Below, in pieces: positions 1-64,000 of a stretch of DNA of 64,000 nucleotides. The stretch is from Saprospiraceae bacterium (GTDB lineage: Bacteria > Bacteroidota > Bacteroidia > Chitinophagales > Saprospiraceae). The translations under genes and the position numbers were made by a program. Numbering within the stretch: position 1 is the stretch's first letter; each line of letters begins with the position of its first letter. Below the pieces are notes generated by a model that worked only from the letters and a program-made list of their open reading frames with translations, searched no databases and had not been told where the DNA came from. The stretch covers positions 248,001 to 312,000 of the forward strand of contig JALSGS010000045.1 in the NCBI GenBank assembly GCA_026982695.1. The letters are read 5' to 3'.

Positions 1-453
1 CAAGACGGAAGTCTCAGCGGTTCGACTCGCTATGGTTTGTTTGCCGTATTGGGCGCGCTGTGCTATGGCATCAATGCCAATGCCATCAAGGCATGGCTAC
101 AAGACATGTCCCCTCGCGATATCAGCATCGCGTCTTTTGTGCTCATTATCCCCTTTGGCTTGCTGATGGGTATCTACACCCAGGCATGGCAACCCCTCAG
201 TAGCCACCCTCAAGGCTGGATTTCACTGCTGTGGGTGGCATTACTAGCGCTTGGTGGCACGCTCATTGCCTCGTTTTTGTTTTTCAGCCTGGTACAACTA
301 ACTACCGCTGTTTTTGGTTCCATGACCAGCTACCTGGTACCTGTAGTAGCCGTGTTGTGGGGTTGGTTAGATGGCGAACCCATCACCTTCCACTTTTTTG
401 CTGGCATGGCACTCATTCTCATTGGGTTGTGGCTGTCGCAAAAAAACAACTGA
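1..453 (+). CDS. EamA/DMT-family transporter, C-terminal part (5' end cut by window edge)
   Basis: The frame is open from base 1, so this is the C-terminal ~150 residues of a larger membrane protein. Several hydrophobic helices are visible, including one over 'LLALGGTLIASFLFFSLV', followed by the EamA-type ending in which a 'LVPVVAVLWGWLDGEP' segment leads into a last helix 'GMALILIGLWLSQ'. EamA (drug/metabolite transporter superfamily) proteins carry ten transmembrane helices in two repeats; what is seen fits the second repeat. The substrate cannot be told. The stop codon overlaps the start of the next gene by one base (TGATG), so the genes are probably co-transcribed. A TTG at 37 is only an internal codon of the truncated frame. 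Confidence 0.8.
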   Translation, partial: QDGSLSGSTRYGLFAVLGALCYGINANAIKAWLQDMSPRDISIASFVLIIPFGLLMGIYTQAWQPLSSHPQGWISLLWVALLALGGTLIASFLFFSLVQLTTAVFGSMTSYLVPVVAVLWGWLDGEPITFHFFAGMALILIGLWLSQKNN

Positions 454-848
454 TGCAACGATTGCCTTTCGTGTATTTTGCACCGAGCCAATTGCACGGG
501 CGTGGGGTATTTACGGCCGAAAATATTGCTGAGGGCTCGCTCATAGAGATATGCCCAGTCATTGTCATGCCACGTGCACACGCTCCAATACTCGATCAAA
601 CGGGCTTGCGCGACTACTACTTCGACTGGGGCGAAGACGACGAGCAAATCGCCTTGGCACTGGGCTTTGGTTCACTATACAACCACTCAGCTCACTCAAA
701 TGCGCGATATTTGCTCGACTTCGAAATGGAAACCATCAGTATCGTGGCGATTCGCAACATCCGCGCTGGAGAGGAAATCACTGTCAATTACAACGGCGAC
801 CCCAACGATCTTTCTCCTGTCTGGTTTGAAACCGAACAACGACAATGA
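453..848 (+). CDS. SET-domain protein (putative protein lysine methyltransferase)
   Basis: 131 residues, nearly all SET domain. The start is ATG 453, which overlaps the transporter stop by one base; a longer open frame upstream only overlaps the transporter gene. SET hallmarks are present: an N-terminal 'LHGRGVFTAENIAEGSLIE' segment (the G-x-G-v-f-a pattern), 'GFGSLYNHSAHSNARY' (the N-H-S-x-x-x-N AdoMet/pseudoknot motif), and 'IRAGEEITVNYNG' (the G-E-E-(I/L)-x-x-x-Y motif). SET enzymes transfer methyl groups from AdoMet to lysines. Bacterial single-domain SET proteins are known, but their targets are mostly undefined. The stop overlaps lptC by four bases (ATGA), suggesting translational coupling. 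No post-SET zinc site is seen. Confidence 0.85.
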   Translation: MQRLPFVYFAPSQLHGRGVFTAENIAEGSLIEICPVIVMPRAHAPILDQTGLRDYYFDWGEDDEQIALALGFGSLYNHSAHSNARYLLDFEMETISIVAIRNIRAGEEITVNYNGDPNDLSPVWFETEQRQ

Positions 849-1507
849 GCAGCCCGCTATCAGATAGGCCATTGCCCCAACGCAGGCACTCATATCGAGG
901 CTTGGCCATCGTGCTGTGGAGTATGGCATTGCTTGCAAGCGCGCTCATGAGCAGCTGCGAAAAAGATATTGCTGCAGTACAACGCAACATTTCAGAAGAA
1001 GATCTGGGTAAAGAGACAGCTACCGAGGTGGTGCTCTATTACTCGGACTCAGCCATAGTTCGCATTCAAGTGGAAAGCCCGCTTATGGTGCGCTACACCG
1101 ACAAAAATCAGCCTCGCCAAGTATTTCCACAAGGTCTCACTGTTCGATTTTTTGGTCCTAACCTACAGACTTCCAGCATCCTTACGGCTGGCTATGGCAT
1201 ACGGCTCGAGCGCGAAGCACGCGTCATTTTGCGCGATAGCGTCGTTTGGAGTAGTGTGGAGGGTGAACAGCTCGAAACCGAAGAGCTCATCTGGGATGAG
1301 CAAGAAGCACTCATTTATACTGATAAATTTGTGGTCATTCGCCGACCTGGTGAAATCATCTACGGCTATGGCTTTGAAGCCACTCAAGACTTCGATCAAG
1401 CACGCATCAAAGCTATAGAAGGACGCGTGCAAGTAGTACCACCTGCACCAGCCGATGCCCCCAAAAGACAACCTACTCGTAAGCAATCTGGCAAGGCGAT
1501 GCAGTAG
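845..1507 (+). CDS. lptC: LPS export ABC transporter periplasmic protein LptC (lipoprotein)
   Basis: 220 residues. After a basic N-terminus there is a hydrophobic helix ending in a lipobox-like 'LMSSC' (Cys 38), so it is probably a lipoprotein or a single-span membrane protein. The rest is the LptC-type beta-jellyroll: repeated strands such as 'SDSAIVRIQVESPLM', 'LTVRFFG', 'ILTAGYGIRLEREARVILRDSVVW' (shown here only by its ends), and 'LIWDEQEALIYTDKFV'. LptC bridges the LptB2FG transporter and LptA in lipopolysaccharide export. In Bacteroidota lptC is often followed by a CNNM-type membrane protein gene, as here after 26 bases. The last 20 residues are Pro/Lys-rich and probably disordered. Confidence 0.85.
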   Translation: MSSPLSDRPLPQRRHSYRGLAIVLWSMALLASALMSSCEKDIAAVQRNISEEDLGKETATEVVLYYSDSAIVRIQVESPLMVRYTDKNQPRQVFPQGLTVRFFGPNLQTSSILTAGYGIRLEREARVILRDSVVWSSVEGEQLETEELIWDEQEALIYTDKFVVIRRPGEIIYGYGFEATQDFDQARIKAIEGRVQVVPPAPADAPKRQPTRKQSGKAMQ

Positions 1508-1533
1508 TATTTGCATTTGGAAAATCACGCTTC

Positions 1534-2793
1534 ATGGGCTTATTGATCGCAATTGTCATATCGTTACTACTTTCTGCACTGTTTAGCGGCACTGAAATCG
1601 CTTTCCTTTCGGCCAACCGCCTGGTTATCGAGCTAAAAAAGAACAATGGCTCGCGTCGTGCCGCCATCTTGGCCAGCTTCTACCAAAAGCCCTCCGAGTT
1701 TTTAGGCATCCTGCTGGTAGGCAATAACATCGCCTTAGTCGTCTTCACTACACTCATGACTGTACCCATCACGCACATACTACAAGCCATGGGCATACAG
1801 GGCGGCGTATGGCTGGGCTTACTCAATACCGTCATCATCACATTGATTGTCCTGGTGTTTGGCGAGTTTTTGCCCAAGACAATTTTTCGCCTCTTTGCCG
1901 ACCCATTGCTATTTAGCTTGGCGTGGCCCTTGAAAGTGATCAGTATCCTCCTGTCTTTGCCAGCACGCTTGATGACAGGCACCGCCGAACGGCTGCTGCG
2001 CCTGTTGTTCAAAGCACCCCAAAACACCGATTCAGACCTTTTCACGCGCCTCGACCTGGAACACTTCATCAAATCGACACGCCCCGATAACGAAGAAGAG
2101 ATCGACACTGAAATTTTTGAAAAAGCCTTGTACTTGCGCGAGGTACGCGTCGATAAAGGTATGGTACCTCGACCCGAGGTAATAGGTATCGACGTCAATG
2201 AGTCTATCGACGAACTCATTAAACTGTTTCGCCAAAGCAAACACTCGCGCATTATCGTATATGATGGCGACATCGACCATGTATTGGGCTATGTGCACCA
2301 TCAACAATTGTGGAAAAAACCCAAATCGATACGGCAAGTAATCATGGAAATGCCATTCGTACCCGAAAGTATGCGCGTACTCGACCTGCTCAATATCTTC
2401 ATCAAAAACCATCAGAGTATCGCCTGTGTAGTCGATGAATTTGGCAGCACAGCTGGCATTATTACTTTAGAGGATGTACTTGAAGAAATCTTCGGCGAAA
2501 TTGAAGACGAACACGATGTGGAAGATCACATAGAAGAGACACTCGCTCCAGGTATCTATCGCTTTTCTGGCCGCCTCGAACTCGACTACCTCATGGAAAA
2601 ATATCCTGAGCTGCACTTCCCCGAAGGCGAATACCACACACTAAGTGGATACCTGGTGATGACCACAGGACAAATACCCGAAGAAGGAGACGTGATCGAA
2701 CTGGGTGCATATCGCTTTACCATCGAGAAAGTAAGTGACACCAAAATCGAGCTGGTGCGCATCGAAAAGCTCGAACCACAACCCGAACACTGA
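1534..2793 (+). CDS. CNNM/CorC-family membrane protein (DUF21 - CBS pair - CorC_HlyC domain)
   Basis: 419 residues. The DUF21/CNNM membrane domain fills about residues 1-190, with the signature 'LFSGTEIAFLSANR' near the N-terminus and 'VFGEFLPKTIFR' in the third helix region. A CBS-domain pair follows (about 195-330, including 'MVPRPEV' and 'GSTAGIITLEDVLEEIFGEI'), then a C-terminal CorC_HlyC/transporter-associated domain (about 335-415). Proteins of this kind were long labelled hemolysins; related ones act in Mg2+/Co2+ efflux or transport, and ATP-type ligands bind the CBS pair. It is the same family as gldE at 26120 but lacks the gldE context. It is probably in the lptC operon, with hutI 39 bases downstream. 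Confidence 0.88.
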   Translation: MGLLIAIVISLLLSALFSGTEIAFLSANRLVIELKKNNGSRRAAILASFYQKPSEFLGILLVGNNIALVVFTTLMTVPITHILQAMGIQGGVWLGLLNTVIITLIVLVFGEFLPKTIFRLFADPLLFSLAWPLKVISILLSLPARLMTGTAERLLRLLFKAPQNTDSDLFTRLDLEHFIKSTRPDNEEEIDTEIFEKALYLREVRVDKGMVPRPEVIGIDVNESIDELIKLFRQSKHSRIIVYDGDIDHVLGYVHHQQLWKKPKSIRQVIMEMPFVPESMRVLDLLNIFIKNHQSIACVVDEFGSTAGIITLEDVLEEIFGEIEDEHDVEDHIEETLAPGIYRFSGRLELDYLMEKYPELHFPEGEYHTLSGYLVMTTGQIPEEGDVIELGAYRFTIEKVSDTKIELVRIEKLEPQPEH

Positions 2794-2832
2794 TTCCCTT
2801 TTTGCTTTCGCAAAACAAAACCGATCCTTTCC

Positions 2833-4080
2833 ATGTCTGAAAGCTTGTTGATCCATCACATTGGCTGCCTCGTCAGTGCACCTGCCGCTGCCACTCCTTT
2901 GTCAGGGAATCAGCAGGGGCAGATAGAGACCCACGAAGATGTCTGGATACTCATCGAAGACGGACACATTCAACGCATTGGTTCCATGCACGAGCCATTG
3001 CCCCGCACCCAACACACCTACCACGCACAAGGCGGCATGGTACTACCGGCTTTCGTCGACTCACACACACACTTAGTGTTTGCGGCAAGCCGCGAGGGTG
3101 AATTCGTCGATCGCATCCGAGGCTTGAGTTATCAGGAAATTGCGCAGCGCGGTGGCGGCATCATCAACTCAGCAAAAAAACTCCGACAAACCGACGAGCA
3201 GCAGCTATTCGAACAAGCCCTCGAACGCATCTATCAGCTCATCCACTTGGGCACGGGCGCGCTCGAAATCAAGAGTGGCTACGGCCTCAATGCCGAAGCT
3301 GAATTGAAGATGCTGCGCGTCATCCGCCGCCTCAAAGAAGCCGTACCCATCCCCATTAAGGCTACTTTCTTGGGCGCACACGCCCTGCCTCCCGAATACG
3401 TCAACCAGCGCAAAGCCTACTTGCGCCTTATCGAAAAGGAGATGCTACCGCGCATTGCCGAACAAGGATTAGCCGACTACATGGACGTCTTTTGCGAGCA
3501 GGTGGCTTTTACTGCCTCTGAAACCGACCGCCTTTTGGATGCTGCCGCCCGTTACGGCCTCAAGGCCAAGATCCACACCAACCAGTTTCACAGCATGGGA
3601 GGTATAGAAGTAGCCGTAAAACACCAAGCCCGATCGGTCGACCATCTTGAAGTAGTAGCGCCCCATGAAATCGAACTGCTGGCACAACATCGCACTACTA
3701 TTGCCACCTTACTTCCCTCAGCCCCCTTTTTCCTCAACGATCCCTATCCACCTGCCCGCCGCCTCATCGATGCAGGAGTACCCCTGGCACTGGCCAGCGA
3801 CTACAACCCCGGCTCTTCGCCGTCGGGCAACATGTGGTTGGTGTGGGCGCTGGCGTGTATCAAAATGCGCATGCTACCCCAGGAAGCACTCGTAGCCGCC
3901 ACGCTCAATGGCGCCCATGCCATCGACTTGGATACTTCTCTAGGCAGCCTCCAGCCGGGTAAACGCGCCCACCTGATTATCACTCGGCCTGCACCCCATC
4001 TAGCTTACTTCCCCTACGCCTTCGGGCAGAACCACGTACAGGCAGTATATGTAGGCAACAAGTGGTTTAAAACACATTAG
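2833..4080 (+). CDS. hutI: Imidazolonepropionase
   Basis: 415 residues, the usual length for HutI. It hydrolyses 4-imidazolone-5-propionate to N-formimino-L-glutamate, the third step of histidine degradation. Amidohydrolase metal ligands are visible: 'DSHTHLVF' near residue 80 (H-x-H), 'KSGYGL', 'KIHTNQF' near residue 253, and a 'LASDYNPGS' motif near residue 322. The start is ATG 2833; the hairpin TTTTGC-TTTC-GCAAAA lies 18 bases upstream (2800-2815). No other hut genes are in the window, so the rest of the pathway must lie elsewhere. The gene ends just before a hairpin terminator that it shares with the convergent gene. Confidence 0.95.
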   Translation: MSESLLIHHIGCLVSAPAAATPLSGNQQGQIETHEDVWILIEDGHIQRIGSMHEPLPRTQHTYHAQGGMVLPAFVDSHTHLVFAASREGEFVDRIRGLSYQEIAQRGGGIINSAKKLRQTDEQQLFEQALERIYQLIHLGTGALEIKSGYGLNAEAELKMLRVIRRLKEAVPIPIKATFLGAHALPPEYVNQRKAYLRLIEKEMLPRIAEQGLADYMDVFCEQVAFTASETDRLLDAAARYGLKAKIHTNQFHSMGGIEVAVKHQARSVDHLEVVAPHEIELLAQHRTTIATLLPSAPFFLNDPYPPARRLIDAGVPLALASDYNPGSSPSGNMWLVWALACIKMRMLPQEALVAATLNGAHAIDLDTSLGSLQPGKRAHLIITRPAPHLAYFPYAFGQNHVQAVYVGNKWFKTH

Positions 4081-4100
4081 CCCATGAGCCTAGGTGAAAA

Positions 4101-4129
4101 AGAAGAGGCGACCCGAAAGTCACCTCTTC
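4101..4129 (-). terminator. Rho-independent terminator between convergent genes
   Basis: An 11-bp stem pairs 4102-4112 with 4119-4129 (one mismatch) around a 6-base loop. Read on the minus strand it is followed by TTTTT, the classic intrinsic terminator, placed 55 bases after the stop of the minus-strand T9SS gene. On the plus strand it lies 22 bases after hutI but is followed by C residues, so it works best for the minus strand. Confidence 0.7.
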
Positions 4130-4184
4130 ACCCCCCATGATGAGCCTTGCCTCATACATATCCGGTAAACAAACTAATGCGATC

Positions 4185-7016
4185 CTATTCTATGCGCACA
4201 AACCTGCCTACACTGGTCTGGCCTCTCGATTCGATAGCGCGCAGTACATACATACCTTGGGTCAGATCGCGTACATCGACCGCCAACGGCTGCTCAGCTC
4301 TTGAAACAGTAGCCGACCACTGCCGTATCACTTCACCCGTGGTTGCCACTACCTGCAACTTATAGGCCCCTTCGGGTAATGCTACGTAGAGTACCTCACT
4401 GACAGGGTTAGGACGCAACAGCATCGCCCAGTTATCAGCCGACTTTATGGTATCCAAAGGACCTCCTACCGGATCAGGATTTTGCGGGCAAGGGCCTGGC
4501 GTCCACTCAACTACATAGTGAGACCAAGCAAAGCAGGCATTGTAATAGGTCACCCCATCACAGCCACAAACTGGATCATATACCAATACACACGCATCTG
4601 GTGGCGTGATTGTCGGATCCACGCATCCTGGTACTGGACAAGGACCAGGCGTGTAATAAGTGACCCCACTCCACAATATGGCAGCACAAGCGTTGAAATA
4701 CGTCACCCCATTACAACCACAGACTGGGTCATAGACATTCGGGCAAATACCAGTAGGCACGATTAAGCTGGAATCTACGCAATCTTGAGGGCAAGGGCCA
4801 GGTGTGTAGCTCGTCACGCCATGCCAATTAGTGGCAATACAGGCATTGTCGTAGGTTACCCCATCGCAACCACATACAGGATCATATTCGAGCGGGCAAT
4901 ATATAGCTGTATTAATCAAGTCCGGATCGATGCAGGGCTCGGCACACTCCAGCACCACTTCGATCCATACGTGACAGCACCAGCCCGACTGTTCGTCCAA
5001 AAGCAATACCTTGATGGGGATCACATCGTCGGGTTGTCCGCCCATCAGTTGTAAGGAAAAACAAGTCGGACTACCTGCCCAAGCGATCATGTCGGGCACA
5101 ATGGTAATGCCTGGTGTCTGCACTTCGAGCAAAACGACTGTAGGTGTTTGCGTGCCACTACTGTACACACAGAGATTAGGTATCGACCACGAGCCGTCGG
5201 ATAGGCAAACCACCTCATCTGCACCTGTCACTACGGCACAATCGCCACATTCGAGCTCCATTTCGTCTGGGCACACTTCGACCAGCTCATCGCCAATAGC
5301 TATGAGCCAAGCCCATGTAACTACTACGGGCGAAGTGGCGCCATTCACTTTTAGGCACAGGAAGAAAGGTGGCAATGGACCTTGCGGCATAGGACCATCT
5401 TGCCACTCTATGCGTACTTCTTGTGGAGAAAGAAAATGTGCTACCCACTGCCCCCCACCATCAAAGCTGCCGAAGACTGCATTTGGATCGCTAAGGCGAA
5501 ACACCAACCCGTAAAAATCCGTGAAACACGAATTGTTTACTGGTGTAAACTCATAGCAACAGTCATCGGGCACTGCGCCTGTGTTGGTAGGTAACGGAAC
5601 CGTAGCAGTCACTAACACATCGAGGCTGTCGCACACATCTATGGTGGGCGGAGGCACGCAATGCTCAAAGCGACAACACTCTTCGCCATCGCTGATGAAG
5701 ATAAACGTAAAACACCATTCATCATCGTTAGGCGGCAGCGCGCTGGCCAAGGTCGTAGTGAAGGGTCCTGCAGTAGTACCTGGAGCAATGGGAAACAACC
5801 CTGGATAGTTATTCGGTGAGAAGTATTGCGGCGAAGCCGAAACTCCCGCAGGTAAGTCTGTAAGCAAAAAGGACGTAACCGACTGGCTACTGGTGTTGGT
5901 CAAGAAGAAAGTATAGGTCCATTGTTGGCCTCCCGTCACGCAAGGCCCACTCGTTAATGTATCTTCCAGTACCTGGCCACAAGTATCTGCCGGCACCGGG
6001 CAAACACCAATATCTATGTCTAACTCTGTAGGCGGCCCACACAACGGCAGCGAATCGGGCCCAAAATAGTAAGATGAATCAGTGCTCACTACCCATCCCG
6101 GATCGGAATTGGTGTAGATGCTATTACTGCACGCTTTAGACCCGCTAAAAGATGTGCACCCATTCTCATCGGTAGTATGCACCTGACTCAAAATTATATT
6201 GGGCGGATATGGGCAATTGATGCTGTGAAAAACCGGCCAGTCTTCCATAGGCGGCTCACCAGGATCGCGAAATCCATTGCAGTTCAGATCCTGGAACACG
6301 CAGACCGTAAATAGCCACTTCGGAAGATTGTTGCCAAATATGAGGCCTTCATAATACCCACCTGGTGTCACTTGTATATCATGCCATGATGGATTTTGCG
6401 GGTAGGTTTGTACCCAGCCCGGTCGGAGCAATTCTTCCACGCGATAGGTGGCCGGAGCAGGCACGACGAGGTTCAAGCACGAATCAGTGGTGTAGACCGT
6501 ATCGGTCACGCCCGTTTGTAAATTGGTAATAAGAATTGGCCAGCTGGGGATGATGGGTTCATCTGCCTCCCAAATACCATTGCAGTTGATGTCTTCCCAT
6601 TTGCAAATAAACAAGGTAGCGGTGGGTGGTGTAGTGAGCACCACGCCAAAGTCCAATGATGCTACATTTTGACCAGGCACTACCATAAGTGAATATCCAC
6701 CACTAAGCGGATAGGTCTGATCGTAACCTGGCATGACGTTGAGCAGCAACAAGACGGAATGAGGCGCTCCCGTTGGCAACGCCACAGCGATGTCGTAACA
6801 TCCAGTACTGTCAGTAGTCACAATTTCGGAGGTACCTGTTGTCAAATCCGTAAACAAGATCTCCCATCCTGGTAGGGTAGGCTCGCCTGGATCGCGCTGG
6901 TGATTGGCGTTTACATCTTCAAACACACATCCTGTAAGGTGAACAGTAGGAGATTGGGCCAAGAGAAAGGTAGCGCCTTGCCATAACAGACCCAGCAAAA
7001 GTAAGTATTTGTTCAT
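4185..7016 (-). CDS. T9SS-secreted protein with SdrD-like modules and three Kazal-like modules
   Basis: 943 residues with a signal peptide ('MNKYLLLLGLLWQGATFLLAQ'-type, given here in outline). Three SdrD/SpaA-like modules follow (about 28-340), each opening with a Ca-binding-like loop such as 'FEDVNANHQRDPGEP', 'WEDINCNGIWEADEP' and 'FQDLNCNGFRDPGEP'. The middle is a beta-sandwich region rich in paired cysteines. At about 700-845 there are three tandem Kazal-like repeats of ~48 residues, each with 'YDPVCGC(D/N)GVTY(D/F/Y)NAC'. The end is a T9SS type A sorting domain ('RPNPVSEVLYV', 'GMYVLRA', ending 'VGRFVRIE'). By family knowledge it is exported through the T9SS and either anchored or released. 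Kazal modules inhibit serine proteases, so a role in protease inhibition is an inference. It stands alone between two plus-strand units. Confidence 0.85.
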   Translation of the reverse strand: MNKYLLLLGLLWQGATFLLAQSPTVHLTGCVFEDVNANHQRDPGEPTLPGWEILFTDLTTGTSEIVTTDSTGCYDIAVALPTGAPHSVLLLLNVMPGYDQTYPLSGGYSLMVVPGQNVASLDFGVVLTTPPTATLFICKWEDINCNGIWEADEPIIPSWPILITNLQTGVTDTVYTTDSCLNLVVPAPATYRVEELLRPGWVQTYPQNPSWHDIQVTPGGYYEGLIFGNNLPKWLFTVCVFQDLNCNGFRDPGEPPMEDWPVFHSINCPYPPNIILSQVHTTDENGCTSFSGSKACSNSIYTNSDPGWVVSTDSSYYFGPDSLPLCGPPTELDIDIGVCPVPADTCGQVLEDTLTSGPCVTGGQQWTYTFFLTNTSSQSVTSFLLTDLPAGVSASPQYFSPNNYPGLFPIAPGTTAGPFTTTLASALPPNDDEWCFTFIFISDGEECCRFEHCVPPPTIDVCDSLDVLVTATVPLPTNTGAVPDDCCYEFTPVNNSCFTDFYGLVFRLSDPNAVFGSFDGGGQWVAHFLSPQEVRIEWQDGPMPQGPLPPFFLCLKVNGATSPVVVTWAWLIAIGDELVEVCPDEMELECGDCAVVTGADEVVCLSDGSWSIPNLCVYSSGTQTPTVVLLEVQTPGITIVPDMIAWAGSPTCFSLQLMGGQPDDVIPIKVLLLDEQSGWCCHVWIEVVLECAEPCIDPDLINTAIYCPLEYDPVCGCDGVTYDNACIATNWHGVTSYTPGPCPQDCVDSSLIVPTGICPNVYDPVCGCNGVTYFNACAAILWSGVTYYTPGPCPVPGCVDPTITPPDACVLVYDPVCGCDGVTYYNACFAWSHYVVEWTPGPCPQNPDPVGGPLDTIKSADNWAMLLRPNPVSEVLYVALPEGAYKLQVVATTGEVIRQWSATVSRAEQPLAVDVRDLTQGMYVLRAIESRGQTSVGRFVRIE

Positions 7017-7353
7017 AGTGCTTTAGGTTTATGTGAGACAAAATAGGTGTTCACCTGCTGGGTACTCAAAAGAGAATGGCAATCAAAAAGATAGACACAA
7101 TACTACATCGGGTAGGTTGGCTTGCGAGGTAGTTCAATACCTAATGAGGTAGGCAAAAGAGATTCGCACACTTAACTTAATAGAACAGTTCTCTCACCCT
7201 AACGCTTGCGCATTCAAAATACGTGATATTTCATTAATAATCAACGACTAACTTGCATGCTATCAATACATCTATGGCCTGACACATCTATTATGCCCTA
7301 TTTGTGCTCTTTTTGAGAAAATTTTTCTTTTTTCATGCCCCAAAATCGAGTGC
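7017..7353. other. Intergenic region between divergent genes
   Basis: 337 bases upstream of both the minus-strand T9SS gene and plus-strand ligA. It is AT-rich, especially near ligA ('aaaatttttcttttttc'). A short element repeats GAGGTAG and can pair with TACCT between the copies (about 7131-7155). I found no tRNA-like fold, no convincing open frame and no TAnnTTTG promoter box on either strand; it presumably holds both promoters. Confidence 0.5.
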
Positions 7354-9489
7354 ATGCGATATACCGAAGCAGATCAGCGACGCCTCTATCACCTATCGAA
7401 AACGCTGCTACAACGTGAAGTACCTACCGACAAAGAAGCGGCAGCACAAATGGCTGCACAATTGCGAGAGGTGATCAACTACCACGAATATCGATACTAC
7501 GTACTCGACGATCCCGTGGTGAGCGACTACGAGTACGATATGCTCTACAAAAAGCTCGAAGCCATCGAAACGCAATGGCCTGAGCTAGTCACTCCCGACT
7601 CACCGACGCAGCGCGTCTCTTCCGATCTCAGCCATGATTTTCCCACTGTCCGCCATCTGGCTCCCTTGCGCTCGTTGGCCAACTCGTACAATGCCGCTGA
7701 CTTGTTGGAGTGGGAGCGCATGGTGCGCCGACTCACTGGTGTACCTGACGAGCAGCCCATCGAGTACGTCGTAGAGCCCAAATTCGATGGTAGCAGCATT
7801 GCCTTGGTGTACGAGCACGACTTGCTAGTGCGCGCAGCCACTCGCGGCAACGGTGTAGAAGGTGAAGACATCACGCCCAACGCCAAAGCAATCCGAGCTA
7901 TCCCATTACAGGCGCCCTTTTCTTCTGTAGGTATCGCCGTAGCCGAGTTGCGCGGCGAAGTACTCATCCGAAAGGACGTGTTCAAAAAGCTCAACGAAGA
8001 GCGCATAGCCCAAGGATTGGAGCCCTTTGCCAATGCACGCAATGCAGCTGCAGGTGGCCTGCGCATGAAAGACCCTCGCGAGACGGCTAGCCGCCATCTA
8101 GATGCTTTCGTCTATACGCTCAACTACGCTGTTGATGCGCAAGGCAACGACATGCACCATCCTATAGGCACTCATGACAAAGCCATGCAACTAGTCGGGC
8201 GCATGGGCTTCAAGGTACCCACCGAAGGGCACAAGGTGTGCAAAGACATCCACGAAGCCATTGCTTTTTGCGAAGCTTGGGAGCAACAACGCGACAACTT
8301 CCCCTATGAAATAGATGGCATGGTGGTCAAAGTCAACGACTACGAGCTGCGCGCGCGCTGCGGCAGCACTGAGCACCATCCACGCTGGGCGATGGCCTAC
8401 AAATTCAAGGCGCGGCAAGCCACTACTAAGCTGTTAGCCGTCGAGTTTCAAGTGGGGCGCACCGGTGCCGTGACGCCGGTAGCCAAACTCGAACCCGTGC
8501 ATCTGGCAGGTGTGACGATCTCGTCAGCTTCGCTACACAACGAAGACTTCATCCGCTCGCGCGACATCCGCATTGGCGACACGGTGTTGGTCGAACGCGC
8601 CGGCGATGTAATCCCTTACGTCGTCAAACCGCTGCTCGAGCTGCGCACCGGGCAGGAACGACCTATCGAGTTTCCCCGCCACTGCCCCGTATGTCATACG
8701 CCTTTATTTCGCCCGCCGGGCGAAGCCATCTGGCGCTGCATCAACAACCAGTGCCCAGCGCAAGTACTGCAGCGCATCATCTATCACGTGTCGAAAGATG
8801 GAATGGACATCGAGGGGCTGGGTAAAGCCAACGTAGAGCGCTTTTACCAGCTGGGGTGGCTGCGCTCATTGGCCGACGTCTATCGGCTCGACTACGATAA
8901 AATCACACAGCTTGACGGCTTCGGCCCCAAATCAGCGGAAAACTTGCGGCAAGCAATTGAACGCGCCAAGCACAACCCCTTACACAAACTCATCGCCAGT
9001 CTCAGCATTCCGCTCGTCGGCAAAAAAGTAGCCAAGCTACTGGCCCAACGCGTATACTGCATCTTCGACCTGCAGCAGTGGACTACGGCCGACTTCGAAC
9101 AAATCGATGGCATTGGCCCTGCAGTGGCACAAAGCGTGCGGGCTTTTTTCGACAATGAAAGCAACCTTCGCATGCTGCGCCAGATGGAAGCCCTGGGCGT
9201 CAACATGTGTCAAACGGAAGAAGACAAACCGCACAAACGCACTGCCCATAGCCCACTGGCGGGTAAGACTATTCTCTTTACCGGCTCGCTCGAACACATG
9301 ACGCGTAAAGAAGCTCAAGAAAAAGCTGAAGCTGCTGGCGCCGTTGTACTTAGCGGTGTGAGTAAAAAACTCGACATCTTGGTGGTGGGCAACAACCCGG
9401 GCTCCAAACTGCGCAAAGCCCAACAGCTCGGTAGCGTGCAAATCCTATCCGAAAAGGAATTCTTAGAACTACTGGAACAGGAAGGTTAA
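7354..9489 (+). CDS. ligA: NAD-dependent DNA ligase LigA
   Basis: 711 residues. It seals nicks in duplex DNA using NAD+. Domains in order: Ia (about 30-95, 'YYVLDDPVVSDYEYDMLY'), the adenylation domain with the nucleophile lysine in 'EPKFDG' (Lys 143), the OB fold ('FQVGRTGAVTPVAKLEPV'), the Cys4 zinc finger ('CPVCHTPLF' ... 'CINNQCP'), helix-hairpin-helix repeats ('IEGLGKANVERFYQLGW', 'LDGFGPKSAENL'), and a C-terminal BRCT domain ('AGKTILFTGSLEHMTRKEAQ'). The second motif residue is Phe rather than the more common Ile/Leu. The start ATG 7354 gives about 20-30 residues more at the N-terminus than in E. coli. The stop lies inside a 14-base palindrome (9488-9501) that could form a weak terminator. 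Confidence 0.97.
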   Translation: MRYTEADQRRLYHLSKTLLQREVPTDKEAAAQMAAQLREVINYHEYRYYVLDDPVVSDYEYDMLYKKLEAIETQWPELVTPDSPTQRVSSDLSHDFPTVRHLAPLRSLANSYNAADLLEWERMVRRLTGVPDEQPIEYVVEPKFDGSSIALVYEHDLLVRAATRGNGVEGEDITPNAKAIRAIPLQAPFSSVGIAVAELRGEVLIRKDVFKKLNEERIAQGLEPFANARNAAAGGLRMKDPRETASRHLDAFVYTLNYAVDAQGNDMHHPIGTHDKAMQLVGRMGFKVPTEGHKVCKDIHEAIAFCEAWEQQRDNFPYEIDGMVVKVNDYELRARCGSTEHHPRWAMAYKFKARQATTKLLAVEFQVGRTGAVTPVAKLEPVHLAGVTISSASLHNEDFIRSRDIRIGDTVLVERAGDVIPYVVKPLLELRTGQERPIEFPRHCPVCHTPLFRPPGEAIWRCINNQCPAQVLQRIIYHVSKDGMDIEGLGKANVERFYQLGWLRSLADVYRLDYDKITQLDGFGPKSAENLRQAIERAKHNPLHKLIASLSIPLVGKKVAKLLAQRVYCIFDLQQWTTADFEQIDGIGPAVAQSVRAFFDNESNLRMLRQMEALGVNMCQTEEDKPHKRTAHSPLAGKTILFTGSLEHMTRKEAQEKAEAAGAVVLSGVSKKLDILVVGNNPGSKLRKAQQLGSVQILSEKEFLELLEQEG

Positions 9490-9521
9490 TTAGCGCTAAT
9501 TTTCACAGCAAAAAGGCAGAC

Positions 9522-10418
9522 ATGGGGCAGCTATGGAACAAACTAAGTCGATGGATACTCACCGGAAGGGAAAGCCGAAAAATTGAACTCAAACAGGAGC
9601 TGCCTCTCGACAATCGCTCCCAAAGGGCATCTTTGGCCAAGCTGGTGACTGCTATTGCCAACACTCCAGGTGGCGTCGGATACATCATTTTAGGTGTAGT
9701 GGATGGCCGGCATCGCAGCGACCACAACGCCCCCGAAAAATACATCGTGGGCGTTTCCTATGAACCCGACACCTATCAGCGGCAGATTCAGCAGGCCCTG
9801 GCCGAATTCACGAACCCCATTCCCGAAGTGAGCTATGAAGACGTGGTAGTGCCGGAAGTCTCCCGGAAAATTGGCGTAATCACCATTGCGCGTAGCCGCC
9901 ACCAACCACACGAAATCATTAGAGAAAGTGGAGAAACAACCCCCGGCATCTACGTGCGGCGGGGAGCCGAGATTTTTACCGCACGTCGAGAAGAACTCTT
10001 GTACATGTCTGGAAATGCATCCTCCAACTACACCGTACTCGTCAACTTCACGCACCCCTTGAGCACTTACCATATCAGGCAAATAACACAACACGCCCAA
10101 GTATTTATAGCAGATGTACTGACACCAAGCAAAATCCCCGTGCACTTCGATGAACATACCTCGTTCGAACAGCAAGTGAAAAATGTAGTAGATGAAGTAC
10201 CATTGACCGACGAAGAGTGGCAAGAGCTTCCCATTATTGTCCACGTGCCGGGCTATGCTGCGATTACTGCACCACTGCTGGCAGAGCTACACGGTCGTAT
10301 GGGGCATTTCCCAAATGTGTTGCGCCTTCGACGCAACGACAGCAATCCCAACCAATATGACTTTGCCGAAATTATTTTCCTACAACGCATACGCGACCAG
10401 GCACGCAAGCGCAGCTGA
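9522..10418 (+). CDS. AlbA_2 (Schlafen-type) domain protein with a Csx15-like C-terminal domain
   Basis: 298 residues. About residues 15-165 match the AlbA_2 putative nucleic-acid-binding domain: 'ESRKIELKQELPL', 'LAKLVTAIANTPGG', 'YIILGVVDG', 'IVGV' and 'GIYVRRGAEIFTARREELL'. About residues 168-298 form a second domain: it begins 'YTVLVNFTHPLS', continues with 'FDEHTSFEQQVKNVVDEVPL', has a 'PLLAELHGRMGHFPNVLRLR' helix-strand core and ends 'FAEIIFLQRIRDQARKRS'. From memory these are the hallmarks of the CRISPR-associated Csx15 family, whose members are linked to type III systems and cyclic-oligoadenylate handling. No cas gene or array is in the window. The gene lies 32 bases after ligA, possibly as a tail gene of its transcript. 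The AlbA_2 call is firm; the Csx15 link is by recall of motifs only. Confidence 0.75.
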   Translation: MGQLWNKLSRWILTGRESRKIELKQELPLDNRSQRASLAKLVTAIANTPGGVGYIILGVVDGRHRSDHNAPEKYIVGVSYEPDTYQRQIQQALAEFTNPIPEVSYEDVVVPEVSRKIGVITIARSRHQPHEIIRESGETTPGIYVRRGAEIFTARREELLYMSGNASSNYTVLVNFTHPLSTYHIRQITQHAQVFIADVLTPSKIPVHFDEHTSFEQQVKNVVDEVPLTDEEWQELPIIVHVPGYAAITAPLLAELHGRMGHFPNVLRLRRNDSNPNQYDFAEIIFLQRIRDQARKRS

Positions 10419-10453
10419 GCAGCGCAGCACTTCTTGCGCGAAAGGCACCATAC

Positions 10454-10720
10454 TCACAGCAAATCGGGTAGGTCCTCTCGTGCTTCGGTAGCTGAAATTC
10501 TGTGGCGCAGGGCGGCCATGGTGTCAAGTAAGCGCTCTGCTTCCCGAAAAAAATCTTGGTCGAGCGCTTGCTGCAAATCCTCAAACCGCTCGAACTGTCC
10601 ATCTCGAAACTTCCACGTGAGCTCTAACAAGTCGCGTGCGACCTTCACGGCGAGGCGCTCGTCCCACTTGAATACAGTCACGTGCAAGCGCGGATGTGGA
10701 ATATGTCCTATAATACGCAT
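10454..10720 (-). CDS. Small uncharacterised protein, 88 residues
   Basis: The start is chosen at 10720 because GGAGAGG lies 5 bases upstream, a rare strong ribosome-binding site in this genome type. A longer open frame upstream is rich in Cys/Arg/Pro and looks non-coding. The protein opens 'MRIIGHIPHPRLHVTVFKW', like a beta-strand pair, and the rest is helical and charged ('FERFEDLQQALDQDFFREAE'), ending in acidic residues. It has no signal peptide and no membrane segment. I do not recognise the family. A promoter-like TTG-N16-TACCTTTG reads toward it from 10785, and the hairpin 10734-10745 carries one copy of the GCTTTCGCAAAA repeat. It is convergent with the AlbA_2 gene, 35 bases apart. 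Confidence 0.7.
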   Translation of the reverse strand: MRIIGHIPHPRLHVTVFKWDERLAVKVARDLLELTWKFRDGQFERFEDLQQALDQDFFREAERLLDTMAALRHRISATEAREDLPDLL

Positions 10721-10758
10721 AAGCCTCTCCTTTTTTTGCGAAAGCGAAAAAAGCAATG

Positions 10759-10785
10759 CAAAGGTAGTACGGGTTAGGGGTGCAA
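10759..10785 (-). promoter_or_regulatory. Bacteroidota-type promoter for the 88-residue protein gene
   Basis: On the minus strand this reads TTG (10785-10783), 16 bases, then TACCTTTG (10766-10759), matching the phylum's -33 TTTG / -7 TAnnTTTG pattern. It lies about 40 bases upstream of the start at 10720. Confidence 0.5.
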
Positions 10786-10880
10786 GTCGATTTTTTGCAT
10801 TACAACTTCGTGGACACACTTTGCTACCAACTGGATTGGGTATTTTCACCCCATTCAGCATGTAGCAAATCAAGTCAGCT

Positions 10881-11561
10881 ATGTCTAGCGATAATCACAC
10901 GTTTTTGCGCCTGCTCAACTTCTTGCTTCTGGCCCTAGTGGGCGGCTTGCTGTTGCGCATCTTGATGTTCAACCGCATTGCACTGATCATCTTGTTAGGA
11001 GTGGGGGCTTTGGCGGGTATTGTCTGGGGCATGTGGAAACTCATCCACCTTTGGCGCTATCGCCGCAGTCCTCAAGGTATTCTCGAGCGCCGCCAGCAGT
11101 GGTGCCACAGTCAGCTCAAGCGCCACCAACGCGAAATTTCGGAGATCAAGCGTAGCATGAAGGACTTGTACCTACAGCTGGACCAAGGCAAGGTGCTTTC
11201 GCAAAAGCAGCGCGACGAGCTGCGCCGCTTGTTGCACGAATACCGAGCCGAGCTGGACCTGCGGCAAGCCAAAGTAGCCTTTTACAAGGCCTGTATAGAA
11301 AAGCTCGACATACTTGGCCAACACCTGCAACTGACCCAGACGCTGCTGGAGAAAAAAGCCCGACTCAAGGCCATGCGTGAAGCTGACCAAGAAGAGCTGG
11401 CCGATCTGGAAGCACTAAAAAAAGACATTACATTAGACAAAAACTGGCTCTTGTCGTTCGAGCAACTCGCCCAACGCATCGAGCAGAGCCATACTCTAGA
11501 TGACGCCCAAGCGCTTCAGGTTGAGCTGGAGGAAATGACGCGCGAATTGAAATCCCTGTGA
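10881..11561 (+). CDS. Membrane-anchored coiled-coil protein of unknown function
   Basis: 226 residues. Two hydrophobic helices at the N-terminus (about 9-30 and 31-52, 'FLLLALVGGLLLRILM' and 'ALIILLGVGALAGIVWGMW') are followed by a basic stretch ('LWRYRRSPQGILERRQQW') and then a long charged alpha-helical region to the end, rich in Leu/Glu/Gln/Lys with heptad-like spacing. This fits a cytoplasmic coiled coil tethered to the inner membrane by a hairpin. I recognise no enzyme motif. It starts 160 bases upstream of nothing else on its strand and is 103 bases before the M14 peptidase gene. One GCTTTCGCAAAA repeat lies inside it (11195-11206). Function cannot be assigned. Confidence 0.75.
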   Translation: MSSDNHTFLRLLNFLLLALVGGLLLRILMFNRIALIILLGVGALAGIVWGMWKLIHLWRYRRSPQGILERRQQWCHSQLKRHQREISEIKRSMKDLYLQLDQGKVLSQKQRDELRRLLHEYRAELDLRQAKVAFYKACIEKLDILGQHLQLTQTLLEKKARLKAMREADQEELADLEALKKDITLDKNWLLSFEQLAQRIEQSHTLDDAQALQVELEEMTRELKSL

Positions 11562-11664
11562 GTACGCAGAGGTACACCTCACACTTTTTCTTTTGGCAAA
11601 AGCCAATAACTTCACGGGCCTAAAATGAGCTTTCCCCTCACCCGATTTTTTCAAAAAAAGCATC

Positions 11665-14163
11665 ATGAGAACATTTGCCTTACTCGTCGTACTGCTGTGG
11701 CAAATACTGCCTCCAGCACACGCCCAACTATTGTCGCCTGATGAGTTCCTACCCCATAAACTGGGCGAACAGTTCACACCACATCATCTCTTAGTCGCGT
11801 ACTTCGAACATGTGGCCGCCCAAAGCGAGCGCGTAATCCTACAGCGCTATGGCACCACTAATGAGGGGCGCCCCTTAATCGTGGCCATTGTTTCTTCGCC
11901 CGACAACCTGGCTCGTCTCGAAGCCATTCGCCACAACAACCTGCGCCGCGCAGGGCTGGAAGCTGGCACGCCCGACTCCGACGACCACATTGCCATTGTG
12001 TGGCTGAGCTTCAGCGTTCATGGCAACGAAGCAGCGGGCTCGGAAAGCTCAATGGGCGTGTTGTACGAACTGGTGCGCCCCGACAATGCCCAAGCAGCAC
12101 GCTGGCTGGAGCATGCCGTAGTCATTATCGACCCCAGCCTCAACCCTGACGGCTATGCGCGCTATACGCATTGGTATCGGGGCGTGAGCGAGCGCTGGCC
12201 CAACCCCGATCCTCAAGCACGCGAGCATCACGAGCCCTGGCCGGGTGGCCGCGTCAACCACTATCTGTTCGACCTGAACCGCGACTGGGCTTGGGCTACA
12301 CAAGTAGAAACACGTCAGCGCCTGGCGATCTATCAACAGTGGATGCCCCACATCCATGCCGACCTACACGAGCAAGGCTACAACAACCCTTATTACTTTG
12401 CGCCAGCAGCACAGCCCTATCACACTTATATTACACCCTTTCAGAGTGAATTTCAAGTAGCGATCGGACGCAACCACGCGCGCTACTTCGATCAATATGG
12501 TTGGCGCTATTTCACGCGCGAAGTATTTGACCTGCTCTATCCCAGCTATGGTGACACCTATCCTACCTTCAACGGTGCCATCGGCATGACGTACGAACAA
12601 GGTGGTCACAGCCGCGCCGGTCGTGCCATCCTCATGGAGAATGGCGACACACTTACTTTGGCTGACCGCATCCGCCACCACATGACTACTGCACTCTCTA
12701 CCGTAGAGATTGCTGCTGCTCGTGCCTCACAGCTCACCAAAGCTTTTGCCGCCTATTTTGCGAAAGCACAACAAGACCCACCCGGCCCATGGAAGACTTT
12801 TGTGATCAAGGTGAACAACCCACCGGCCAAGCTCAAGCGCCTTCTTGCGCTCCTCGATCGGCACCGCATACGTTACGGCACGGCCACAGAACAAAAAAGC
12901 ATACAAGGGTTCGACTATGCCAGCGGGCAAGTTCAGGCCGTAGAAGTACAACCTGGCGATTTGATTATCAGTGCCCGGCAGCCCAAAGGGATCTTGACGC
13001 AAGTACTCTTCGAGCCCGAGCCCGAATTGGCCGATTCGCTCACCTACGACATCACGGCATGGGCCTTACCCTATGCACATGGCTTAAAAGCTGCTGCACT
13101 AAAGCAAGATGTAGCCGCTAGCAAAGACTTTACCGTAGCCAGTGCAGCACCACCCGACACCAACATGGCATATGCTTGGCTCATTCCGTGGAACAGCCTG
13201 GAAAGTGCTCAGATGCTGGCTGCACTGCTGCGCCAAGACATACGAGTGCGTTTTGCCGAAAAAGCTTTCGCTATTGATGGTCGCCACTGGGATGCCGGCA
13301 CTTTGGCCATCATGCGTGCTGACAATGAAGATATGTCCAACTTGGCAAAGCAAGTGAATCAAGTGGCGAAAAGCTTTCCCAATACGGAAATAGTAGCCGT
13401 GCAGTCGGGCATGGTGAGCACAGGTTCCGACTTTGGTTCGGCCACGTGGAGATTGATACACCGCCCACATATTGCTTTAGTAGGTGGCAAAGGCACCTGG
13501 GCCAACGCCTTTGGCCACGCCTGGTATGTATTTGAACAGGATCTGGAATACCCCATCACAGTAGTCAATGCCGAAGACCTGAAGCACCTGGACTGGAGTG
13601 GTTTTGACTTGTTGATCTTGCCCGACGGCTTTTACCAATTCGATGACCAGCTATTAGCTCAGGTGCAACAATGGATCAAGCGCGGTGGGCGCCTCATTGC
13701 CCTAGGGCGTGCTAACGCAGCACTGGCTGGGAAAAAAGGCTTTGCCCTACAGCGCAAAACCGATGCGAAGGCCCATTCGACACCGCGTCGGCCTGCACGC
13801 TTTGAAGATCGCATCCGAGATGCCATCAGCGAAAGCATTCCTGGTGCCGTGTATAAGCTCCATCTCGACAACAGCCATCCGTTGGGCTTGGGCATGCCTC
13901 AGTACTACTTCTCGCTAAAAACTACAGAGGCACAATTCAAACTCCTGGATCAAGGGTGGAATGTGGGCTATATCGGCGATGATCCACAGGCGGTGGGCTT
14001 CGTAGGTTGGCGCTTGCGCCACAAGATGAAAAACACCTTGGTGTTTGGCGTAGAGCCCAAAGGACGCGGCGCCATCATCTATCTCATCGACAACCCGCTC
14101 TTCCGCGCCTTCTGGGAACAAGGTAAGCTCTTGTTTGCCAATGCCGTCTTTTTGGCCCAGTAA
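11665..14163 (+). CDS. M14-family zinc carboxypeptidase, secreted
   Basis: 832 residues with a signal peptide ('MRTFALLVVLLWQILPPAHA'). The M14 catalytic domain fills about residues 30-360. The zinc ligands are visible in 'SVHGNEAAGSES' (H-x-x-E) and in 'HADLHEQGYNNPYYF' (third His), and the general-base Glu is probably in 'GMTYEQGGHSRAGRA'. Substrate-binding Asn-Arg is in 'DLNRDWAWATQ'. The remaining ~450 residues include a glutamine-amidotransferase-like alpha/beta segment ('FDLLILPDGFYQFDDQLLAQ', 'GGRLIALGRANAALAG') common in large Bacteroidota M14 proteins. It probably acts in the periplasm or outside the cell in peptide use. No sorting domain is seen at the C-terminus. Confidence 0.88.
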   Translation: MRTFALLVVLLWQILPPAHAQLLSPDEFLPHKLGEQFTPHHLLVAYFEHVAAQSERVILQRYGTTNEGRPLIVAIVSSPDNLARLEAIRHNNLRRAGLEAGTPDSDDHIAIVWLSFSVHGNEAAGSESSMGVLYELVRPDNAQAARWLEHAVVIIDPSLNPDGYARYTHWYRGVSERWPNPDPQAREHHEPWPGGRVNHYLFDLNRDWAWATQVETRQRLAIYQQWMPHIHADLHEQGYNNPYYFAPAAQPYHTYITPFQSEFQVAIGRNHARYFDQYGWRYFTREVFDLLYPSYGDTYPTFNGAIGMTYEQGGHSRAGRAILMENGDTLTLADRIRHHMTTALSTVEIAAARASQLTKAFAAYFAKAQQDPPGPWKTFVIKVNNPPAKLKRLLALLDRHRIRYGTATEQKSIQGFDYASGQVQAVEVQPGDLIISARQPKGILTQVLFEPEPELADSLTYDITAWALPYAHGLKAAALKQDVAASKDFTVASAAPPDTNMAYAWLIPWNSLESAQMLAALLRQDIRVRFAEKAFAIDGRHWDAGTLAIMRADNEDMSNLAKQVNQVAKSFPNTEIVAVQSGMVSTGSDFGSATWRLIHRPHIALVGGKGTWANAFGHAWYVFEQDLEYPITVVNAEDLKHLDWSGFDLLILPDGFYQFDDQLLAQVQQWIKRGGRLIALGRANAALAGKKGFALQRKTDAKAHSTPRRPARFEDRIRDAISESIPGAVYKLHLDNSHPLGLGMPQYYFSLKTTEAQFKLLDQGWNVGYIGDDPQAVGFVGWRLRHKMKNTLVFGVEPKGRGAIIYLIDNPLFRAFWEQGKLLFANAVFLAQ

Positions 14164-14806
14164 CTGACGCTTTGCCACATATGCCAAAGCTCCCACACAC
14201 GGGAGAGGTATGAGCCCTAAATCACGGATAAGCCAAAAAAAGGTATTTTTGCCCATTAGTTCCGTTTTTCCCGTTTACGAGCGGATGCAAAACATTGAAA
14301 AGAAGCATATAGCCCATTGGTAATCGATGATGCATCAGTACTAAAGTAGCGGCAATGAAGGGCAACGCGATTACTTTTTCCAAATTGTTTGGCTGTCACT
14401 TTGCAGTGCAGTGCACTGCTCCAGCCCAGAAACTTGGACTGCTACATCATTCCCACAAAGGACCAGATGCCCATTTAAGCACTAAGCTGGTCCTCATAAA
14501 TTGCCTTGCCCCCAGCTTGTACAAGTACCAAGCTGGAAAACCACTACAGTCTGTTTACACCAGACGCAATTGCATTGCGTTTTCCCTTGCTGCAAGTGAC
14601 AGGCCCACTGCTTACCAAGCAAGGGTAGCACATTACACCGATTATCAGCCTCATGAAAAAAGAAAAGCACCTCCATATGCGCTTTGTATAAGCCACAGGA
14701 TAAAGGGTACCTCACTTGGGCTGATGCCGTGCGGATAGGTACTGAAGTCATGGGGCTATGACCTTTCTTTTCACTGTTTTGCGCCGCTCACAAACACATA
14801 TATGCG
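14164..14806. other. Long intergenic region with a cluster of stem-loops
   Basis: 643 bases without a convincing gene. Between 14400 and 14630 at least five hairpins follow each other: the palindrome GCAGTGCACTGC (14408-14419); GGACCAG/CTGGTCC (14460-14466 with 14487-14493); CCAGCTTG/CAAGCTGG (14512-14519 with 14529-14536); ACGCAAT/ATTGCGT with a 3-base loop (14564-14570 with 14574-14580); and CCCTTGCT/AGCAAGGG (14584-14591 with 14618-14625) with inner pairing. A further GTCAT/ATGAC pair is near 14747-14761. Open frames on both strands here are short and low in coding character. It may be a structured RNA or a degraded repeat; I recognise no known RNA family. Confidence 0.4.
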
Positions 14807-15934
14807 GTGCGCTTTGCCGACGTCATAGGACAACAAACTACAAAAGAGCTGCTGCGACACATGGTCGATGAGCAGCGCATGCCCCATGCATTGATGCTGG
14901 TAGGCCCTGAAGGCAGTGGTCAGCTGGCACTGGCATTGGCCTTAGCGCGTTATTTGCTGTGCGAAGCGCCAGCTAGTGGCGAGCCGTGTGAGCAATGCGT
15001 TCAGTGTCGGCATTCTGCTCGCTACGCACATCCCGACTTGCATTTCTCTTTTCCTACCGTAGGATCGAAGGCTACAAGCGATCAGTACTATTCGCAGTGG
15101 CGCGAAGCCATCAAAGAAAATCCCTATCTCAATGTCCACCAATGGCTCATGCAACTCAATGCCGAAAACCGGCAGGGCAACATCACGCGCGACGAATGCG
15201 TACACATTGTCAAGAAGCTTAGTCTAAAGACTTTTGAAGGCAGATACAAGATATTGCTCATGTGGATGCCTGAATATCTGGGCAAGGAAGGCAATCGCTT
15301 GTTGAAGCTCATCGAGGAACCACCGCCACAAACGCTTTTTTTGTTCGTAGCTGAAAAAGCCGAGTTGATCTTGGGCACTATTTTGTCGCGCTGTCAGCTC
15401 ATACGTCTGCAGCCCCTTCGCGATGAGGATATAGCTCAAGCGCTGCAAAAACACTTAGGGTTAGATGGTCCACAAGCGCATATGCTGGCCCAAATTGCTG
15501 ATGGCAACTACAACAAGGCCTTGCAGATGGCCCAGCACTCTACCGACTCGCACAGTGCCACATTGCTCGACTGGTTGCGCAAGTGTTATGCACGACGGGG
15601 TGCCGAGCTGGTGAATTGGTCGCAGCAAGTGGCCACATGGGGGCGCGAACCGCAAAAAAACTTTTTGCTCTACGGCCTGCATTTTTGGCGCGAGCTTCTG
15701 GCCTGGCAGCTCAGTAAGGGTCAGGCCGCCCTACGCCTATTACCCAAGGAACAAGAGACAGCTAAAAAGATGAGTCAGGTAATTAGTGCACCACAAATTG
15801 CTGCCATCGCCAAACTTTTCGACGAGGCAATTTTTCACATAGAGCGAAATGCCAACGCCAAAATCGTGTTTATGGATTTATCCATACAGCTTAGTCACTG
15901 GATGCGCGCTAAGTCCACGAGTTCTGTTCGCTGA
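14807..15934 (+). CDS. holB: DNA polymerase III subunit delta' (clamp loader)
   Basis: 375 residues starting at GTG 14807; an ATG five bases upstream is in another frame. The protein opens 'MRFADVIGQQTTKELL' as in DnaX/HolB proteins. A degenerate Walker A is present ('VGPEGSGQLALA', lacking the lysine), as expected for delta', which does not hydrolyse ATP. The zinc-module cysteines follow in 'CEAPASGEPCEQCVQC'. The sensor 1 region reads 'EGRYKILLMWMPEYLG' with 'GNRLLKLIEEPPPQTLFLF'. The subunit joins delta and gamma/tau to load the sliding clamp. It is followed after 58 bases by the PSP1 gene, the same order seen widely in Bacteroidota and Firmicutes. Confidence 0.92.
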   Translation: MRFADVIGQQTTKELLRHMVDEQRMPHALMLVGPEGSGQLALALALARYLLCEAPASGEPCEQCVQCRHSARYAHPDLHFSFPTVGSKATSDQYYSQWREAIKENPYLNVHQWLMQLNAENRQGNITRDECVHIVKKLSLKTFEGRYKILLMWMPEYLGKEGNRLLKLIEEPPPQTLFLFVAEKAELILGTILSRCQLIRLQPLRDEDIAQALQKHLGLDGPQAHMLAQIADGNYNKALQMAQHSTDSHSATLLDWLRKCYARRGAELVNWSQQVATWGREPQKNFLLYGLHFWRELLAWQLSKGQAALRLLPKEQETAKKMSQVISAPQIAAIAKLFDEAIFHIERNANAKIVFMDLSIQLSHWMRAKSTSSVR

Positions 15935-15950
15935 GCTAAGTGGCTCAGCG
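15929..15950 (+). terminator. Hairpin overlapping the holB stop codon
   Basis: A perfect 8-bp stem, CGCTGAGC with GCTCAGCG, with a 6-base loop; the TGA of holB is inside the 5' arm. It is followed by TCTATATAAA rather than a T-run, so it could be a weak terminator or an mRNA-stability element at the holB-PSP1 junction. Confidence 0.35.
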
Positions 15951-15992
15951 TCTATATAAACGCGGGTATAAAGCCCCAAAATAAAGGCCTTT

Positions 15993-17237
15993 ATGAGTTG
16001 TACAGGATGTAGTTGTCGTACAGGTACACTAGGCGCAGCAGCAGGATGCCGCAACAAAGGCGGCTGTCTGACGGGAGGCTGCAATCGCCTCAACACATTC
16101 GATTGGTTGACGCGCATGGGCATCGACGACGTCGAGCGCTTTGACATCGTAGAAGTAAGCTTCAAACACGGTGCGCGAAAAGGCTTCTATCGAAACCCCT
16201 TGCACAAGCGCATTACTACAGGCGATTGGGTGGTAGTGGAAGCACAGGCTGGCTATGACATTGGGCAGGTAAGCCTTTCGGGTGAGCTCGTACGCCTGCA
16301 GCTGCGCAAGCGGAAAGTACAAGAAGAGCACATTCAAGCACGCATTATCCGAAAAGCCCATGCACGCGATATGGAAAAGCTGCAGCATGCGCGGCAGCTA
16401 GAAAAGCCCACCATGATTCGCGCACGCGCTATTGCGCGCACACTCGATCTGGAAATGAAAATCGGCGATGTGGAGTATCAAGGCGATATGCGCAAAGCTA
16501 CCTTCTATTACACAGCAGAAGGCCGCGTAGACTTTCGCGAACTGATCCGCCACTATGCCCGGGAGTTTCGCGTCAAGATCGAAATGCGCCAAATCGGCGC
16601 ACGCCAAGAATCGGCACGCATAGGTGGGCTGGGCGTTTGTGGCCGAGAGCTATGCTGCAGTACATGGCTTACCAGTTTCAAGACAGTCACCACTGCTGCG
16701 GCGCGCTATCAAAACTTGGCCATCAACCAAGCCAAACTTTCGGGGCAATGCGGGCGGCTAAAATGCTGTCTCAACTACGAGCTGGACACCTATCTGGAAG
16801 CACTCAAACACTTTCCCGAAAAAGCCGAAACGCTATACATGGCTACAGCCAAAGCTACACTGGTCAAAACCGATATCTTCAAAGGGCTGATGTACTATAC
16901 CTTAGACAAGGACAGTGTGCGTGGCAAGCTCTACCCTCTCACAATCGACAAGGTCAAGCAGATCTTAGAAATGAACAGCAGAGGCGAAAAACCCGAAAAT
17001 ATCGCCAATCTGCAGTATATCGAAAATGATGAGCTAAGCGACACGGAAGAAGCAGCCTACGACTTTGAAGACAACGTAACGGGGGTCATCGACTTACCCA
17101 TAGAAAAGCACAAACGCAAACGGCGGCGCAAGAAAAAGCAAAGTGCTAATCAGGCCAAACAAGAGGTCAACCAACCAGCGCGCAAGAAAAAAAACAAGCG
17201 CAGCAATAAGCGCCGATCAAAAAAAGGCAAAGAGTAA
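15993..17237 (+). CDS. PSP1/RicT-family regulatory protein with basic tail
   Basis: 414 residues. The N-terminus is unusually cysteine-rich ('MSCTGCSCRTGTLGAAAGC' then 'CLTGGC'). The PSP1 core spans about 45-320, including 'VEVSFKHGARKGFYRNP', 'GDWVVVEAQAGYDIGQV', 'ATFYYTAEGRVDFREL' and the conserved cysteine cluster 'GGLGVCGRELCCSTWL' / 'SGQCGRLKCCLNYELD'. In Bacillus the relative YaaT/RicT joins RicA and RicF in a complex that binds iron-sulfur clusters and acts in mRNA maturation; the same cluster-binding cysteines are seen here. The last ~45 residues are almost all Lys/Arg/Asn/Gln, probably a nucleic-acid-binding disordered tail. In many Bacteroidota gldH follows this gene; here it does not. 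Confidence 0.88.
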   Translation: MSCTGCSCRTGTLGAAAGCRNKGGCLTGGCNRLNTFDWLTRMGIDDVERFDIVEVSFKHGARKGFYRNPLHKRITTGDWVVVEAQAGYDIGQVSLSGELVRLQLRKRKVQEEHIQARIIRKAHARDMEKLQHARQLEKPTMIRARAIARTLDLEMKIGDVEYQGDMRKATFYYTAEGRVDFRELIRHYAREFRVKIEMRQIGARQESARIGGLGVCGRELCCSTWLTSFKTVTTAAARYQNLAINQAKLSGQCGRLKCCLNYELDTYLEALKHFPEKAETLYMATAKATLVKTDIFKGLMYYTLDKDSVRGKLYPLTIDKVKQILEMNSRGEKPENIANLQYIENDELSDTEEAAYDFEDNVTGVIDLPIEKHKRKRRRKKKQSANQAKQEVNQPARKKKNKRSNKRRSKKGKE

Positions 17238-17250
17238 CCAGAAATGCAGC

Positions 17251-18768
17251 TCAAGATGTGCGCTGATCTTCCCGCACCCATGCCTGCAGTTGTTCGGCAA
17301 ACTGGCGGTCGTTAGCCAAGCGGGGTGTTTTGTGCTGTCCGCCCAGCTTGCCGCGTGCCTTCATAAACTTGCGGAAAGCATCGCGTTGCAGCGGACGCAC
17401 TACTAAGGGGCGCAAGATGCGGCCCTCGATTAAATCTCGATAGTATATGTTTTGGCGCACCATCTCTTCATCGAGTTTTTGGGCAAAGGCCTCCAGATCG
17501 GCAGGAGGCTCAGCAAACTCGACAAACCACTCGTGATAGGGCAAACCGCCTTCGGGAGGCGACACCTGCGGTGCTACAGTAAAATCGACAATTGAACCCC
17601 CCATATGCGCACAAGCCATACGCATGGCCTCCTCCACTTCTTTGCCTATGACGTGCTCTCCAAAGGCCGAGATAAAGTGCTTGATGCGTCCCGTAACGCG
17701 CAAGCGAGGTGGATCGAGTGAGACAAACACTACCGTATCGCCCAAGTTGTACGCCCAAAGGCCTGCATTGCTAGTGAGTATCACGGCATAGTTGACGCCC
17801 GTGGTCACTTGCGAAAGGTCTAATCGAGTAGGATGCTCGTTGAGGATCTCATCAGCGGGTACGAATTCAAAAAAGATTCCCGAAGCGACGTTGAGCAAGA
17901 GTCCTTCTGCTTCTTGGCTATCCTGAAAGGCAATAAAGCCCTCAGAAGCCGGATAGGTCTCCACACTGTCAATGCGGCCACCTACTAAAGACTCGAGCTT
18001 GGCGCGATAGGGTTCGAAATTGACGCCCCCGTACACAAAGACCGAGTAGTTGGGAAATACATCCAAAACTCGGCGCTTGCCGGTATATGCCAGCAAACGC
18101 TCGTAGTACATTTGCACCCAAGGCGGAATACCACTGATAAGTCGCATATCGGCCGCATGAGTTTCTGCCACTATGGCATCGAGTTTGGCCTCCCAGTCCT
18201 CGATGCAGTTGGTCTGATAGCTAGGCAGCTGATGCGTGCGCAACCAAGCAGGCACTAAATGATTGGCAATGCCACTGAGCCGGCCTGTAGGAATGCCCCC
18301 CACATCTTCCAGCTCGGGGCTACCCGACAAGAAAATCATTTTTCCATCGAGCCAACTACCCTTGCCTGTACGCGCATAATAGTTGAACAAAGCATTACGC
18401 GCCGTACCAAAGTGATTGGGGAGGCTGTCGTGCGTAATGGGAATATACTTCACGCCGGAAGTGGTGCCCGAAGTTTTGGCTAAATAGCGGGGGCGACCTG
18501 GCCAAAGTACATCGCGCTGCCCTTCAATAATGTGGTCAATCCAGGGGCGTAGCCCTTCATAATCGCGGATGGGCACGTTGCGGCAAAAGTCTTCATAATT
18601 CATATTTGCCGATAAGGCATGGGCTTGGCCAAATTGAGTGTGTTGTGCTTTGGCCAAAAGCCGAGGCAAAAGCCGCTGCTGAATGGCCACTGCCTCTTTG
18701 GACCAACGGGCAATCTGACGGGCGATGTAATGAGCAAAAGGCTTGACGAGTGTAGCGCGTATCCCCAT
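17251..18768 (-). CDS. GH3-family acyl-adenylate/acyl-amido synthetase homologue
   Basis: 505 residues, typical length for bacterial GH3 proteins. The ATP/AMP-binding motif I is visible as 'AKTSGTTSGVKYIPIT' (about 95-110). Further landmarks are 'ISGIPPWVQMYYERLL', 'NYSVFVYGGVNFEPY', 'YPASEGFIAFQ' (motif II region) and 'GLWAYNLGDTVVFV' with 'LRVTGRIKHFISAFGEHV' (motif III and the hinge). Plant GH3 enzymes conjugate auxin or jasmonate to amino acids; bacterial substrates are mostly unknown. It is a single-gene unit convergent with the PSP1 gene (13 bases apart). A TACCTTTG box reads toward it at 18810-18803 (minus strand), 35 bases upstream. Confidence 0.88.
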   Translation of the reverse strand: MGIRATLVKPFAHYIARQIARWSKEAVAIQQRLLPRLLAKAQHTQFGQAHALSANMNYEDFCRNVPIRDYEGLRPWIDHIIEGQRDVLWPGRPRYLAKTSGTTSGVKYIPITHDSLPNHFGTARNALFNYYARTGKGSWLDGKMIFLSGSPELEDVGGIPTGRLSGIANHLVPAWLRTHQLPSYQTNCIEDWEAKLDAIVAETHAADMRLISGIPPWVQMYYERLLAYTGKRRVLDVFPNYSVFVYGGVNFEPYRAKLESLVGGRIDSVETYPASEGFIAFQDSQEAEGLLLNVASGIFFEFVPADEILNEHPTRLDLSQVTTGVNYAVILTSNAGLWAYNLGDTVVFVSLDPPRLRVTGRIKHFISAFGEHVIGKEVEEAMRMACAHMGGSIVDFTVAPQVSPPEGGLPYHEWFVEFAEPPADLEAFAQKLDEEMVRQNIYYRDLIEGRILRPLVVRPLQRDAFRKFMKARGKLGGQHKTPRLANDRQFAEQLQAWVREDQRTS

Positions 18769-18913
18769 ACTTCACTTTTTGTAGCGATACAATATTGCCG
18801 ACAAAGGTACAGGTAAACCCTGCTTGCCCCCACCCATCCACCATCAACTCAAGAGCCGTAGCGTCAACATTTGTCCAAAAGGGCTGTTTTGTAGCCACAG
18901 CTCATCAAAAAGC

Positions 18914-18943
18914 TTGACTAACCGATCAATCATTCTACCTTTG
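18914..18943 (+). promoter_or_regulatory. Bacteroidota-type promoter for the FKBP isomerase gene
   Basis: TTG at 18914-18916, a 19-base spacer, and TACCTTTG at 18936-18943 match the phylum's -33/-7 consensus well. The start codon of the isomerase gene is 40 bases downstream. Confidence 0.6.
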
Positions 18944-18983
18944 GCACCGAACCAATACGGCATATCAAAAAATCTTTTTACGC

Positions 18984-19634
18984 ATGAAAAAATCGCTTTT
19001 ATTGCTCATTGCCTGCTCAAGCTTCGCGCTGGTACAGGCCCAAAAACAAAAATTTACAATGGATTCTCTTAGCTACAGTGTAGGTGTATTGGTTGCGCAA
19101 AACCTCAAATCGCAAGGCCTCAACAAGCTCGACCCCAACTCGCTAGCTCAAGCCATTGAAGATGTAATCAACGGCAACGAGCTGGCCATCAATCAAGACC
19201 AAGCCCAACAAGTATATCTCCAACACATGGAGCGCCAAAAGTTGGCATTGAAGGAAGAAAACCTCGCCTGGCTCGAAAAAAACAAACAACGACCCGAAGT
19301 AAAAACTACACCAAGTGGCTTGCAGTACGAAGTCATCCAAATGGGCGATGGCCCTAAACCCGGCCCTACTGACAAAGTCACCGTGCACTATACCGGTACA
19401 CTCATCGACGGCACGGTATTCGACAGTTCTGTACAACGCGGTGAGCCTGTTACCTTCCCCGTCAATGGCGTGATTGCTGGCTGGCAGGAAGCCCTGACAA
19501 TGATGCCCGTAGGCTCTAAATGGAAACTCTACATTCCATACAACCTGGCCTACGGCGAGCGAGGTGCTGGCTCGCAAATTGGTCCTTTTGCCACACTTAT
19601 CTTTGAAATCGAACTGCTCGGCATAGAAAAATAA
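18984..19634 (+). CDS. FKBP-type peptidyl-prolyl cis-trans isomerase, exported
   Basis: 216 residues with a signal peptide ending near 'FALVQAQ'. The N-terminal FKBP_N dimerisation segment (about 22-110, 'DSLSYSVGVLVAQNLKSQG') is helical. The FKBP catalytic domain is C-terminal (about 115-216): 'KVTVHYTGTLIDGTVFDSS', 'PVTFPVNGVIAGWQEAL', 'GSKWKLYIPYNLAYGERGA' and 'PFATLIFEIELLGI'. These contain the conserved Tyr, Asp-Ser, Val-Ile and Trp pocket residues. It is the FkpA/Mip type, a periplasmic foldase for secreted or outer-membrane proteins. A strong promoter lies upstream and a terminator directly after it. Confidence 0.93.
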   Translation: MKKSLLLLIACSSFALVQAQKQKFTMDSLSYSVGVLVAQNLKSQGLNKLDPNSLAQAIEDVINGNELAINQDQAQQVYLQHMERQKLALKEENLAWLEKNKQRPEVKTTPSGLQYEVIQMGDGPKPGPTDKVTVHYTGTLIDGTVFDSSVQRGEPVTFPVNGVIAGWQEALTMMPVGSKWKLYIPYNLAYGERGAGSQIGPFATLIFEIELLGIEK

Positions 19635-19653
19635 ACTCGTAGAAACAGCGAGT

Positions 19654-19691
19654 GAAAGCCGGGCAGCTCTATCAGAAGTTGTCCGGCTTTC
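19654..19691 (+). terminator. Rho-independent terminator after the FKBP gene
   Basis: GAAAGCCGG (19654-19662) pairs perfectly with CCGGCTTTC (19683-19691), extendable inward with G-U pairs, and is followed by a T-rich 'tcgtttc'. A smaller stem ACTCG/CGAGT lies just before it (19635-19653). It separates the FKBP gene from trmD. Confidence 0.7.
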
Positions 19692-19714
19692 TCGTTTCAT
19701 CAGCTGCTCTGACC

Positions 19715-20404
19715 ATGCGCATCGACATCATTTCAGTAGTACCCGAGTTGCTGCACAGCCCCTTGCAACACTCGATCATGAAGCGGGCCCAGGAAAAAGG
19801 CCTGCTCGAAGTACACATCCACGACTTGCGACACTTTGGGCTGGGCAAACATCGCCAAGTAGATGACTACCCTTTTGGCGGTGGGGCAGGCATGGTCTTA
19901 CGTCCCGAGCCTTTGGCGCAATGCCTCGACACTCTGATGGCTCAGCACACTTATGATGAAATCATCTACCTTACGCCTGATGGCCAACGCTTCGACCAAA
20001 AAATGGCCAATCGCTTGTCGTTAAAGGACAATCTTTTGCTGATTGCAGGTCACTACAAAGGCATTGACGAGCGCATTCGTCAGCACTACGTAACCCTTGA
20101 AATATCCATTGGCGACTACGTTCTCTCGGGCGGCGAGCTCCCCGCCTTGGTAGTGGTAGATGCCGTAGGGCGCCTCATACCCGGAGTGCTCAACGACGAA
20201 ACCTCCGCCTTGCTCGACTCTTTTCAAGATGGCTTGTTGGCGCCCCCCGTCTATACGCGTCCGGCCAATTTTCGGGGCTGGGAAGTGCCACAGGTGCTGC
20301 GATCGGGCAACTTCAAGGCCATCGAAGCGTGGCGCTATGAACAAGCCCTGCAACGCACTCGCCAACGCCGCCCCGATCTGCTGCTCGATGAAGAAGCCGA
20401 GTAA
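19715..20404 (+). CDS. trmD: tRNA (guanine37-N1)-methyltransferase
   Basis: 229 residues from ATG 19715; the longer open frame upstream runs back into the terminator and reads as random sequence. The enzyme methylates G37 next to the anticodon to prevent frameshifting. SPOUT trefoil-knot motifs are clear: '[16 protein letters not shown]', 'YLTPDGQRF', '[13 protein letters not shown]' (catalytic Asp in the D-E-R triplet) and '[18 protein letters not shown]' with '[11 protein letters not shown]' (AdoMet loop). The C-terminal domain carries '[19 protein letters not shown]'. Unlike in many bacteria, rimM, rpsP and rplS are not next to it. Confidence 0.96.
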
Positions 20405-20787
20405 ACCACACATTATATAAGTACTCTTTCAAGCAGCCTGTATACAACCTCTGCCAAACATACTGTATCGATACAGCCATCGACCAACTCCCTCTTCTCT
20501 CTGCTACTTGGTTACACATCCAGAAAACTCACCCGCTCTACCTATTCGGCTCAGCATTTTTCCACAACGAAAAGCACACAATCACAAATGGCATGAATTT
20601 TATATATAAAATTAAAAAAATACTTGTTGCTATTTAGCAACTCTACATTGTATCCAGATAAGCATTGCCACCTCACAGAGTCATTATTCAATTGTGGGGA
20701 ATGCCCTAGTCTAGTGGAGAACCGTTTTCAAACTCTAATGCGCCAATTCCATAGTATTTGCCAAAAGGCGCAAATAACAGAAGCATC
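20405..20787 (+). other. AT-rich intergenic region upstream of the nitrilase gene
   Basis: 383 bases. It contains three perfect palindromes: CTGTATCGATACAG (20463-20476), AATTTTATATATAAAATT (20596-20613), and GTTGCTA-TT-TAGCAAC (20626-20641). The last two lie about 150-190 bases before the nitrilase start and could include an operator or promoter. A small TTTGCC-AAAA-GGCGCAAA hairpin (20758-20775) precedes the start. No tRNA and no coding frame of its own were seen. Confidence 0.4.
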
Positions 20788-21726
20788 ATGGCATCGATTC
20801 GCATTGGCATTGTACAGGAAGGGCCAGCCTATCTAAACTTAGCCCACAGCCTACAAAAAGCACAACTGATCATGGAAGAAGCTGCACGTGAAGGTGTCCA
20901 GCTCTTAGTATTTGGCGAAAGTTGGCTCTCGGGCTACCCCGCATGGCTAGACCACTGTCCAGAAGTAGCTCTGTGGGATCACGAACCGGTCAAAGAGGTC
21001 TTTGCACGCATGTGGGAAAATGGCGTAGCTGTGCCTGGGCCAGCGACGCGACAGCTGTGCCAAGCTGCAGCCCATCATGGCATGTATGTGGTGATGGGGG
21101 TCAATGAAGTAGTACCTAATGGGCCAGGGCCCGGTACTATTTACAACAGTTTTATACTCATTGGTCCTGACGGCAAGCTGCTCAATCACCATCGCAAGCT
21201 GATGCCCACTTTCACCGAAAAGATGGTCTATGGACTGGGCGACAGTCGAGGTCTACGCTCTATTCCTACGCCATTGGGAGGAATAGGCGGGCTCATCTGT
21301 TGGGAACACTGGATGCCACTTAGCCGACAAGCGCTACATATGCAAGGCGAGCTCATTCACGTAGCACTTTGGCCGTGGGTACACGAAATGCACCAAGTAG
21401 CCAGCCGACACTATGCCTTTGAGGGGCGTTGCTTTGTCATAGCTGCAGGCCAGATCATGCGTGCCTGGGAGCTACCGCCCGAGCTGGAACTACCCGAACA
21501 CATGCGCACACATAGAGACAAACTGCTGCTACGCGGCGGAAGCTGCCTCATTGCACCCAATGGCAATTACCTACTGGCACCACAATGGGAAAAAGAAGGG
21601 CTGATTGTAACGCAAATTGAGGACTTGCAACAACCTCTACGCGAACGTATGACCCTAGACGTATCGGGGCACTATCATCGACCCGACATATTCCAATTTG
21701 ATTGGGCGGAAGAAGCTTACCGTTAG
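20788..21726 (+). CDS. Nitrilase
   Basis: 312 residues from ATG 20788 ('MASIRIGIVQEGPAYLN'); an in-frame ATG-like codon ten codons earlier adds only 'MPKGANNRSI'. The catalytic triad is visible: Glu in 'VFGESWLSGYP' (about residue 47), Lys in 'NHHRKLMPTFTEK', and Cys in 'GGIGGLICWEHWMPLSR'. The C-W-E-x-x-M-P sequence is the signature of true nitrilases, which convert nitriles to carboxylic acids and ammonia, rather than of amidases or NitFhit-type omega-amidases. Natural substrate is unknown; plant-type cyano compounds or detoxification are guesses. It has its own upstream region and overlaps the convergent gene by four bases. Confidence 0.9.
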   Translation: MASIRIGIVQEGPAYLNLAHSLQKAQLIMEEAAREGVQLLVFGESWLSGYPAWLDHCPEVALWDHEPVKEVFARMWENGVAVPGPATRQLCQAAAHHGMYVVMGVNEVVPNGPGPGTIYNSFILIGPDGKLLNHHRKLMPTFTEKMVYGLGDSRGLRSIPTPLGGIGGLICWEHWMPLSRQALHMQGELIHVALWPWVHEMHQVASRHYAFEGRCFVIAAGQIMRAWELPPELELPEHMRTHRDKLLLRGGSCLIAPNGNYLLAPQWEKEGLIVTQIEDLQQPLRERMTLDVSGHYHRPDIFQFDWAEEAYR

Positions 21727-22235
21727 CTACTTTGAGCTTTTACGCGCAAATCGACAATGCGTAACTTCCACTTGCGGCCCACTCTATAGGTACGACTCCT
21801 GAACAGGCGATATAATAAATAACCTGTAACACCAGCTGTAGCCGTGACAGCAAGATCACCTTTGGTATACGGATCAGTTGGGTCGAAAATGTCGGCAATT
21901 AAAGCATACACCGACCACGAAACACCAAAGAGGTACAATTGATAAGCTGTTGCTTTGCTCCAGCGCGCACCCTTAAAACTGCGCAAGGCTGCGATACGAT
22001 CTAACGGCACATATCGATCATCGAATACCAACAGACGATCTTGAGGTATGATCCGCACCAGCTTAGCCGTATGCCATTCCTTTTCGTGGTGTTCTTGCCA
22101 AGTAAGCTGTTGGCCAACAGTGAATTTTAGCGTACGCGCACGCCCCCTTTTCTCCAATTGTAAATAAATTTGGCCAGCAACAGCATGACTAATCACAATC
22201 ATTGCCCATCCCATTAACAAAATGCGAATTGCCAT
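21723..22235 (-). CDS. Uncharacterised exported/membrane protein, 170 residues
   Basis: A signal-like N-terminus ('MAIRILLMGWAMIVISHAVAG') is followed by a soluble segment of about 70 residues with strand-rich sequence ('RARTLKFTVGQQLTWQE', 'DRLLVFDDRYVPLDRIAAL'), then two membrane-like segments (about 100-115 'LYLFGVSWSVYALIAD' and 125-145 'GDLAVTATAGVTGYLLYRLF') and a basic C-terminus. I do not recognise the family; the strand-rich part resembles small membrane-linked beta-barrel modules seen in Bacteroidota hypothetical proteins. Its 3' end overlaps the nitrilase stop by four bases, tail to tail. It may be in one transcript with nothing else, since rnpA starts 80 bases downstream of its start in the other operon. 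Confidence 0.7.
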   Translation of the reverse strand: MAIRILLMGWAMIVISHAVAGQIYLQLEKRGRARTLKFTVGQQLTWQEHHEKEWHTAKLVRIIPQDRLLVFDDRYVPLDRIAALRSFKGARWSKATAYQLYLFGVSWSVYALIADIFDPTDPYTKGDLAVTATAGVTGYLLYRLFRSRTYRVGRKWKLRIVDLRVKAQSS

Positions 22236-22314
22236 AAGAAAATCGGATTATCGACTTGCTACCTGCCGCAACTAGGGGTATAGAGGCACATAGCTCAAAG
22301 TGCCATTTTTTGTA

Positions 22315-22734
22315 TTATTCGTTGGTTGGCAGTTGCTTTTGCATATGGCCGCATGCTCGCACCAGGCGCTTCATCGCCCTGACCATCGCTTTTTCTACCT
22401 CGTCCCATGGCTGTACCTCTTTCGCTGAATACAATACGACTACTGCCAACGGCGGGCACTGCTGCCGCTCCAATGCGTCATAGAGTTCGTGTTTGTGGAG
22501 GCGCCACGCCTCGCGCAGCCGGCGTTTTACCTTATTGCGCACTACTGCTTTGCGTAGGTGCTTGCGCGGCACAGCAAAGGCCACTTGTACAGGGGCCCGA
22601 GCTACCTCATCGGCAGGCAGCGGCAACCATACCAGGCGTATGGGCCACACAGCTACACTTTGCCTTTCGGCAAAAACTGCCTGGATAAGCTTGCGCCGCT
22701 TGAGTCGTTCAGATGAAGTAAAGCAATATCGCAT
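22315..22734 (-). CDS. rnpA: Ribonuclease P protein component
   Basis: 139 residues from ATG 22734; a GTG two codons earlier is less likely. RnpA binds the RNase P RNA and helps it process the 5' ends of tRNAs. The protein opens 'MRYCFTSSERLKRRKLIQAVF', close to the usual 'F-x-x-x-x-R-L-x-x-x-x-x-F' pattern. The RNR signature is in 'AVVRNKVKRRLREAWRLHK'. 'VQVAFAVPRKHLRKA' is the central strand. In most bacteria rnpA follows rpmH; no rpmH is present here. A 16-base hairpin repeat (22669-22684) lies inside the 5' part of the gene. The terminator of gltA lies just upstream, so rnpA has its own promoter. Confidence 0.93.
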   Translation of the reverse strand: MRYCFTSSERLKRRKLIQAVFAERQSVAVWPIRLVWLPLPADEVARAPVQVAFAVPRKHLRKAVVRNKVKRRLREAWRLHKHELYDALERQQCPPLAVVVLYSAKEVQPWDEVEKAMVRAMKRLVRACGHMQKQLPTNE

Positions 22735-22767
22735 GAGCACCTAAGTTCGCTATTTTGTACAAAGCAC

Positions 22768-22802
22768 AAAAAACACGAGCCGGCTCCAAAGGCGCCAGCT
22801 CG
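22768..22802 (-). terminator. Rho-independent terminator of gltA
   Basis: CGAGCCGGC (22776-22784) pairs with GCCAGCTCG (22794-22802), one mismatch. On the minus strand the stem is followed by GTGTTTTTT (the A-run is 22768-22773). It lies 33 bases after the citrate synthase stop. Confidence 0.7.
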
Positions 22803-22834
22803 CAAAGGCTTTCTTCTATTACAGCACGCCCTAA

Positions 22835-24133
22835 TCAGCCAAACTGTTCGAATACCCACTGGCTCGTCACTGACTTGGGGCGCTCTATGGGCAGTCCCAG
22901 CGCACGTGCCCAGCACTGGGCAGCCATCACGCCCAAAGCCCGCGATACACCGAACAACACTGTGTAGAAACTGCATTCTGTAATGCCGTAATGTACTAAC
23001 AGCGCACCAGAATGCGCATCCACATTGGGCCACGGATTGGCCACCTTGCCCAAGCCCTGTAAGATAGGCGGAACGACTTCAAACACTTTCCACACGACCT
23101 GTACAAGGGGGTCATCCTTCAGGTGCGTTTCTGCAAAATGCTTCTGTGCCAGGAAGCGCGGATCGGGCCGGCGCAATACTGCATGGCCATAGCCAGGGAT
23201 GACTTGCCCTTTGGCCAAAGTCTCGTGCACGTACTCAGCTATCTGTTCTTTGGTAGGCGTCTGGGTATCCAGTGTTTCCAACATGTGGAAGATCCACTTG
23301 ATCACCTCCTGATTGGCCAAGCCATGAAGTGGCCCTGCCAGTGCCGCCATACCGCCAGCATATGCCAAATAGGGGTTGCTCAGCGTACTGGCCACTACAT
23401 GGGTAGTATGGGCCGAAGCGTTGCCGCCTTCATGATCAGAATGGATAGTCGTATACAGCCGCATCAGATCGTAAAACACCGGATCGTCATTGCCCAGCAT
23501 ATGGGCAAAATTAGCGGCCCAATCTAATGATGCATCGCTGGGGATGTGCTTGCCACCGTGAAAGCTGCGCCGATAGATGTAGGCTGCTATATGGGGTAAG
23601 CGTGCAATGAGGTTCATCGCATCTTCGTAAAACGGATCCCAATAGGATGTCTTGGCCAACCCCTCGTCATAACGCTGGGCAAATACACTCTGATTAGCCA
23701 TCGATGCGATAGCCGTGACAAATTGCACCATCGGGTGCGTATCAGTAGGCAGCATATCGATCATCTGCAACGTGTATGCAGGCACTTCGCTGCGAGCACG
23801 CCACTGTGCACTCAGCCAGTCTACTTGCTCTTGCGAAGGAATTTCACCCACTAGCATCAGCCAAAACAGCCCTTCAGGCAAAGGCTCTCCACCACTCCCT
23901 TTAGGCAAAAGCTCTCGCAATTGCGGAATAGAATACCCCCTGAATCGAATACCCTCATGAGGGTCCAAGGAAGAAGTTTCCCAGACCATCATCTTCACAC
24001 CGCGTGCTCCTCCATATAACTGTTTGAGGCTCACTTCATCTATTTTTGCCGTACCTTTTTCCTTGAGCAAGGCCTTCACCTCAGCTCCCAATGCCTGCGC
24101 TTTTTCGTAAAAAAGCTGTTTTAACGGATCCAT
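22835..24133 (-). CDS. gltA: Citrate synthase
   Basis: 432 residues, start ATG 24133. It condenses acetyl-CoA and oxaloacetate to citrate at the entry of the TCA cycle. Landmarks: 'WETSSLDPHEGIRFRGYSI' near residue 50, the histidine in 'DHEGGNASAHTTHVVASTL', 'LAGPLHGLANQEV' (active-site His) and the 'GYGHAVLRRPDPRF' motif (His-x-x-x-Arg). The final Asp/His region is 'NVDAHSGALLVHYG' (catalytic Asp). The long N-terminal helical part and overall pattern are like the eukaryotic-type citrate synthases common in Bacteroidota. It is monocistronic with its own terminator and is divergent from mutY. Confidence 0.96.
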   Translation of the reverse strand: MDPLKQLFYEKAQALGAEVKALLKEKGTAKIDEVSLKQLYGGARGVKMMVWETSSLDPHEGIRFRGYSIPQLRELLPKGSGGEPLPEGLFWLMLVGEIPSQEQVDWLSAQWRARSEVPAYTLQMIDMLPTDTHPMVQFVTAIASMANQSVFAQRYDEGLAKTSYWDPFYEDAMNLIARLPHIAAYIYRRSFHGGKHIPSDASLDWAANFAHMLGNDDPVFYDLMRLYTTIHSDHEGGNASAHTTHVVASTLSNPYLAYAGGMAALAGPLHGLANQEVIKWIFHMLETLDTQTPTKEQIAEYVHETLAKGQVIPGYGHAVLRRPDPRFLAQKHFAETHLKDDPLVQVVWKVFEVVPPILQGLGKVANPWPNVDAHSGALLVHYGITECSFYTVLFGVSRALGVMAAQCWARALGLPIERPKSVTSQWVFEQFG

Positions 24134-24321
24134 TATTGTGGTTGGTTACGTTTATGAAAATTTGGTTTCCTCTCTGTATTTGCACCTTGTTAAAGGACTC
24201 ACAAAAATAGCAACTTTGCCACCTCTTGCGAGCTAATGTCGTGCCCTGCACTGGCTGTGCATAGATCGGCGTTTATTTTCTTTGCGGCAGCGGGCACTTT
24301 TATTCACCAATTGTCGGCTAC

Positions 24322-25446
24322 ATGCTCCCACACGCGCTCATTATTCGCTTTCGCCAACAACTTTTACAATGGCATGCCAGCTGCCCACGCCCTATGCCGT
24401 GGAAAGGCCTGCGCGATCCTTACCTCATCTGGCTGGCCGAAGTCATTCTCCAACAAACGCGCGTGACACAAGGATGGCCTTGGTTTGAACGCTTTCGCAA
24501 AAGGTTTCCCACCGTACAACACCTGGCAGCAGCCACTGAAGACGAAGTACTCAAGCTGTGGGAAGGGCTGGGCTACTACACGCGTGCTCGCAACCTCTGG
24601 CGCACTGCGCGCTATGTAGTCGAACAGCTCGATGGGCAATTCCCACGAAACTATGAAGGGCTATTGAAGCTCAAGGGTATCGGCCCCTACACTGCTGCAG
24701 CCATTGCCTCTTTCGCCTGGCGCCTGCCACATGCCGTAGTGGATGGCAACGTCTTGCGCGTGCTGGCGCGTTTTCTGGCTGACGATACCCCCATCGATTC
24801 GGGCCCCGGTAAACGTCATTTCACCCAGCTAGCGCAAACCCTCCTCGACCCTCAATATCCCGACAGCTTTAATCAGGCGATAATGGACTTAGGTGCTACC
24901 GTATGTACGCCTCATAACCCACAATGCCATAAATGCCCATTACATAGCGATTGCCGCGCAACCCGACAAGGCATTGCACCATTGCTACCGGTAAAGCGCC
25001 GAAAAACCAAAGTGCGTACCCGGCATCTACACTATCTAATATGGACCGACGGCCAACACACCCTACTGCAACGCCGCCCTTCAGGCGATATCTGGGCGGC
25101 ACTCTACGACTTCCCCTTTGTCGAGACGTCGCACCCTACCACCTCAGGCCAACAACTGCTCCGACAGTGGCTACACGCTCACCAATTGGCTGAGCCCAGG
25201 TCTCTGCCCCATCCCACACTACTGTGGCAGGGGCGCCAACGCCTCACACATCAACTCATATGTGGGTACTACTGGTGGGTCCTCACGCATCAACTTCCCC
25301 CTACACTACACAACTGGCAGTACGTAACCATTGAAAACTTGTGTAAGTTTGCCCTCCCAAAACTGACTGGCAACTTTTACACTTATTTGCTTAATTTTAA
25401 GGACAGTTTACCTACAGGCAAAAGTAACGGCATCTATAACCCTTAA
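24322..25446 (+). CDS. mutY: A/G-specific adenine glycosylase
   Basis: 374 residues. It removes adenine mispaired with 8-oxoguanine. The protein opens 'MLPHALIIRFRQQLLQWH' with 'PMPWKGLRDPYLIWLAEVI' and 'LQQTRVTQGWPWFERF' (catalytic Glu region). The helix-hairpin-helix 'LLKLKGIGPYTAAAIASF' precedes the catalytic Asp in 'AVVDGNVLRVLAR'. The four [4Fe-4S] cysteines are in 'CTPHNPQCHKCPLHSDC' with C-x6-C-x2-C-x5-C spacing. The C-terminal ~130 residues are the NUDIX-like 8-oxoG recognition domain. ssb follows 11 bases later; mutY-ssb-gldE-gldD is a conserved Bacteroidota order. A GCTTTCGCAAAA repeat lies at 24491-24502. Confidence 0.95.
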   Translation: MLPHALIIRFRQQLLQWHASCPRPMPWKGLRDPYLIWLAEVILQQTRVTQGWPWFERFRKRFPTVQHLAAATEDEVLKLWEGLGYYTRARNLWRTARYVVEQLDGQFPRNYEGLLKLKGIGPYTAAAIASFAWRLPHAVVDGNVLRVLARFLADDTPIDSGPGKRHFTQLAQTLLDPQYPDSFNQAIMDLGATVCTPHNPQCHKCPLHSDCRATRQGIAPLLPVKRRKTKVRTRHLHYLIWTDGQHTLLQRRPSGDIWAALYDFPFVETSHPTTSGQQLLRQWLHAHQLAEPRSLPHPTLLWQGRQRLTHQLICGYYWWVLTHQLPPTLHNWQYVTIENLCKFALPKLTGNFYTYLLNFKDSLPTGKSNGIYNP

Positions 25447-25457
25447 AACAACGCACT

Positions 25458-25925
25458 ATGGTCAACAGAGTAATTTTAATTGGACGATTAGGACAAGACC
25501 CCCAAGTACGAGCATTGGAAAACGGAGCCAAAGTAGCCAAGTTTTCCGTGGCCACCTCCGAACGATATCGCGACAAAAACGGAGAATGGCAAGAGCTAAC
25601 CGAGTGGCACAATGTTGTGGCATGGCGTGGCCGAGCCGAACAAGTGGAAGAACATTTCAAAAAAGGAGCTTTGATCTACGTGGAAGGGAAACTAACCCAT
25701 CGCAAATACCAAGACCCCAATGGCCAAGAACGCTATTACACCGAAGTAGTGGCCAACTATCTTAGGCTGTTGCGCCGGCCTGGAGAAGGAGGTAGTAGTG
25801 GCTTTTTCCCCACTCCCGAAGATGAACTCAGAGCAGGTGGGCCTCCGCCCTCCACTACCGCCTCGCCTTCAGAACCAGACATATCGCCAGAACCCGAAGA
25901 TGGAGATGACGATCTGCCCTTTTGA
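25458..25925 (+). CDS. ssb: Single-stranded DNA-binding protein
   Basis: 155 residues. It opens 'MVNRVILIGRLGQDPQVR', continues with 'KFSVATSERYRDKNGEWQE' and 'EWHNVVAWRGRAEQVEEHF', and 'KKGALIYVEGKLTHRKYQD' completes the OB fold (about 1-110). An acidic Pro-rich tail ends in 'DDDLPF', the conserved tip that docks SSB partner proteins. The tetrameric protein coats single-stranded DNA in replication and repair. It is the second gene of the mutY-ssb-gldE-gldD cluster. Confidence 0.96.
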   Translation: MVNRVILIGRLGQDPQVRALENGAKVAKFSVATSERYRDKNGEWQELTEWHNVVAWRGRAEQVEEHFKKGALIYVEGKLTHRKYQDPNGQERYYTEVVANYLRLLRRPGEGGSSGFFPTPEDELRAGGPPPSTTASPSEPDISPEPEDGDDDLPF

Positions 25926-26119
25926 TAGAAAGGGGCAAACATCTCGATGCGCTGTTCACCAACCGACATGTAACCTTGGAAACTGAGTCTTACCGAAGTG
26001 CGCCACCCCCATACACGCCCCAACTGAAGTGGCACAAAAGATCCGAGCTGCACGTGCCACGGGTTAGGTCTTTGTATCCTATAAAGGACAGCAAGTCCCC
26101 TATCCTCTATGGATACAGC

Positions 26120-27529
26120 ATGGTGCTCTTAGCAGCCACTATATCGCCCCTACAATTGGGTAGTGCAATAATCATTTTGGTGCTGTTATTGCTCAGCTCA
26201 GCACTTATATCGGGTTCCGAAGTAGCTTTTTTCTCCCTTACACACAACGACTTTTCCCGCCTCTCAGAGGATTCTTCTCCGGCAGCCCAACGAATTCTGA
26301 AGCTGAAAGAAAAGCCACGCACCTTGTTGGCTACCATTCTCATCAGCAACAATTTCATCAACATCGCCATTGTCATCGTATCTGACTTCATCCTACGGCA
26401 CACGCTAGCAGAAAGCGTATTGACGAAGTGGTCCATGCGACTCATCGATTGGCTTGCCCTACCCATGTCAGTAACACAGCTGGCCAACGCCCTCAATTTT
26501 GGCATCACCGTCATTGGCGTAACCTTTTTGCTAGTACTTTTTGGCGAGGTAGCCCCAAAAATTTACGCTCGCATCAACAACTTGCAGATGGCGCGCATGA
26601 TGTCAGGCCCCTTAAGTCTGCTCATACGGGTGTTCGCCCCCCTCAGCGCACTGTTGGTACACGGCTCGCATATTATTGAGCACAGACTAACGCAAAAACA
26701 CAGTGGCACACCTATGGCCAGCCGAGAAGAGATTGATCAGGCCATCGATTTGACAGTTAGCCGAGAGCAGAATGCGCACCAAGAGATACAGATGTTGAAG
26801 CGCATCGTCAAGTTCAGCGAAGTTTCCGTACGGCAGATCATGCGACCACGCCCTGACATCGTTGCGCTTGAATTGCACACTCCCTTTAAAGACGTACTCA
26901 AAATCGTAAAAGATTCGGGCTACTCGCGTCTGCCCGTATATGAGGAAAATCTAGACCACATCGTGGGCATTCTATATGCTAAAGATCTCATCGGTCACCT
27001 TAAAGCACCCCCACACTTCCGGTGGCAACGCCTAGTACGCAAGCAAAATTTGCTGTTCGTACCCGAGACCAAGAAAATAAACGAGCTACTCAAAGAGTTT
27101 CAAAAGCGGCGCATCCACCTAGCTATTGTGGTAGATGAATACGGTGGCACTGCTGGCTTAGTGACTTTGGAAGATGTGATGGAAGAAGTCATAGGCGAAA
27201 TACGCGATGAGTTTGACGAAGAAGAAGAAGAAAGCTTCTACGAAAAGATCGACGAACACACCTGGGAGTTTGAGGGTAGAGCCATGCTCCACGATGTAGC
27301 ACGTGTACTGCAAGTAGATCCTGACATCTTTGAAAAAGATCGCGGTGAAGCAGACTCACTAGCAGGGCTGGTACTTGAGCTCTTGGGGTATATTCCACCT
27401 GTAGGCAAAGAGTTGCGCTGGAAGGGCTACTTACTGAAGATCATCGCAGGTGACAAGCGCCAAATTCGAAAAATTCGCATCACCACTCTTGCCGGACAAG
27501 TTGCCCACAAAGAACAAAAAAAAACATAA
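26120..27529 (+). CDS. gldE: Gliding motility-associated protein GldE (CNNM/CorC family)
   Basis: 469 residues from ATG 26120. The open frame extends 66 codons upstream to a TTG at 25922, but that part has no family-like sequence, while 'MVLLAATISPLQLG' starts a normal membrane segment. Order: DUF21 membrane domain (about 10-210, with 'ALISGSEVAFFSLTHND' and 'LFGEVAPKIYARI'), CBS pair (about 220-350, 'IMRPRPDI', 'SRLPVYEENLDHIVGILY', 'EYGGTAGLVTLEDVMEE'), and the CorC_HlyC domain (about 360-450). In Flavobacterium gldE lies next to gldD and overproduction of GldE partly compensates gldB defects. The stop overlaps the gldD start by one base (TAATG). Confidence 0.9.
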   Translation: MVLLAATISPLQLGSAIIILVLLLLSSALISGSEVAFFSLTHNDFSRLSEDSSPAAQRILKLKEKPRTLLATILISNNFINIAIVIVSDFILRHTLAESVLTKWSMRLIDWLALPMSVTQLANALNFGITVIGVTFLLVLFGEVAPKIYARINNLQMARMMSGPLSLLIRVFAPLSALLVHGSHIIEHRLTQKHSGTPMASREEIDQAIDLTVSREQNAHQEIQMLKRIVKFSEVSVRQIMRPRPDIVALELHTPFKDVLKIVKDSGYSRLPVYEENLDHIVGILYAKDLIGHLKAPPHFRWQRLVRKQNLLFVPETKKINELLKEFQKRRIHLAIVVDEYGGTAGLVTLEDVMEEVIGEIRDEFDEEEEESFYEKIDEHTWEFEGRAMLHDVARVLQVDPDIFEKDRGEADSLAGLVLELLGYIPPVGKELRWKGYLLKIIAGDKRQIRKIRITTLAGQVAHKEQKKT

Positions 27530-28149
27530 TGAACCACCCTGCTCGTATCGCACATCAGGTGCTGAGTCTAGTGATCTTGTGCATAGGGTTTGCTGCATGT
27601 AGCCAGTACACGCCTGTCCCCAAGCCCCGGGGCTATCCCCGCATTATCTTTCCTGAAAGGGGTCAGTGGCAACAGTTCGACGAAGCGTATTGTAGCTTCA
27701 CATTCGAGTATCCTGCCTATGCACAAGTAATTCAGGACACCGATTTTTTCGATCAAAAGCCCGTTCATCCGTGCTGGTTCGACCTGTATTTTCCCCATTT
27801 CGACGCGCGCATTCACTGTAGCTACGTACCCATCGATGCGCAAAACTCCCTGAACAAGCTGCGTCGCGATGCCTTCAAAATGACCGACTGGCACAATAAA
27901 CGCGCTACCTATATCGAAGAGCGCCCCTTTCACAATACTTGGGGCACCAAAGGAATGATCTTCGAAGTGGAAGGTCCGGCTGCTTCCCCATTCCAGTTCT
28001 TTCTCACCGACAGTCTACAGGCAAAGCACTTCCTGCGGGGCGCACTCTATTTTCACGCCGAAGCTCGGCCTGACTCGCTCAAGCCAGCCTATGAATTCCT
28101 CAAGGAGGATATAACCCATATGTTGGCTACCTTTCGCTGGACTGACTGA
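27529..28149 (+). CDS. gldD: Gliding motility lipoprotein GldD
   Basis: 206 residues. A lipoprotein signal runs to 'CIGFAACSQ' (Cys 24). The next residues are the GldD hallmark 'YTPVPKPRGYPRIIFPE'. Further conserved segments are 'CSFTFEYPAYAQV', 'HPCWFDLYFPHFDARIHC' and 'AFKMTDWHNKRATYIEE'. GldD is needed for gliding and chitin use in Flavobacterium and is thought to sit in the periplasm or on the outer membrane near the T9SS, but its exact job is unknown. It is the last gene of the mutY-ssb-gldE-gldD unit. Confidence 0.93.
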   Translation: MNHPARIAHQVLSLVILCIGFAACSQYTPVPKPRGYPRIIFPERGQWQQFDEAYCSFTFEYPAYAQVIQDTDFFDQKPVHPCWFDLYFPHFDARIHCSYVPIDAQNSLNKLRRDAFKMTDWHNKRATYIEERPFHNTWGTKGMIFEVEGPAASPFQFFLTDSLQAKHFLRGALYFHAEARPDSLKPAYEFLKEDITHMLATFRWTD

Positions 28150-28331
28150 ATGCTTGTACTTTTCTTCCACTGAAGCTTAATAACATCCACATCCGCCTTG
28201 AGCTATCACCTGCCCAAAGGCCCAGAGCCTGCCATCCCTACTACCCCAAGCACAAATCACATGTCAGTCAAATATATTGCGAGAGTTACCTTTGTGTTGC
28301 CAAATATACGGACATAACGCATCTACCCACT

Positions 28332-29297
28332 ATGACAACATTTCTGTGTGCTCGTTGTACTCCTGCCTTTGCCTTGTGGATTTTGCTAAGCACAGTATTT
28401 GGTGCAGGTTGTACCTATTCGGATACCTCGCAAACACCCCACATCACACAAGCCGAAGATACCACACACTACGTGGATTCTACCTTCCTGGCCGAATGGG
28501 CGCAGTGGAAAGCCCAAAGGCATCGCGCACTGACCGATGCCAATGGCTGGCTGACGCTGATCGGACTCCATTGGCTACATCCTGGAGCCAACACGTTGGG
28601 CGCCGATTCTTCTAACCACATCGTGTTGCCACCACAAGCTCCCCCTTTCTTAGGGGAAATCGTGTGGAGCAATGAGGGGCTGTGGGGCGAGTTTTTGCCC
28701 GAAGCACAAGTACAGCTCGGCGACAGTACCGTCACGTACCTCCCCCTGCAGACCGATGAAATGCAAGCACCTACTGTACTACACGTTGGTTCGATCTATT
28801 TCTACCCCATCGCTCGGGGCAATCGCATAGGCTTACGCATACGCGACACATTGGCGCCTACACGCATGTACTTCAGTGGCATCGAATATTTTCCCTACCG
28901 CCCCGAATGGCGCATCGAAGCCATCTACAAGCCTTACAACCCGCCTAAACCTTTTGTCTTTGACAACGTCTTGCACATGCCTATCAAACAGAACATTCCA
29001 GGCCGTGTGATCTTTAAAACAAAGGGCAGAAGCTTTGCCTTAGACGTGCTCGATGGTGGCCCCGACCAGCTGTTTATCATTTTTGCTGACCAGACTACTG
29101 GCAGCACTACTTATGGCGGAGGCCGATACTTATACGCTCCTCGCCCCGACAGTACAGGGCGGCTAATTCTCGACTTCAACAAAGCCTATAATCCTCCTTG
29201 CGCATACACTGAATTTGCCACCTGTTTGCTGCCTCCACCTCAAAACTTGCTGCACATCCCCATAGAAGCTGGAGAGCGCTACAGTGGTGCCCATTAA
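28332..29297 (+). CDS. DUF1684 lipoprotein
   Basis: 321 residues. A lipoprotein-type signal ends at 'STVFGAGC' (Cys about 24). The DUF1684 domain starts with 'RHRALTDANGWLTLIGLHWL', and has 'GANTLGADSSNHIVLP' and a C-terminal block 'DFNKAYNPPCAYTEFATC' with 'LPPPQNLLHIPIEAGER' (the Asn-Pro-Pro-Cys and 'F-x-T-C' pattern typical of the family). The biochemical function of DUF1684 proteins is unknown. ddl starts 24 bases downstream, so the two may be co-transcribed. A TACCTTTG sequence lies at 28287-28294, 38 bases upstream of the start, without a clear -33 element. Confidence 0.85.
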   Translation: MTTFLCARCTPAFALWILLSTVFGAGCTYSDTSQTPHITQAEDTTHYVDSTFLAEWAQWKAQRHRALTDANGWLTLIGLHWLHPGANTLGADSSNHIVLPPQAPPFLGEIVWSNEGLWGEFLPEAQVQLGDSTVTYLPLQTDEMQAPTVLHVGSIYFYPIARGNRIGLRIRDTLAPTRMYFSGIEYFPYRPEWRIEAIYKPYNPPKPFVFDNVLHMPIKQNIPGRVIFKTKGRSFALDVLDGGPDQLFIIFADQTTGSTTYGGGRYLYAPRPDSTGRLILDFNKAYNPPCAYTEFATCLLPPPQNLLHIPIEAGERYSGAH

Positions 29298-29321
29298 ACG
29301 ACGTGTTTGAGATACAAAGCC

Positions 29322-30299
29322 ATGGCTACTTCCCACAAACACAAGAGAATTGCCATACTAGCAGGAGGCGATGTCGCCGAGCGCCCCATTTCGCTGCTGA
29401 GTGCCCAAACGGTGGCAACGCACCTCGACCCTGCACGCTATGAAAGCCGTATTATCGACTTGCGCGCTGGCACTTTTTACGACCAGCAAACAGGACAAAG
29501 ACTTGATAAAAATGACTTTTCACTCGCGATAGACGGTGCCCCCTATACGTTTGATTTGGTATTTCCCATGCTACACGGCCATCCTGCCGAAGATGGTGCC
29601 ATACACGGATATTTCGAGCTGGTGGGCTTGCCCGTTACGGGCTGTAACCACCTGTGTAGCGCACTGACCTTCAACAAACAAGCCTGCAAGGCCTTCTTAC
29701 AACCCTTAGGCGTACCTATGGCGCAAGGTATACTGCTGCGCACCCCACATGCCGTGCCAGTAGATAAATGTTTAGCACTAGGCCTACCGCTATTTGTTAA
29801 ACCCAACAAAAACGGCAGCAGCTTTGGTGTCACCAAGGTGACACAAGCCGAACAAATCACATCCGCCATTGAATTGGCCTTTCGCTACGACGACGAAGTG
29901 TTGGTAGAATCTTATGTGCCAGGCACGGAATACTCTTGTGGTGTATTGCGTTGTGGCAGCGAAATCATCGCGCTGCCCATTACCGAAATTCGGCCGCACA
30001 CCGAGTTTTTTGACTACCAAGCTAAATACGAGCGCAAAAGCGACGAAATCACTCCTGCACCATTGCCCGAAACACTGACTCAACGATGCCAGGCACTATC
30101 ACGGCAATGCTATGAGGCTTTGGGCTGTCGCGGCATTGTCCGCTTCGACTTCATCCTATCGGGGCAAGACTTCTACTTTCTCGAAGTCAATACCATACCG
30201 GGCATGTCTCCTCAAAGCATTGTACCACAGCAGGCACGCGCCTATGGCTGGACACTGGGCCAGCTCTTCGAAACTGTCATTGAAGAGGCATTGCAGTAG
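29322..30299 (+). CDS. ddl: D-alanine--D-alanine ligase
   Basis: 325 residues from ATG 29322; an earlier in-frame TTG adds only five residues. It joins two D-alanines for peptidoglycan synthesis, using ATP. ATP-grasp landmarks: 'RIAILAGGDVAERPISLLS' (N-terminal), 'VFPMLHGHPAEDGAIHGYF' and 'GLPVTGCN' (D-Ala site), 'LPLFVKPNKNGSSFGVTKV' (glycine-rich loop), 'EVLVESYVPGTEYSCGVL', and 'FLEVNTIPGMSPQSIVPQQ' (Mg2+ and omega loop). Length is normal for DdlB-type enzymes. It ends 18 bases before the convergent DUF4294 gene. Confidence 0.95.
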   Translation: MATSHKHKRIAILAGGDVAERPISLLSAQTVATHLDPARYESRIIDLRAGTFYDQQTGQRLDKNDFSLAIDGAPYTFDLVFPMLHGHPAEDGAIHGYFELVGLPVTGCNHLCSALTFNKQACKAFLQPLGVPMAQGILLRTPHAVPVDKCLALGLPLFVKPNKNGSSFGVTKVTQAEQITSAIELAFRYDDEVLVESYVPGTEYSCGVLRCGSEIIALPITEIRPHTEFFDYQAKYERKSDEITPAPLPETLTQRCQALSRQCYEALGCRGIVRFDFILSGQDFYFLEVNTIPGMSPQSIVPQQARAYGWTLGQLFETVIEEALQ

Positions 30300-30316
30300 T
30301 TGTTGCCGCTCACAGT

Positions 30317-30913
30317 TCACTTTCTTTCCAGCTCCAAGTCCTGCAATACAGCATCGAGGATGGAATCCTCGCCAGGGCGATACCCTTCCTTAAGATGATA
30401 GCCCCAAAATTTGCCAAAAGTATTCCAATAAGTAGCTGAGATGGTACCCCGCAAGTTCTTGATCAGTTGGTACATGGGCATATCTAACTCGCGTTCGATC
30501 ATCTTGACCAAGATATATCCCTGCGTCTTGGTCAGCCCTTTGAGTTTGTCTTCAAACTTTTCCTCTAACTCGCGCTGCAAGTGCTTGATGTATCGGCGTT
30601 GCTTGCGTCGAGGCAGATGCTGAGTGGCATATTCTACCTCGCGAAAGATGCGGATGGCCTCCTGCCCATAAGGATATACTTTGAGGGCATAGCGCTTGTA
30701 GCGCAAATAACGCAAGTAGTCCTGATAGGTATCAAAATGGCGCGGTGATGTGACGCTCACATCGGGCAGCTCATACAAATAAAGCGTATCACCTTCAGGC
30801 GTAAGCGTCCATTGTACAATCTGACCAGCAATGCGCGTACTACCCCGCTGCTGGGCCCAGCTACTACTGAGCGGTATCAACATTGCGATCAGATATGCCA
30901 CTACGCATTTCAT
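30317..30913 (-). CDS. DUF4294 protein, exported
   Basis: 198 residues with a signal peptide ('MKCVVAYLIAMLIPLSSSWA'). The DUF4294 domain covers about 45-190: 'DTLYLYELPDVSVTSPRHF', 'YQDYLRYLRYKRYALKVYPY', a helical Lys/Arg-rich stretch 'RRKQRRYIKHLQRELEEKF', 'GLTKTQGYILVKMIERELD' and 'YWNTFGKFWGYHLKEGYRP'. The function of this Bacteroidota-restricted family is unknown; it is a predicted periplasmic helical protein. It lies upstream of nothing on its strand other than gldB, whose stop is 137 bases above its start; the gap holds a 16-base hairpin repeat (30997-31012). Confidence 0.85.
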   Translation of the reverse strand: MKCVVAYLIAMLIPLSSSWAQQRGSTRIAGQIVQWTLTPEGDTLYLYELPDVSVTSPRHFDTYQDYLRYLRYKRYALKVYPYGQEAIRIFREVEYATQHLPRRKQRRYIKHLQRELEEKFEDKLKGLTKTQGYILVKMIERELDMPMYQLIKNLRGTISATYWNTFGKFWGYHLKEGYRPGEDSILDAVLQDLELERK

Positions 30914-31050
30914 AAGTGAATTTTAATCGGTCTACTCATACAACGTCCTTTTCACAAGTAGTATATAATCCTAAAACAGCTATCGCCACATTTGCGTTTG
31001 CCTTTCGGCAAATAATCCACCACCCTATCATTCCCCAGTGCGGTTCGAGT

Positions 31051-32115
31051 TTAGCGCTGGGGCTTATAACGCGAGCCGTCGAGGATGGCCTGTGCATCGC
31101 GCAAGGTGATGAGCTGCTCCATGCTCACCTCTGGATGGCGTTTCATATACGCACTGACGATGCGCCAACCAATAAAGTTGGCCGTGCGGCCAGGTGCCTC
31201 AGGGGGCATGCCAGGCGAGTTGGGGCTGTATTCCACCATCTTGCGCCACTTGACATAGTCGGTAGAATACAACAAGTCTTCGGAGGTGAAAAATGCCCAC
31301 ATATCGCGTTCGTTATCAAAACACCACTGCAACTGTGCTGGCGAATACTCAAAAATGACCGTGTCGGGCTTGAAGGGCAGCAAATGATCCATGATGTAGA
31401 GCTTTTTGCCATTGTGCACCATGTAGTCGATGAGTCTGTTGCCCGGCACAGGCCCTACCAGGTCCTCTACTAAGGGCTGTAAGGCCTTCATCACCAAATG
31501 GTCTTTGTTGAAGCTGCGCACCAGATAGCGAGAAAAGTTGGGATTGCCAGGATTATAGCGCTGATAAGGATAATCGGCACCGAGAAAGAAGTCCAAGCCT
31601 ACAGCCAAGCGATTATCGCCGTAGATAAATGCCGCCAACGTGTATTCCGAGATAAAGGTTGTCAGATCAGGTACCGGCTGTTGAGGGAAGTAGTATTTGA
31701 AAAACTTAAGCGCTTGGCCAAACTCTTGCTGCACAGGCTCAAGATCGGCAAACACGATCTGTGTCGTATCGTACAACTGGCGCACTGCAGGGTGGGTAAG
31801 CAAGCCGCGAATGTAGACCTCAGGGCCGTCGGGTGCCAGCATGGGATCGTAAGCCCCAATCACCTCCTTGAAGAACAAGGGCGCAAACTCGGGATACTGC
31901 TCCTGAAGTAGGGCAATCCCTCCAGCTACCTGTGACGTATCTATGGCAAAAAGGTCTTGCTCGAAGCGGCGTATGTGCACAGGTACCTCGATGTGCGATA
32001 CATCGGGAATAGGTTCTTTGTCTGCACAGCTTGTAAGTAGTGCAGCAACCCACCACAACCCAACAATGTGCTTTCGAAAAAAAGAAATAATCAATTTATC
32101 GCTTTTCATGTTCAT
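31051..32115 (-). CDS. gldB: Gliding motility lipoprotein GldB
   Basis: 354 residues (352 if the second Met at 32109 is used). The lipoprotein signal ends at 'VAALLTSCADK'. Family features: 'HIRRFEQDLFAIDTSQV', 'YPEFAPLFFKEVIGAYDP', 'FKYYFPQQPVPDLTTFISEY', 'LAVGLDFFLGADYPYQRY' and 'GKLYIMDHLLPFKPD' (in part), and a histidine-free C-terminal 'PGRTANFIGWRIVSAYMKRH'. GldB is essential for gliding in Flavobacterium; its fold is related to DUF2268-type predicted proteases. In many relatives gldC lies right next to gldB, but here the next gene downstream is DUF4294 and upstream is a divergent barrel protein. Confidence 0.92.
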   Translation of the reverse strand: MNMKSDKLIISFFRKHIVGLWWVAALLTSCADKEPIPDVSHIEVPVHIRRFEQDLFAIDTSQVAGGIALLQEQYPEFAPLFFKEVIGAYDPMLAPDGPEVYIRGLLTHPAVRQLYDTTQIVFADLEPVQQEFGQALKFFKYYFPQQPVPDLTTFISEYTLAAFIYGDNRLAVGLDFFLGADYPYQRYNPGNPNFSRYLVRSFNKDHLVMKALQPLVEDLVGPVPGNRLIDYMVHNGKKLYIMDHLLPFKPDTVIFEYSPAQLQWCFDNERDMWAFFTSEDLLYSTDYVKWRKMVEYSPNSPGMPPEAPGRTANFIGWRIVSAYMKRHPEVSMEQLITLRDAQAILDGSRYKPQR

Positions 32116-32162
32116 CTACTTTGATGTAATCGATACTTACCAAGCAGCCAAGTAAGCGGCGG

Positions 32163-32196
32163 CAAAGTTAGATGTAAAACAAAGTGTGTAGGTCAA
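32163..32196 (-). promoter_or_regulatory. Candidate promoter of gldB
   Basis: On the minus strand TAACTTTG (32170-32163) fits the TAnnTTTG -7 box and TTG (32196-32194) lies 23 bases upstream. The box is about 50 bases before the gldB start. The spacer is at the long end of the normal range. Confidence 0.4.
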
Positions 32197-32355
32197 TTTT
32201 ACTTTTTTACAAAAAAAACTTTGCTACCTATCCGATAGGCTTGATATTACCCAACGCCCCAGTACGTATTTATTCACACACACGCATACTGGTGCCGTCG
32301 TTTACACCAAAGCACTGGTTTAACCCATTTCAAACCACATGTAAACTGTTGCCCT

Positions 32356-33093
32356 ATGAAAAAAATTGCCCTACTTATCGGCACGGCCTTGCTCAGTACA
32401 GTAGCCATCTATGGCCAATTTCGCACTACCTCGCTCACAGATATGCGTTTTGGCTTTCAGGTAAGCCCCACCCTATCGTGGATGGACACCAACGACAACA
32501 CCATTAACAATAACGGCATGATAGCTGGAATACGCATGGGGTTAGTGGGCGAGTTTTACTTTCGGCCCAATTATGCATTCACCACAGGTATAGGCTACGC
32601 TTTTAGCCAAGGCGGGCGCCTGCTCCACGATCTGCCGGGAGATTTTTGGAACAAAACACCCGCTTTAACCGGGATCGATTCGCTAGCTGCTGGTACAGAG
32701 CTGCGCTTTCGCATGCGCTATATCGAAATCCCGCTTGGCTTGCGCATGCAATCGCGCGAATTTGGCTACGTGCGCTACTTTCTCGAGCCTCATCTCATGA
32801 TCAGCATCCGAAATAAAGCTACGGGCCAACTCCAAGCCCCGGCTACTTTCTACGAAAACTTAGACATCAAGCAAGAAACTGCCGGGCTACTGCTATCGTG
32901 GGGCATTGGTGGCGGACTGGAATACAGTATCACACAGTCAAATGCGCTGTCCAGTGGCATTTATTTCCAACGCCTCATAAACGACATGACGCGCGACACA
33001 GGTACCATCTATCACCCAGAATTGGGCACGCAAGTAGAAGGCAGCAAAGCCACACTTTTCGTATTATCACTGCGCAGTGCTATTATTTTCTAA
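32356..33093 (+). CDS. Outer-membrane beta-barrel protein, PorT-like
   Basis: 245 residues with a signal peptide ('MKKIALLIGTALLSTVAIYG'). The mature part shows alternating amphipathic strands with aromatic belts ('MRFGFQVSPTLSWMD', 'IRMGLVGEFYFRPNYAFTTG', 'RMRYIEIPLGLRMQSREF', 'RYFLEPHLMISIRNKA', 'LLSWGIGGGLEYSIT') and ends in 'FVLSLRSAIIF', an outer-membrane insertion-type C-terminus. This is the OMP_b-brl_2/PorT-family pattern; PorT is an 8-stranded barrel that supports T9SS function. In many relatives porT follows ubiE, which is absent here, so it may be a PorT paralogue. The purine nucleoside phosphorylase gene starts 22 bases later. Confidence 0.8.
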   Translation: MKKIALLIGTALLSTVAIYGQFRTTSLTDMRFGFQVSPTLSWMDTNDNTINNNGMIAGIRMGLVGEFYFRPNYAFTTGIGYAFSQGGRLLHDLPGDFWNKTPALTGIDSLAAGTELRFRMRYIEIPLGLRMQSREFGYVRYFLEPHLMISIRNKATGQLQAPATFYENLDIKQETAGLLLSWGIGGGLEYSITQSNALSSGIYFQRLINDMTRDTGTIYHPELGTQVEGSKATLFVLSLRSAIIF

Positions 33094-33115
33094 GGCAGCC
33101 GAAAGCAACTATACC

Positions 33116-33934
33116 ATGCTATACGAGCAAGTAGAAGAGGCTACTACATTTATCAGAAGCCAAACGGACTTTCAGCCACAAGTGGGCATCATCCTCGGCA
33201 CGGGGCTCAGCCGCCTGGCCAAAGAGATCGAGTTAGTTGCTTCCGTCCCCTACGCCGATATTCCCCATTTTCCCATCTCTACAGCCCCCAGTCACAAAAG
33301 CCAATTGCTATTTGGCTATTTAGGTCGCCGACCAGTAGTAATGATGGCTGGCCGATTTCACTACTACGAGGGCTACAGCATGCAGCAAGTCACCTTTCCC
33401 GTAAGGGTAATGCAGCGACTAGGCATTACGCGCTTGTTGGCCTCGAATGCTGCTGGCGGCACGCGCGCCGAACTGGAAATGGGCGACATTGTCTTCATCC
33501 GCGATCACATCAATTTACTGCCTGACAACCCGCTGCGAGGGCCTAATGACGATCGGCTCGGTCCGCGCTTTCCCGATATGTCGCAAGTATACGACCGAAC
33601 TTTTAACGCACGCGGAATGGCTTTGGCACCTCAGTACCACCTACGCGCCCACGAAGGCGTATACGTAGCCCTGCAAGGTCCCAACCTGGAAACACCAGCA
33701 GAATACCAGTTTGTACATACTATCGGTGGATGGGTGGTGGGCATGAGCACCGTGCCCGAAATAATCATCGCACGCCACATGAATCTGCGTGCAGCGGTGA
33801 TCTCTGTGGTATCGAACAAGTGCTACCCACCCGAAGCCATCGGACACGTCAGTGTAGAGGACGTCATTGTTGCAGTAGATGCCGTAGCTCCACACCTAAG
33901 ACAACTCGTCACTCAGCTAGTACAAGCATGGTAA
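33116..33934 (+). CDS. Purine nucleoside phosphorylase (class II/PunA type)
   Basis: 272 residues from ATG 33116. It splits purine nucleosides with phosphate for salvage. Landmarks: 'QVGIILGTGLSRLAKEI' (phosphate loop, G-x-G-x-S), 'FPISTAPSHKSQLLFGYLG', 'VMMAGRFHYYEGYSMQQVTF' (HxYEG motif), 'LLASNAAGGTRAEL', 'DHINLLPDNPLRGPND', 'GPNLETPAEYQ' and 'VGMSTVPEIIIARHMNLR' with 'VSNKCYPPE' (catalytic Asn). These are hallmarks of trimeric PNPs that accept inosine and guanosine. It probably shares a transcript with the upstream barrel gene. Confidence 0.95.
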   Translation: MLYEQVEEATTFIRSQTDFQPQVGIILGTGLSRLAKEIELVASVPYADIPHFPISTAPSHKSQLLFGYLGRRPVVMMAGRFHYYEGYSMQQVTFPVRVMQRLGITRLLASNAAGGTRAELEMGDIVFIRDHINLLPDNPLRGPNDDRLGPRFPDMSQVYDRTFNARGMALAPQYHLRAHEGVYVALQGPNLETPAEYQFVHTIGGWVVGMSTVPEIIIARHMNLRAAVISVVSNKCYPPEAIGHVSVEDVIVAVDAVAPHLRQLVTQLVQAW

Positions 33935-34247
33935 TCTACCTTCAACACACAGCTGCCTCAGCACGGCTTTAAAGCAAATAGCAGATATTCGCATCTGCTA
34001 GCAATGCAGCTCAACCTTGTAGCACGGCTTACTGTATGGTACAGGGAGATCGATCCTCTTCGTACCTCCCATCCCCGCTCAGCCACTTGCTGTTGAGCTC
34101 TGAATTGACGCATTTGGCATGCATTCTTTATCCATTCCTTTGGGCTTTGCCCAATGGTTTATCAGTTCCGCTATTTTGGGACATACACCACAAAACTGCC
34201 GGTAAAATATGGACTGCACACATTTAATCCATCAATGCTTTCGCAAA
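33935..34247. other. Intergenic region upstream of the PIG-L gene
   Basis: 313 bases. A perfect 8-bp hairpin, TAGCAGAT/ATCTGCTA, is at 33979-33986 with 33993-34000, 45 bases after the phosphorylase stop; it may be a weak terminator. AGCACGGCTT occurs twice (33960-33969 and 34021-34030). The end is part of a GCTTTCGCAAAA repeat that runs into the next start codon. No gene or tRNA was seen. Confidence 0.4.
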
Positions 34248-36782
34248 ATGAATTTCTTGCCCAGTTACAGCCCATGGAAGATCTACTGTAGTGTTTGGCT
34301 ATTGATTACTTTGCTACCTATAGCCGTAGAAGCACAAGCTCCCCCTATATGGAATGCCGCTCAAATTCATCAAGCCATCAAAAAGGCCAATGTGTTGGGC
34401 TCGGCCCTGTACATCGCAGCTCATCCCGACGATGAGAACACGCGCCTCATTTCGTGGCTAGCCAATGACATGAAAATAGAAGTAGCCTATTTGTCAATGA
34501 CGCGCGGCGATGGCGGACAAAACCTTATTGGTACAGAGATGGCTGAGCTGCTGGGGGTGCTACGCACCCAAGAGCTGTTAGCTGCACGCCGCATCGATGG
34601 GGGCAGCCAGTGCTTTACCCGCGCCAATGACTTTGGCTATTCTAAGAGCCCCGAAGAAACGCTGCGCATCTGGAACAAAAGCGAAGTGCTCAGCGATGTG
34701 GTATGGGCCATTCGCAATTGGAAGCCCGATATCATCATCAACCGCTTTGACCACACGGGGAGTCGCCGCACTCACGGTCACCATACGGCCTCCGCCATGT
34801 TATCAGTAGAAGCCTTTGACCTGGCGGGGCGCTCCGATGCCTTTCCTGAACAACTACAGTATGTACAACCACACCAACCGGCCCGCCTGTTTTTCAATAC
34901 CTCTTGGTGGTTTTACGGTAGCCGCGAAGCTTTTGAGGCAGCTGACAAGTCGGACATGATCAGTGTAGATGTAGGGGTGTACTATCCTCTGCTTGGCAAA
35001 TCGAACAACGAAATTGCTGCAGAAAGCCGTAGCCAACACAAATGTCAAGGCTTCGGCGTAGCTGGTAGCCGTGGCAGCCAAAAAGAATACCTCAAGCTCA
35101 TCAAGGGAGACATGCCGCCCAGCAATAATCCCTTTTCAGGTATCGACCTGAGCTGGCGTCGTGTGCCTGGCGGTGCTCCCATCGCCGAGCTACTCGAACG
35201 CATCGACCGCGAATTTCGGCCCGATGCCCCATGGCATAGCATACCTCAGCTACTACAAGCACTCCGCATGATCGAACAGCTGCCGCCCAGCTATTGGCGC
35301 ACCATTAAGTGCGAAGAGCTACGCGAAATCATCGCTGCCTGCATGGGGCTATTTGCCGATGCACGCACCAACGTACCTTCAGCCACTCCTGGTGAAAACG
35401 TCCCCATTGAGTTGGAAGTAATCAATCGATCACCTATAAAAGTGCAGCTACAACAAGTGCGCTTGTTGCCACAAGGTGCCGTAATCACTCCATGGCAAGC
35501 ACTGCCCGAAAATGAGCGCTGGCTGTTGGACACTACCTTGCACCTGCCTCGAGAAGTTCCTTTCACGAGCCCCTATTGGCTTGTGCAACCCTGGGAGTTG
35601 GGCATGTATCGGGTAGAGGATCAGCAATTGCGAGGGCTCCCCGAAACGCCACGCCCCACTGAGGTCGAATTTGTCCTGTCGATAGAAGGTACAGAAGTGC
35701 AATTGCGGCGTACCATAAAGTATCATTATACAGACAACGTCAAAGGCGAGCAATACCAGCCTTTTGAGATTACGCCGCCAGTCTTTGCCAATCTCGACCA
35801 AGATGTGTACGTGTTTGCGAAAGCACAGCCCAAAGAGATAGATGTCATTGTACGTGCCGGCCGCGATAGTGTGCATGGCACCCTCCAGCTCCACTTGCCA
35901 CAAGGCTGGCAAGTACAACCCCAGCGCATCGATATGGTGCTCCTGCGCAAAGGCCAAGAACAAAAATACACTTTCCATGTCGTCCCACCTAAAAGGCAAG
36001 ATGTTGGCACGCTTATTCCTGTGGTGCACTTGAATGACGGACAAAGCTGGTCGCGCAAGGTGGTCTTTATCGAATACGATCACATCCCCCCCCAAACGGT
36101 CGTTTTGCCCTCACAGGCCAGAATAGTACACATCGATATCGAAAAAGCAGGCCAACGCATTGGCTATATCATGGGAGCAGGTGACAAAATACCTGAAAGC
36201 TTGCGCCAAATAGGATATGAGGTGGATCTGATAGATGTGGAAGACATTGCATCCGAAACACTAGCCGCTTACGATGCCGTGGTACTGGGCGTACGTGCGT
36301 GCAATACCCACGAAAAGTTGCGGTTCAAGCTGCCCGAATTGTGGGCATATGCGCGTCAGGGCGGTACAGTCGTCATGCAATATCAGACTACATGGGGGCT
36401 CAAAGTACCCATGGAAGAGTTAGCGCCCTATCCGCTCAAGCTCTCACGCCAGCGTGTCACGGTAGAAGATGCTCCTGTCACCTTTTTGGCACCTGAACAT
36501 CCCGTGCTGAACTACCCCAATCGCATCACTAAGGCAGACTTCGAAGGCTGGGTACAAGAAAGAGGGCTCTACTTTGCCAGCGAGTGGGATGCAGCCTACA
36601 CGCCTATTTTGGCCAGCCACGATCCGGGCGAGCCACCGCGCCAGGGCGGCCTACTCGTAGCACCACTTGGCAAGGGCTGGTTTGTCTATACAGGCTACTC
36701 GTGGTTTAGAGAGCTACCAGCAGGCGTGCCTGGGGCTTTCCGACTCTTCGCCAATATCATTAGCTTAGGGCACCAGCAATAA
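34248..36782 (+). CDS. PIG-L/LmbE-family deacetylase, exported, with large C-terminal region
   Basis: 844 residues from ATG 34248, chosen because a signal peptide ('WLLITLLPIAVEAQA') then starts about 12 residues in; an upstream TTG/ATG would add a non-signal leader. The PIG-L domain fills about 40-290. Zinc ligands are in 'YIAAHPDDENTRL' (H-P-D-D) and 'RRTHGHHTASAM' (H-x-x-H); 'LSMTRGDGGQN' is also typical. PIG-L enzymes remove N-acetyl groups from amino sugars. The rest carries beta-sandwich sequence and a class-I-amidotransferase-like alpha/beta domain ('YDAVVLGVRACNTHEKLR', 'QGGTVVMQYQTTWG') ending 'GAFRLFANIIS'. Secreted PIG-L proteins with this layout are frequent in Bacteroidota and probably act in carbohydrate use. 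Confidence 0.88.
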   Translation: MNFLPSYSPWKIYCSVWLLITLLPIAVEAQAPPIWNAAQIHQAIKKANVLGSALYIAAHPDDENTRLISWLANDMKIEVAYLSMTRGDGGQNLIGTEMAELLGVLRTQELLAARRIDGGSQCFTRANDFGYSKSPEETLRIWNKSEVLSDVVWAIRNWKPDIIINRFDHTGSRRTHGHHTASAMLSVEAFDLAGRSDAFPEQLQYVQPHQPARLFFNTSWWFYGSREAFEAADKSDMISVDVGVYYPLLGKSNNEIAAESRSQHKCQGFGVAGSRGSQKEYLKLIKGDMPPSNNPFSGIDLSWRRVPGGAPIAELLERIDREFRPDAPWHSIPQLLQALRMIEQLPPSYWRTIKCEELREIIAACMGLFADARTNVPSATPGENVPIELEVINRSPIKVQLQQVRLLPQGAVITPWQALPENERWLLDTTLHLPREVPFTSPYWLVQPWELGMYRVEDQQLRGLPETPRPTEVEFVLSIEGTEVQLRRTIKYHYTDNVKGEQYQPFEITPPVFANLDQDVYVFAKAQPKEIDVIVRAGRDSVHGTLQLHLPQGWQVQPQRIDMVLLRKGQEQKYTFHVVPPKRQDVGTLIPVVHLNDGQSWSRKVVFIEYDHIPPQTVVLPSQARIVHIDIEKAGQRIGYIMGAGDKIPESLRQIGYEVDLIDVEDIASETLAAYDAVVLGVRACNTHEKLRFKLPELWAYARQGGTVVMQYQTTWGLKVPMEELAPYPLKLSRQRVTVEDAPVTFLAPEHPVLNYPNRITKADFEGWVQERGLYFASEWDAAYTPILASHDPGEPPRQGGLLVAPLGKGWFVYTGYSWFRELPAGVPGAFRLFANIISLGHQQ

Positions 36783-36821
36783 GCTATAGTTGCCATACAA
36801 CAGCTTTTTCCCACACTACAC

Positions 36822-36858
36822 AAAAATGGGGCGCCTATCAAGGTTCCCCATTTTTTGC
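36822..36858 (+). terminator. Rho-independent terminator after the PIG-L gene
   Basis: AAAAATGGGG (36822-36831) pairs perfectly with CCCCATTTTT (36846-36855), followed by T and then GCG. It lies 40 bases after the stop and just before the 3' end of the minus-strand pseudogene, which it could also serve. Confidence 0.65.
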
Positions 36859-36872
36859 GCCACTTCGTTCCA

Positions 36873-37300
36873 TCAACTGGTCAGCATCTTCATTTTTTCA
36901 TGCTTGAGAGCTTCTTCGGCATACTGAAACAAGCGCGCTTTGAGTGCGCGAAAGGTGCCTTCTAGCTCCCCCATTTTTTTGCTTAAAGCCTCATGCGTTT
37001 CGCGAAACTTTCGCTCTTGATGTGCTGGATATTGGAATTGCGCACCATCTCGACCAGCAAAGGTGTTCGTGTTGTACAACAAGTGCTTCAGTGCCTTTGA
37101 CGGCTTCCAGCCATTTGTGCAACTCTGCGTCCAATTGGCGGATGCCTGAAACGTTAGCTTCTGAAAGCAAAAACACGTAGTGTTTGTTGATCAGGTTAGT
37201 CATGAAGTGACATTCATCTTTCAAAAGGCTATCAAGCTGAGCCACTTTCGGCTTGTATGGTGAAATGCTCTGTGCTGGCTTTGTCAAAATACACGCGCAT
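36873..37300 (-). pseudogene. Frameshifted remnant of a ~140-residue helical protein gene
   Basis: On the minus strand a coherent protein can be read only by changing frame about three times. An ATG at 37300 (with GGGGTGGAA just upstream) opens 'MRVYFDKASTEHFTIQAE'; the frame then shifts near 37245 into 'QLDSLLKDECHFMTNLINKH' and 'VSGIRQLDAELHKWLEAVKG'; near 37060 it shifts into 'LLVEMVRNSNIQHIKSE'; and near 37008 into 'FRETHEALSKKMGELEG', ending 'HEKMKMLTS'. The last two shifts fit loss of one base in T and A runs. The product would be soluble, charged and mostly helical; I do not recognise it. The neighbouring genes are intact, so random sequencing error throughout is unlikely, though a local error cannot be excluded. 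Confidence 0.6.
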
Positions 37301-37520
37301 AGCTTCCACCCCTTTTATAGCACTTGGTTTTTGCTTGCAAAAAATACACATCAAACAAACATGATCCAATTTATCAAGACTGATCGGAAGAACAGGCAAT
37401 GATTTTCAACAAGTACTACTTTGCTTTTTTCACGCACGCCATGATGTCTTTTTTCAGCAATCAACTCCTATCTTGCAGGCTATTCTGCCCGTTCCTACTA
37501 TCCAACCAGAGACGTGAGTG

Positions 37521-38801
37521 ATGTGGCCGTTCAATTGGTTTTCTAAACGAGGTATTCAGTTGCTCAACGGCAGTGCGTCGTGGCGCCGCTTGGTGTGGCG
37601 TCGTCTTTGGCGCCAGCGCAAGGGCAAGATCTCGATAATGACCCTACTTATATGGGGCATAGTAGCGCTGGGTGCACCTTTTCTAGCCAATGACAAACCA
37701 CTGTGGTGTCGTGTGGAAGGGCAAACGTACTGGCCTGTATGGGAAGAAATAAGTGGTACTGCTCAATGGCCCACCCATTTCTATACTACTACTTGGTATG
37801 AACATCCCTACGAAGCAGTGCTTTGGCCCCCTATACCTTACGCTGCACATACACTAGACACGCGCAATCGCAACTATAAAAGCCCCTTTGCTTCCCAGAA
37901 TGTCCCAACCAATCGCTTTCGCCATTGGTTGGGTACCGATCGTCTGGGGCGTGACGTGTTGGCTGGCATGATCTATGGGGCCCGTATTGCGTTGGTCGTA
38001 TGTGTTGTGGCATTCGTCTTGGCAGGTGGATTGGGCATTCTATTTGGTGGCCTAGCAGGCTTTTGGGGCGATGAGCGCATGCGCGTACGTGCTGACCTTG
38101 CCATCATAAGTGTGTTGGGCCTACTGATTGGCATATATGAAGGTTTTATAGCAGGTACTTGGCAAGAAGGAGGCACTTCGTGGTCGCACGATCTTAGGCA
38201 AGCATTACCTTGGTGGCTCGGCACTGCACTGGTACTATGGCTGCTCAGATTAAGCCTTCCAGCTCGAGTCGTGCCTCACTGGCGCTTACCACTCGATTTG
38301 TGGGTAATGCGCTTGATTGAGTTGATGGACACATTGCCCATTTTACTCATTCTCATCGTATTGAGCGGGTTGGTACAAAAAACCTCTATTCTCTGGACCA
38401 TGCTACTCATTCCGTTGATAGGTTGGTATGCAGTAGCACGCTATGTGCGTGGCGAGCTGCTCAGCATACGCACTCGCACATGGATCGACGCAGCACGCAC
38501 GTTGGGACTATCGGAATGGCAGATTTTTTGGCGCCACGCGCTGCCCAACGCCATAGGCCCCGTACTCATTTTGCTCGTCTACTTTACGGCGGATGTCGTG
38601 GCTATTGAGGCCTCGCTGTCATTTCTGGGGCTGGGCAGTGCACCTGAAGAAATCACTTGGGGCAAGCTGTTGGCTGAATCTCGGCATAACATGCGAGCGT
38701 GGTGGTTGGCAGTATTTCCTGGCCTAGCCATCTTTGGTGTGTTGTGGCTACTCCATAGCCTGGTCGATGCCCTCAACATGGCACTCGAAGCCCGCACTTG
38801 A
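37521..38801 (+). CDS. ABC transporter permease, OppC/DppC type
   Basis: 426 residues from ATG 37521 (a GTG one codon earlier is possible). The N-terminus is basic with a first helix ('ISIMTLLIWGIVALGAPFLA'), followed by a long periplasmic-like loop of about 80 residues (Trp/Tyr-rich). The BPD_transp_1 domain starts near 'HWLGTDRLGRDVLAGMIYGA', the sequence typical of OppC/DppC. Membrane helices follow, with an unusual internal stretch (about 190-270) before the EAA loop 'DAARTLGLSEWQIFWRHALP'. It ends 'SLVDALNMALEART'. Family role: one of the two permease subunits of a peptide or nickel importer. No OppB partner, ATPase or binding protein is in the window. Confidence 0.88.
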   Translation: MWPFNWFSKRGIQLLNGSASWRRLVWRRLWRQRKGKISIMTLLIWGIVALGAPFLANDKPLWCRVEGQTYWPVWEEISGTAQWPTHFYTTTWYEHPYEAVLWPPIPYAAHTLDTRNRNYKSPFASQNVPTNRFRHWLGTDRLGRDVLAGMIYGARIALVVCVVAFVLAGGLGILFGGLAGFWGDERMRVRADLAIISVLGLLIGIYEGFIAGTWQEGGTSWSHDLRQALPWWLGTALVLWLLRLSLPARVVPHWRLPLDLWVMRLIELMDTLPILLILIVLSGLVQKTSILWTMLLIPLIGWYAVARYVRGELLSIRTRTWIDAARTLGLSEWQIFWRHALPNAIGPVLILLVYFTADVVAIEASLSFLGLGSAPEEITWGKLLAESRHNMRAWWLAVFPGLAIFGVLWLLHSLVDALNMALEART

Positions 38802-38895
38802 GCCCTGTAGTGCCAGTTGACAGTCCTTCGCCACTCAATTTGACAACAGCTGCATCAATTATACCCTTGTTACCTTTGCTCCAAATAGGCCTATT

Positions 38896-39264
38896 ATGCC
38901 GCGAACTATTGTATTAGGTGCCTCGCCCAACCCCAACCGCGCCTCGTGGGTAGCTGTAAAGAAGTTATTGGCAAAAGGTGAAGAAGTCATTGCGCTGGGG
39001 CGGCGCCCTGGGCAAATCGAGGGATTAGTCATACAGACGCAATGGCCCAAACCCGAATTGCTCCATCCAGTAGAGACAGTTACGCTGTACTTAAACCCAA
39101 GCGTACAGGCAAGCTACTGCGATTATATCTTAGCCATAGCACCGCGGCGCATTATTTTCAACCCGGGCACTGAGAACCCCGAACTGGCAGCTCTGGCACG
39201 TGCTCAAGGCATCGAGCCCATCACAGCCTGCGCTTTAGTCATGCTGAGCTTGGATCAGTACTGA
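38896..39264 (+). CDS. CoA-binding domain protein (CoA_binding_2)
   Basis: 122 residues. A Rossmann-like CoA-binding fold: 'TIVLGASPNPNRASWVAVKK' (first strand and helix), 'GEEVIALGRRPG', 'TVTLYLNPSVQASYCDYI' and 'APRRIIFNPGTENPELAALA' with 'GIEPITACALVML' at the end. The N-P-G-x-E-N-P and C-A-L-x-M segments are typical of small YccU-like proteins, whose role is not established. The box TACCTTTG at 38871-38878 lies 18 bases upstream. The NahK-like kinase gene follows 42 bases later, so they are probably co-transcribed. Confidence 0.85.
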   Translation: MPRTIVLGASPNPNRASWVAVKKLLAKGEEVIALGRRPGQIEGLVIQTQWPKPELLHPVETVTLYLNPSVQASYCDYILAIAPRRIIFNPGTENPELAALARAQGIEPITACALVMLSLDQY

Positions 39265-39306
39265 ACTCATCAATGCGCCTCGAAGTTTTTAGTAAAAACC
39301 AGATCG

Positions 39307-40383
39307 ATGGATGAGGCACAACTCAACGAAGTAATCAACGCTTTTTTTGGCCCAGACCAGGTGTGGAGCAGCTATAAAATAGACAATGGCCACATCCACC
39401 AAACCTGGCATGTAGAGGTACATAGCCTACATCGCGGTTTTGCCATACAACAGTTCAACGAGTCAGTATTTACCCAACCCGAGCTCGTCATGGGCAACAT
39501 CTTGGAGGTGGTAGCATGGCTGGCCGTACGCGACTATCCCATGCGTCTACCTGTACCTCGCACTCTGCCCGATGGGCATACTTTGTTTCGCGATAGCGCA
39601 CAACAACTGTGGCGTGCTTTTCCGTGGTTTGCCCATGATTATACCACTACAACCCTAACCGATCCCGATGAAGCTTTCGCAGGGGCCCAGGCCTTTGGTC
39701 GCTTGCTGCGCACGCTGGATGGCCTACCTAGTACCCGCCTTCAAGCCGTGCTTCCACACTTCCACGACCTATCACACCGCATCAGCCAGCTGGCCAAAGC
39801 CATCACCGAAGCGGACGAACAGCGCCTCCAACTGGCCAAACCGTGGCTGGAGCGCGTCAAGCCATACTTTGACTTAGCCAACCAGCTGGCAAAAACCCAC
39901 CTGCCACTGCGCATATGCCACAACGACGCCAAGCCAGCCAACCTCTTGTGGGACCGCCACGGCCGCGTGGTAGCAGTGATTGACTTCGACACCATCATGC
40001 CCAATCCCGTGTGGTGCGACTTTGGCGACATGGTGCGCTCCTTTGTCAGTCCTGTAGCCGAAGACGAAACCGACTTTGAGCTGGTAGGTGTAGAGATAGA
40101 GATATTTCAAGCCTTGACGGCAGGCTTTTTCGAAGCCACCGGTGGGTGGCTCACCTTGCCTGAAATCCAGTCGCTGGCCGATGGCGCCTTAGGTATTGTA
40201 CTCGAACAAGCCGTACGCTTTCTAACCGACTTTCTCGAAGCTGATCGCTATTACCCCATCGAATACGAGACGCATAACCTCATGCGCGCTGCCAACCAGA
40301 TTACCTTGCTCGAAGCACTATCGGACCGACGACAAGATCTCTTACGCATCATTCGGCGCAGTGCAGCACATACACTGCTGTAA
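39307..40383 (+). CDS. Phosphotransferase, N-acetylhexosamine 1-kinase (NahK)-like
   Basis: 358 residues, APH/choline-kinase fold. The N-lobe includes 'GHIHQTWHVE' and 'FAIQQFNESVF' (a Gln-Gln-F-N nucleotide region). The catalytic loop is 'RICHNDAKPANLLWD' (H-N-D, catalytic Asp) and the metal-binding motif is 'VAVIDFDTIMPNPVWCDFGD' (I-D-F-D-T-x-x-P). These match NahK-type kinases, which phosphorylate N-acetylhexosamines at C1 in the lacto-N-biose or sugar-salvage pathways. Substrate in this species is inferred only. The gene ends before a 150-base gap that precedes hmgA. Confidence 0.8.
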   Translation: MDEAQLNEVINAFFGPDQVWSSYKIDNGHIHQTWHVEVHSLHRGFAIQQFNESVFTQPELVMGNILEVVAWLAVRDYPMRLPVPRTLPDGHTLFRDSAQQLWRAFPWFAHDYTTTTLTDPDEAFAGAQAFGRLLRTLDGLPSTRLQAVLPHFHDLSHRISQLAKAITEADEQRLQLAKPWLERVKPYFDLANQLAKTHLPLRICHNDAKPANLLWDRHGRVVAVIDFDTIMPNPVWCDFGDMVRSFVSPVAEDETDFELVGVEIEIFQALTAGFFEATGGWLTLPEIQSLADGALGIVLEQAVRFLTDFLEADRYYPIEYETHNLMRAANQITLLEALSDRRQDLLRIIRRSAAHTLL

Positions 40384-40459
40384 TTGACGCCATCACATGC
40401 GTTACCACTACCTTGATTTTGACAAAAGTCATTGCTTCGAAGCTGGGATCCACTCTTGT

Positions 40460-40475
40460 ACGAACACTCGTTCGT
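40460..40475 (+). promoter_or_regulatory. Inverted repeats upstream of hmgA-hppD
   Basis: A perfect ACGAAC-ACTC-GTTCGT repeat is at 40460-40475, and TGAC-AAAA-GTCA is about 35 bases before it. They lie between the NahK-like gene and hmgA, where a regulator of tyrosine catabolism could bind. No regulator gene is adjacent, so function is a guess. Confidence 0.25.
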
Positions 40476-40532
40476 GCGTAATTTTGGCAATAGCACTACG
40501 ATTACAGACCTCCCAAATAAAACCGTATCAAT

Positions 40533-41687
40533 ATGCATTACTATTCTTTGGGAAAAATTCCGCACAAGCGCCATACGCAGTTTCGCAAGCCCAACGGCTC
40601 ACTCTATCACGAAGAGTTGTTCTCTACAGAGGGCTTCAGCAATGTCTATTCACTTCTCTACCATGTCAATCCGCCTACGCAAATCGTTCAGGTAGGTGAT
40701 CCCGTGTCCGTAGCACCTAATATTGTAGCTGACAAGCAGCTGAAACACCGTAGCTTTAAAGGCTTCCAAGTTGCAGCCGAAGACGACTATCTCCAAAGCC
40801 GCAAACCCATCTTGGTCAACAGCGATTGCAAAATCATTTTGGCTGCGCCTCGTCAAGGCTTTAGCGACTATTTCTATAAAAATGCCGATGCTGACGAAGT
40901 AATCTTCGTGCACGAAGGCTCCGGCCTGTTGCACAGCATGTACGGCAAATTACCCTTTCAACCGGGCGACTATGTCGTCATTCCACGTGGCACCATTTAC
41001 CAACTCGAATTTGCCGACAGTCAAAACCGACTCTTCATCGTAGAGAGCTATAGCCCAGTAGTGACACCCAAGCGCTACCGCAACCAGTTCGGACAACTGC
41101 TCGAACACTCGCCTTTTTGCGAACGAGACATCCGCAAACCACAAGAGTTGGAGACCTATGACGAAAAGGGCGATTTCCTGCTTTACATCAAAAAGCAGGA
41201 TATGATGTACCCCTACCACTACCTGAATCATCCCTTTGATTTAGTAGGCTGGGACGGTTACCTCTATCCCTATGCTTTTAGCATTCACGACTTCGAGCCC
41301 ATCACGGGGCGTGTACACCAGCCACCACCCGTGCATCAGACCTTCGAAGGGCGGGGCTTTGTCATTTGCTCTTTCGTCCCGCGCTTGTATGACTACCATC
41401 CTTTGGCTATTCCCGCCCCCTATAATCACAGCAATGTAGATAGCGATGAAGTACTCTACTACGTCGATGGCGACTTTATGAGCCGAAAACACGTGGAGCG
41501 CGGCATGATTACCCTCCATCCAGGCGGCATCCCACATGGTCCGCACCCAGGTGCCGTAGAGCGCAGCATTGGCGCCAAGGAAACACACGAATTAGCTGTC
41601 ATGGTGGATACCTTCCGCCCACTGATGCTCACCGACCATGCTGCTGCCATTGAAGATCCCGACTACTACAAGAGCTGGTTGAACTAA
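40533..41687 (+). CDS. hmgA: Homogentisate 1,2-dioxygenase
   Basis: 384 residues, normal length for bacterial HGD. It opens the ring of homogentisate with oxygen to give maleylacetoacetate in tyrosine degradation. The cupin region shows 'DADEVIFVHEGSGLLHSMYG' and 'FQPGDYVVIPRGTIYQLEF'; the iron ligands are in 'HPGGIPHGPHPGA' (His ... His) with a Glu in 'AKETHELAVMVDTF'. Other landmarks: 'YHYLNHPFDLVGWDGYLYP' and 'VICSFVPRLYDYHPLAI'. hppD is 34 bases downstream in the same direction. The later genes maiA and fahA are not in the window. Confidence 0.95.
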   Translation: MHYYSLGKIPHKRHTQFRKPNGSLYHEELFSTEGFSNVYSLLYHVNPPTQIVQVGDPVSVAPNIVADKQLKHRSFKGFQVAAEDDYLQSRKPILVNSDCKIILAAPRQGFSDYFYKNADADEVIFVHEGSGLLHSMYGKLPFQPGDYVVIPRGTIYQLEFADSQNRLFIVESYSPVVTPKRYRNQFGQLLEHSPFCERDIRKPQELETYDEKGDFLLYIKKQDMMYPYHYLNHPFDLVGWDGYLYPYAFSIHDFEPITGRVHQPPPVHQTFEGRGFVICSFVPRLYDYHPLAIPAPYNHSNVDSDEVLYYVDGDFMSRKHVERGMITLHPGGIPHGPHPGAVERSIGAKETHELAVMVDTFRPLMLTDHAAAIEDPDYYKSWLN

Positions 41688-41721
41688 CCCCCGCTCAACT
41701 AATTCCTTTTTAAAACCAAAA

Positions 41722-42858
41722 ATGCAGTGCCATATGAGTACCCTGACCAAAACACAGCAATCGGTACAAAAGGATACCTTCCCCATAAATGGTACCGACC
41801 ATATCGAATTTTACGTAGGCAATGCCAAACAAGCTGCCTACTACTACCAAGCCGCTTGGGGCTACAAACTCATTGCATACCGTGGCCCTGAAACGGGCTG
41901 CCGCGACCGCGTGTCGTACGTCTTGGAGCAAGGCAAAATCCGCTTAGTACTCACTGCTGCCCTTAGCCCGAATCACGAAATCGCACGCCATGTGCACACC
42001 CACGGCGATGGCGTCAAGGTGCTGGCCCTATGGGTAGACGATGCCACCCAAGCTTTCCACACAGCTGTGGAAAGGGGCGCCAAGCCGGCTATGGAGCCCC
42101 AAGTATTGGAAGACGAGCATGGCCGCGTGGTGTTGTCTTCCATCCACACATATGGCGAAACCATCCACACTTTTGTCGAGCGAAAAGACTACCACGGCGC
42201 CTTTATGCCGGGATTTGAGCCTCGCCATTCATTTGTGGAGGTACAACCTGTAGGGCTGCAATTTGTAGATCACTGCGTGGGCAATGTCGAGCTGGGGCAA
42301 ATGAACCAGTGGGTAGAGTTTTACCAGAAAGTATTGGGTTTCAAGCTGCTCATCACTTTCGACGACAAAGACATCTCGACCAAGTATACCGCTCTGATGA
42401 GCAAGGTTGTCTCCAATGGCAATGGCTACATCAAGTTTCCCATCAATGAACCGGCCAAAGGCCTGAAAAAATCGCAAATTGAAGAATATCTCGAGTTTTA
42501 CCGCGGTGCAGGTGTGCAGCACATCGCTGTACATACTGACGACATCCTCTTTACCGTGGGTGAACTACGACGCCGCGGCGTAGACTTCCTCTACGTACCT
42601 GATACCTACTACGACACGGTAGAAGCACGTGTAGGCAAGATCGACGAATCTATAGAGGATCTCAAACGGCTCAACATCTTAGTCGATCGCGACGAAGAGG
42701 GCTATCTGCTGCAAATCTTTACCAAGCCTGTACAGGATCGCCCTACGGTCTTCTACGAAATCATTCAGCGCAAAGGTGCCAAATCGTTCGGTAAAGGCAA
42801 TTTCAAAGCACTCTTTGAAGCCATCGAACGCGAGCAAGCCCTGCGCGGTACGCTCTGA
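41722..42858 (+). CDS. hppD: 4-hydroxyphenylpyruvate dioxygenase
   Basis: 378 residues from ATG 41722 (a second ATG is four codons in). It converts 4-hydroxyphenylpyruvate to homogentisate, one step before hmgA. The N-terminal vicinal-oxygen-chelate repeat opens 'FPINGTDHIEFYVGNAKQAA'; the catalytic C-terminal repeat holds the iron ligands: His in 'FVDHCVGNVELGQM', His in 'GVQHIAVHTDDI', and Glu near the end 'PTVFYEIIQRKGAKSFGKGN', which includes the C-terminal gating helix F-G-K-G-N-F. A perfect terminator follows ten bases after the stop, ending the operon. Confidence 0.96.
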   Translation: MQCHMSTLTKTQQSVQKDTFPINGTDHIEFYVGNAKQAAYYYQAAWGYKLIAYRGPETGCRDRVSYVLEQGKIRLVLTAALSPNHEIARHVHTHGDGVKVLALWVDDATQAFHTAVERGAKPAMEPQVLEDEHGRVVLSSIHTYGETIHTFVERKDYHGAFMPGFEPRHSFVEVQPVGLQFVDHCVGNVELGQMNQWVEFYQKVLGFKLLITFDDKDISTKYTALMSKVVSNGNGYIKFPINEPAKGLKKSQIEEYLEFYRGAGVQHIAVHTDDILFTVGELRRRGVDFLYVPDTYYDTVEARVGKIDESIEDLKRLNILVDRDEEGYLLQIFTKPVQDRPTVFYEIIQRKGAKSFGKGNFKALFEAIEREQALRGTL

Positions 42859-42867
42859 CGAATACGC

Positions 42868-42905
42868 TACAGGGAGGATGCTATGTGGCACCTCCCTGTA
42901 TTTTT
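42868..42905 (+). terminator. Rho-independent terminator after hppD
   Basis: A perfect 10-bp stem, TACAGGGAGG (42868-42877) with CCTCCCTGTA (42891-42900), followed by TTTTTC. It lies 10 bases after the hppD stop and covers an in-frame ATG (42878) of the following open frame, which argues against that ATG being a start. Confidence 0.85.
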
Positions 42906-42949
42906 CAGGAATATACACATTTAATTGTTTTTCATACAAAAACACGCGC

Positions 42950-43975
42950 TTGTCGCCACCATTTCATTGTCTTAACTGTGGGCACCGATTACAGCCCACC
43001 GATCGCTACTGCTCCCACTGCGGGCAGTGCGCAAACTTTTCGCTTACGCCTGCCATAGGCGAGCTGGTGCGCGACTCCTTAGAGACATTGCTCAACCTCG
43101 ACAATCGCGTCGTACGCACCTTGCGTGCGCTGTTTGTGCCCGGCAAGCTCACCGATGCTTGGCTAAAGGGACAACGCGTGCGCTATTACTCTCCTTTTAG
43201 GTTGTTTTTTGTGAGCGGCCTGCTGTGCTTCGCCATCTTGAACTTGCTGCCCCAAGGGCAGGACACCCAACCTGTCTTTCAAGTTGTCGGGCTAAGCCCT
43301 CAACAGTGCCAGCAAGAGGCTCTAGTTCATGACTACCTGGACTCGCTGCGTCGCCAGGCAGCCCAACAAGGCTATAACCACCCTGCGCAGTGCATAGACA
43401 GCTTGCTGGCTCAACTAACTAGCCTCTGCACAGACTCGATCAATCTGGACTTTTCAGGCCTGCCCGCTTCGATACAAGTCGGCGATCTGTTTACCATGCC
43501 TCCTAAAAAGTTGATTGAACACTACCCTCCATCAAGCTGGTATGGCCAGGTTTTGCTCGTTTTTTTGGCCAAAAGCATTCAATCGTCACAGCACATTCAA
43601 CGCTATCTCTTGGGGCACTTCTTGTGGTTTTTGATTTTATTGATTCCTCTATGGGCAGCTCTTTCTCACTTGTGGTTCAGAAAAAGTGGGCAACCCTATG
43701 TGCTACATCTCATTCTGCTGCTTCACCTCGGCGCTTTTGCCTTTGTGAGCCTCTCCATAGGCATGCTGTTCGACTGGGCCTTTCAATCGTCCCTATTTTC
43801 GACAATCACGCAGCTGTTCATATGGCCCATCTACACTTTTGTTACCTTCAAGCGCTGTTTGGGCGGTAGTTACTGGAGCGTTTTTTGGAGGTGGATGTTG
43901 TTTGGCTTTAGTGCCTTCCTTATCTTCGGCATCGGTGTAGCCTTTTATGCACTATTGACTATCTGGATGGCTTGA
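42950..43975 (+). CDS. DUF3667 membrane protein with N-terminal zinc ribbon
   Basis: 341 residues from TTG 42950. The open frame runs back into hppD, but everything before 42906 lies in the hppD terminator, and TTG 42950 is the first start-like codon before the zinc ribbon. The ribbon is 'FHCLNCGHRLQPTDRYCSHCGQ' in two halves (C-x2-C ... C-x2-C). The DUF3667 segment 'GELVRDSLETLLNLDNRVV' and 'LFVPGKLTDAWLKGQRVRYY' follows, then about four to five membrane helices at the C-terminus ('LFFVSGLLCFAILNLL', 'LWFLILLIPLWAALSHLWF'). The family is common in Bacteroidota and its function is unknown. The start remains uncertain. Confidence 0.75.
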   Translation: MSPPFHCLNCGHRLQPTDRYCSHCGQCANFSLTPAIGELVRDSLETLLNLDNRVVRTLRALFVPGKLTDAWLKGQRVRYYSPFRLFFVSGLLCFAILNLLPQGQDTQPVFQVVGLSPQQCQQEALVHDYLDSLRRQAAQQGYNHPAQCIDSLLAQLTSLCTDSINLDFSGLPASIQVGDLFTMPPKKLIEHYPPSSWYGQVLLVFLAKSIQSSQHIQRYLLGHFLWFLILLIPLWAALSHLWFRKSGQPYVLHLILLLHLGAFAFVSLSIGMLFDWAFQSSLFSTITQLFIWPIYTFVTFKRCLGGSYWSVFWRWMLFGFSAFLIFGIGVAFYALLTIWMA

Positions 43976-44051
43976 ATAATTCCTACCCGCCTTTTGGTCT
44001 GTTCCCTAATAACGTAACTTCTCATATGAATTTAGCTCATCAAATATGCAA

Positions 44052-44077
44052 AAGGCCCACCACATATGGTGTGCCTT
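44052..44077 (-). terminator. Terminator-like hairpin for the 95-residue protein gene
   Basis: AAGGCCCACC (44052-44061) pairs with GGTGTGCCTT (44068-44077), one mismatch. On the minus strand it is followed by TTGC after the stem, with TTTT starting at its foot. It lies 66 bases after the stop of the minus-strand gene at 44143 and could also serve the convergent DUF3667 gene. Confidence 0.5.
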
Positions 44078-44142
44078 CTCAACTATGAGCGATTACCCCC
44101 ATCTCTGTCATGTGTTTCCACAAGAAAAGGGATCCATCAGCA

Positions 44143-44430
44143 CTACAACAACCAAAACCCTTTCAGGAGCCACTTGCTTGCTTTCTTCGTATGCAAGAAA
44201 CTAAACTTCACCGACTTGCGCTCAAACTCCAACAGATAACTGCGCTCTTCTATGTCGTCATTAATTTTACGAGAATCAAAGACCACTAAGTTTCGGAAAG
44301 CTCCTAACTTATTGGGGTATGCCTCGAAATAATTGCGCGCCTCACGCAATACCGTACGCGCTGGCGCTCCTGTTTCATTGGTACGAAGGCCTATTTCGGA
44401 CAGGTCCAGATAGATATCTAACGTATTCAT
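44143..44430 (-). CDS. Small hypothetical protein, 95 residues
   Basis: The sequence reads like a real protein: 'MNTLDIYLDLSEIGLRTNET', then 'LREARNYFEAYPNKLGAFRN' and a basic hydrophobic C-terminus 'FLHTKKASKWLLKGFWLL'. A terminator-like hairpin lies directly downstream and a weak purine-rich site (GAGCAGG) upstream. It has no signal peptide. Composition is normal and no shadow of another gene covers the region. I do not recognise the family. Its neighbours, DUF3667 and msrB, give no functional clue. Confidence 0.5.
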   Translation of the reverse strand: MNTLDIYLDLSEIGLRTNETGAPARTVLREARNYFEAYPNKLGAFRNLVVFDSRKINDDIEERSYLLEFERKSVKFSFLHTKKASKWLLKGFWLL

Positions 44431-44542
44431 TGCCTGCTCATTTTGAGCTCAAGATGTAGGCAACATGAGCAGCTACATGTTTTTTTTCGAATAAACGCAC
44501 CATCTGCACGGGAAATACCATCACTTATACATTTTGCCGCCA

Positions 44543-44923
44543 TTACCGATCCGAATCAGGTACAAAGCGGATAGAAAGCGAGTTGACACAGTGCCGAGTG
44601 TTTTTTGGCGTAAAGCCTTCGCCCTCGAACACATGCCCCAAGTGCCCCTCGCAATGAGCACACACGATCTCGATACGGCGGCCATCGGCATCGGGCTGAC
44701 GACGCACTGCCCCTGGAATCTCATCGTCAAAGCTGGGCCAGCCACAGCCCGAATCAAATTTGTCATCCGATCGATACAAAGGTGCTTCACACCGACGGCA
44801 TACATAGGTGCCCTTGCCTTTGAAATTCCAGTACGCCCCACTAAAGGGCGGCTCGGTACCCTTGTGCACAATCACCCATGCTTCCTCAGCTGTCAGTTCA
44901 TTCCAGTCGTTTTTGTCCTTCAT
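44543..44923 (-). CDS. msrB: Peptide-methionine (R)-S-oxide reductase
   Basis: 126 residues from ATG 44923; the longer frame upstream lacks family sequence. It repairs methionine-R-sulfoxide in proteins. Zinc cysteines are in '[12 protein letters not shown]' and '[19 protein letters not shown]'; '[12 protein letters not shown]' is the MsrB hallmark. The usual catalytic Cys lies in '[14 protein letters not shown]' (R-H-C-V-N-S), and the second, resolving Cys region is in 'DSGCGWPSF'. Cytosolic, without a signal peptide. msrA is elsewhere in the window (55507). Confidence 0.95.
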
Positions 44924-45155
44924 AGCACTCGCTTTTCTTTCTAAACAAATATGACCGGCCACATGGCACAAGGACTATCAAAAATACACATGCTTATCCT
45001 AATCAACCAACTCTTGTTAGGCGAGATGCAGCGCGCATTTTTTACTTTCATTTTTTTTTGAATTTTTCAAAAAAACAAGTATATTTGATTACTCATACGC
45101 TATCCCTTGTGCGCTTCGCCTTTTAATGGGGCAACAGTAAGAAAAAGCACCTCTC

Positions 45156-45683
45156 ATGACCATTGCCGAGTTCGACAAACGCTTATGCGAGCTGCGTCAA
45201 TTACTTGAGGGTTATGCCATCACGCTCACACGCAATCGGCAAGAAGCTCAAGACTTATTTCAGGAAACGATCTGCCGTGCTTGTGCCAACTTGGACAAGT
45301 TCAGACGCGAGACCAATTTCAGGGCATGGATGTGCACGATTATGAAGCACATTTTCATCAACGAATACAGGCGAAAAAAGAAATGGCAAACACATTTGGA
45401 CCAAACAGCTGACTACTATTACCTCAATCAAGGGCAGCATACGGTTCGCAACCAAGCTGATAGCGACATGATGTTGGAAGAGCTTACCCAAATTATCGCT
45501 TCTTTGCCTATCCATTTGCGCCAGCCATTTGAGCTGCACTATTTGGGATATAAATATCACGAGATAGCAGCTTGCATGGAGTTGCCGTTGGGCACTGTAA
45601 AGAGTCGCATTTTCTTTGCTCGCAAGGCACTCCAGAAAGCTATTCTCAAGCGCTTTGGCAAAAGGCCACTTTCTGCTGCTTAA
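45156..45683 (+). CDS. ECF-type RNA polymerase sigma factor
   Basis: 175 residues. Region 2 includes 'GYAITLTRNRQEAQDLFQET' and 'FRAWMCTIMKHIFINEYRRK'; region 4 is 'LTQIIASLPIHLRQPFELHY' and 'YKYHEIAACMELPLGTVKSR' (helix-turn-helix) with 'IFFARKALQKAI'. It belongs to the sigma-70-related ECF group widespread in Bacteroidota. No anti-sigma factor gene is adjacent: the next gene is a convergent TonB receptor. It may be controlled by a distant partner or be a free-standing sigma. AT-rich sequence just upstream (45040-45090) probably holds its promoter. Confidence 0.92.
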   Translation: MTIAEFDKRLCELRQLLEGYAITLTRNRQEAQDLFQETICRACANLDKFRRETNFRAWMCTIMKHIFINEYRRKKKWQTHLDQTADYYYLNQGQHTVRNQADSDMMLEELTQIIASLPIHLRQPFELHYLGYKYHEIAACMELPLGTVKSRIFFARKALQKAILKRFGKRPLSAA

Positions 45684-45694
45684 TGTAAGGAGAA

Positions 45695-45719
45695 GGGCAG
45701 GCTCAATGACAGCCTGCCC
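45695..45719. terminator. Hairpin between convergent genes
   Basis: A perfect 9-bp stem, GGGCAGGCT (45695-45703) with AGCCTGCCC (45711-45719), lies 12 bases after the sigma-factor stop and 52 bases after the end of the TonB receptor gene. There is no strong T-run on either side, so it is probably a bidirectional terminator of moderate strength. Confidence 0.5.
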
Positions 45720-45770
45720 CAAAGAATATAGGTTCTTTTTCCCTTTGTACGGTACGTTCTTGAAAATGCC

Positions 45771-48368
45771 TTAGAACGTAAATCCGAGTTTGGCGAAATA
45801 GAATGCACCGTTGAATCCCATTTGTACGGCATCCCACAAGCCACCGGTTTCAGTTTCTGTATCCTGGGTAGTGGGATAGACGTTGAACAAGTTGTTGGCA
45901 CCAATACGGAAGGTGAGGTGGTCGGTCATATCAATAGCTACGGTAAAGTCGGTTGTGATCTTGGGTTCGTACACATCAAGCGTGCCGATCCAGTCTTCGA
46001 GCACGACTTCACCCCAACGCGTCAGGCGCAGGTTGGCCGTAAAGTTGCCCAACTTGTAGTCGGCCGTTAGGCTCATTTTGCTTTTAGGTGCTGATGCCAG
46101 CAAGAATCGCTGCTCGCGTGAGCCAAAGTATACATCCTCTTTTCCTTGGAGTTTTTCGCTCGTCTTGACATCGCCTAACTCCATTTGGTTGAAGTTGCCT
46201 GCATAGCTGAGGCGCAGGCGGCCATCGCCTACCATTTGCGACCAGGTGAGAATTACATCAACGCCGCGCGTGCGCGTATCGAGTGCATTGGTGAAAAACT
46301 GTGCGGCCCCTACGCCCAAGGCCTTAAGCTCATCGCCAATATCGGGATCGCTGTCTTCAAAAGCTCCCGTAAGTACGATGCGGTCTTTTATGTTCACCAT
46401 ATAGCCATCTACAGTAGCGGTAAAGCTGCCAAATCGGGCCGTAAAGCCAGCACTGAGGTTGACAGCTGTTTCTTCTTTAAGTGGCGGAATGCCCAGCTCA
46501 CGCGTGATAGGGCTATTGTTTTTAGCAATGATTTTATCGACGGGCTGCCCGGCTACAAAGTCGGTGAAAGTGGTATTGAAATAAATCTGTGCCAGAGAAG
46601 GGGCGCGGAAGCCCGTACTTGCCGAAGCGCGCACAGCCAGATGATCGCTCAACTCATAGCGAGTCGCGAGTTTGCCATTGAGTGTATTGCCAAAGTCGCT
46701 GTAGTGCTCGAAACGAGCAGCAGCTCCCAACATGAAGCGATCCGTGAAGTCGAACTCCCCATCGACGTATCCACCAAAGTTCGTGCGGATTTCATCCAGC
46801 TCATTAGATGGCTGAAAGCCTGGAAAGCCCTGCGAGCCGCCGGGGCGGCCTAAGACGTCCATCTGTACGAGGCGACCGTTGATCACTGTGTCGATGATGC
46901 CATAGTTGCGCCACGAACCTTCTTCGCCGGCGAAGATCTCGTAATTTTCCAGTCGATATTCGAGGCCGAAGGCCAAATTCATGCCATGTAGTACCTTGTC
47001 GTAATAACGCGTAAAGTCCAGGCTAGTAGTCTGCTGGCTCAACTGATAGCCCCCTGCATCGAAACGAGTAGGTGACTTTTCGAGCAGGGAGGCGTTGAGC
47101 GTTCCCTCGATGATGTAGTGAAAACGGTTAGACCCATAAGTAGTATTGAAGTCCACATTCCAACCCTTGTACTCGGTACGCACGCCAGCAGAAAGCGAAC
47201 GGTCGGTAATATTGGAGGTAATTCGAGGATCAAAGCCGTTGGGATAAATTGCAGGCACATTGCGCTCGCTATCTGGATGACGCGTCCAAGCATAAGCATC
47301 GGTACGGCGGAAATTGAAACCGCCAAAGGCATAGACTTGTGTGACCTCGTCTACAGGTACCATGGCATTGAAGAAGGTGCCGAAGTTATCTACTGCAGCA
47401 TCGCCAAACTGGCGGCGATAGATGTCAAACTGAGCCGGATCAGCCGGTCGGTTCGTGTGTGCTCGCGATGTGTAGTCTACCGTCAAGTTGAGGAAGCCGC
47501 CTTTGTCACCTAGCGGCAGCCCATAGTTGGCATTGGCCTGAAAGGTTTCGCCATCAAGTGTTTCTGTTTTGAGCACTTCGTCAAGGGGAGGTTGCGCATT
47601 GTGTGCCCCCACATTGATACCACCGCTCAGCTCATTGACCGAAGATTTGAGCACGATGTTGATGACGCCAGCAATGGCATCTGAGCCGTATTGAGCCGAG
47701 GCGCCATCGCGCAAAATCTCAATGCGCTCAATAGCCGAAGCGGGAATGGCATTGAGATCAGTACCCGTATTGCCCCGTCCACGCGAGCCAAAAATGACGA
47801 TGAGCGAAGACTGATGACGGCGTTTGCCATTGATCAATACCAGTGTTTGGTCGGGCCCCAAACCACGCAGCGAAGCTGGATCGATGTGATCGGCACCATC
47901 GGCGCCTGACTGCCGGTTAGCATTGAACGAAGGAGCTACATAATGTAGCAACTGGTTGACATTGAATTGCCCAGAATTGGCTGCCACATCATCCATATCA
48001 ATAATGTCAATAGCTACTGGCGATTCGACAGCTGTGCGGTTAAGGCTGCGCGTACCCACCACCTCAACGCCTGTCAATGCAATCCCTTCTTCTAAGATGA
48101 CGTCTAGCTCCGTACGCCCTTCAATGGCAATTTCCTGGGGCGTATAGCCTACATAGCTAAACACCAAAGTAGCTTGTGGATCTGACACTTCTAGCCGATA
48201 AGCTCCATCAATGTCTGTTACCGTACCATTATTAGTACCTTTTTCTACAATGTTTACCCCAATAAGGGCTGTGCCAGCTTCGTCTGTAACCTTTCCCATT
48301 ACTACGTGCTGCCCCCACATCGCTGAGCCGGTGCATAAAAGCAATACCCAGATGAGTAGTTTTTTCAT
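45771..48368 (-). CDS. TonB-dependent receptor
   Basis: 865 residues with a signal peptide ('MKKLLIWVLLLCTGSAMWG'). A carboxypeptidase-regulatory-like domain is at about 22-105 ('VMGKVTDEAGTALIGVNIVE', 'TLVFSYVGYTPQEIAIEGR'), followed by the plug ('PVAIDIIDMDDVAANSG', 'LRGLGPDQTLVLINGKRRHQ', 'IERIEILRDGASAQYGSDAI') and a 22-strand barrel, ending 'QMGFNGAFYFAKLGFTF'. By family it imports a TonB-dependent substrate such as a siderophore, cobalamin or carbohydrate. There is no susD partner nearby, which argues against the Sus-type glycan system. It stands alone between the sigma factor and the two-component system, with AT-rich sequence upstream. Confidence 0.93.
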   Translation of the reverse strand: MKKLLIWVLLLCTGSAMWGQHVVMGKVTDEAGTALIGVNIVEKGTNNGTVTDIDGAYRLEVSDPQATLVFSYVGYTPQEIAIEGRTELDVILEEGIALTGVEVVGTRSLNRTAVESPVAIDIIDMDDVAANSGQFNVNQLLHYVAPSFNANRQSGADGADHIDPASLRGLGPDQTLVLINGKRRHQSSLIVIFGSRGRGNTGTDLNAIPASAIERIEILRDGASAQYGSDAIAGVINIVLKSSVNELSGGINVGAHNAQPPLDEVLKTETLDGETFQANANYGLPLGDKGGFLNLTVDYTSRAHTNRPADPAQFDIYRRQFGDAAVDNFGTFFNAMVPVDEVTQVYAFGGFNFRRTDAYAWTRHPDSERNVPAIYPNGFDPRITSNITDRSLSAGVRTEYKGWNVDFNTTYGSNRFHYIIEGTLNASLLEKSPTRFDAGGYQLSQQTTSLDFTRYYDKVLHGMNLAFGLEYRLENYEIFAGEEGSWRNYGIIDTVINGRLVQMDVLGRPGGSQGFPGFQPSNELDEIRTNFGGYVDGEFDFTDRFMLGAAARFEHYSDFGNTLNGKLATRYELSDHLAVRASASTGFRAPSLAQIYFNTTFTDFVAGQPVDKIIAKNNSPITRELGIPPLKEETAVNLSAGFTARFGSFTATVDGYMVNIKDRIVLTGAFEDSDPDIGDELKALGVGAAQFFTNALDTRTRGVDVILTWSQMVGDGRLRLSYAGNFNQMELGDVKTSEKLQGKEDVYFGSREQRFLLASAPKSKMSLTADYKLGNFTANLRLTRWGEVVLEDWIGTLDVYEPKITTDFTVAIDMTDHLTFRIGANNLFNVYPTTQDTETETGGLWDAVQMGFNGAFYFAKLGFTF

Positions 48369-48742
48369 AATTGCTCGTCTTTTTGAGTTTAAATGATGGT
48401 TTTTCGAAAGGGAAAATACGAAAATAGACCAATAGCCGACAAATTCAAAATCTAATCAGACATCCCGCCATTCATACAAGTAACTAACATACCAACTATG
48501 TACCATAAAAAAAGCGGTTGGAAATCTGGGGGATATTCCAACCGCAACAAGACAGGGATGGGGGGAAGCTTTTCTGTGGAAATTGAAATGGGATTACATC
48601 ATGGATACAATCAAAAACGATGCCATTTAATACAAATTGCATTCAATTGCAACTAATTACAGTTATATAGTAAGCATATAAGAAACACATCTACATTTAT
48701 TACATATTGAATAGCATTCGATCAGGTACAAACAGATAGGGG
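48369..48742. other. AT-rich intergenic region between receptor and response regulator
   Basis: 374 bases. It includes the minus-strand terminator at 48507-48545, an AT-rich part at about 48590-48720 with repeated 'ttgcattcaattgcaac'-like sequence, and the upstream region of the TonB receptor (48369-48500). No gene was seen. Confidence 0.5.
48507..48545 (-). terminator. Rho-independent terminator of the two-component operon
   Basis: A perfect 10-bp stem, GCGGTTGGAA (48514-48523) with TTCCAACCGC (48536-48545). On the minus strand it is followed by TTTTTTT (48513-48507). It lies about 200 bases after the response-regulator stop. Confidence 0.75.
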
Positions 48743-49456
48743 CTATTGATTGGGGGAAATTAGCCGAAAGCCCACGCCATGCACATTTTCGATCTTGACT
48801 CGGCTGTCAGTACGCAAATATTTACGCAAGCGAGAGACAAACACATCGAGGCTACGGCCTAGAAAGTAGTCGTCTTTTCCCCATACTTCTTTCAAAATCT
48901 CAGATCGACGCACTACCGATCCCATCCGCGCAGACAGGTAGCGAAGTACTTCAGCTTCTCGAGCTGTGAGGTGCCGTACTCCTTGCGGATGGCGCAGCAA
49001 CAAATTGTGATAATCGAACTCGAAATGGCCCAGTTGAATGATGGCAGATTCGGAAGCATCATGCATCACTTTGCGTCGTCGCAGAAATACTTCAATTTTG
49101 AGCACGAGCTCTTCCATGCTAAAGGGTTTGGTCAGATAGTCATCGCCACCTATACTCAGGCCATGTATTCTATCTTCTTTGAGCGAACGCGCCGTGAGAA
49201 AAATTATGGGTATGTCTTGATCTTTTTGCCGAATGGCTTGGGCCAAAGTAAAGCCATCCATGTGAGGTAACATTACGTCGAGTATGCACAAATCAAAAGA
49301 GTACTTTGCAAAAGCTTCAAGTGCTTCTTTTCCATCGGCAAAATGTTTGACCTGATAGCCCTGTAGTTGGAGGTTGTCACACGTCACGAAGCTGAGTTGG
49401 GGGTCATCTTCTACATACAGCAAGTGTGCCTTTGCAGCTGCATTTTGAGTACTCAT
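48743..49456 (-). CDS. OmpR-family response regulator
   Basis: 237 residues. The receiver domain (about 12-125) has 'LLYVEDDPQLSFVTCDNL', the phospho-acceptor Asp in 'CILDVMLPHMDGF', the Thr/Ser switch in 'IIFLTARSLKEDRI' and Lys in 'DDYLTKPFSMEELVLKI'. The winged-helix DNA-binding domain (about 140-233) has 'HLTAREAEVLRYLSARMG' and 'LGRSLDVFVSRLRKYL', ending 'IENVHGVGFRLI'. It overlaps the kinase gene by four bases. The pair resembles the RprX/RprY type of Bacteroidota; targets are unknown. Confidence 0.94.
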   Translation of the reverse strand: MSTQNAAAKAHLLYVEDDPQLSFVTCDNLQLQGYQVKHFADGKEALEAFAKYSFDLCILDVMLPHMDGFTLAQAIRQKDQDIPIIFLTARSLKEDRIHGLSIGGDDYLTKPFSMEELVLKIEVFLRRRKVMHDASESAIIQLGHFEFDYHNLLLRHPQGVRHLTAREAEVLRYLSARMGSVVRRSEILKEVWGKDDYFLGRSLDVFVSRLRKYLRTDSRVKIENVHGVGFRLISPNQ

Positions 49457-50727
49457 TGCGAATTAATTTTCATCCTAATGGTCACAGTGGTTCCTTTCTG
49501 GGGGACGCTATCGAGGCCGATTTTCCAGCCATGGGCAATGCAGATGTTGCGCACATAATAAAGACCTAAACCAAAGCCCTTTACATTGTGGACATTGCCC
49601 GTAGGTACGCGATAGAACTTGTCGAATACGCGGGCTTGATGTGCTTTGGCAATGCCAATGCCCTCATCGCGTATGGCCAGCAGCAGATGATCACCTTCTT
49701 GCCAGGTATGCACTTTTATTCGAGCTACATCGCGGCAATACTTAATGGCATTGTCGAGCAGGCTGTGCAAGATATTAGTCAAATGTACGCGGTCGGCTTG
49801 TATCAAGTCATTCGTTGCTTCGAACACACAATCGAGTTTTCCTCCTTGGTCTTCTACTTTTGCACGTACCGATGACAAGATGTGTTCCAACAATGGATGC
49901 AAGTGTATGGGCTCTAACTTGATGGTAAAGTTGTTGCGTTCCAATCGGGCCAATTGCAGTACTTTTTCTACCTGACTATTGAGGCGCTGTGCTTGCTCTT
50001 TGATGATGTGCGCATACTGAAATAGGCGTGGCTGTTGTTGTACTTCCTTGTGTTGTAAAAAGACATCTGCAGAGATACCTATAGTGGAAATAGGCGTCTT
50101 GAACTCATGGGTCATATTGTTGATGAAATCTTTTTGCATTTCCGAAAGGCGCTTTTGGCGCAAAATGATAAACATCGCATAGGCGAAGAAAAGCACTGTC
50201 AGCAGCAAAATGGCTGAAAAAATAGTAGTCAAGCGCATATTACCCAGAATGTAGGAGGTGCGCCGCGGAAAGTGCACGCCGAAGTAGTAGGTGAACTTGT
50301 CGTATACGGGTAAGTTGTCGCGATGTACATGGGCACTGTCAGGCTCAGGCTGATAGCTGATGTAATTGCCATACACCATTTTGTTGGTGGCACAATCGTA
50401 GATGCCGTACTCAAAATCTTCGTTGAGGCCCACCTCTTCCAGCTCTCGACGCAGGAAGTATTCTAAGTTATTGGCATTGATCACGTCATTGACATTGACC
50501 ACGTAGTAATTGGGCGACACGCGATTGATCAGATCGTAAGTGGGCAGGGGGCTTCCCATGCGCTCAAACTCCCGCGCCACGTGGAGCAAGGCAATACGCA
50601 CCTTGTCGTCAAACTCTTTTTCCTTGATATTCCACGTGCTCCACACCAGCCACGTCTGTATCGCAATAACGCTTACTATGGCCAATGCACCTAACAGAAG
50701 GACGCCTCTGATGGTACTGTTTTTCAC
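49453..50727 (-). CDS. Sensor histidine kinase
   Basis: 424 residues from GTG 50727, with AAAAAAGG upstream; a TTG ten codons earlier is less likely. It has an N-terminal helix ('GVLLLGALAIVSVIAIQTWL'), a periplasmic sensor part of about 130 residues ('NNLEYFLRRELEEVGLNEDF' and so on), a second helix ('IFSAILLLTVLFFAYAMFI'), then HisKA with the phospho-His in 'FINNMTHEFKTPISTIGISA', and HATPase with 'LLDNAIKYC' (N box), 'IRDEGIGIAKAHQARVFD' (G1) and 'KGFGLGLYYVRNI' (G2). It works with the downstream response regulator through a four-base overlap. The sensed signal is unknown. Confidence 0.93.
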   Translation of the reverse strand: MKNSTIRGVLLLGALAIVSVIAIQTWLVWSTWNIKEKEFDDKVRIALLHVAREFERMGSPLPTYDLINRVSPNYYVVNVNDVINANNLEYFLRRELEEVGLNEDFEYGIYDCATNKMVYGNYISYQPEPDSAHVHRDNLPVYDKFTYYFGVHFPRRTSYILGNMRLTTIFSAILLLTVLFFAYAMFIILRQKRLSEMQKDFINNMTHEFKTPISTIGISADVFLQHKEVQQQPRLFQYAHIIKEQAQRLNSQVEKVLQLARLERNNFTIKLEPIHLHPLLEHILSSVRAKVEDQGGKLDCVFEATNDLIQADRVHLTNILHSLLDNAIKYCRDVARIKVHTWQEGDHLLLAIRDEGIGIAKAHQARVFDKFYRVPTGNVHNVKGFGLGLYYVRNICIAHGWKIGLDSVPQKGTTVTIRMKINSQ

Positions 50728-50796
50728 GCTATGGCACCTTTTTTCACAGAAGTACAAACGGCAAAATCTGTCCTTCAGCTACAAACACCTTGTTTC

Positions 50797-51489
50797 TTAA
50801 GGCCCTGCCGCTTTCGGTTTTTTACTACTCAGTCCACCTACCACGACGACTAACTCGCCACGAGGTGGATGGGCTTCAAAGTGAGCAATCAGCTGAGCGA
50901 GCGTACCATGTACATACTCTTCGTGCAGCTTGCTCAGCTCGCGTACCACACAAGCCGGTCGCTCTGCCCCACAATATTCGACTAGCTGGCGCAGGCACTT
51001 TGCCAATCGGTGAGGCGACTCATATAATACAAATGTATAGGGCAATTCAGACAGCCATCGCAAGCGGCTGCGGCGCCCCTTTTTATGAGGCAAAAAGCCT
51101 TCGAAGAAGAAGCGATCGCAAGGCAAACCCGACCCCACCAATGCTGGTACAAAGGCAGTAGAGCCAGGTAGGCAGCTCACCGTCACACCTGCTGCCACAC
51201 AGGCCTGTACTAGTAAAAACCCTGGATCCGATATTGCCGGTGTACCCGCATCGCTCACCAAAGCAAACGTGCTGCCTGCCTCCATCTGGGCTACGAGTGA
51301 AGCCGTGAGGCGATGCTCGTTGTGCGCATGATATGCCTTGAGGGGCGTATGGATGTCGTAGTGTGCCAACAGCTTACGCGTGATGCGCGTGTCTTCAGCC
51401 AAGATGAGATCCACCTCTTTGAGCAAGCGCAAGGCACGCAAGCTAATGTCTTCGAGATTACCTATAGGTGTGGGAATTAGATACAACAT
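50797..51489 (-). CDS. rsmI: 16S rRNA (cytidine1402-2'-O)-methyltransferase
   Basis: 230 residues. It opens 'MLYLIPTPIGNLEDISLRAL' (T-P-I-G-N-L-x-D hallmark), followed by 'VDLILAEDTRITRKLLAHYD', 'FALVSDAGTPAISDPGFLLV' (S-D-A-G-x-P) and 'VSCLPGSTAFVPALVGSGLP'. 'YESPHRLAKCLRQL' and a 'VVRELSKLHEEYVHG' segment complete the tetrapyrrole-methylase-like fold. RsmI methylates C1402 in the decoding centre of 16S rRNA. It lies just before purS on the same strand, 15 bases apart. Confidence 0.95.
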   Translation of the reverse strand: MLYLIPTPIGNLEDISLRALRLLKEVDLILAEDTRITRKLLAHYDIHTPLKAYHAHNEHRLTASLVAQMEAGSTFALVSDAGTPAISDPGFLLVQACVAAGVTVSCLPGSTAFVPALVGSGLPCDRFFFEGFLPHKKGRRSRLRWLSELPYTFVLYESPHRLAKCLRQLVEYCGAERPACVVRELSKLHEEYVHGTLAQLIAHFEAHPPRGELVVVVGGLSSKKPKAAGP

Positions 51490-51504
51490 GGAGGACGTAA
51501 TAGA

Positions 51505-51762
51505 CTACTCATCCAGGAGCTGAAGCGTGTAGGTATAGGTCTCCATGATGACGTTGGCCAACAGCTTGTCACAAGCAGTTTCCACTTTTTGTCTCGCCTC
51601 GCTTTCATCAGCCGCTTCGATCACCATGCGAATGTGCTTGCCTATGCGCACATCGGCAACGCCTGCAACTCCCACATGTTTCATGTTCAGGGCTACTGTT
51701 TTGCCTTGGGGGTCGAGCAGTTCCTCACGAGGCATTACGTCTATTTCCGCAATGTATTTCAT
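51505..51762 (-). CDS. purS: Phosphoribosylformylglycinamidine synthase subunit PurS
   Basis: 85 residues from ATG 51762; TTG two codons earlier is unlikely. Small alpha/beta subunit: 'KYIAEIDVMPREELLDPQGK', 'VALNMKHVGVAGVADVRIGK' and 'ACDKLLANVIMETYTYTL'. PurS joins PurQ and small PurL in step four of purine synthesis. It implies a three-subunit enzyme; purQ and purL are not in the window. It sits between rsmI and pssA without other purine genes, which is a common scattered arrangement. Confidence 0.9.
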   Translation of the reverse strand: MKYIAEIDVMPREELLDPQGKTVALNMKHVGVAGVADVRIGKHIRMVIEAADESEARQKVETACDKLLANVIMETYTYTLQLLDE

Positions 51763-51817
51763 CAGCAAATCAGGTGAAATCTCAAAAGGGGATCAACAAA
51801 TACACTTCAGCGGGCCT

Positions 51818-52537
51818 TCAGCCCTTTTGGCTATGCCAGACATTTTGCGCAAGCGAAAAAAGCACGTAACACATCACAATAAGTGGCAGTCCCAACTCGC
51901 GCAAACCTACCAACAAGCCCAGCGCAACGAGCGCAAAGATAATCTGAAACTCATTGCCTGCCCAGCCTACTTGCTCGAGCTTAAAGCTAAACATCGGAAT
52001 ATCGGAGACCATCAACAAGCTAAGCACTATAGTGACAGCCCAAAGGAATAGCGGCATAGTCACTACATCGGCTAGCCCCCAGCTATCACGTGCAAATATC
52101 AATAATAACCCCACTACAAAAACCGTTGCTGCAGGTGTACTCAGCCCTAGAAAATAATGCCTCTGTCGCACGTCAATGTTAAATTTGGCCAGGCGCCACG
52201 CTGCTGCCAGTGAAAACACAAAAGCAACAGCTGCCGGCCAATACAGACCACTTGACCACACCTCGCTCCGATGATAGCCTTGTACCAATAACACATACAA
52301 TACTGAACCAGGTACCAAGCCGAATGAAACCACATCAGCCAGTGAGTCCAGCTCGCGCCCCAAAGGAGCCTGTACGCCCAATGCACGAGCTACTAGTCCA
52401 TCTAGAAAATCGGACAATCCACTGATCAACAGCAACCAAAACACTTGTATGTATTGCTGTGCAAACAGGCTAACCAATGCCAGGCTACCACACAACAGAT
52501 TGAGCAGTGTGATGAAGTTAGGTATGTTTTTTCTCAT
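51818..52537 (-). CDS. pssA: CDP-diacylglycerol--serine O-phosphatidyltransferase
   Basis: 239 residues from ATG 52537, which begins 'MRKNIPNFITLLNLLCGSLA'; the upstream extension has no family sequence. It makes phosphatidylserine, the precursor of phosphatidylethanolamine. The CDP-alcohol phosphotransferase motif D-G-x2-A-R-x8-G-x3-D-x3-D reads 'DFLDGLVARALGVQAPLGR' followed by 'ELDSLADVVSFGLVPG'. About eight membrane helices fill the protein. Minus strand; a promoter-like element lies at 52598-52624. Decarboxylase (psd) is not in the window. Confidence 0.94.
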   Translation of the reverse strand: MRKNIPNFITLLNLLCGSLALVSLFAQQYIQVFWLLLISGLSDFLDGLVARALGVQAPLGRELDSLADVVSFGLVPGSVLYVLLVQGYHRSEVWSSGLYWPAAVAFVFSLAAAWRLAKFNIDVRQRHYFLGLSTPAATVFVVGLLLIFARDSWGLADVVTMPLFLWAVTIVLSLLMVSDIPMFSFKLEQVGWAGNEFQIIFALVALGLLVGLRELGLPLIVMCYVLFSLAQNVWHSQKG

Positions 52538-52597
52538 AAGTACATAAAACTTAGGGGCTCTATACGCAACCATTGCTACCCATAGTGAGCTTGACAG

Positions 52598-52624
52598 CAA
52601 AGGTAGTTATTGACTTTTTGGCAA
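52598..52624 (-). promoter_or_regulatory. Bacteroidota-type promoter of pssA
   Basis: On the minus strand TTG (52624-52622), a 16-base spacer and TACCTTTG (52605-52598), the same layout as the promoter at 10759. It lies about 60 bases upstream of the pssA start. Confidence 0.5.
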
Positions 52625-52704
52625 CTGGCTACCATTTAACGCTCAAAGTACCCGACAAGGGTACTTTTGTAGTCCTCCATCCGTTTTTTGAAAAACATCA
52701 GCAC

Positions 52705-55449
52705 ATGCGACACATATACCTCCTGATTTTCTGTAGCCTCTCGGCAAATGTCATCTGGGCACAGCCTACCAATGACGTGTGCGACAATGCCATCGTGCTC
52801 GACCAACTCGACAACTGGTGCTCACCTCCTGGTGCCTATACGACCAGTGGAGCCACGCTCGACGCAGCTGTTGGCCAACCCAACTGCTGGCCCGATCAAA
52901 CGCACGACGTGTGGTTCACCTTTGTCGCTCAAGCTACCGACCTACACGTTACGGTAATAGGGGCCAATGCAGGTGCAGGCACTCCTGGCGGCACGCTTCA
53001 GCTACCACAATTCGCCATTTATTCGGGCGGTTGTGGAGGCAACCTCACCGAACTACAATGCGCCTCTGACGGTTTTGGCTATCACATTGCAGAGACGTTT
53101 GTCAGCGGACTGACCATTGGCCAAACTTACTTTATCCGCGTCGACGCACGCAATGGCAATCAAGGCACTTTCCAACTATGTGTCAACAATTTCAACTCTG
53201 TGCCCGACCCTTCCTCCGACTGCCCTACGGGCGTGGTGCTGTGCAATAAAGAGGCCTTCACGGTGCAAAGCATCATTGGGGCCGGAAACGATCCTTACGA
53301 ACTGGTCAATGGCTCGTGCATACAAGAAGAGTTCAGCTCAGCTTGGTACAAGTGGACGTGCGATCAGCCCGGCACGCTCACTTTTACCATCACCCCTACT
53401 AACCCCTCTGACGACATCGACTTTATCGTCTTTGAGCTGCCCAATGGCTTGGACGACTGCTCCGATAAGATAGAGCTGCGCTGTATGTCTTCAGGCGAAA
53501 ACGTTGGTAGCCCTTTTCCTACCTGGGAGCCCTGTACGGGCCCTACTGGCTTGAGCACTAGCTCCACCGATTTGCAAGAGTTTCCAGGATGTGCCAGCGG
53601 CGATGACAACTTCGTTGCCGCTTTAGACATGGAAGCCGGCAAAAGCTATGCGGTAGCCATTATCAACTTCAGCAACACGGGCAATGGCTTTAGTATAGAG
53701 TTTGGTGGCACAGGTACCTTCTTGGGCCCCCAGGCCAATTTCCAACTGGACAAGCCTTCGCTCTGTCTGGATGAAATGCTCACCGTACAAGATGCCTCAG
53801 TGCCACTGGCAGGCATTCAATCATGGACGTGGAACTTCGGGCTCAATGCCACGCCGGCTACTGCCACTGGGCCAGGCCCCCACCAAGTGAGCTACCAACA
53901 GGCTGGCACCAAAGCCATTTCACTTACCATCCTCGATCAGGCCGGATGCGAAGTGACTACAGCGCAGTATGTGGAAGTCTATCCAGCTGTAGAAACCGAT
54001 ATAGAAGTACACCCCGACTACTGTGGCACTCAGGCACAAACGGGCAGCGTACGTGTACACGTTACACAGGGTACACCACCTTTTACCTTTAGCTTTGACG
54101 GCAGCCCCTTTGGCGCCGATTCGGTATTCACCCAGCTGGCCTGGGGCACCTATCCGCTCGAAATACAAGACGCCAATGGCTGCACTTTTGTCCAATCGAT
54201 CACTGTGCCCGAAGGCCTAGCACTCAATGCACAAGTAGAGCCCGCCGTACCACCTACTTGTAATGGAGATAGTAATGGCCAAATCGTCATCTCGCTCGAA
54301 GTAGCTACCCTCCCCGTCTCTTACGATATAGGCAATGGCCCACAAGCCGACAGCATTTTCACCAATTTGGCTGCCGGCAATTACACCATTAGCGTCACAG
54401 ATGGAGCTGGCTGCCAAGGCATATTCACCATCGAGATAGAAGACTTTCCCGTGCTTGAAGTAGCGGCTCAAGCCATCGACATCAGCTGCTTCGGCGAGCA
54501 GGATGGCGAAGCATTTGCCCATGCCAACGGGGGTGCGGGCAATTACACTTATTCGTGGAGCACTGGTGCTACTACCGATTACCTATTCGATCTGCCAGCT
54601 GGTAGCTATACCGTCACCATTACCGATGCCAACGGCTGCACACGCACTGCCACTACCACAGTGGCTGAACCACCACCACTGTCATTGCAGCTCATACGTA
54701 CCCAAGACATTGCCTGCTTTGGCGATGCCTCAGGCATAATCGTTGTACAAGCCCAAGGCGGTACACCTGACTACGTCTATAGCGTCGATGGGATCAACTT
54801 CCAACCCGATACCGCACTGACCAACCTACCTGCTGGCAATTACACTGTCACCGTCCGTGATAGTCGCGGCTGTACCGATCAAATACAGACAACACTTGAT
54901 GAGCCACCACCACTGCTAGTCGATGCCGGCCCTGACACTACGCTCACCTTGGGTCAATCTACTTTGCTCAATGCCACAGTACTGCCACTGGGCACGCCCG
55001 TCACGTATGCATGGGCCCCTGCCGAGCCGCTCTCTTGTGCCGATTGCCCTACACCGGAAGCAATACCTCTGCGCAGCACGACTTTCACCCTTACCGTTTG
55101 GGACGAAAATGGATGCCCTGCCACTGATCAAGTAACCGTATTCATTCGCCCCGATCGCCCTATTTACTTTCCCAATGCGTTTTCGCCCAACGACGACGGC
55201 TTTAACGACCACTGGACGGCCTACGCTGGACCAGCCGTGTCCGTAATTGAAGAACTAAAAATCTACGACAGATGGGGAGAGCTTGTCTTTGAAGCCCGAC
55301 AAATACCACCTAACGACCCTACTTTGGGCTGGGATGGCACCTTTCGCGGCCAACAGCTCCAGCCCGCCGTGTTTGCCTGGACGGCGCGTGTGCGCTTTAT
55401 CGATGGAGTAATTCTGTACTATTCAGGCGACTTGGTTCTACTGCGATAA
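52705..55449 (+). CDS. Secreted adhesin-like protein with PKD, SprB-type repeats and CHU_C sorting domain
   Basis: 914 residues from ATG 52705, where a signal peptide starts ('MRHIYLLIFCSLSANVIWA'). Two discoidin/CUB-like N-terminal units (about 20-165 and 180-330; 'DVWFTFVAQATDLHVTVIG', 'AWYKWTCDQPGTLTFTITP') are followed by a PKD-like domain (about 350-435, 'IQSWTWNFGLNATPATATGP'), then about four SprB-type repeats each with 'C(F/N)G(D/E)' and 'GNYT(V/I)(T/S)V(T/R)D' patterns (about 450-790). The end is the gliding-associated CHU_C domain with 'FPNAFSPNDDGFNDHW' and 'LKIYDRWGELVFEA'. By family it is exported by the T9SS as a cell-surface or released adhesin. It stands alone with its own upstream region. 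Confidence 0.9.
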   Translation: MRHIYLLIFCSLSANVIWAQPTNDVCDNAIVLDQLDNWCSPPGAYTTSGATLDAAVGQPNCWPDQTHDVWFTFVAQATDLHVTVIGANAGAGTPGGTLQLPQFAIYSGGCGGNLTELQCASDGFGYHIAETFVSGLTIGQTYFIRVDARNGNQGTFQLCVNNFNSVPDPSSDCPTGVVLCNKEAFTVQSIIGAGNDPYELVNGSCIQEEFSSAWYKWTCDQPGTLTFTITPTNPSDDIDFIVFELPNGLDDCSDKIELRCMSSGENVGSPFPTWEPCTGPTGLSTSSTDLQEFPGCASGDDNFVAALDMEAGKSYAVAIINFSNTGNGFSIEFGGTGTFLGPQANFQLDKPSLCLDEMLTVQDASVPLAGIQSWTWNFGLNATPATATGPGPHQVSYQQAGTKAISLTILDQAGCEVTTAQYVEVYPAVETDIEVHPDYCGTQAQTGSVRVHVTQGTPPFTFSFDGSPFGADSVFTQLAWGTYPLEIQDANGCTFVQSITVPEGLALNAQVEPAVPPTCNGDSNGQIVISLEVATLPVSYDIGNGPQADSIFTNLAAGNYTISVTDGAGCQGIFTIEIEDFPVLEVAAQAIDISCFGEQDGEAFAHANGGAGNYTYSWSTGATTDYLFDLPAGSYTVTITDANGCTRTATTTVAEPPPLSLQLIRTQDIACFGDASGIIVVQAQGGTPDYVYSVDGINFQPDTALTNLPAGNYTVTVRDSRGCTDQIQTTLDEPPPLLVDAGPDTTLTLGQSTLLNATVLPLGTPVTYAWAPAEPLSCADCPTPEAIPLRSTTFTLTVWDENGCPATDQVTVFIRPDRPIYFPNAFSPNDDGFNDHWTAYAGPAVSVIEELKIYDRWGELVFEARQIPPNDPTLGWDGTFRGQQLQPAVFAWTARVRFIDGVILYYSGDLVLLR

Positions 55450-55506
55450 AAAAATTAATTACTCCAGGATCTTCTTACAGTACAAGACTTTCTACAACAC
55501 CAATAG

Positions 55507-56166
55507 TTATTGCTTGAGCTTGTCGGCAAACATCTTTCTGAACTTGCGCACCTTTGGACCGATGACAATCTGGCAATAAGGCTGATTGGGATTATTGCGA
55601 AAATACTCTTGGTGATATGCTTCTGCCGGATAAAACGCGGTAAATGGGCTAATCTCCGTCACGATAGGATCATCCCATAAAGTGGGTGCAAATATCTCTT
55701 TCAGCCTTTGGGCAATTTCCTTCTGCTGCTCGTCGTGGTAAAAAATGACAGAGCGATACTGCGTGCCTACGTCGTTGCCCTGCCTGTTGAGCGTAGTTGG
55801 ATCGTGAGTAGCAAAAAACACCTTTACCAAATCTTCATAGCTGATCTCATCGGAATGGTACCACACCTGCACTACCTCTGCATGGCCAGTAGTCCCCGTA
55901 CATACCTGCCGGTAGGTCGGATTGGGCACGTGCCCTCCCGAATAACCTGAAACGACTTTGTAAACCCCACGCAGCTCTTCATATATGGCTTCTGTACACC
56001 AAAAACAACCGGCACCAAAAGTGGCTACTTTTAAGCCTTTAGGCATTGTGTCCGACATTTCGCTTTGCTTTTGTGTACCTACAGATGGTTGCTGTCCCGA
56101 ACAAGCCGCCACAAACAATAAACATGGAAGCAAACCCATATGAACATAAAAAAAGTGCAAACGCAT
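55507..56166 (-). CDS. msrA: Peptide-methionine (S)-S-oxide reductase, lipoprotein
   Basis: 219 residues from ATG 56166; a GTG one codon earlier is possible. A lipoprotein-type signal ends at 'LPCLLFVAACSG', so unlike the E. coli enzyme this is probably periplasmic and membrane-anchored. The catalytic motif is 'TFGAGCFWCTEAIYEELRGV' (G-C-F-W); other hallmarks are 'SGYSGGHVPNPTYRQVCTG', 'GHAEVVQVWYHSDEISYEDL' and 'YRSVIFYHDEQQKEIA'. It reduces methionine-S-sulfoxide. The start overlaps the DUF2007 stop by one base. Confidence 0.95.
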   Translation of the reverse strand: MRLHFFYVHMGLLPCLLFVAACSGQQPSVGTQKQSEMSDTMPKGLKVATFGAGCFWCTEAIYEELRGVYKVVSGYSGGHVPNPTYRQVCTGTTGHAEVVQVWYHSDEISYEDLVKVFFATHDPTTLNRQGNDVGTQYRSVIFYHDEQQKEIAQRLKEIFAPTLWDDPIVTEISPFTAFYPAEAYHQEYFRNNPNQPYCQIVIGPKVRKFRKMFADKLKQ

Positions 56167-56378
56167 CACTTAAAGCCATTTTTTTTCAAAATACGACGTG
56201 CTTCCTCAGCCCTTTCCTTGCGCACATACAACTCCGTTTCGCCTAAGGCAGGGATAGCCGAATCACGTTGAATCACGATGTGACTTTCTATCGCATGCTG
56301 CTTTAGTAAATCTTCTGCCAACTTTACTTCAATTAACTCAACCGACCGATAAACGCATGTCCAATTTTTTGTGCGCAT
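56166..56378 (-). CDS. DUF2007 putative signal-transducing protein
   Basis: 70 residues. Small alpha/beta protein: 'WTCVYRSVELIEVKLAEDLL', 'KQHAIESHIVIQRDSAIP', 'ELYVRKERAEEARRIL'. This is the short DUF2007 (PII-like-fold) pattern with conserved A-E-x-L/x-G-I and a final helix. Function is unknown. It starts the msrA operon, which its stop codon overlaps by one base (ATG/TGA), so the two are translated together. Confidence 0.85.
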   Translation of the reverse strand: MRTKNWTCVYRSVELIEVKLAEDLLKQHAIESHIVIQRDSAIPALGETELYVRKERAEEARRILKKNGFK

Positions 56379-56607
56379 TCACAATTTTTTTCCAAAATAC
56401 AAACTGGGCTATAATCACATCTACATATACCCAACAAAAACAACTTTTTAGCTACAAAAGATTTGGGGCACTCACATTGTGTGTCCGCCTTTTCCAAGAG
56501 GATAATTAATATTGCCTCTCTTCAAAACATCCCACTTACTTTTAGCCCCAAGAAAAAAACAGGTGACAATGCTCAGCTCATTTTGAGCTTAACTTTACAG
56601 GCACAAA

Positions 56608-57105
56608 ATGCCATTTTTTATGGAAGAACCACAGCTCAAGGCTCTTATGGATCAGATGCCGCAAAAGGGGCGCGTGCTCTGGATCGGCATACGACCGGCA
56701 CGACGTCAACCACCCATTGCAAAACAATACGTGGAAGTAAGTCCCGAGCAGGGGCTACATGGTGATCACTACGCAGGCAGTAGCGGCAAACGCCAAGTAA
56801 CCCTTATCCAAGCTGAGCACCTAGACGTAGTCGCTTCTATTTTGGGGCTCCCCTCTCTTGACCCAGCGCTCACGCGGCGCAATATCGTCGTACGTGGTAT
56901 CAACCTCATTGCGCTCAAAGAGCGTCGCTTTCGCATCGGGCAAGCGCTACTCGAAGCTACCGGCCCATGTGTGCCCTGTAGCCGCATGGAAGAAAATCTC
57001 GGCCCTGGGGGCTACAATGCCATGCGCGGTCACGGTGGCATTACGGCACGTGTCATTGAAGGAGGCATTATTCGAGTGGGCGACGAAGTCCAACTATTCA
57101 CCTGA
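56608..57105 (+). CDS. MOSC domain protein
   Basis: 165 residues from ATG 56608 (a second ATG is at 56620). The MOSC domain (molybdenum cofactor sulfurase C-terminal) covers most of it: 'RPARRQPPIAKQYVEVSPEQ' then 'GLHGDHYAGSSGKRQVTL', 'LTRRNIVVRGINLIALKERR' and 'GPCVPCSRMEENLGPGGYNA' with the conserved Cys in 'G-P-C-x-P-C' (metal-sulfur carrier). Ends 'GGIITARVIEGG'-like. It may carry sulfur for a molybdenum enzyme. Followed 13 bases later by the ATP-grasp gene. The 14-base element GCTCATTTTGAGCT lies 19 bases upstream. Confidence 0.88.
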   Translation: MPFFMEEPQLKALMDQMPQKGRVLWIGIRPARRQPPIAKQYVEVSPEQGLHGDHYAGSSGKRQVTLIQAEHLDVVASILGLPSLDPALTRRNIVVRGINLIALKERRFRIGQALLEATGPCVPCSRMEENLGPGGYNAMRGHGGITARVIEGGIIRVGDEVQLFT

Positions 57106-57118
57106 ACACAACTCATAA

Positions 57119-58168
57119 ATGCACTACTCGTGGAAGCACACCATACTTCGATGGACGCATTGGGAATACATGCCTATGTGGCTAATCAATATACCTGTGG
57201 TCCTTATCTGGCTATGGCAAGCCTTGCGCGCACGACATCCCTTTTTTTTCACCACAGCAAACCCTACTATTCCTACAGGTGGTTTGTTGGGTGAGTCGAA
57301 GTGGGAAATCCTCCGAGCCATACCCAAAGCTTACTTGCCCGCTACTACGTTGATCCAAACAGGGACTAGTGCCCAACAGTTACGCCAACAGCTGGCCGAA
57401 GCGGGCATTGGCTTTCCTGCTATAGCTAAGCCCGACATAGGGGAGCGAGGCAGGTGTGTGGTCAAGGTACACCATTTCGGCGAGCTTTGGCAATACCACC
57501 GCCATATGCATGTGCCATATCTCGTACAAGCATTTGTAGACGCTCCAGAGGAATACGCCATACTGTACTGGCGCCTGCCAGAGCAATCTTGTGGGCAAAT
57601 CACCTCTTTGTGCATCAAGAAATACCTTTCGGTAAAAGGCGACGGTCGGCGCAGCGTGGCCGAACTGATGGCTCACAATCCCCGAGCTAGTCTACAGCTC
57701 AACCGCATGCAACAACAAAAGCCACAACTGATGCAGTATGTGCCACGCCACGGCGAAGAGGTGCTCATAGAACCAATTGGGAATCACTGCCGCGGCGCCA
57801 TGTTTCTCAATGGGAATCACCTGATCGATGATCAACTCACTGCTGTATTTGACCGCATCAGCTTGGCCATGCAACACATGTATTACGGCCGCTTCGATCT
57901 CAAATGCCGCTCGATAGAAAGCCTTCGCCAAGGCCAGTTCAAAATACTCGAATTCAACGGCATCGCAGGAGAGCCTGCACATATCTACGACCCATCTATC
58001 CCCCTATACAAAAAATACTACACCATCTGGCAGCACTGGCAAATATTACTGCGCATCTATCGCGTGCAGCAAAAACGCGGTGTAGCACCCATGAGTGCTT
58101 CCGAGTTCTGGCAATACGTGAACAGATACCTGGCCTACAAGTGTGCTACAGATGAATTAACAGATTGA
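57119..58168 (+). CDS. ATP-grasp family protein of unknown substrate
   Basis: 349 residues. Helical N-terminus with a membrane-like segment ('LINIPVVLIWLWQALRARH'). The ATP-grasp core includes 'FPAIAKPDIGERGRCVVKVH' (nucleotide loop), 'YLVQAFVDAPEEYAILYWRL', 'LSVKGDGRRSVAELMAHNP', and the Mg2+ site 'YYGRFDLKCRSIESL' with 'FKILEFNGIAGEPAHIYDPS' (E-F-N). It resembles D-Ala-D-Ala ligase-like proteins annotated in Bacteroidota, but substrate is unknown. It is followed 12 bases later by a LysE transporter, which hints at making or handling an amino-acid-type product. Confidence 0.8.
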   Translation: MHYSWKHTILRWTHWEYMPMWLINIPVVLIWLWQALRARHPFFFTTANPTIPTGGLLGESKWEILRAIPKAYLPATTLIQTGTSAQQLRQQLAEAGIGFPAIAKPDIGERGRCVVKVHHFGELWQYHRHMHVPYLVQAFVDAPEEYAILYWRLPEQSCGQITSLCIKKYLSVKGDGRRSVAELMAHNPRASLQLNRMQQQKPQLMQYVPRHGEEVLIEPIGNHCRGAMFLNGNHLIDDQLTAVFDRISLAMQHMYYGRFDLKCRSIESLRQGQFKILEFNGIAGEPAHIYDPSIPLYKKYYTIWQHWQILLRIYRVQQKRGVAPMSASEFWQYVNRYLAYKCATDELTD

Positions 58169-58180
58169 CACGAAAAATAC

Positions 58181-58801
58181 ATGGTGATAGCTTTTTTCCT
58201 TGGATTAGGACTCAGTTTCATAGGATCAGTCCCCCCCGGAATCATCAACACCTCTGTTGTGTACATCACGCTCTATCGTGGACGACGCAATGCACTCATT
58301 ATGGCAGCTGGAGCAGCCATAATAGAGTGGGTACAAGCCTATGCAGCTGCCATATTGGGCCGACGGCTGGCCGATTATCCCAAAATAGATTTTTGGTTCA
58401 ATCTCTTAGCCACCATTGTATTTGTAGTCCTGAGCATCTACTACTTTAGGTTTGCCCATCCCTATCGCCAATTGCCCAACACAACTACTAATCTCCAGCC
58501 ACACTATCCCTTTATACAGGGCATGAGCATTGCCGCTATCAACTTTTTAGCTATCCCTTATTGGACTTTCTACACTACCTGGTTATTGGCCAACAACCAC
58601 TTGCACGACGACGGGCTCACCCTAAGCATCTTCGCTTCTGGCGTGATGATCGGCACTTTTGGCTTACTATGGCTCTATGCTGCATGGGCCGAATGGCTGA
58701 AACGCCATGCTACTGCATGGCTGCGTTACACACACATCACGATCGGTTGGATATTCGCAGCACTCGCAATCATACAAATTTTCAAGCTCGCAAGAGGATG
58801 A
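58181..58801 (+). CDS. LysE-family transporter
   Basis: 206 residues with about six hydrophobic helices. The N-terminus carries the family sequence 'LGLGLSFIGSVPPGIINTS' (the G-x-x-P-G-P-like motif), followed by 'GAAIIEWVQAYAAAILG' and 'NLLATIVFVVLSIYYFRF', and at the end 'RYTHITIGWIFAALAIIQIF'. LysE/RhtB proteins export amino acids or related compounds. It follows the ATP-grasp gene closely, so they are probably a unit. Substrate unknown. Confidence 0.85.
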   Translation: MVIAFFLGLGLSFIGSVPPGIINTSVVYITLYRGRRNALIMAAGAAIIEWVQAYAAAILGRRLADYPKIDFWFNLLATIVFVVLSIYYFRFAHPYRQLPNTTTNLQPHYPFIQGMSIAAINFLAIPYWTFYTTWLLANNHLHDDGLTLSIFASGVMIGTFGLLWLYAAWAEWLKRHATAWLRYTHITIGWIFAALAIIQIFKLARG

Positions 58802-58894
58802 GGGAAACAAATGCGCTGCCCCGCAGCTGAAGGGAGTGAACCCCCACAAGTATCCATCAGCCCAAATCATCAAAGGATCACTCACATTTATCCA

Positions 58895-60544
58895 TCACTC
58901 TACCACACCGAGTAGCTTTTTATAACGCTCACCATCGTGCAACACGGACAGTGCTGTGTCAATTTCGGGATCATTGCGCAAGCCAACGATAATACGGCCA
59001 CGCTCAAAGTAAAACCGGCTAGCCAGTTCTTTCTCTATCTGATCAATGATAGCCTGCTTGTGTTTTTCTATCTCCTCTCGCTTTTCGGCCTTGATTTTTT
59101 GCTCCAATGCTTCGATCTGTGCAGCAAGATCGTAGCCTTCTTCCTCGCTGCGCACCTTCAGTTGTTCGAGCAATTGCTCACTTTCGGTGTCGAAGTCGAA
59201 GTTGCGCGCCTCGAGAAAAGCTACAAAATCGTCCCACTGCTCAAAGGTAAAACGCTCGGGTGGTGCAATAGAGTCATGCTCAAGGCAGAATTCATTGGCA
59301 TACTTAAATATAAAGAATTTATCTATTAATGTCTTAAGTATGTCACTTTTCTCATCGGGATCAACGATAATATCGGGTTTGATCCCCCCTCCATCGAGCA
59401 CGATACGGCCATTGCGCGTCTTAAAAGGCGTGCGCTCCTCGTCAGGAATATGTGCTGGCTTGCCATTCTCGTAGTGCACTGCCTGTATACAGCGCCCACT
59501 GGGGATGTAGTACTTGGCAGTGGTTAGCTTTACACGCGCATTATAGCCCACATCACGCGTATTTTGCACCAACCCTTTTCCATAAGTGCGCTGCCCAACA
59601 ATCACACCCCGATCGAGATCCTGAATCGTCCCCGAAACAATCTCAGAAGCCGAAGCTGTGCCCCCATCTACCAATACGACCAACGGCAAATCGGGCGCTA
59701 CAGGCATGTTAAGCGTCTTAAATGTGCGATCCCACTCCTTGACACGCCCACGCGTGCTGACGACTACCTCACCTTTGGGTATAAACACATTGGCCACATT
59801 AACCGCTTCGGTGAGCAATCCTCCACCATTGCCGCGCAGGTCAAAGATCAGCCCCTTAAGCTCAGGATGTGCTTCGCGCAACTTCTTCACCGCATCAGCT
59901 ACATTGCGCCCTGCATGGCGTGTAAAAGTGGTCAGCGCCACATAACCCACATCATCTGACACCATACCGTAATACGGCACATTGGGGATGTGCACTTCGT
60001 CGCGTACTAGTTCGAGCATAAGGGGCTCGTCCTGGCCGGGCCGAAGTACCTTCAACTCGACACTGGTACCCGGATAGCCTTTTAAAAATTCACCAATTTC
60101 GTCTTCCGTGTGTCCTTTCGTATCGCGCCCATCGATGGCAATAATTTGATCTCCAGCACGCAACCCCGCTTTCCATGCTGGAGAGTCTTTATAAGGCGCC
60201 ATAATGGTGGGATAATCATCGACTAAGCGAATTTGAGCTCCTATTCCATTATAGCGCCCTTCCGTAATGTAGCGATAGCCTTCGATATCCGATTCGGAAA
60301 TATAGTTGGTATAGGGATCCAACGAAGCAAGCATCGCATCGATGCCGATTCGCATCAGTTTGCCTGGGTCTATTTCATCTACGTAATAGGTGTTGACTTC
60401 TTTGTAGAGGTTGGCAAAAATCTCTATGTGTTTTGAGATCTCAAAAAAACGACTGTGGTCGCTGGCCAGTTGAAAAGCCAGTCCCACCATTCCTATCAGT
60501 CCTATCGCCGAAAGGCGTTGAAAAACCTTTTTAATATGGCTCAT
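58895..60544 (-). CDS. S41-family C-terminal processing protease
   Basis: 549 residues with a signal-anchor ('LSAIGLIGMVGLAFQLA'). PDZ domain (about 85-175, 'YNGIGAQIRLVDDYPTIMAP', 'AGLRAGDQIIAIDGRDTK') precedes the S41 catalytic domain: 'KGLIFDLRGNGGGLLTEAVN', the nucleophile Ser in 'LVDGGTASASEIVSGTIQDL' and Lys in 'GQRTYGKGLVQ'. A C-terminal helical tail ('EIEKHKQAIIDQIEKELASR') ends the protein. It is the CtpA/tail-specific protease type that trims or degrades periplasmic and outer-membrane proteins. Minus strand, separate from the hydrolase gene upstream (161-base gap). Confidence 0.94.
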   Translation of the reverse strand: MSHIKKVFQRLSAIGLIGMVGLAFQLASDHSRFFEISKHIEIFANLYKEVNTYYVDEIDPGKLMRIGIDAMLASLDPYTNYISESDIEGYRYITEGRYNGIGAQIRLVDDYPTIMAPYKDSPAWKAGLRAGDQIIAIDGRDTKGHTEDEIGEFLKGYPGTSVELKVLRPGQDEPLMLELVRDEVHIPNVPYYGMVSDDVGYVALTTFTRHAGRNVADAVKKLREAHPELKGLIFDLRGNGGGLLTEAVNVANVFIPKGEVVVSTRGRVKEWDRTFKTLNMPVAPDLPLVVLVDGGTASASEIVSGTIQDLDRGVIVGQRTYGKGLVQNTRDVGYNARVKLTTAKYYIPSGRCIQAVHYENGKPAHIPDEERTPFKTRNGRIVLDGGGIKPDIIVDPDEKSDILKTLIDKFFIFKYANEFCLEHDSIAPPERFTFEQWDDFVAFLEARNFDFDTESEQLLEQLKVRSEEEGYDLAAQIEALEQKIKAEKREEIEKHKQAIIDQIEKELASRFYFERGRIIVGLRNDPEIDTALSVLHDGERYKKLLGVVE

Positions 60545-60705
60545 GGTCTAACTGTTTTGGGGACACTCAACAAACAAGCAGGCTATTTATTACTTTGCTC
60601 CCACTTTTTCACAACATGCAAGATGTACTTTGGATTTTGGCACCAGCTAAAAAGTATTGGATTTGTGAAGGTAAGGTCTTGGAGGCCTTTCACCAAAATG
60701 CATGC

Positions 60706-61488
60706 TTAGCGATTTGAGCGCAGAAACTGTTGTACGCGTTGGAGCAATACCTCAGGCGCTTCAGCGTGTACCCAATGTCCCACGCCCTGAATCTCAAACA
60801 GCTGGCTATTGGGAAAAAGTTGCTGGATATGTGGCCAGTGCTCGGGCAGTATGTGTTCCGAAGCTCCACCTTTCACAAAAAGCGTAGGCCCTTCGAAAGG
60901 AGCACCTGCTACTGGCCCAATAATGGCATCGTAATAGCGATGCAGCACGGGCAAGTTGCACTTCCACCTAAAGCTGCCATCCTCATTGCGAGCCAAGTTT
61001 TTCAACAAAAACTGCACAATAGCGCTATTGCCAATGTGCTGCATGAGGATATCTTCGGCTTGCTTGCGCGACTCAAGGCGTTGTAGTGGTACGCGCTGCA
61101 ATGCCTCAAAGATAAAGTCGTGACGCCGCGCATAACCCACAGGCGCAATATCGACTACGACCAGATGATCGACCATGTCCGGATTGTCAAAGGCAAACTG
61201 CATTACCGTTTTGCCCCCCATAGAATGACCTAACAAATGCGCTCGATAGATCCATTGTGTTTCCATGAAATGGCGCAAGTCCTCAGCTAAGGTAGGATAG
61301 TCGTGTGGTTCGGCATGAGGTGAACGGCCGTGATTGCGCTGATCGACCAGATACACAGTGTAGTCTTGTGCTAGGCGCCGGCCCAGCGTCTGCCAATTGT
61401 CGAGCATACCGAACAGGCCGTGTAAAACGATTAGTGGTGGACCTTGGCCAAAGGCCTTGAAATGAAGGGATACTACAGGTAGCGTCAT
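60706..61488 (-). CDS. Alpha/beta hydrolase (YbfF-like esterase)
   Basis: 260 residues from ATG 61488; the long upstream open frame extends into the batD gene region and lacks family sequence. Hydrolase landmarks: 'PLIVLHGLFGMLDNWQTLG' (oxyanion H-G), 'VDQRNHGRSPHAEPHDY', the nucleophile elbow 'LLGHSMGGKTVMQFA' (G-H-S-M-G-G), 'LVVVDIAPVGYARRHDFI' and the catalytic His in 'QGVGHWVHAEAPEVLL'. The pattern is like YbfF, a broad acyl-ester/thioesterase. Downstream of batD on the same strand, 59 bases away, so possibly co-transcribed. A TTTGC-AGGC-GCAAA hairpin lies just upstream of its start. Confidence 0.88.
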   Translation of the reverse strand: MTLPVVSLHFKAFGQGPPLIVLHGLFGMLDNWQTLGRRLAQDYTVYLVDQRNHGRSPHAEPHDYPTLAEDLRHFMETQWIYRAHLLGHSMGGKTVMQFAFDNPDMVDHLVVVDIAPVGYARRHDFIFEALQRVPLQRLESRKQAEDILMQHIGNSAIVQFLLKNLARNEDGSFRWKCNLPVLHRYYDAIIGPVAGAPFEGPTLFVKGGASEHILPEHWPHIQQLFPNSQLFEIQGVGHWVHAEAPEVLLQRVQQFLRSNR

Positions 61489-61547
61489 CAGCCATTTTTT
61501 TGCAGGCGCAAAGTAAGGCAGCGGAGAAAAATAGTATGTGAGCCCAC

Positions 61548-63326
61548 TCACCCATCTCTTTGTAGCCGCAAATAGGGTTCCAATGCAGCAATGACCTCTA
61601 GGGCTTCCGCATAAAGTTGCTCGTGAGGCAATTGTTGTGCCTGCCCTGCATACAAGGCCTTGTCGCACCATTCAAGCAGTTGCATGTAGCGGCTGCGCAA
61701 CTGAGGCGGTACGCCTTTTTCCGAAAGGCGATGCTCCACAGTGGCCTTAGCCACTTCAGCCATGGGTAACTGCAAGCGAAAAGCCACGTACTCGATCAGT
61801 GCACGCGACAGGACATCGTAAAAATCGCGATATGCCTTTGCTGCCAAATATTTCTTGGCTTGTGAGAGGCGCTGGCGAGCCAATTTATAGGCAGCTCGTT
61901 GCTTGCGCGCAGCCTCTGACAACACCGGTTGGCGAGCTAGCCATACGCTGCTACCTATAACCATCGCACCTCCTACCCACGGCAGCACCAATAGCAGCCA
62001 AAAGCTCCAAGAGCCCCACCAGTTGGGCCAATCTTTGCGTAAATGCGTGTGCACAGCCCACGGATAGGGACGACCTGGACGGTCCGCTGTAGTCGCAGTG
62101 TCAGACAAAGTGCGCTGCAAACCATCACCTGGCATTACTTCCACAAAAAAAGGATCGGCTACTGCCCGCTGGTAGCGGACAGAGTCTACGTCGAACCAAG
62201 AAAAACTCGGTACAATGCGCCATTGACCTACATAGCGAGGAATGGCTAACACCTCAAACACTTTCTTGCCGCGCAATACGCCCTGATCTTCATATATAGT
62301 CTCTTCTATGACCCTGGGCTCATACACGTCAAACGAGTCGGTCGAAAGCGGCACTGGCGGTGGCTCCACCCGTTTGATGTCGCCCACACCTGAGACGATC
62401 CATAGGAGCTGCAATGTTTGATCAGTAGAAAGACGACTAGGTTGCACACGCATTTTCACCGCGTACTCCCCTACTGCACCACTAAAATCGGCAGGTGGCG
62501 GCATGGGCAATGGCCTGACTTGCACCTGATAGGACTGAGTTTCCACTACCACTGGCCGCACGCGCGTATTGAAGAAAAAACCCAAACCTCTGTCTTGCCC
62601 TTCTACCACGGCCAATTGCAATCGCCATGGGGGGATTTCTAAAAGGCCTAACTGCTGAGGGAATACCGCCATGCGACGCAACACCTTGGTCAAATATTGC
62701 ACGCCCTGCCGAAACTCGTGTCGCGTACGGGTGTCGAAGCGCCGTAAAGGCTCTACCCACGCACCCTTCAGCTCGGGCTCATCCAAAATGCTGTAGCTAT
62801 CTATATTGTGCTTGGTAAATAACTTGAGGTCGACCAGTAACTCTTGGCCTACATAAGCCACTGTATCCGACAAGACAAGCTCGACAAACACATCCGGCAG
62901 TGCCTCTGAGTCTGAAGGCACATGTGTAGGCGGCAATACACGTATTTCTACCTTGTTGGAATGCACCGTCTTACCGCCTACGCGAATGCGAGCCGGACCA
63001 ATGGGAAATGTACCGACTTTGCGCGGCATGAGCGTATAGCTAATACTCATTTCCGAACGCACACGCCCATTGACAATGGTAGTGCGAAATGACTGGTTGG
63101 GCCCCATCACCACATCGAAGGCCGACAAGTCAGGCGGCACAAACTCACTGCCACGCGCATCGTACAGCGTAAAGCGCAGTGATACAGAGCTACCTAAGAC
63201 TACTTCTGGCGGATCTGCAACAGCCTCGAATCGCATCCTTTGGGCATGCGCCTCCGCTACCATGATCATCATTCCACACCACGCAAATGCACATAAGTGC
63301 AATAGTCGGCTCATCAATTGACTCAT
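61548..63326 (-). CDS. batD: BatD-family protein
   Basis: 592 residues with a signal peptide ('LLHLCAFAWCGMMIMVAEAH'). Immunoglobulin-like oxygen-tolerance domains span about 25-430: 'PPEVVLGSSVSLRFTLYDAR', 'VVMGPNQSFRTTIVNGRV', 'MSISYTLMPRKVGTFPIGPA'. A single membrane helix near residue 440-465 ('WGSWSFWLLLVLPWVGGAMV') is followed by a cytoplasmic helical region with 'AARKQRAAYKLARQRLSQAK'. BatD belongs to the Bat proteins linked with aerotolerance, usually next to batA, batB and moxR, none of which is here. haaO lies 11 bases upstream in the same direction. Confidence 0.9.
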   Translation of the reverse strand: MSQLMSRLLHLCAFAWCGMMIMVAEAHAQRMRFEAVADPPEVVLGSSVSLRFTLYDARGSEFVPPDLSAFDVVMGPNQSFRTTIVNGRVRSEMSISYTLMPRKVGTFPIGPARIRVGGKTVHSNKVEIRVLPPTHVPSDSEALPDVFVELVLSDTVAYVGQELLVDLKLFTKHNIDSYSILDEPELKGAWVEPLRRFDTRTRHEFRQGVQYLTKVLRRMAVFPQQLGLLEIPPWRLQLAVVEGQDRGLGFFFNTRVRPVVVETQSYQVQVRPLPMPPPADFSGAVGEYAVKMRVQPSRLSTDQTLQLLWIVSGVGDIKRVEPPPVPLSTDSFDVYEPRVIEETIYEDQGVLRGKKVFEVLAIPRYVGQWRIVPSFSWFDVDSVRYQRAVADPFFVEVMPGDGLQRTLSDTATTADRPGRPYPWAVHTHLRKDWPNWWGSWSFWLLLVLPWVGGAMVIGSSVWLARQPVLSEAARKQRAAYKLARQRLSQAKKYLAAKAYRDFYDVLSRALIEYVAFRLQLPMAEVAKATVEHRLSEKGVPPQLRSRYMQLLEWCDKALYAGQAQQLPHEQLYAEALEVIAALEPYLRLQRDG

Positions 63327-63337
63327 ATTTTAGTGGT

Positions 63338-63859
63338 TCACACTACCTTTTCCATCACATGGCCACATTGTTTGCAGGTGCGCAGTTCTTCAGATCCCAT
63401 AAACGTTTCGATGGCTTCCTTGATCTGCGTAACGATATCTTCCAACTCAAAGCTGGCTTCGTGTAACTTGGCGTGGCAATTGTCACAAAACCACATGAGC
63501 TTGTCCACCTCGCCAGGACGCCGATAGCGCTCTATGACCAAGCCCACCGTATTGGCAGGGCGCTGAGGCGAATGAGGTACGCGGGGTGGCAGCAAGAACA
63601 TCTCACCCTCTCGGATATGGATGTCTTCGGGCTGGCCTTCTTCATTGATAATCTTGACGGTGATATCGCCTTCGAGCTGATAGAACAGCTCTTCGCCCTC
63701 TTCCCAATGATAGTCCTTGCGACCGTTTGGCCCACCCACTACCATGACGATGTAGTCGTCGTTGCCGCGATAAATCTGTTGATTGCCAACAGGCGGACGC
63801 AACAGGTGGCGGTTATCTTCTATCCACTGCTTGAGGTTGAAAGGCTTACTGATTGGCAT
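63338..63859 (-). CDS. haaO: 3-hydroxyanthranilate 3,4-dioxygenase
   Basis: 173 residues from ATG 63859. It opens 3-hydroxyanthranilate to 2-amino-3-carboxymuconate semialdehyde, leading to quinolinate and NAD or to tryptophan degradation. Cupin features: 'RPPVGNQQIYRGNDDYIVMV' and 'GRKDYHWEEGEELFYQLEGD' (His, Glu iron ligands), 'IHIREGEMFLLPPRVPHSPQ' (His). A rubredoxin-like C4 site at the C-terminus, 'WFCDNCHAKLHE' and 'LRTCKQCGHVMEK', is the form found in bacterial and yeast enzymes. The next gene batD is 11 bases downstream, so they are co-transcribed. Confidence 0.95.
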   Translation of the reverse strand: MPISKPFNLKQWIEDNRHLLRPPVGNQQIYRGNDDYIVMVVGGPNGRKDYHWEEGEELFYQLEGDITVKIINEEGQPEDIHIREGEMFLLPPRVPHSPQRPANTVGLVIERYRRPGEVDKLMWFCDNCHAKLHEASFELEDIVTQIKEAIETFMGSEELRTCKQCGHVMEKVV

Positions 63860-64000
63860 GGCATCTCTGTTTTGGTTCAACAAAACGCTGAAGGCAACTA
63901 TACATTTTGTCTTTCGGCAAATGCACGTAGCTAGTACGTGCCAAGTTAGCAATTTGACTTTTTCAAAGAAGGCTCTGATGCCATTTTAGTGCCCAATGGG
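63860..64000. other. Region upstream of haaO at the window edge
   Basis: 141 bases. It contains the near-copy of the 16-base hairpin repeat, TTTGTCTTTCGGCAAA (63906-63921). No gene was recognised before the end of the window. Confidence 0.4.

Follow-up and report, generated by a model that had tools for sequence, protein, structure and literature searches.

The window, by which we mean the whole 64-kb stretch of DNA that was analyzed (G000:C45:248001-312000, from contig C45 of its own genome), carries ligA, encoding the NAD-dependent DNA ligase, at 7354-9489, and the ligA stop codon lies 32 bp 5' of an open reading frame of 298 codons on the forward strand (9522-10418). This frame starts with ATG, lies about 63 kb from the nearer end of contig C45, and encodes a 298-aa protein in which an AlbA_2 domain is followed by a Csx15 domain, as follows.

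9522..10418, + strand: cash-like gene, AlbA_2 (Schlafen) and Csx15 domains, 298 aa (domain matches, near full-length homology to PDB 9ylu CbCash, AF2 model with mean pLDDT 90.1)
9570..9971, + strand: AlbA_2/Schlafen domain, residues 17-150 (Pfam PF04326, E 7.2e-14; fold matches to Schlafen and SAMD9 tRNase domains)
10035..10412, + strand: Csx15 domain (CARF superfamily), residues 172-297 (NCBIfam NF040560, PADLOC Csx15, fold matches to SAVED/CARF proteins)

The GC content of the gene (51.5%) and its GC3 (55.2%) fall inside the range of 21 other ORFs in the window, and no foreign codon or GC signature was seen. A consensus scan restricted to sigma-70 types showed no promoter-like site for the gene, and no same-strand terminator-like site was found by consensus scan between ligA and the gene, so that read-through from ligA is possible, although such a scan proves nothing. 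No CRISPR-like direct repeats and no array were found in the 64-kb window, and none of 48 further ORFs of the window matched a cas family in a scan with PADLOC profiles (E ≤ 1e-5); these were chosen from the frames of at least 150 aa, with ligA and alternative frames that overlap others left aside.

The two domains and their conserved residues

Residues 172-297 matched the NCBIfam model NF040560 (CAS_Csx15) at E 3.4e-36, with 124.2 bits where the cut-off is 35, and the protein also matched the PADLOC Csx15 profile (E 2.6e-35). According to a study of the Csx15 family (PMC13148439), cA4 is the Csx15 ligand and lies between dimers that are stacked head to tail, such that filaments form. That study describes PfCsx15 as a cA4 sponge and CliCsx15 as a slow ring nuclease. 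In vitro, PfCsx15 left cA4 undegraded, and its activity toward cA3 and cA6 was very limited. The H13A substitution abolished cleavage by CliCsx15, H90A left very low activity and abolished oligomerization, and H11A and R123A impaired the cA4-driven oligomers of PfCsx15, R123 being the third of three arginines and having a secondary role (PMC13148439). Alignment placed the following equivalents in the window protein.

10053..10055, + strand: H178, equivalent to CliCsx15 H13 and PfCsx15 H11 (alignment; mutant data in PMC13148439)
10290..10292, + strand: H257, equivalent to CliCsx15 H90 and PfCsx15 H82 (alignment; mutant data in PMC13148439)
10392..10394, + strand: R291, equivalent to PfCsx15 R116, a phosphate contact (alignment; PMC13148439)
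10404..10406, + strand: R295, equivalent to PfCsx15 R120 by spacing from R116 (alignment; PMC13148439)

Both histidines and two of the three arginines are therefore kept in this alignment. The position of PfCsx15 R123 falls by spacing on S298, next to R297, which occupies a column that is variable in the family. We compared these positions across 41 Csx15 rows, made up of the window protein and 40 tblastn matches among the loci compared, a set that represents only the best-scoring part of the hits. Histidine is present at position 178 in 34 of the 41 rows (the others being five gaps, one Q, and one A) and at position 257 in 39 (one gap, one Q), and arginine is present at position 291 in 39 (one gap, one D) and at position 295 in 38 (one gap, one L, one A). 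The sole row with Q at both histidine positions is CbCash, a protein of solved structure that is described below and that also has L at 295; since these three positions are H178, H257, and R295 in the protein of the window, CbCash may bind its ligand differently. A third fusion protein (L067:2070-2957) keeps H, H, R, and R at 178, 257, 291, and 295. The window protein thus resembles CliCsx15 (9teu) and PfCsx15 (9tet) in its C-terminal domain and in the equivalents of H13/H90 and R116/R120, but the Csx15 proteins described in PMC13148439 stand alone at roughly 130 aa, whereas that of the window is fused to a Schlafen domain and has no clear counterpart of PfCsx15 R123. Csx15 frames of ~195-202 aa were seen in family f18 genomes (L016, L017, L018, L021, L028-L030, and L033). 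These have ~60 extra N-terminal residues, which look hydrophobic where read (for example, 'LLTFFALTTGVVSIIE'), and to judge from this composition the frames may encode Csx15 proteins that are anchored in the membrane, as opposed to plain ring nucleases.

The N-terminal half matched the Pfam SLFN_AlbA_2 profile over residues 17-150 (52.8 bits, cut-off 25.3) and carries a set of three acids that matches E205, E210, and D248 of rSLFN13, both in the spacing of the motif and when AlbA_2 rows are aligned.

9570..9572, + strand: E17, first acid of the putative Schlafen triad (alignment; rSLFN13 triad E205/E210/D248)
9585..9587, + strand: E22, second acid of the putative triad (alignment; +5 spacing, as E205-E210 in rSLFN13)
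9702..9704, + strand: D61, third acid of the putative triad (alignment; +39 from E22, compared with +38 for E210-D248 in rSLFN13)

Mutation of E205, E210, or D248 diminished or abolished RNA cutting by rSLFN13, and SLFN5 and mSLFN1 keep two of the acids, yet the tRNAs tested were left uncut, as reported in PMC5862951. The corresponding residues are E, D, and D in CbCash, and E, E, and D are kept in the other aligned AlbA_2 rows that reach this region, with the exception of a shortened frame (L067:4785-5432) that has the D only. Retention of these acids is shared by further AlbA_2 proteins and is hence no proof that the window protein is a nuclease. Like the Schlafen and SAMD9 tRNases (SLFN13, 5yd0, PMC5862951; rSAMD9, 9o0d), the window protein has the fold and the three-acid set at near-matching spacing. 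It differs from them in having one lobe per chain together with a cyclic-nucleotide sensor, its identity to the tRNase domains is low (15% to 9o0d and 20% to 5yd0), and its RNA cutting is only predicted.

The AlphaFold2 model of the window protein, built from an input alignment of 29 rows, has a mean pLDDT of 90.1 and a pTM of 0.85. Fold comparison was carried out per domain, as a second look at 1000 chains, against a structure library ending on 8 April 2026, and the rows listed did not include 9ylu or 9teu. The best row for the N-terminal domain was 3lmm (Z 10.9, 138 aligned, rmsd 3.4), and the domain also matched the rSAMD9 tRNase 9o0d (Z 8.3, 143 aligned, rmsd 4.3) and SLFN13 5yd0 (Z 7.7, 113 aligned, rmsd 3.6). 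The C-terminal domain was of the CARF/SAVED type, with Z values of up to 8.0 for Cap5 (8fm1; 105 aligned, rmsd 3.0), 7.8 for a SAVED-CHAT filament, 6.2 for the CalpL filament, 5.2 for the CARF domain of Cad1, and 5.1 for the ring nuclease Sis0811. Argonaute MID domains also reached Z ~5 and were partly tied with the SAVED/CARF rows, so the lower of these rows are unspecific and the sequence matches weigh more. The Z values are middling, and phmmer matched the Csx15 half alone to the solved CliCsx15 9teu at E 6.4e-17 and to PfCsx15 9tet at E 0.0038; taken together, the Csx15 half is predicted to have a CARF-superfamily fold. In this respect the window protein is like the filament-forming CARF and SAVED effectors (CalpL, SAVED-CHAT, TIR-SAVED, and Cad1), in which a cyclic-nucleotide domain with a matching sensor fold is fused to an effector, but its sensor is of the Csx15 type, with one CARF strand fewer (as given in PMC13148439), and its effector domain is AlbA_2.

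These matches bear out the AlbA_2-Csx15 fusion proposed in the preliminary description, as well as the Csx15 signature named there, the quoted peptides of which are present in the translation. The suggestion that one domain serves a cyclic nucleotide and the other a nucleic acid is also the best reading, with one refinement: the fold match to the Schlafen and SAMD9 tRNases and the kept acids make a nuclease likelier than plain binding, and the AlbA_2 half is, on these comparisons, probably competent as an RNA-cutting Schlafen domain.

CbCash, a third fusion, and the position behind ligA

The sole near full-length match in the PDB, as judged by phmmer, is CbCash (9ylu, 9ylv, and 9ylx; 28 chains over the three entries), with residues 1-295 of the query aligned to 1-291 of 9ylu (E 4.4e-72) and 123 of 293 aligned positions identical. 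'Cash' may stand for 'CRISPR-associated Schlafen'. The AlbA_2-Csx15 architecture is accordingly already known from a PDB deposit, and the novelty of the window gene lies in its solitary off-locus position and in the ring-nuclease residues that it retains; no published description of a Schlafen-CRISPR fusion or of Cash was found in a search that lay outside bioRxiv and most subscription journals.

We located the CbCash gene at L015:10001-10894, in the metagenome-assembled genome Chloroflexi bacterium isolate NC_groundwater_1624_Pr3_B-0.1um_63_24 (JACRBQ010000080.1), where its product and 9ylu match at full length (297 of 297 residues, 667 bits). Upstream lie a Cas10/Csm1 gene (631 bits, TIGR02578) and ORFs reading as Csm2 and RAMP proteins. 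The CbCash gene overlaps a separate Csx15 gene (L015:10891-11271, 162.7 bits), downstream of which are an array with 25 repeats or more and two ORFs that, judged from their reading alone, are Cas6 and Cas1. The third homologue (L067:2070-2957, - strand, genome G858) encodes 295 aa, is identical to the window protein at 108 of 292 aligned positions (37%), and adjoins Cas6 (Pfam), an ORF reading as Cas1, a Cas10/Csm1 gene (556.8 bits), and 9 repeats. Both other full-length fusions that were found are inside type III CRISPR loci with arrays. Each of these loci also holds another AlbA_2-like frame. In the CbCash locus, which thereby has two AlbA_2 genes, L015:4513-6594, between Cas10 and the Csm2-like ORF, joins AlbA_2 to a NACHT ATPase; near the third fusion, the aligned part of L067:4785-5432 (- strand) is without the first two acids, a Pfam search with its 167-aa part gave nothing at E ≤ 0.01, and the frame may be a truncated partner.

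The window protein shares with CbCash the two domains, their order, and the acids (E, D, and D in CbCash), and its genome likewise contains a type III Cas10. The two differ in setting, CbCash lying within a type III locus near an array and overlapping a separate Csx15 gene, whereas the window gene lies outside any type III locus, next to ligA; they also differ in that the two Csx15 histidines and one of the arginines, all kept in the window protein, are replaced in CbCash (by Q, Q, and L, respectively). This comparison bears on whether the window protein might act mainly as a cA4 sponge or slow ring nuclease that damps the resident type III-D system (see below), its AlbA_2 half being structural or only nucleic-acid-binding. 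The retained histidines would fit such a role, as would the sponge or slow ring-nuclease activity of separate Csx15 proteins (reported in PMC13148439) and the presence of the same acids in other AlbA_2 proteins. However, the operon in the same genome already carries a Csx20 domain fused to Csx1, and CbCash has lost its histidines, kept its AlbA_2 domain, and precedes a separate Csx15, as would be expected if the fusion is the effector and Csx15 the off-switch. We therefore consider a mainly damping role unlikely.

Between the window protein and CbCash, the AlbA_2 halves are 44.8% identical and the Csx15 halves 37.8% identical, whereas the window Csx15 half is up to 46.8% identical to separate Csx15 proteins. 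A Csx15 tree joins the three fusions weakly (70/65; 66% of bootstrap trees), on long branches, which leaves loss of constraint in CbCash, a sensor swap, and separate fusions all possible. The fusion may thus have had a single origin or several, the Csx15 domain of the window protein being nearer to separate Csx15 proteins than to that of CbCash.

Matches over both domains are rare. In the family to which the window belongs, 1 of 298 genomes had one (the window genome itself), with four further matches that were weak and partial. Across the phylum the count was 1 of 395 (again itself); 46 genomes matched, nearly all over one domain, and those matches that run some way across the domain border were L035 (E 1.1e-9), L044 (E 2.7e-5), and G609 (E 8.5e-4), L035 and L044 having no match in the Csx15-row search. 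The phylum of CbCash gave 2 of 400. No relatives were found in viral contigs, plasmids, or phages, and a scan of genome contigs, which gave one locus (that of CbCash), used narrow peptide patterns and is no measure of rarity.

Comparison with a genome of the same genus, G028, showed how the gene is placed. The ligA genes are 79% identical at the DNA level, and in G028 a convergent ORF follows ligA within about 20 bases, whereas the window has about 0.95 kb more between the two.

9490..10452 (approximate ends), no strand: stretch between ligA and the convergent ORF that is missing in G028 (window versus G028 comparison)

The convergent ORF itself (10454-10873, - strand), which is small and lies 3' of the fusion gene, has no Pfam match at E ≤ 0.01 and is conserved in G028, with 43.5% identity between the proteins. 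Neither the fusion gene nor the convergent ORF was found by ligA in five other genomes of the family (L073-L077), in flanks of ~1.5 kb where the contig allowed. The gap in G028, the single occurrence among the family genomes, and these five ligA flanks point to insertion of one gene and to no conserved ligA neighborhood, and insertion of a lone gene in this lineage is a simpler reading than loss in G028. A gene that arrives in this way could be a horizontally transferred type III effector that has lost its function within the resident type III-D system and is now a decayed or silent passenger, and its isolation from any adjoining cas operon and its rarity in the family agree with that idea. 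We nevertheless regard it as very improbable: the frame is open and without stops, the catalytic and ligand residues are better kept than in the solved CbCash, the model is confident over both domains, and a Cas10 with a GGDD motif is still present in the genome.

The type III-D operon in the same genome

PADLOC profiles identified a type III-D operon on contig C39 (12.5 kb; L009:1213-12499) of the genome that contains the window. It comprises Cas10d (10714-12204), which is small (496 aa) and has a GGDD motif, together with Cas7, Cas5, a double Cas7, Csx19/Cas11, a large Cas7, and a Csx1-Csx20 fusion; it also contains a weakly matched CARF-PDDEXK-like protein (E about 1e-6), and its Cas6 is cut by the contig end. 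No CRISPR array was found on the 12.5 kb of contig C39. A second Cas10 on contig C20 was rejected because it fell under the cut-off; the ORF concerned has a GGEEF motif, and we take it to be a diguanylate cyclase. In PMC12409355, the Csx20 tested is called a cA4-specific ring nuclease, although in the tests described there cA3 was also degraded at a ten-fold-higher protein concentration. Together with this specificity, the Csx1-Csx20 fusion suggests that cA4 signaling operates in the genome.

The fusion gene on contig C45 is unlinked to this operon. The preliminary description had placed it away from any CRISPR system, which holds within the window, with no array and no cas match in the 48 ORFs, but does not hold for the genome, and the step from local absence of CRISPR to a new housekeeping use is undone by the operon with its GGDD Cas10. 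Nor does the protein appear to be the stand-alone sensor suggested there, given that its genome has its own Cas10 and that both other full-length homologues are in type III loci, one of them being the CbCash of the PDB; the proposed new use in a housekeeping locus is likewise unsupported, in view of the absence of the gene behind ligA in one same-genus genome and five others of the family.

A type III Cas10, confirmed by Cas10 family models, is present in all three genomes with the full fusion, a co-occurrence that is suggestive in what is a very small sample, one member of which (G688) was the starting point. No Cas10 match was found in G028, which is without the fusion gene, when four genomes were examined. 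Matches to the Cas10 model PF22335 over its cut-off occurred in 75 of 298 genomes of the window's family and in 117 of the 400 from the phylum of CbCash, rates that may be too high since the E. coli control likewise scored above the cut-off and the model may count GGDEF-type proteins. Csx15-domain matches are common in the CbCash phylum, occurring in 64 of 400 genomes (the two fusion genomes included), and there a strong Cas10 match (E ≤ 2e-9) was found in 61 of the 64, compared with 43 of the 336 others; the Csx15 genomes without one were G812, G967, and G1060.

The signal might instead come from outside CRISPR, in which case the protein would sense another cyclic nucleotide and, as part of a housekeeping setting around ligA, exert control over RNA, DNA, or expression. 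The gene is indeed unlinked to cas genes, and at 32 bp behind ligA, with no promoter- or terminator-like site by consensus scan, it may be cotranscribed with ligA. Yet all three full-length homologues are in Cas10 genomes, two of the three inside type III loci, and a gene present in 1 of 298 family genomes and absent from a same-genus genome is no conserved housekeeping part. Furthermore, a search of the genome for the SMODS family alone gave no synthase match (the control matched in 3 of 14 genomes), which also disfavors CBASS as the source of the signal. A CRISPR-independent sensor is thus quite unlikely.

Proposed function in trans

The window gene is most likely an off-locus CRISPR effector rather than a new housekeeping sensor, and we think it probable that it encodes a Cash-type Schlafen ribonuclease that is activated by cA4 and serves the type III-D system of contig C39 in trans. 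In such a scheme, recognition of foreign RNA by the type III-D complex would lead the GGDD Cas10 to make cyclic oligoadenylate, most likely cA4, which would be held between Csx15-domain dimers in a stack and so bring the AlbA_2 domains together. Clustering would then activate the AlbA_2 domains, by analogy with the SAVED and CARF filament effectors discussed in PMC13148439, and the clustered Schlafen domains would cut RNA, probably tRNA, by means of E17, E22, and D61, stopping growth or phage multiplication.

With both H178 and H257 retained, slow breakdown of cA4 by the sensor itself is also probable, and the protein would in this way limit its own activity. The complete form of this proposal, in which a lone gene behind ligA supplies a type III-D system elsewhere in the genome with a cA4-triggered tRNA nuclease that has H178 and H257 as its own off-switch, is one that we put forward tentatively, as a possibility somewhat short of even. 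If it is true, the family spans two designs, that of CbCash, with dead sensor histidines and a separate Csx15 as off-switch, and one with the off-switch built in. The contrast between histidines kept here and histidines lost in CbCash, which has an adjoining separate Csx15, offers a testable hypothesis on how Schlafen-type effectors are switched off.

The usual place to look for type III effectors is the cas operon or its vicinity. The presence of a Cash relative behind ligA, far from cas genes, suggests that searches of cas neighborhoods can miss effectors. In addition, the fusion would link, in one bacterial chain, the Schlafen fold of mammalian antiviral RNases to control by a cyclic nucleotide.

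Two other ORFs in the window were recorded in passing. A frame of 374 aa at 24322-25446 (+ strand) matched the PADLOC profile REase_II, 'Type II nicking endonuclease' (E 2.2e-27), and one of 943 aa at 4185-7016 (- strand) has repeated 'YDPVCGCDGVTYxNAC' units, which we take to be Kazal-like, and what is presumably a type IX secretion tail.
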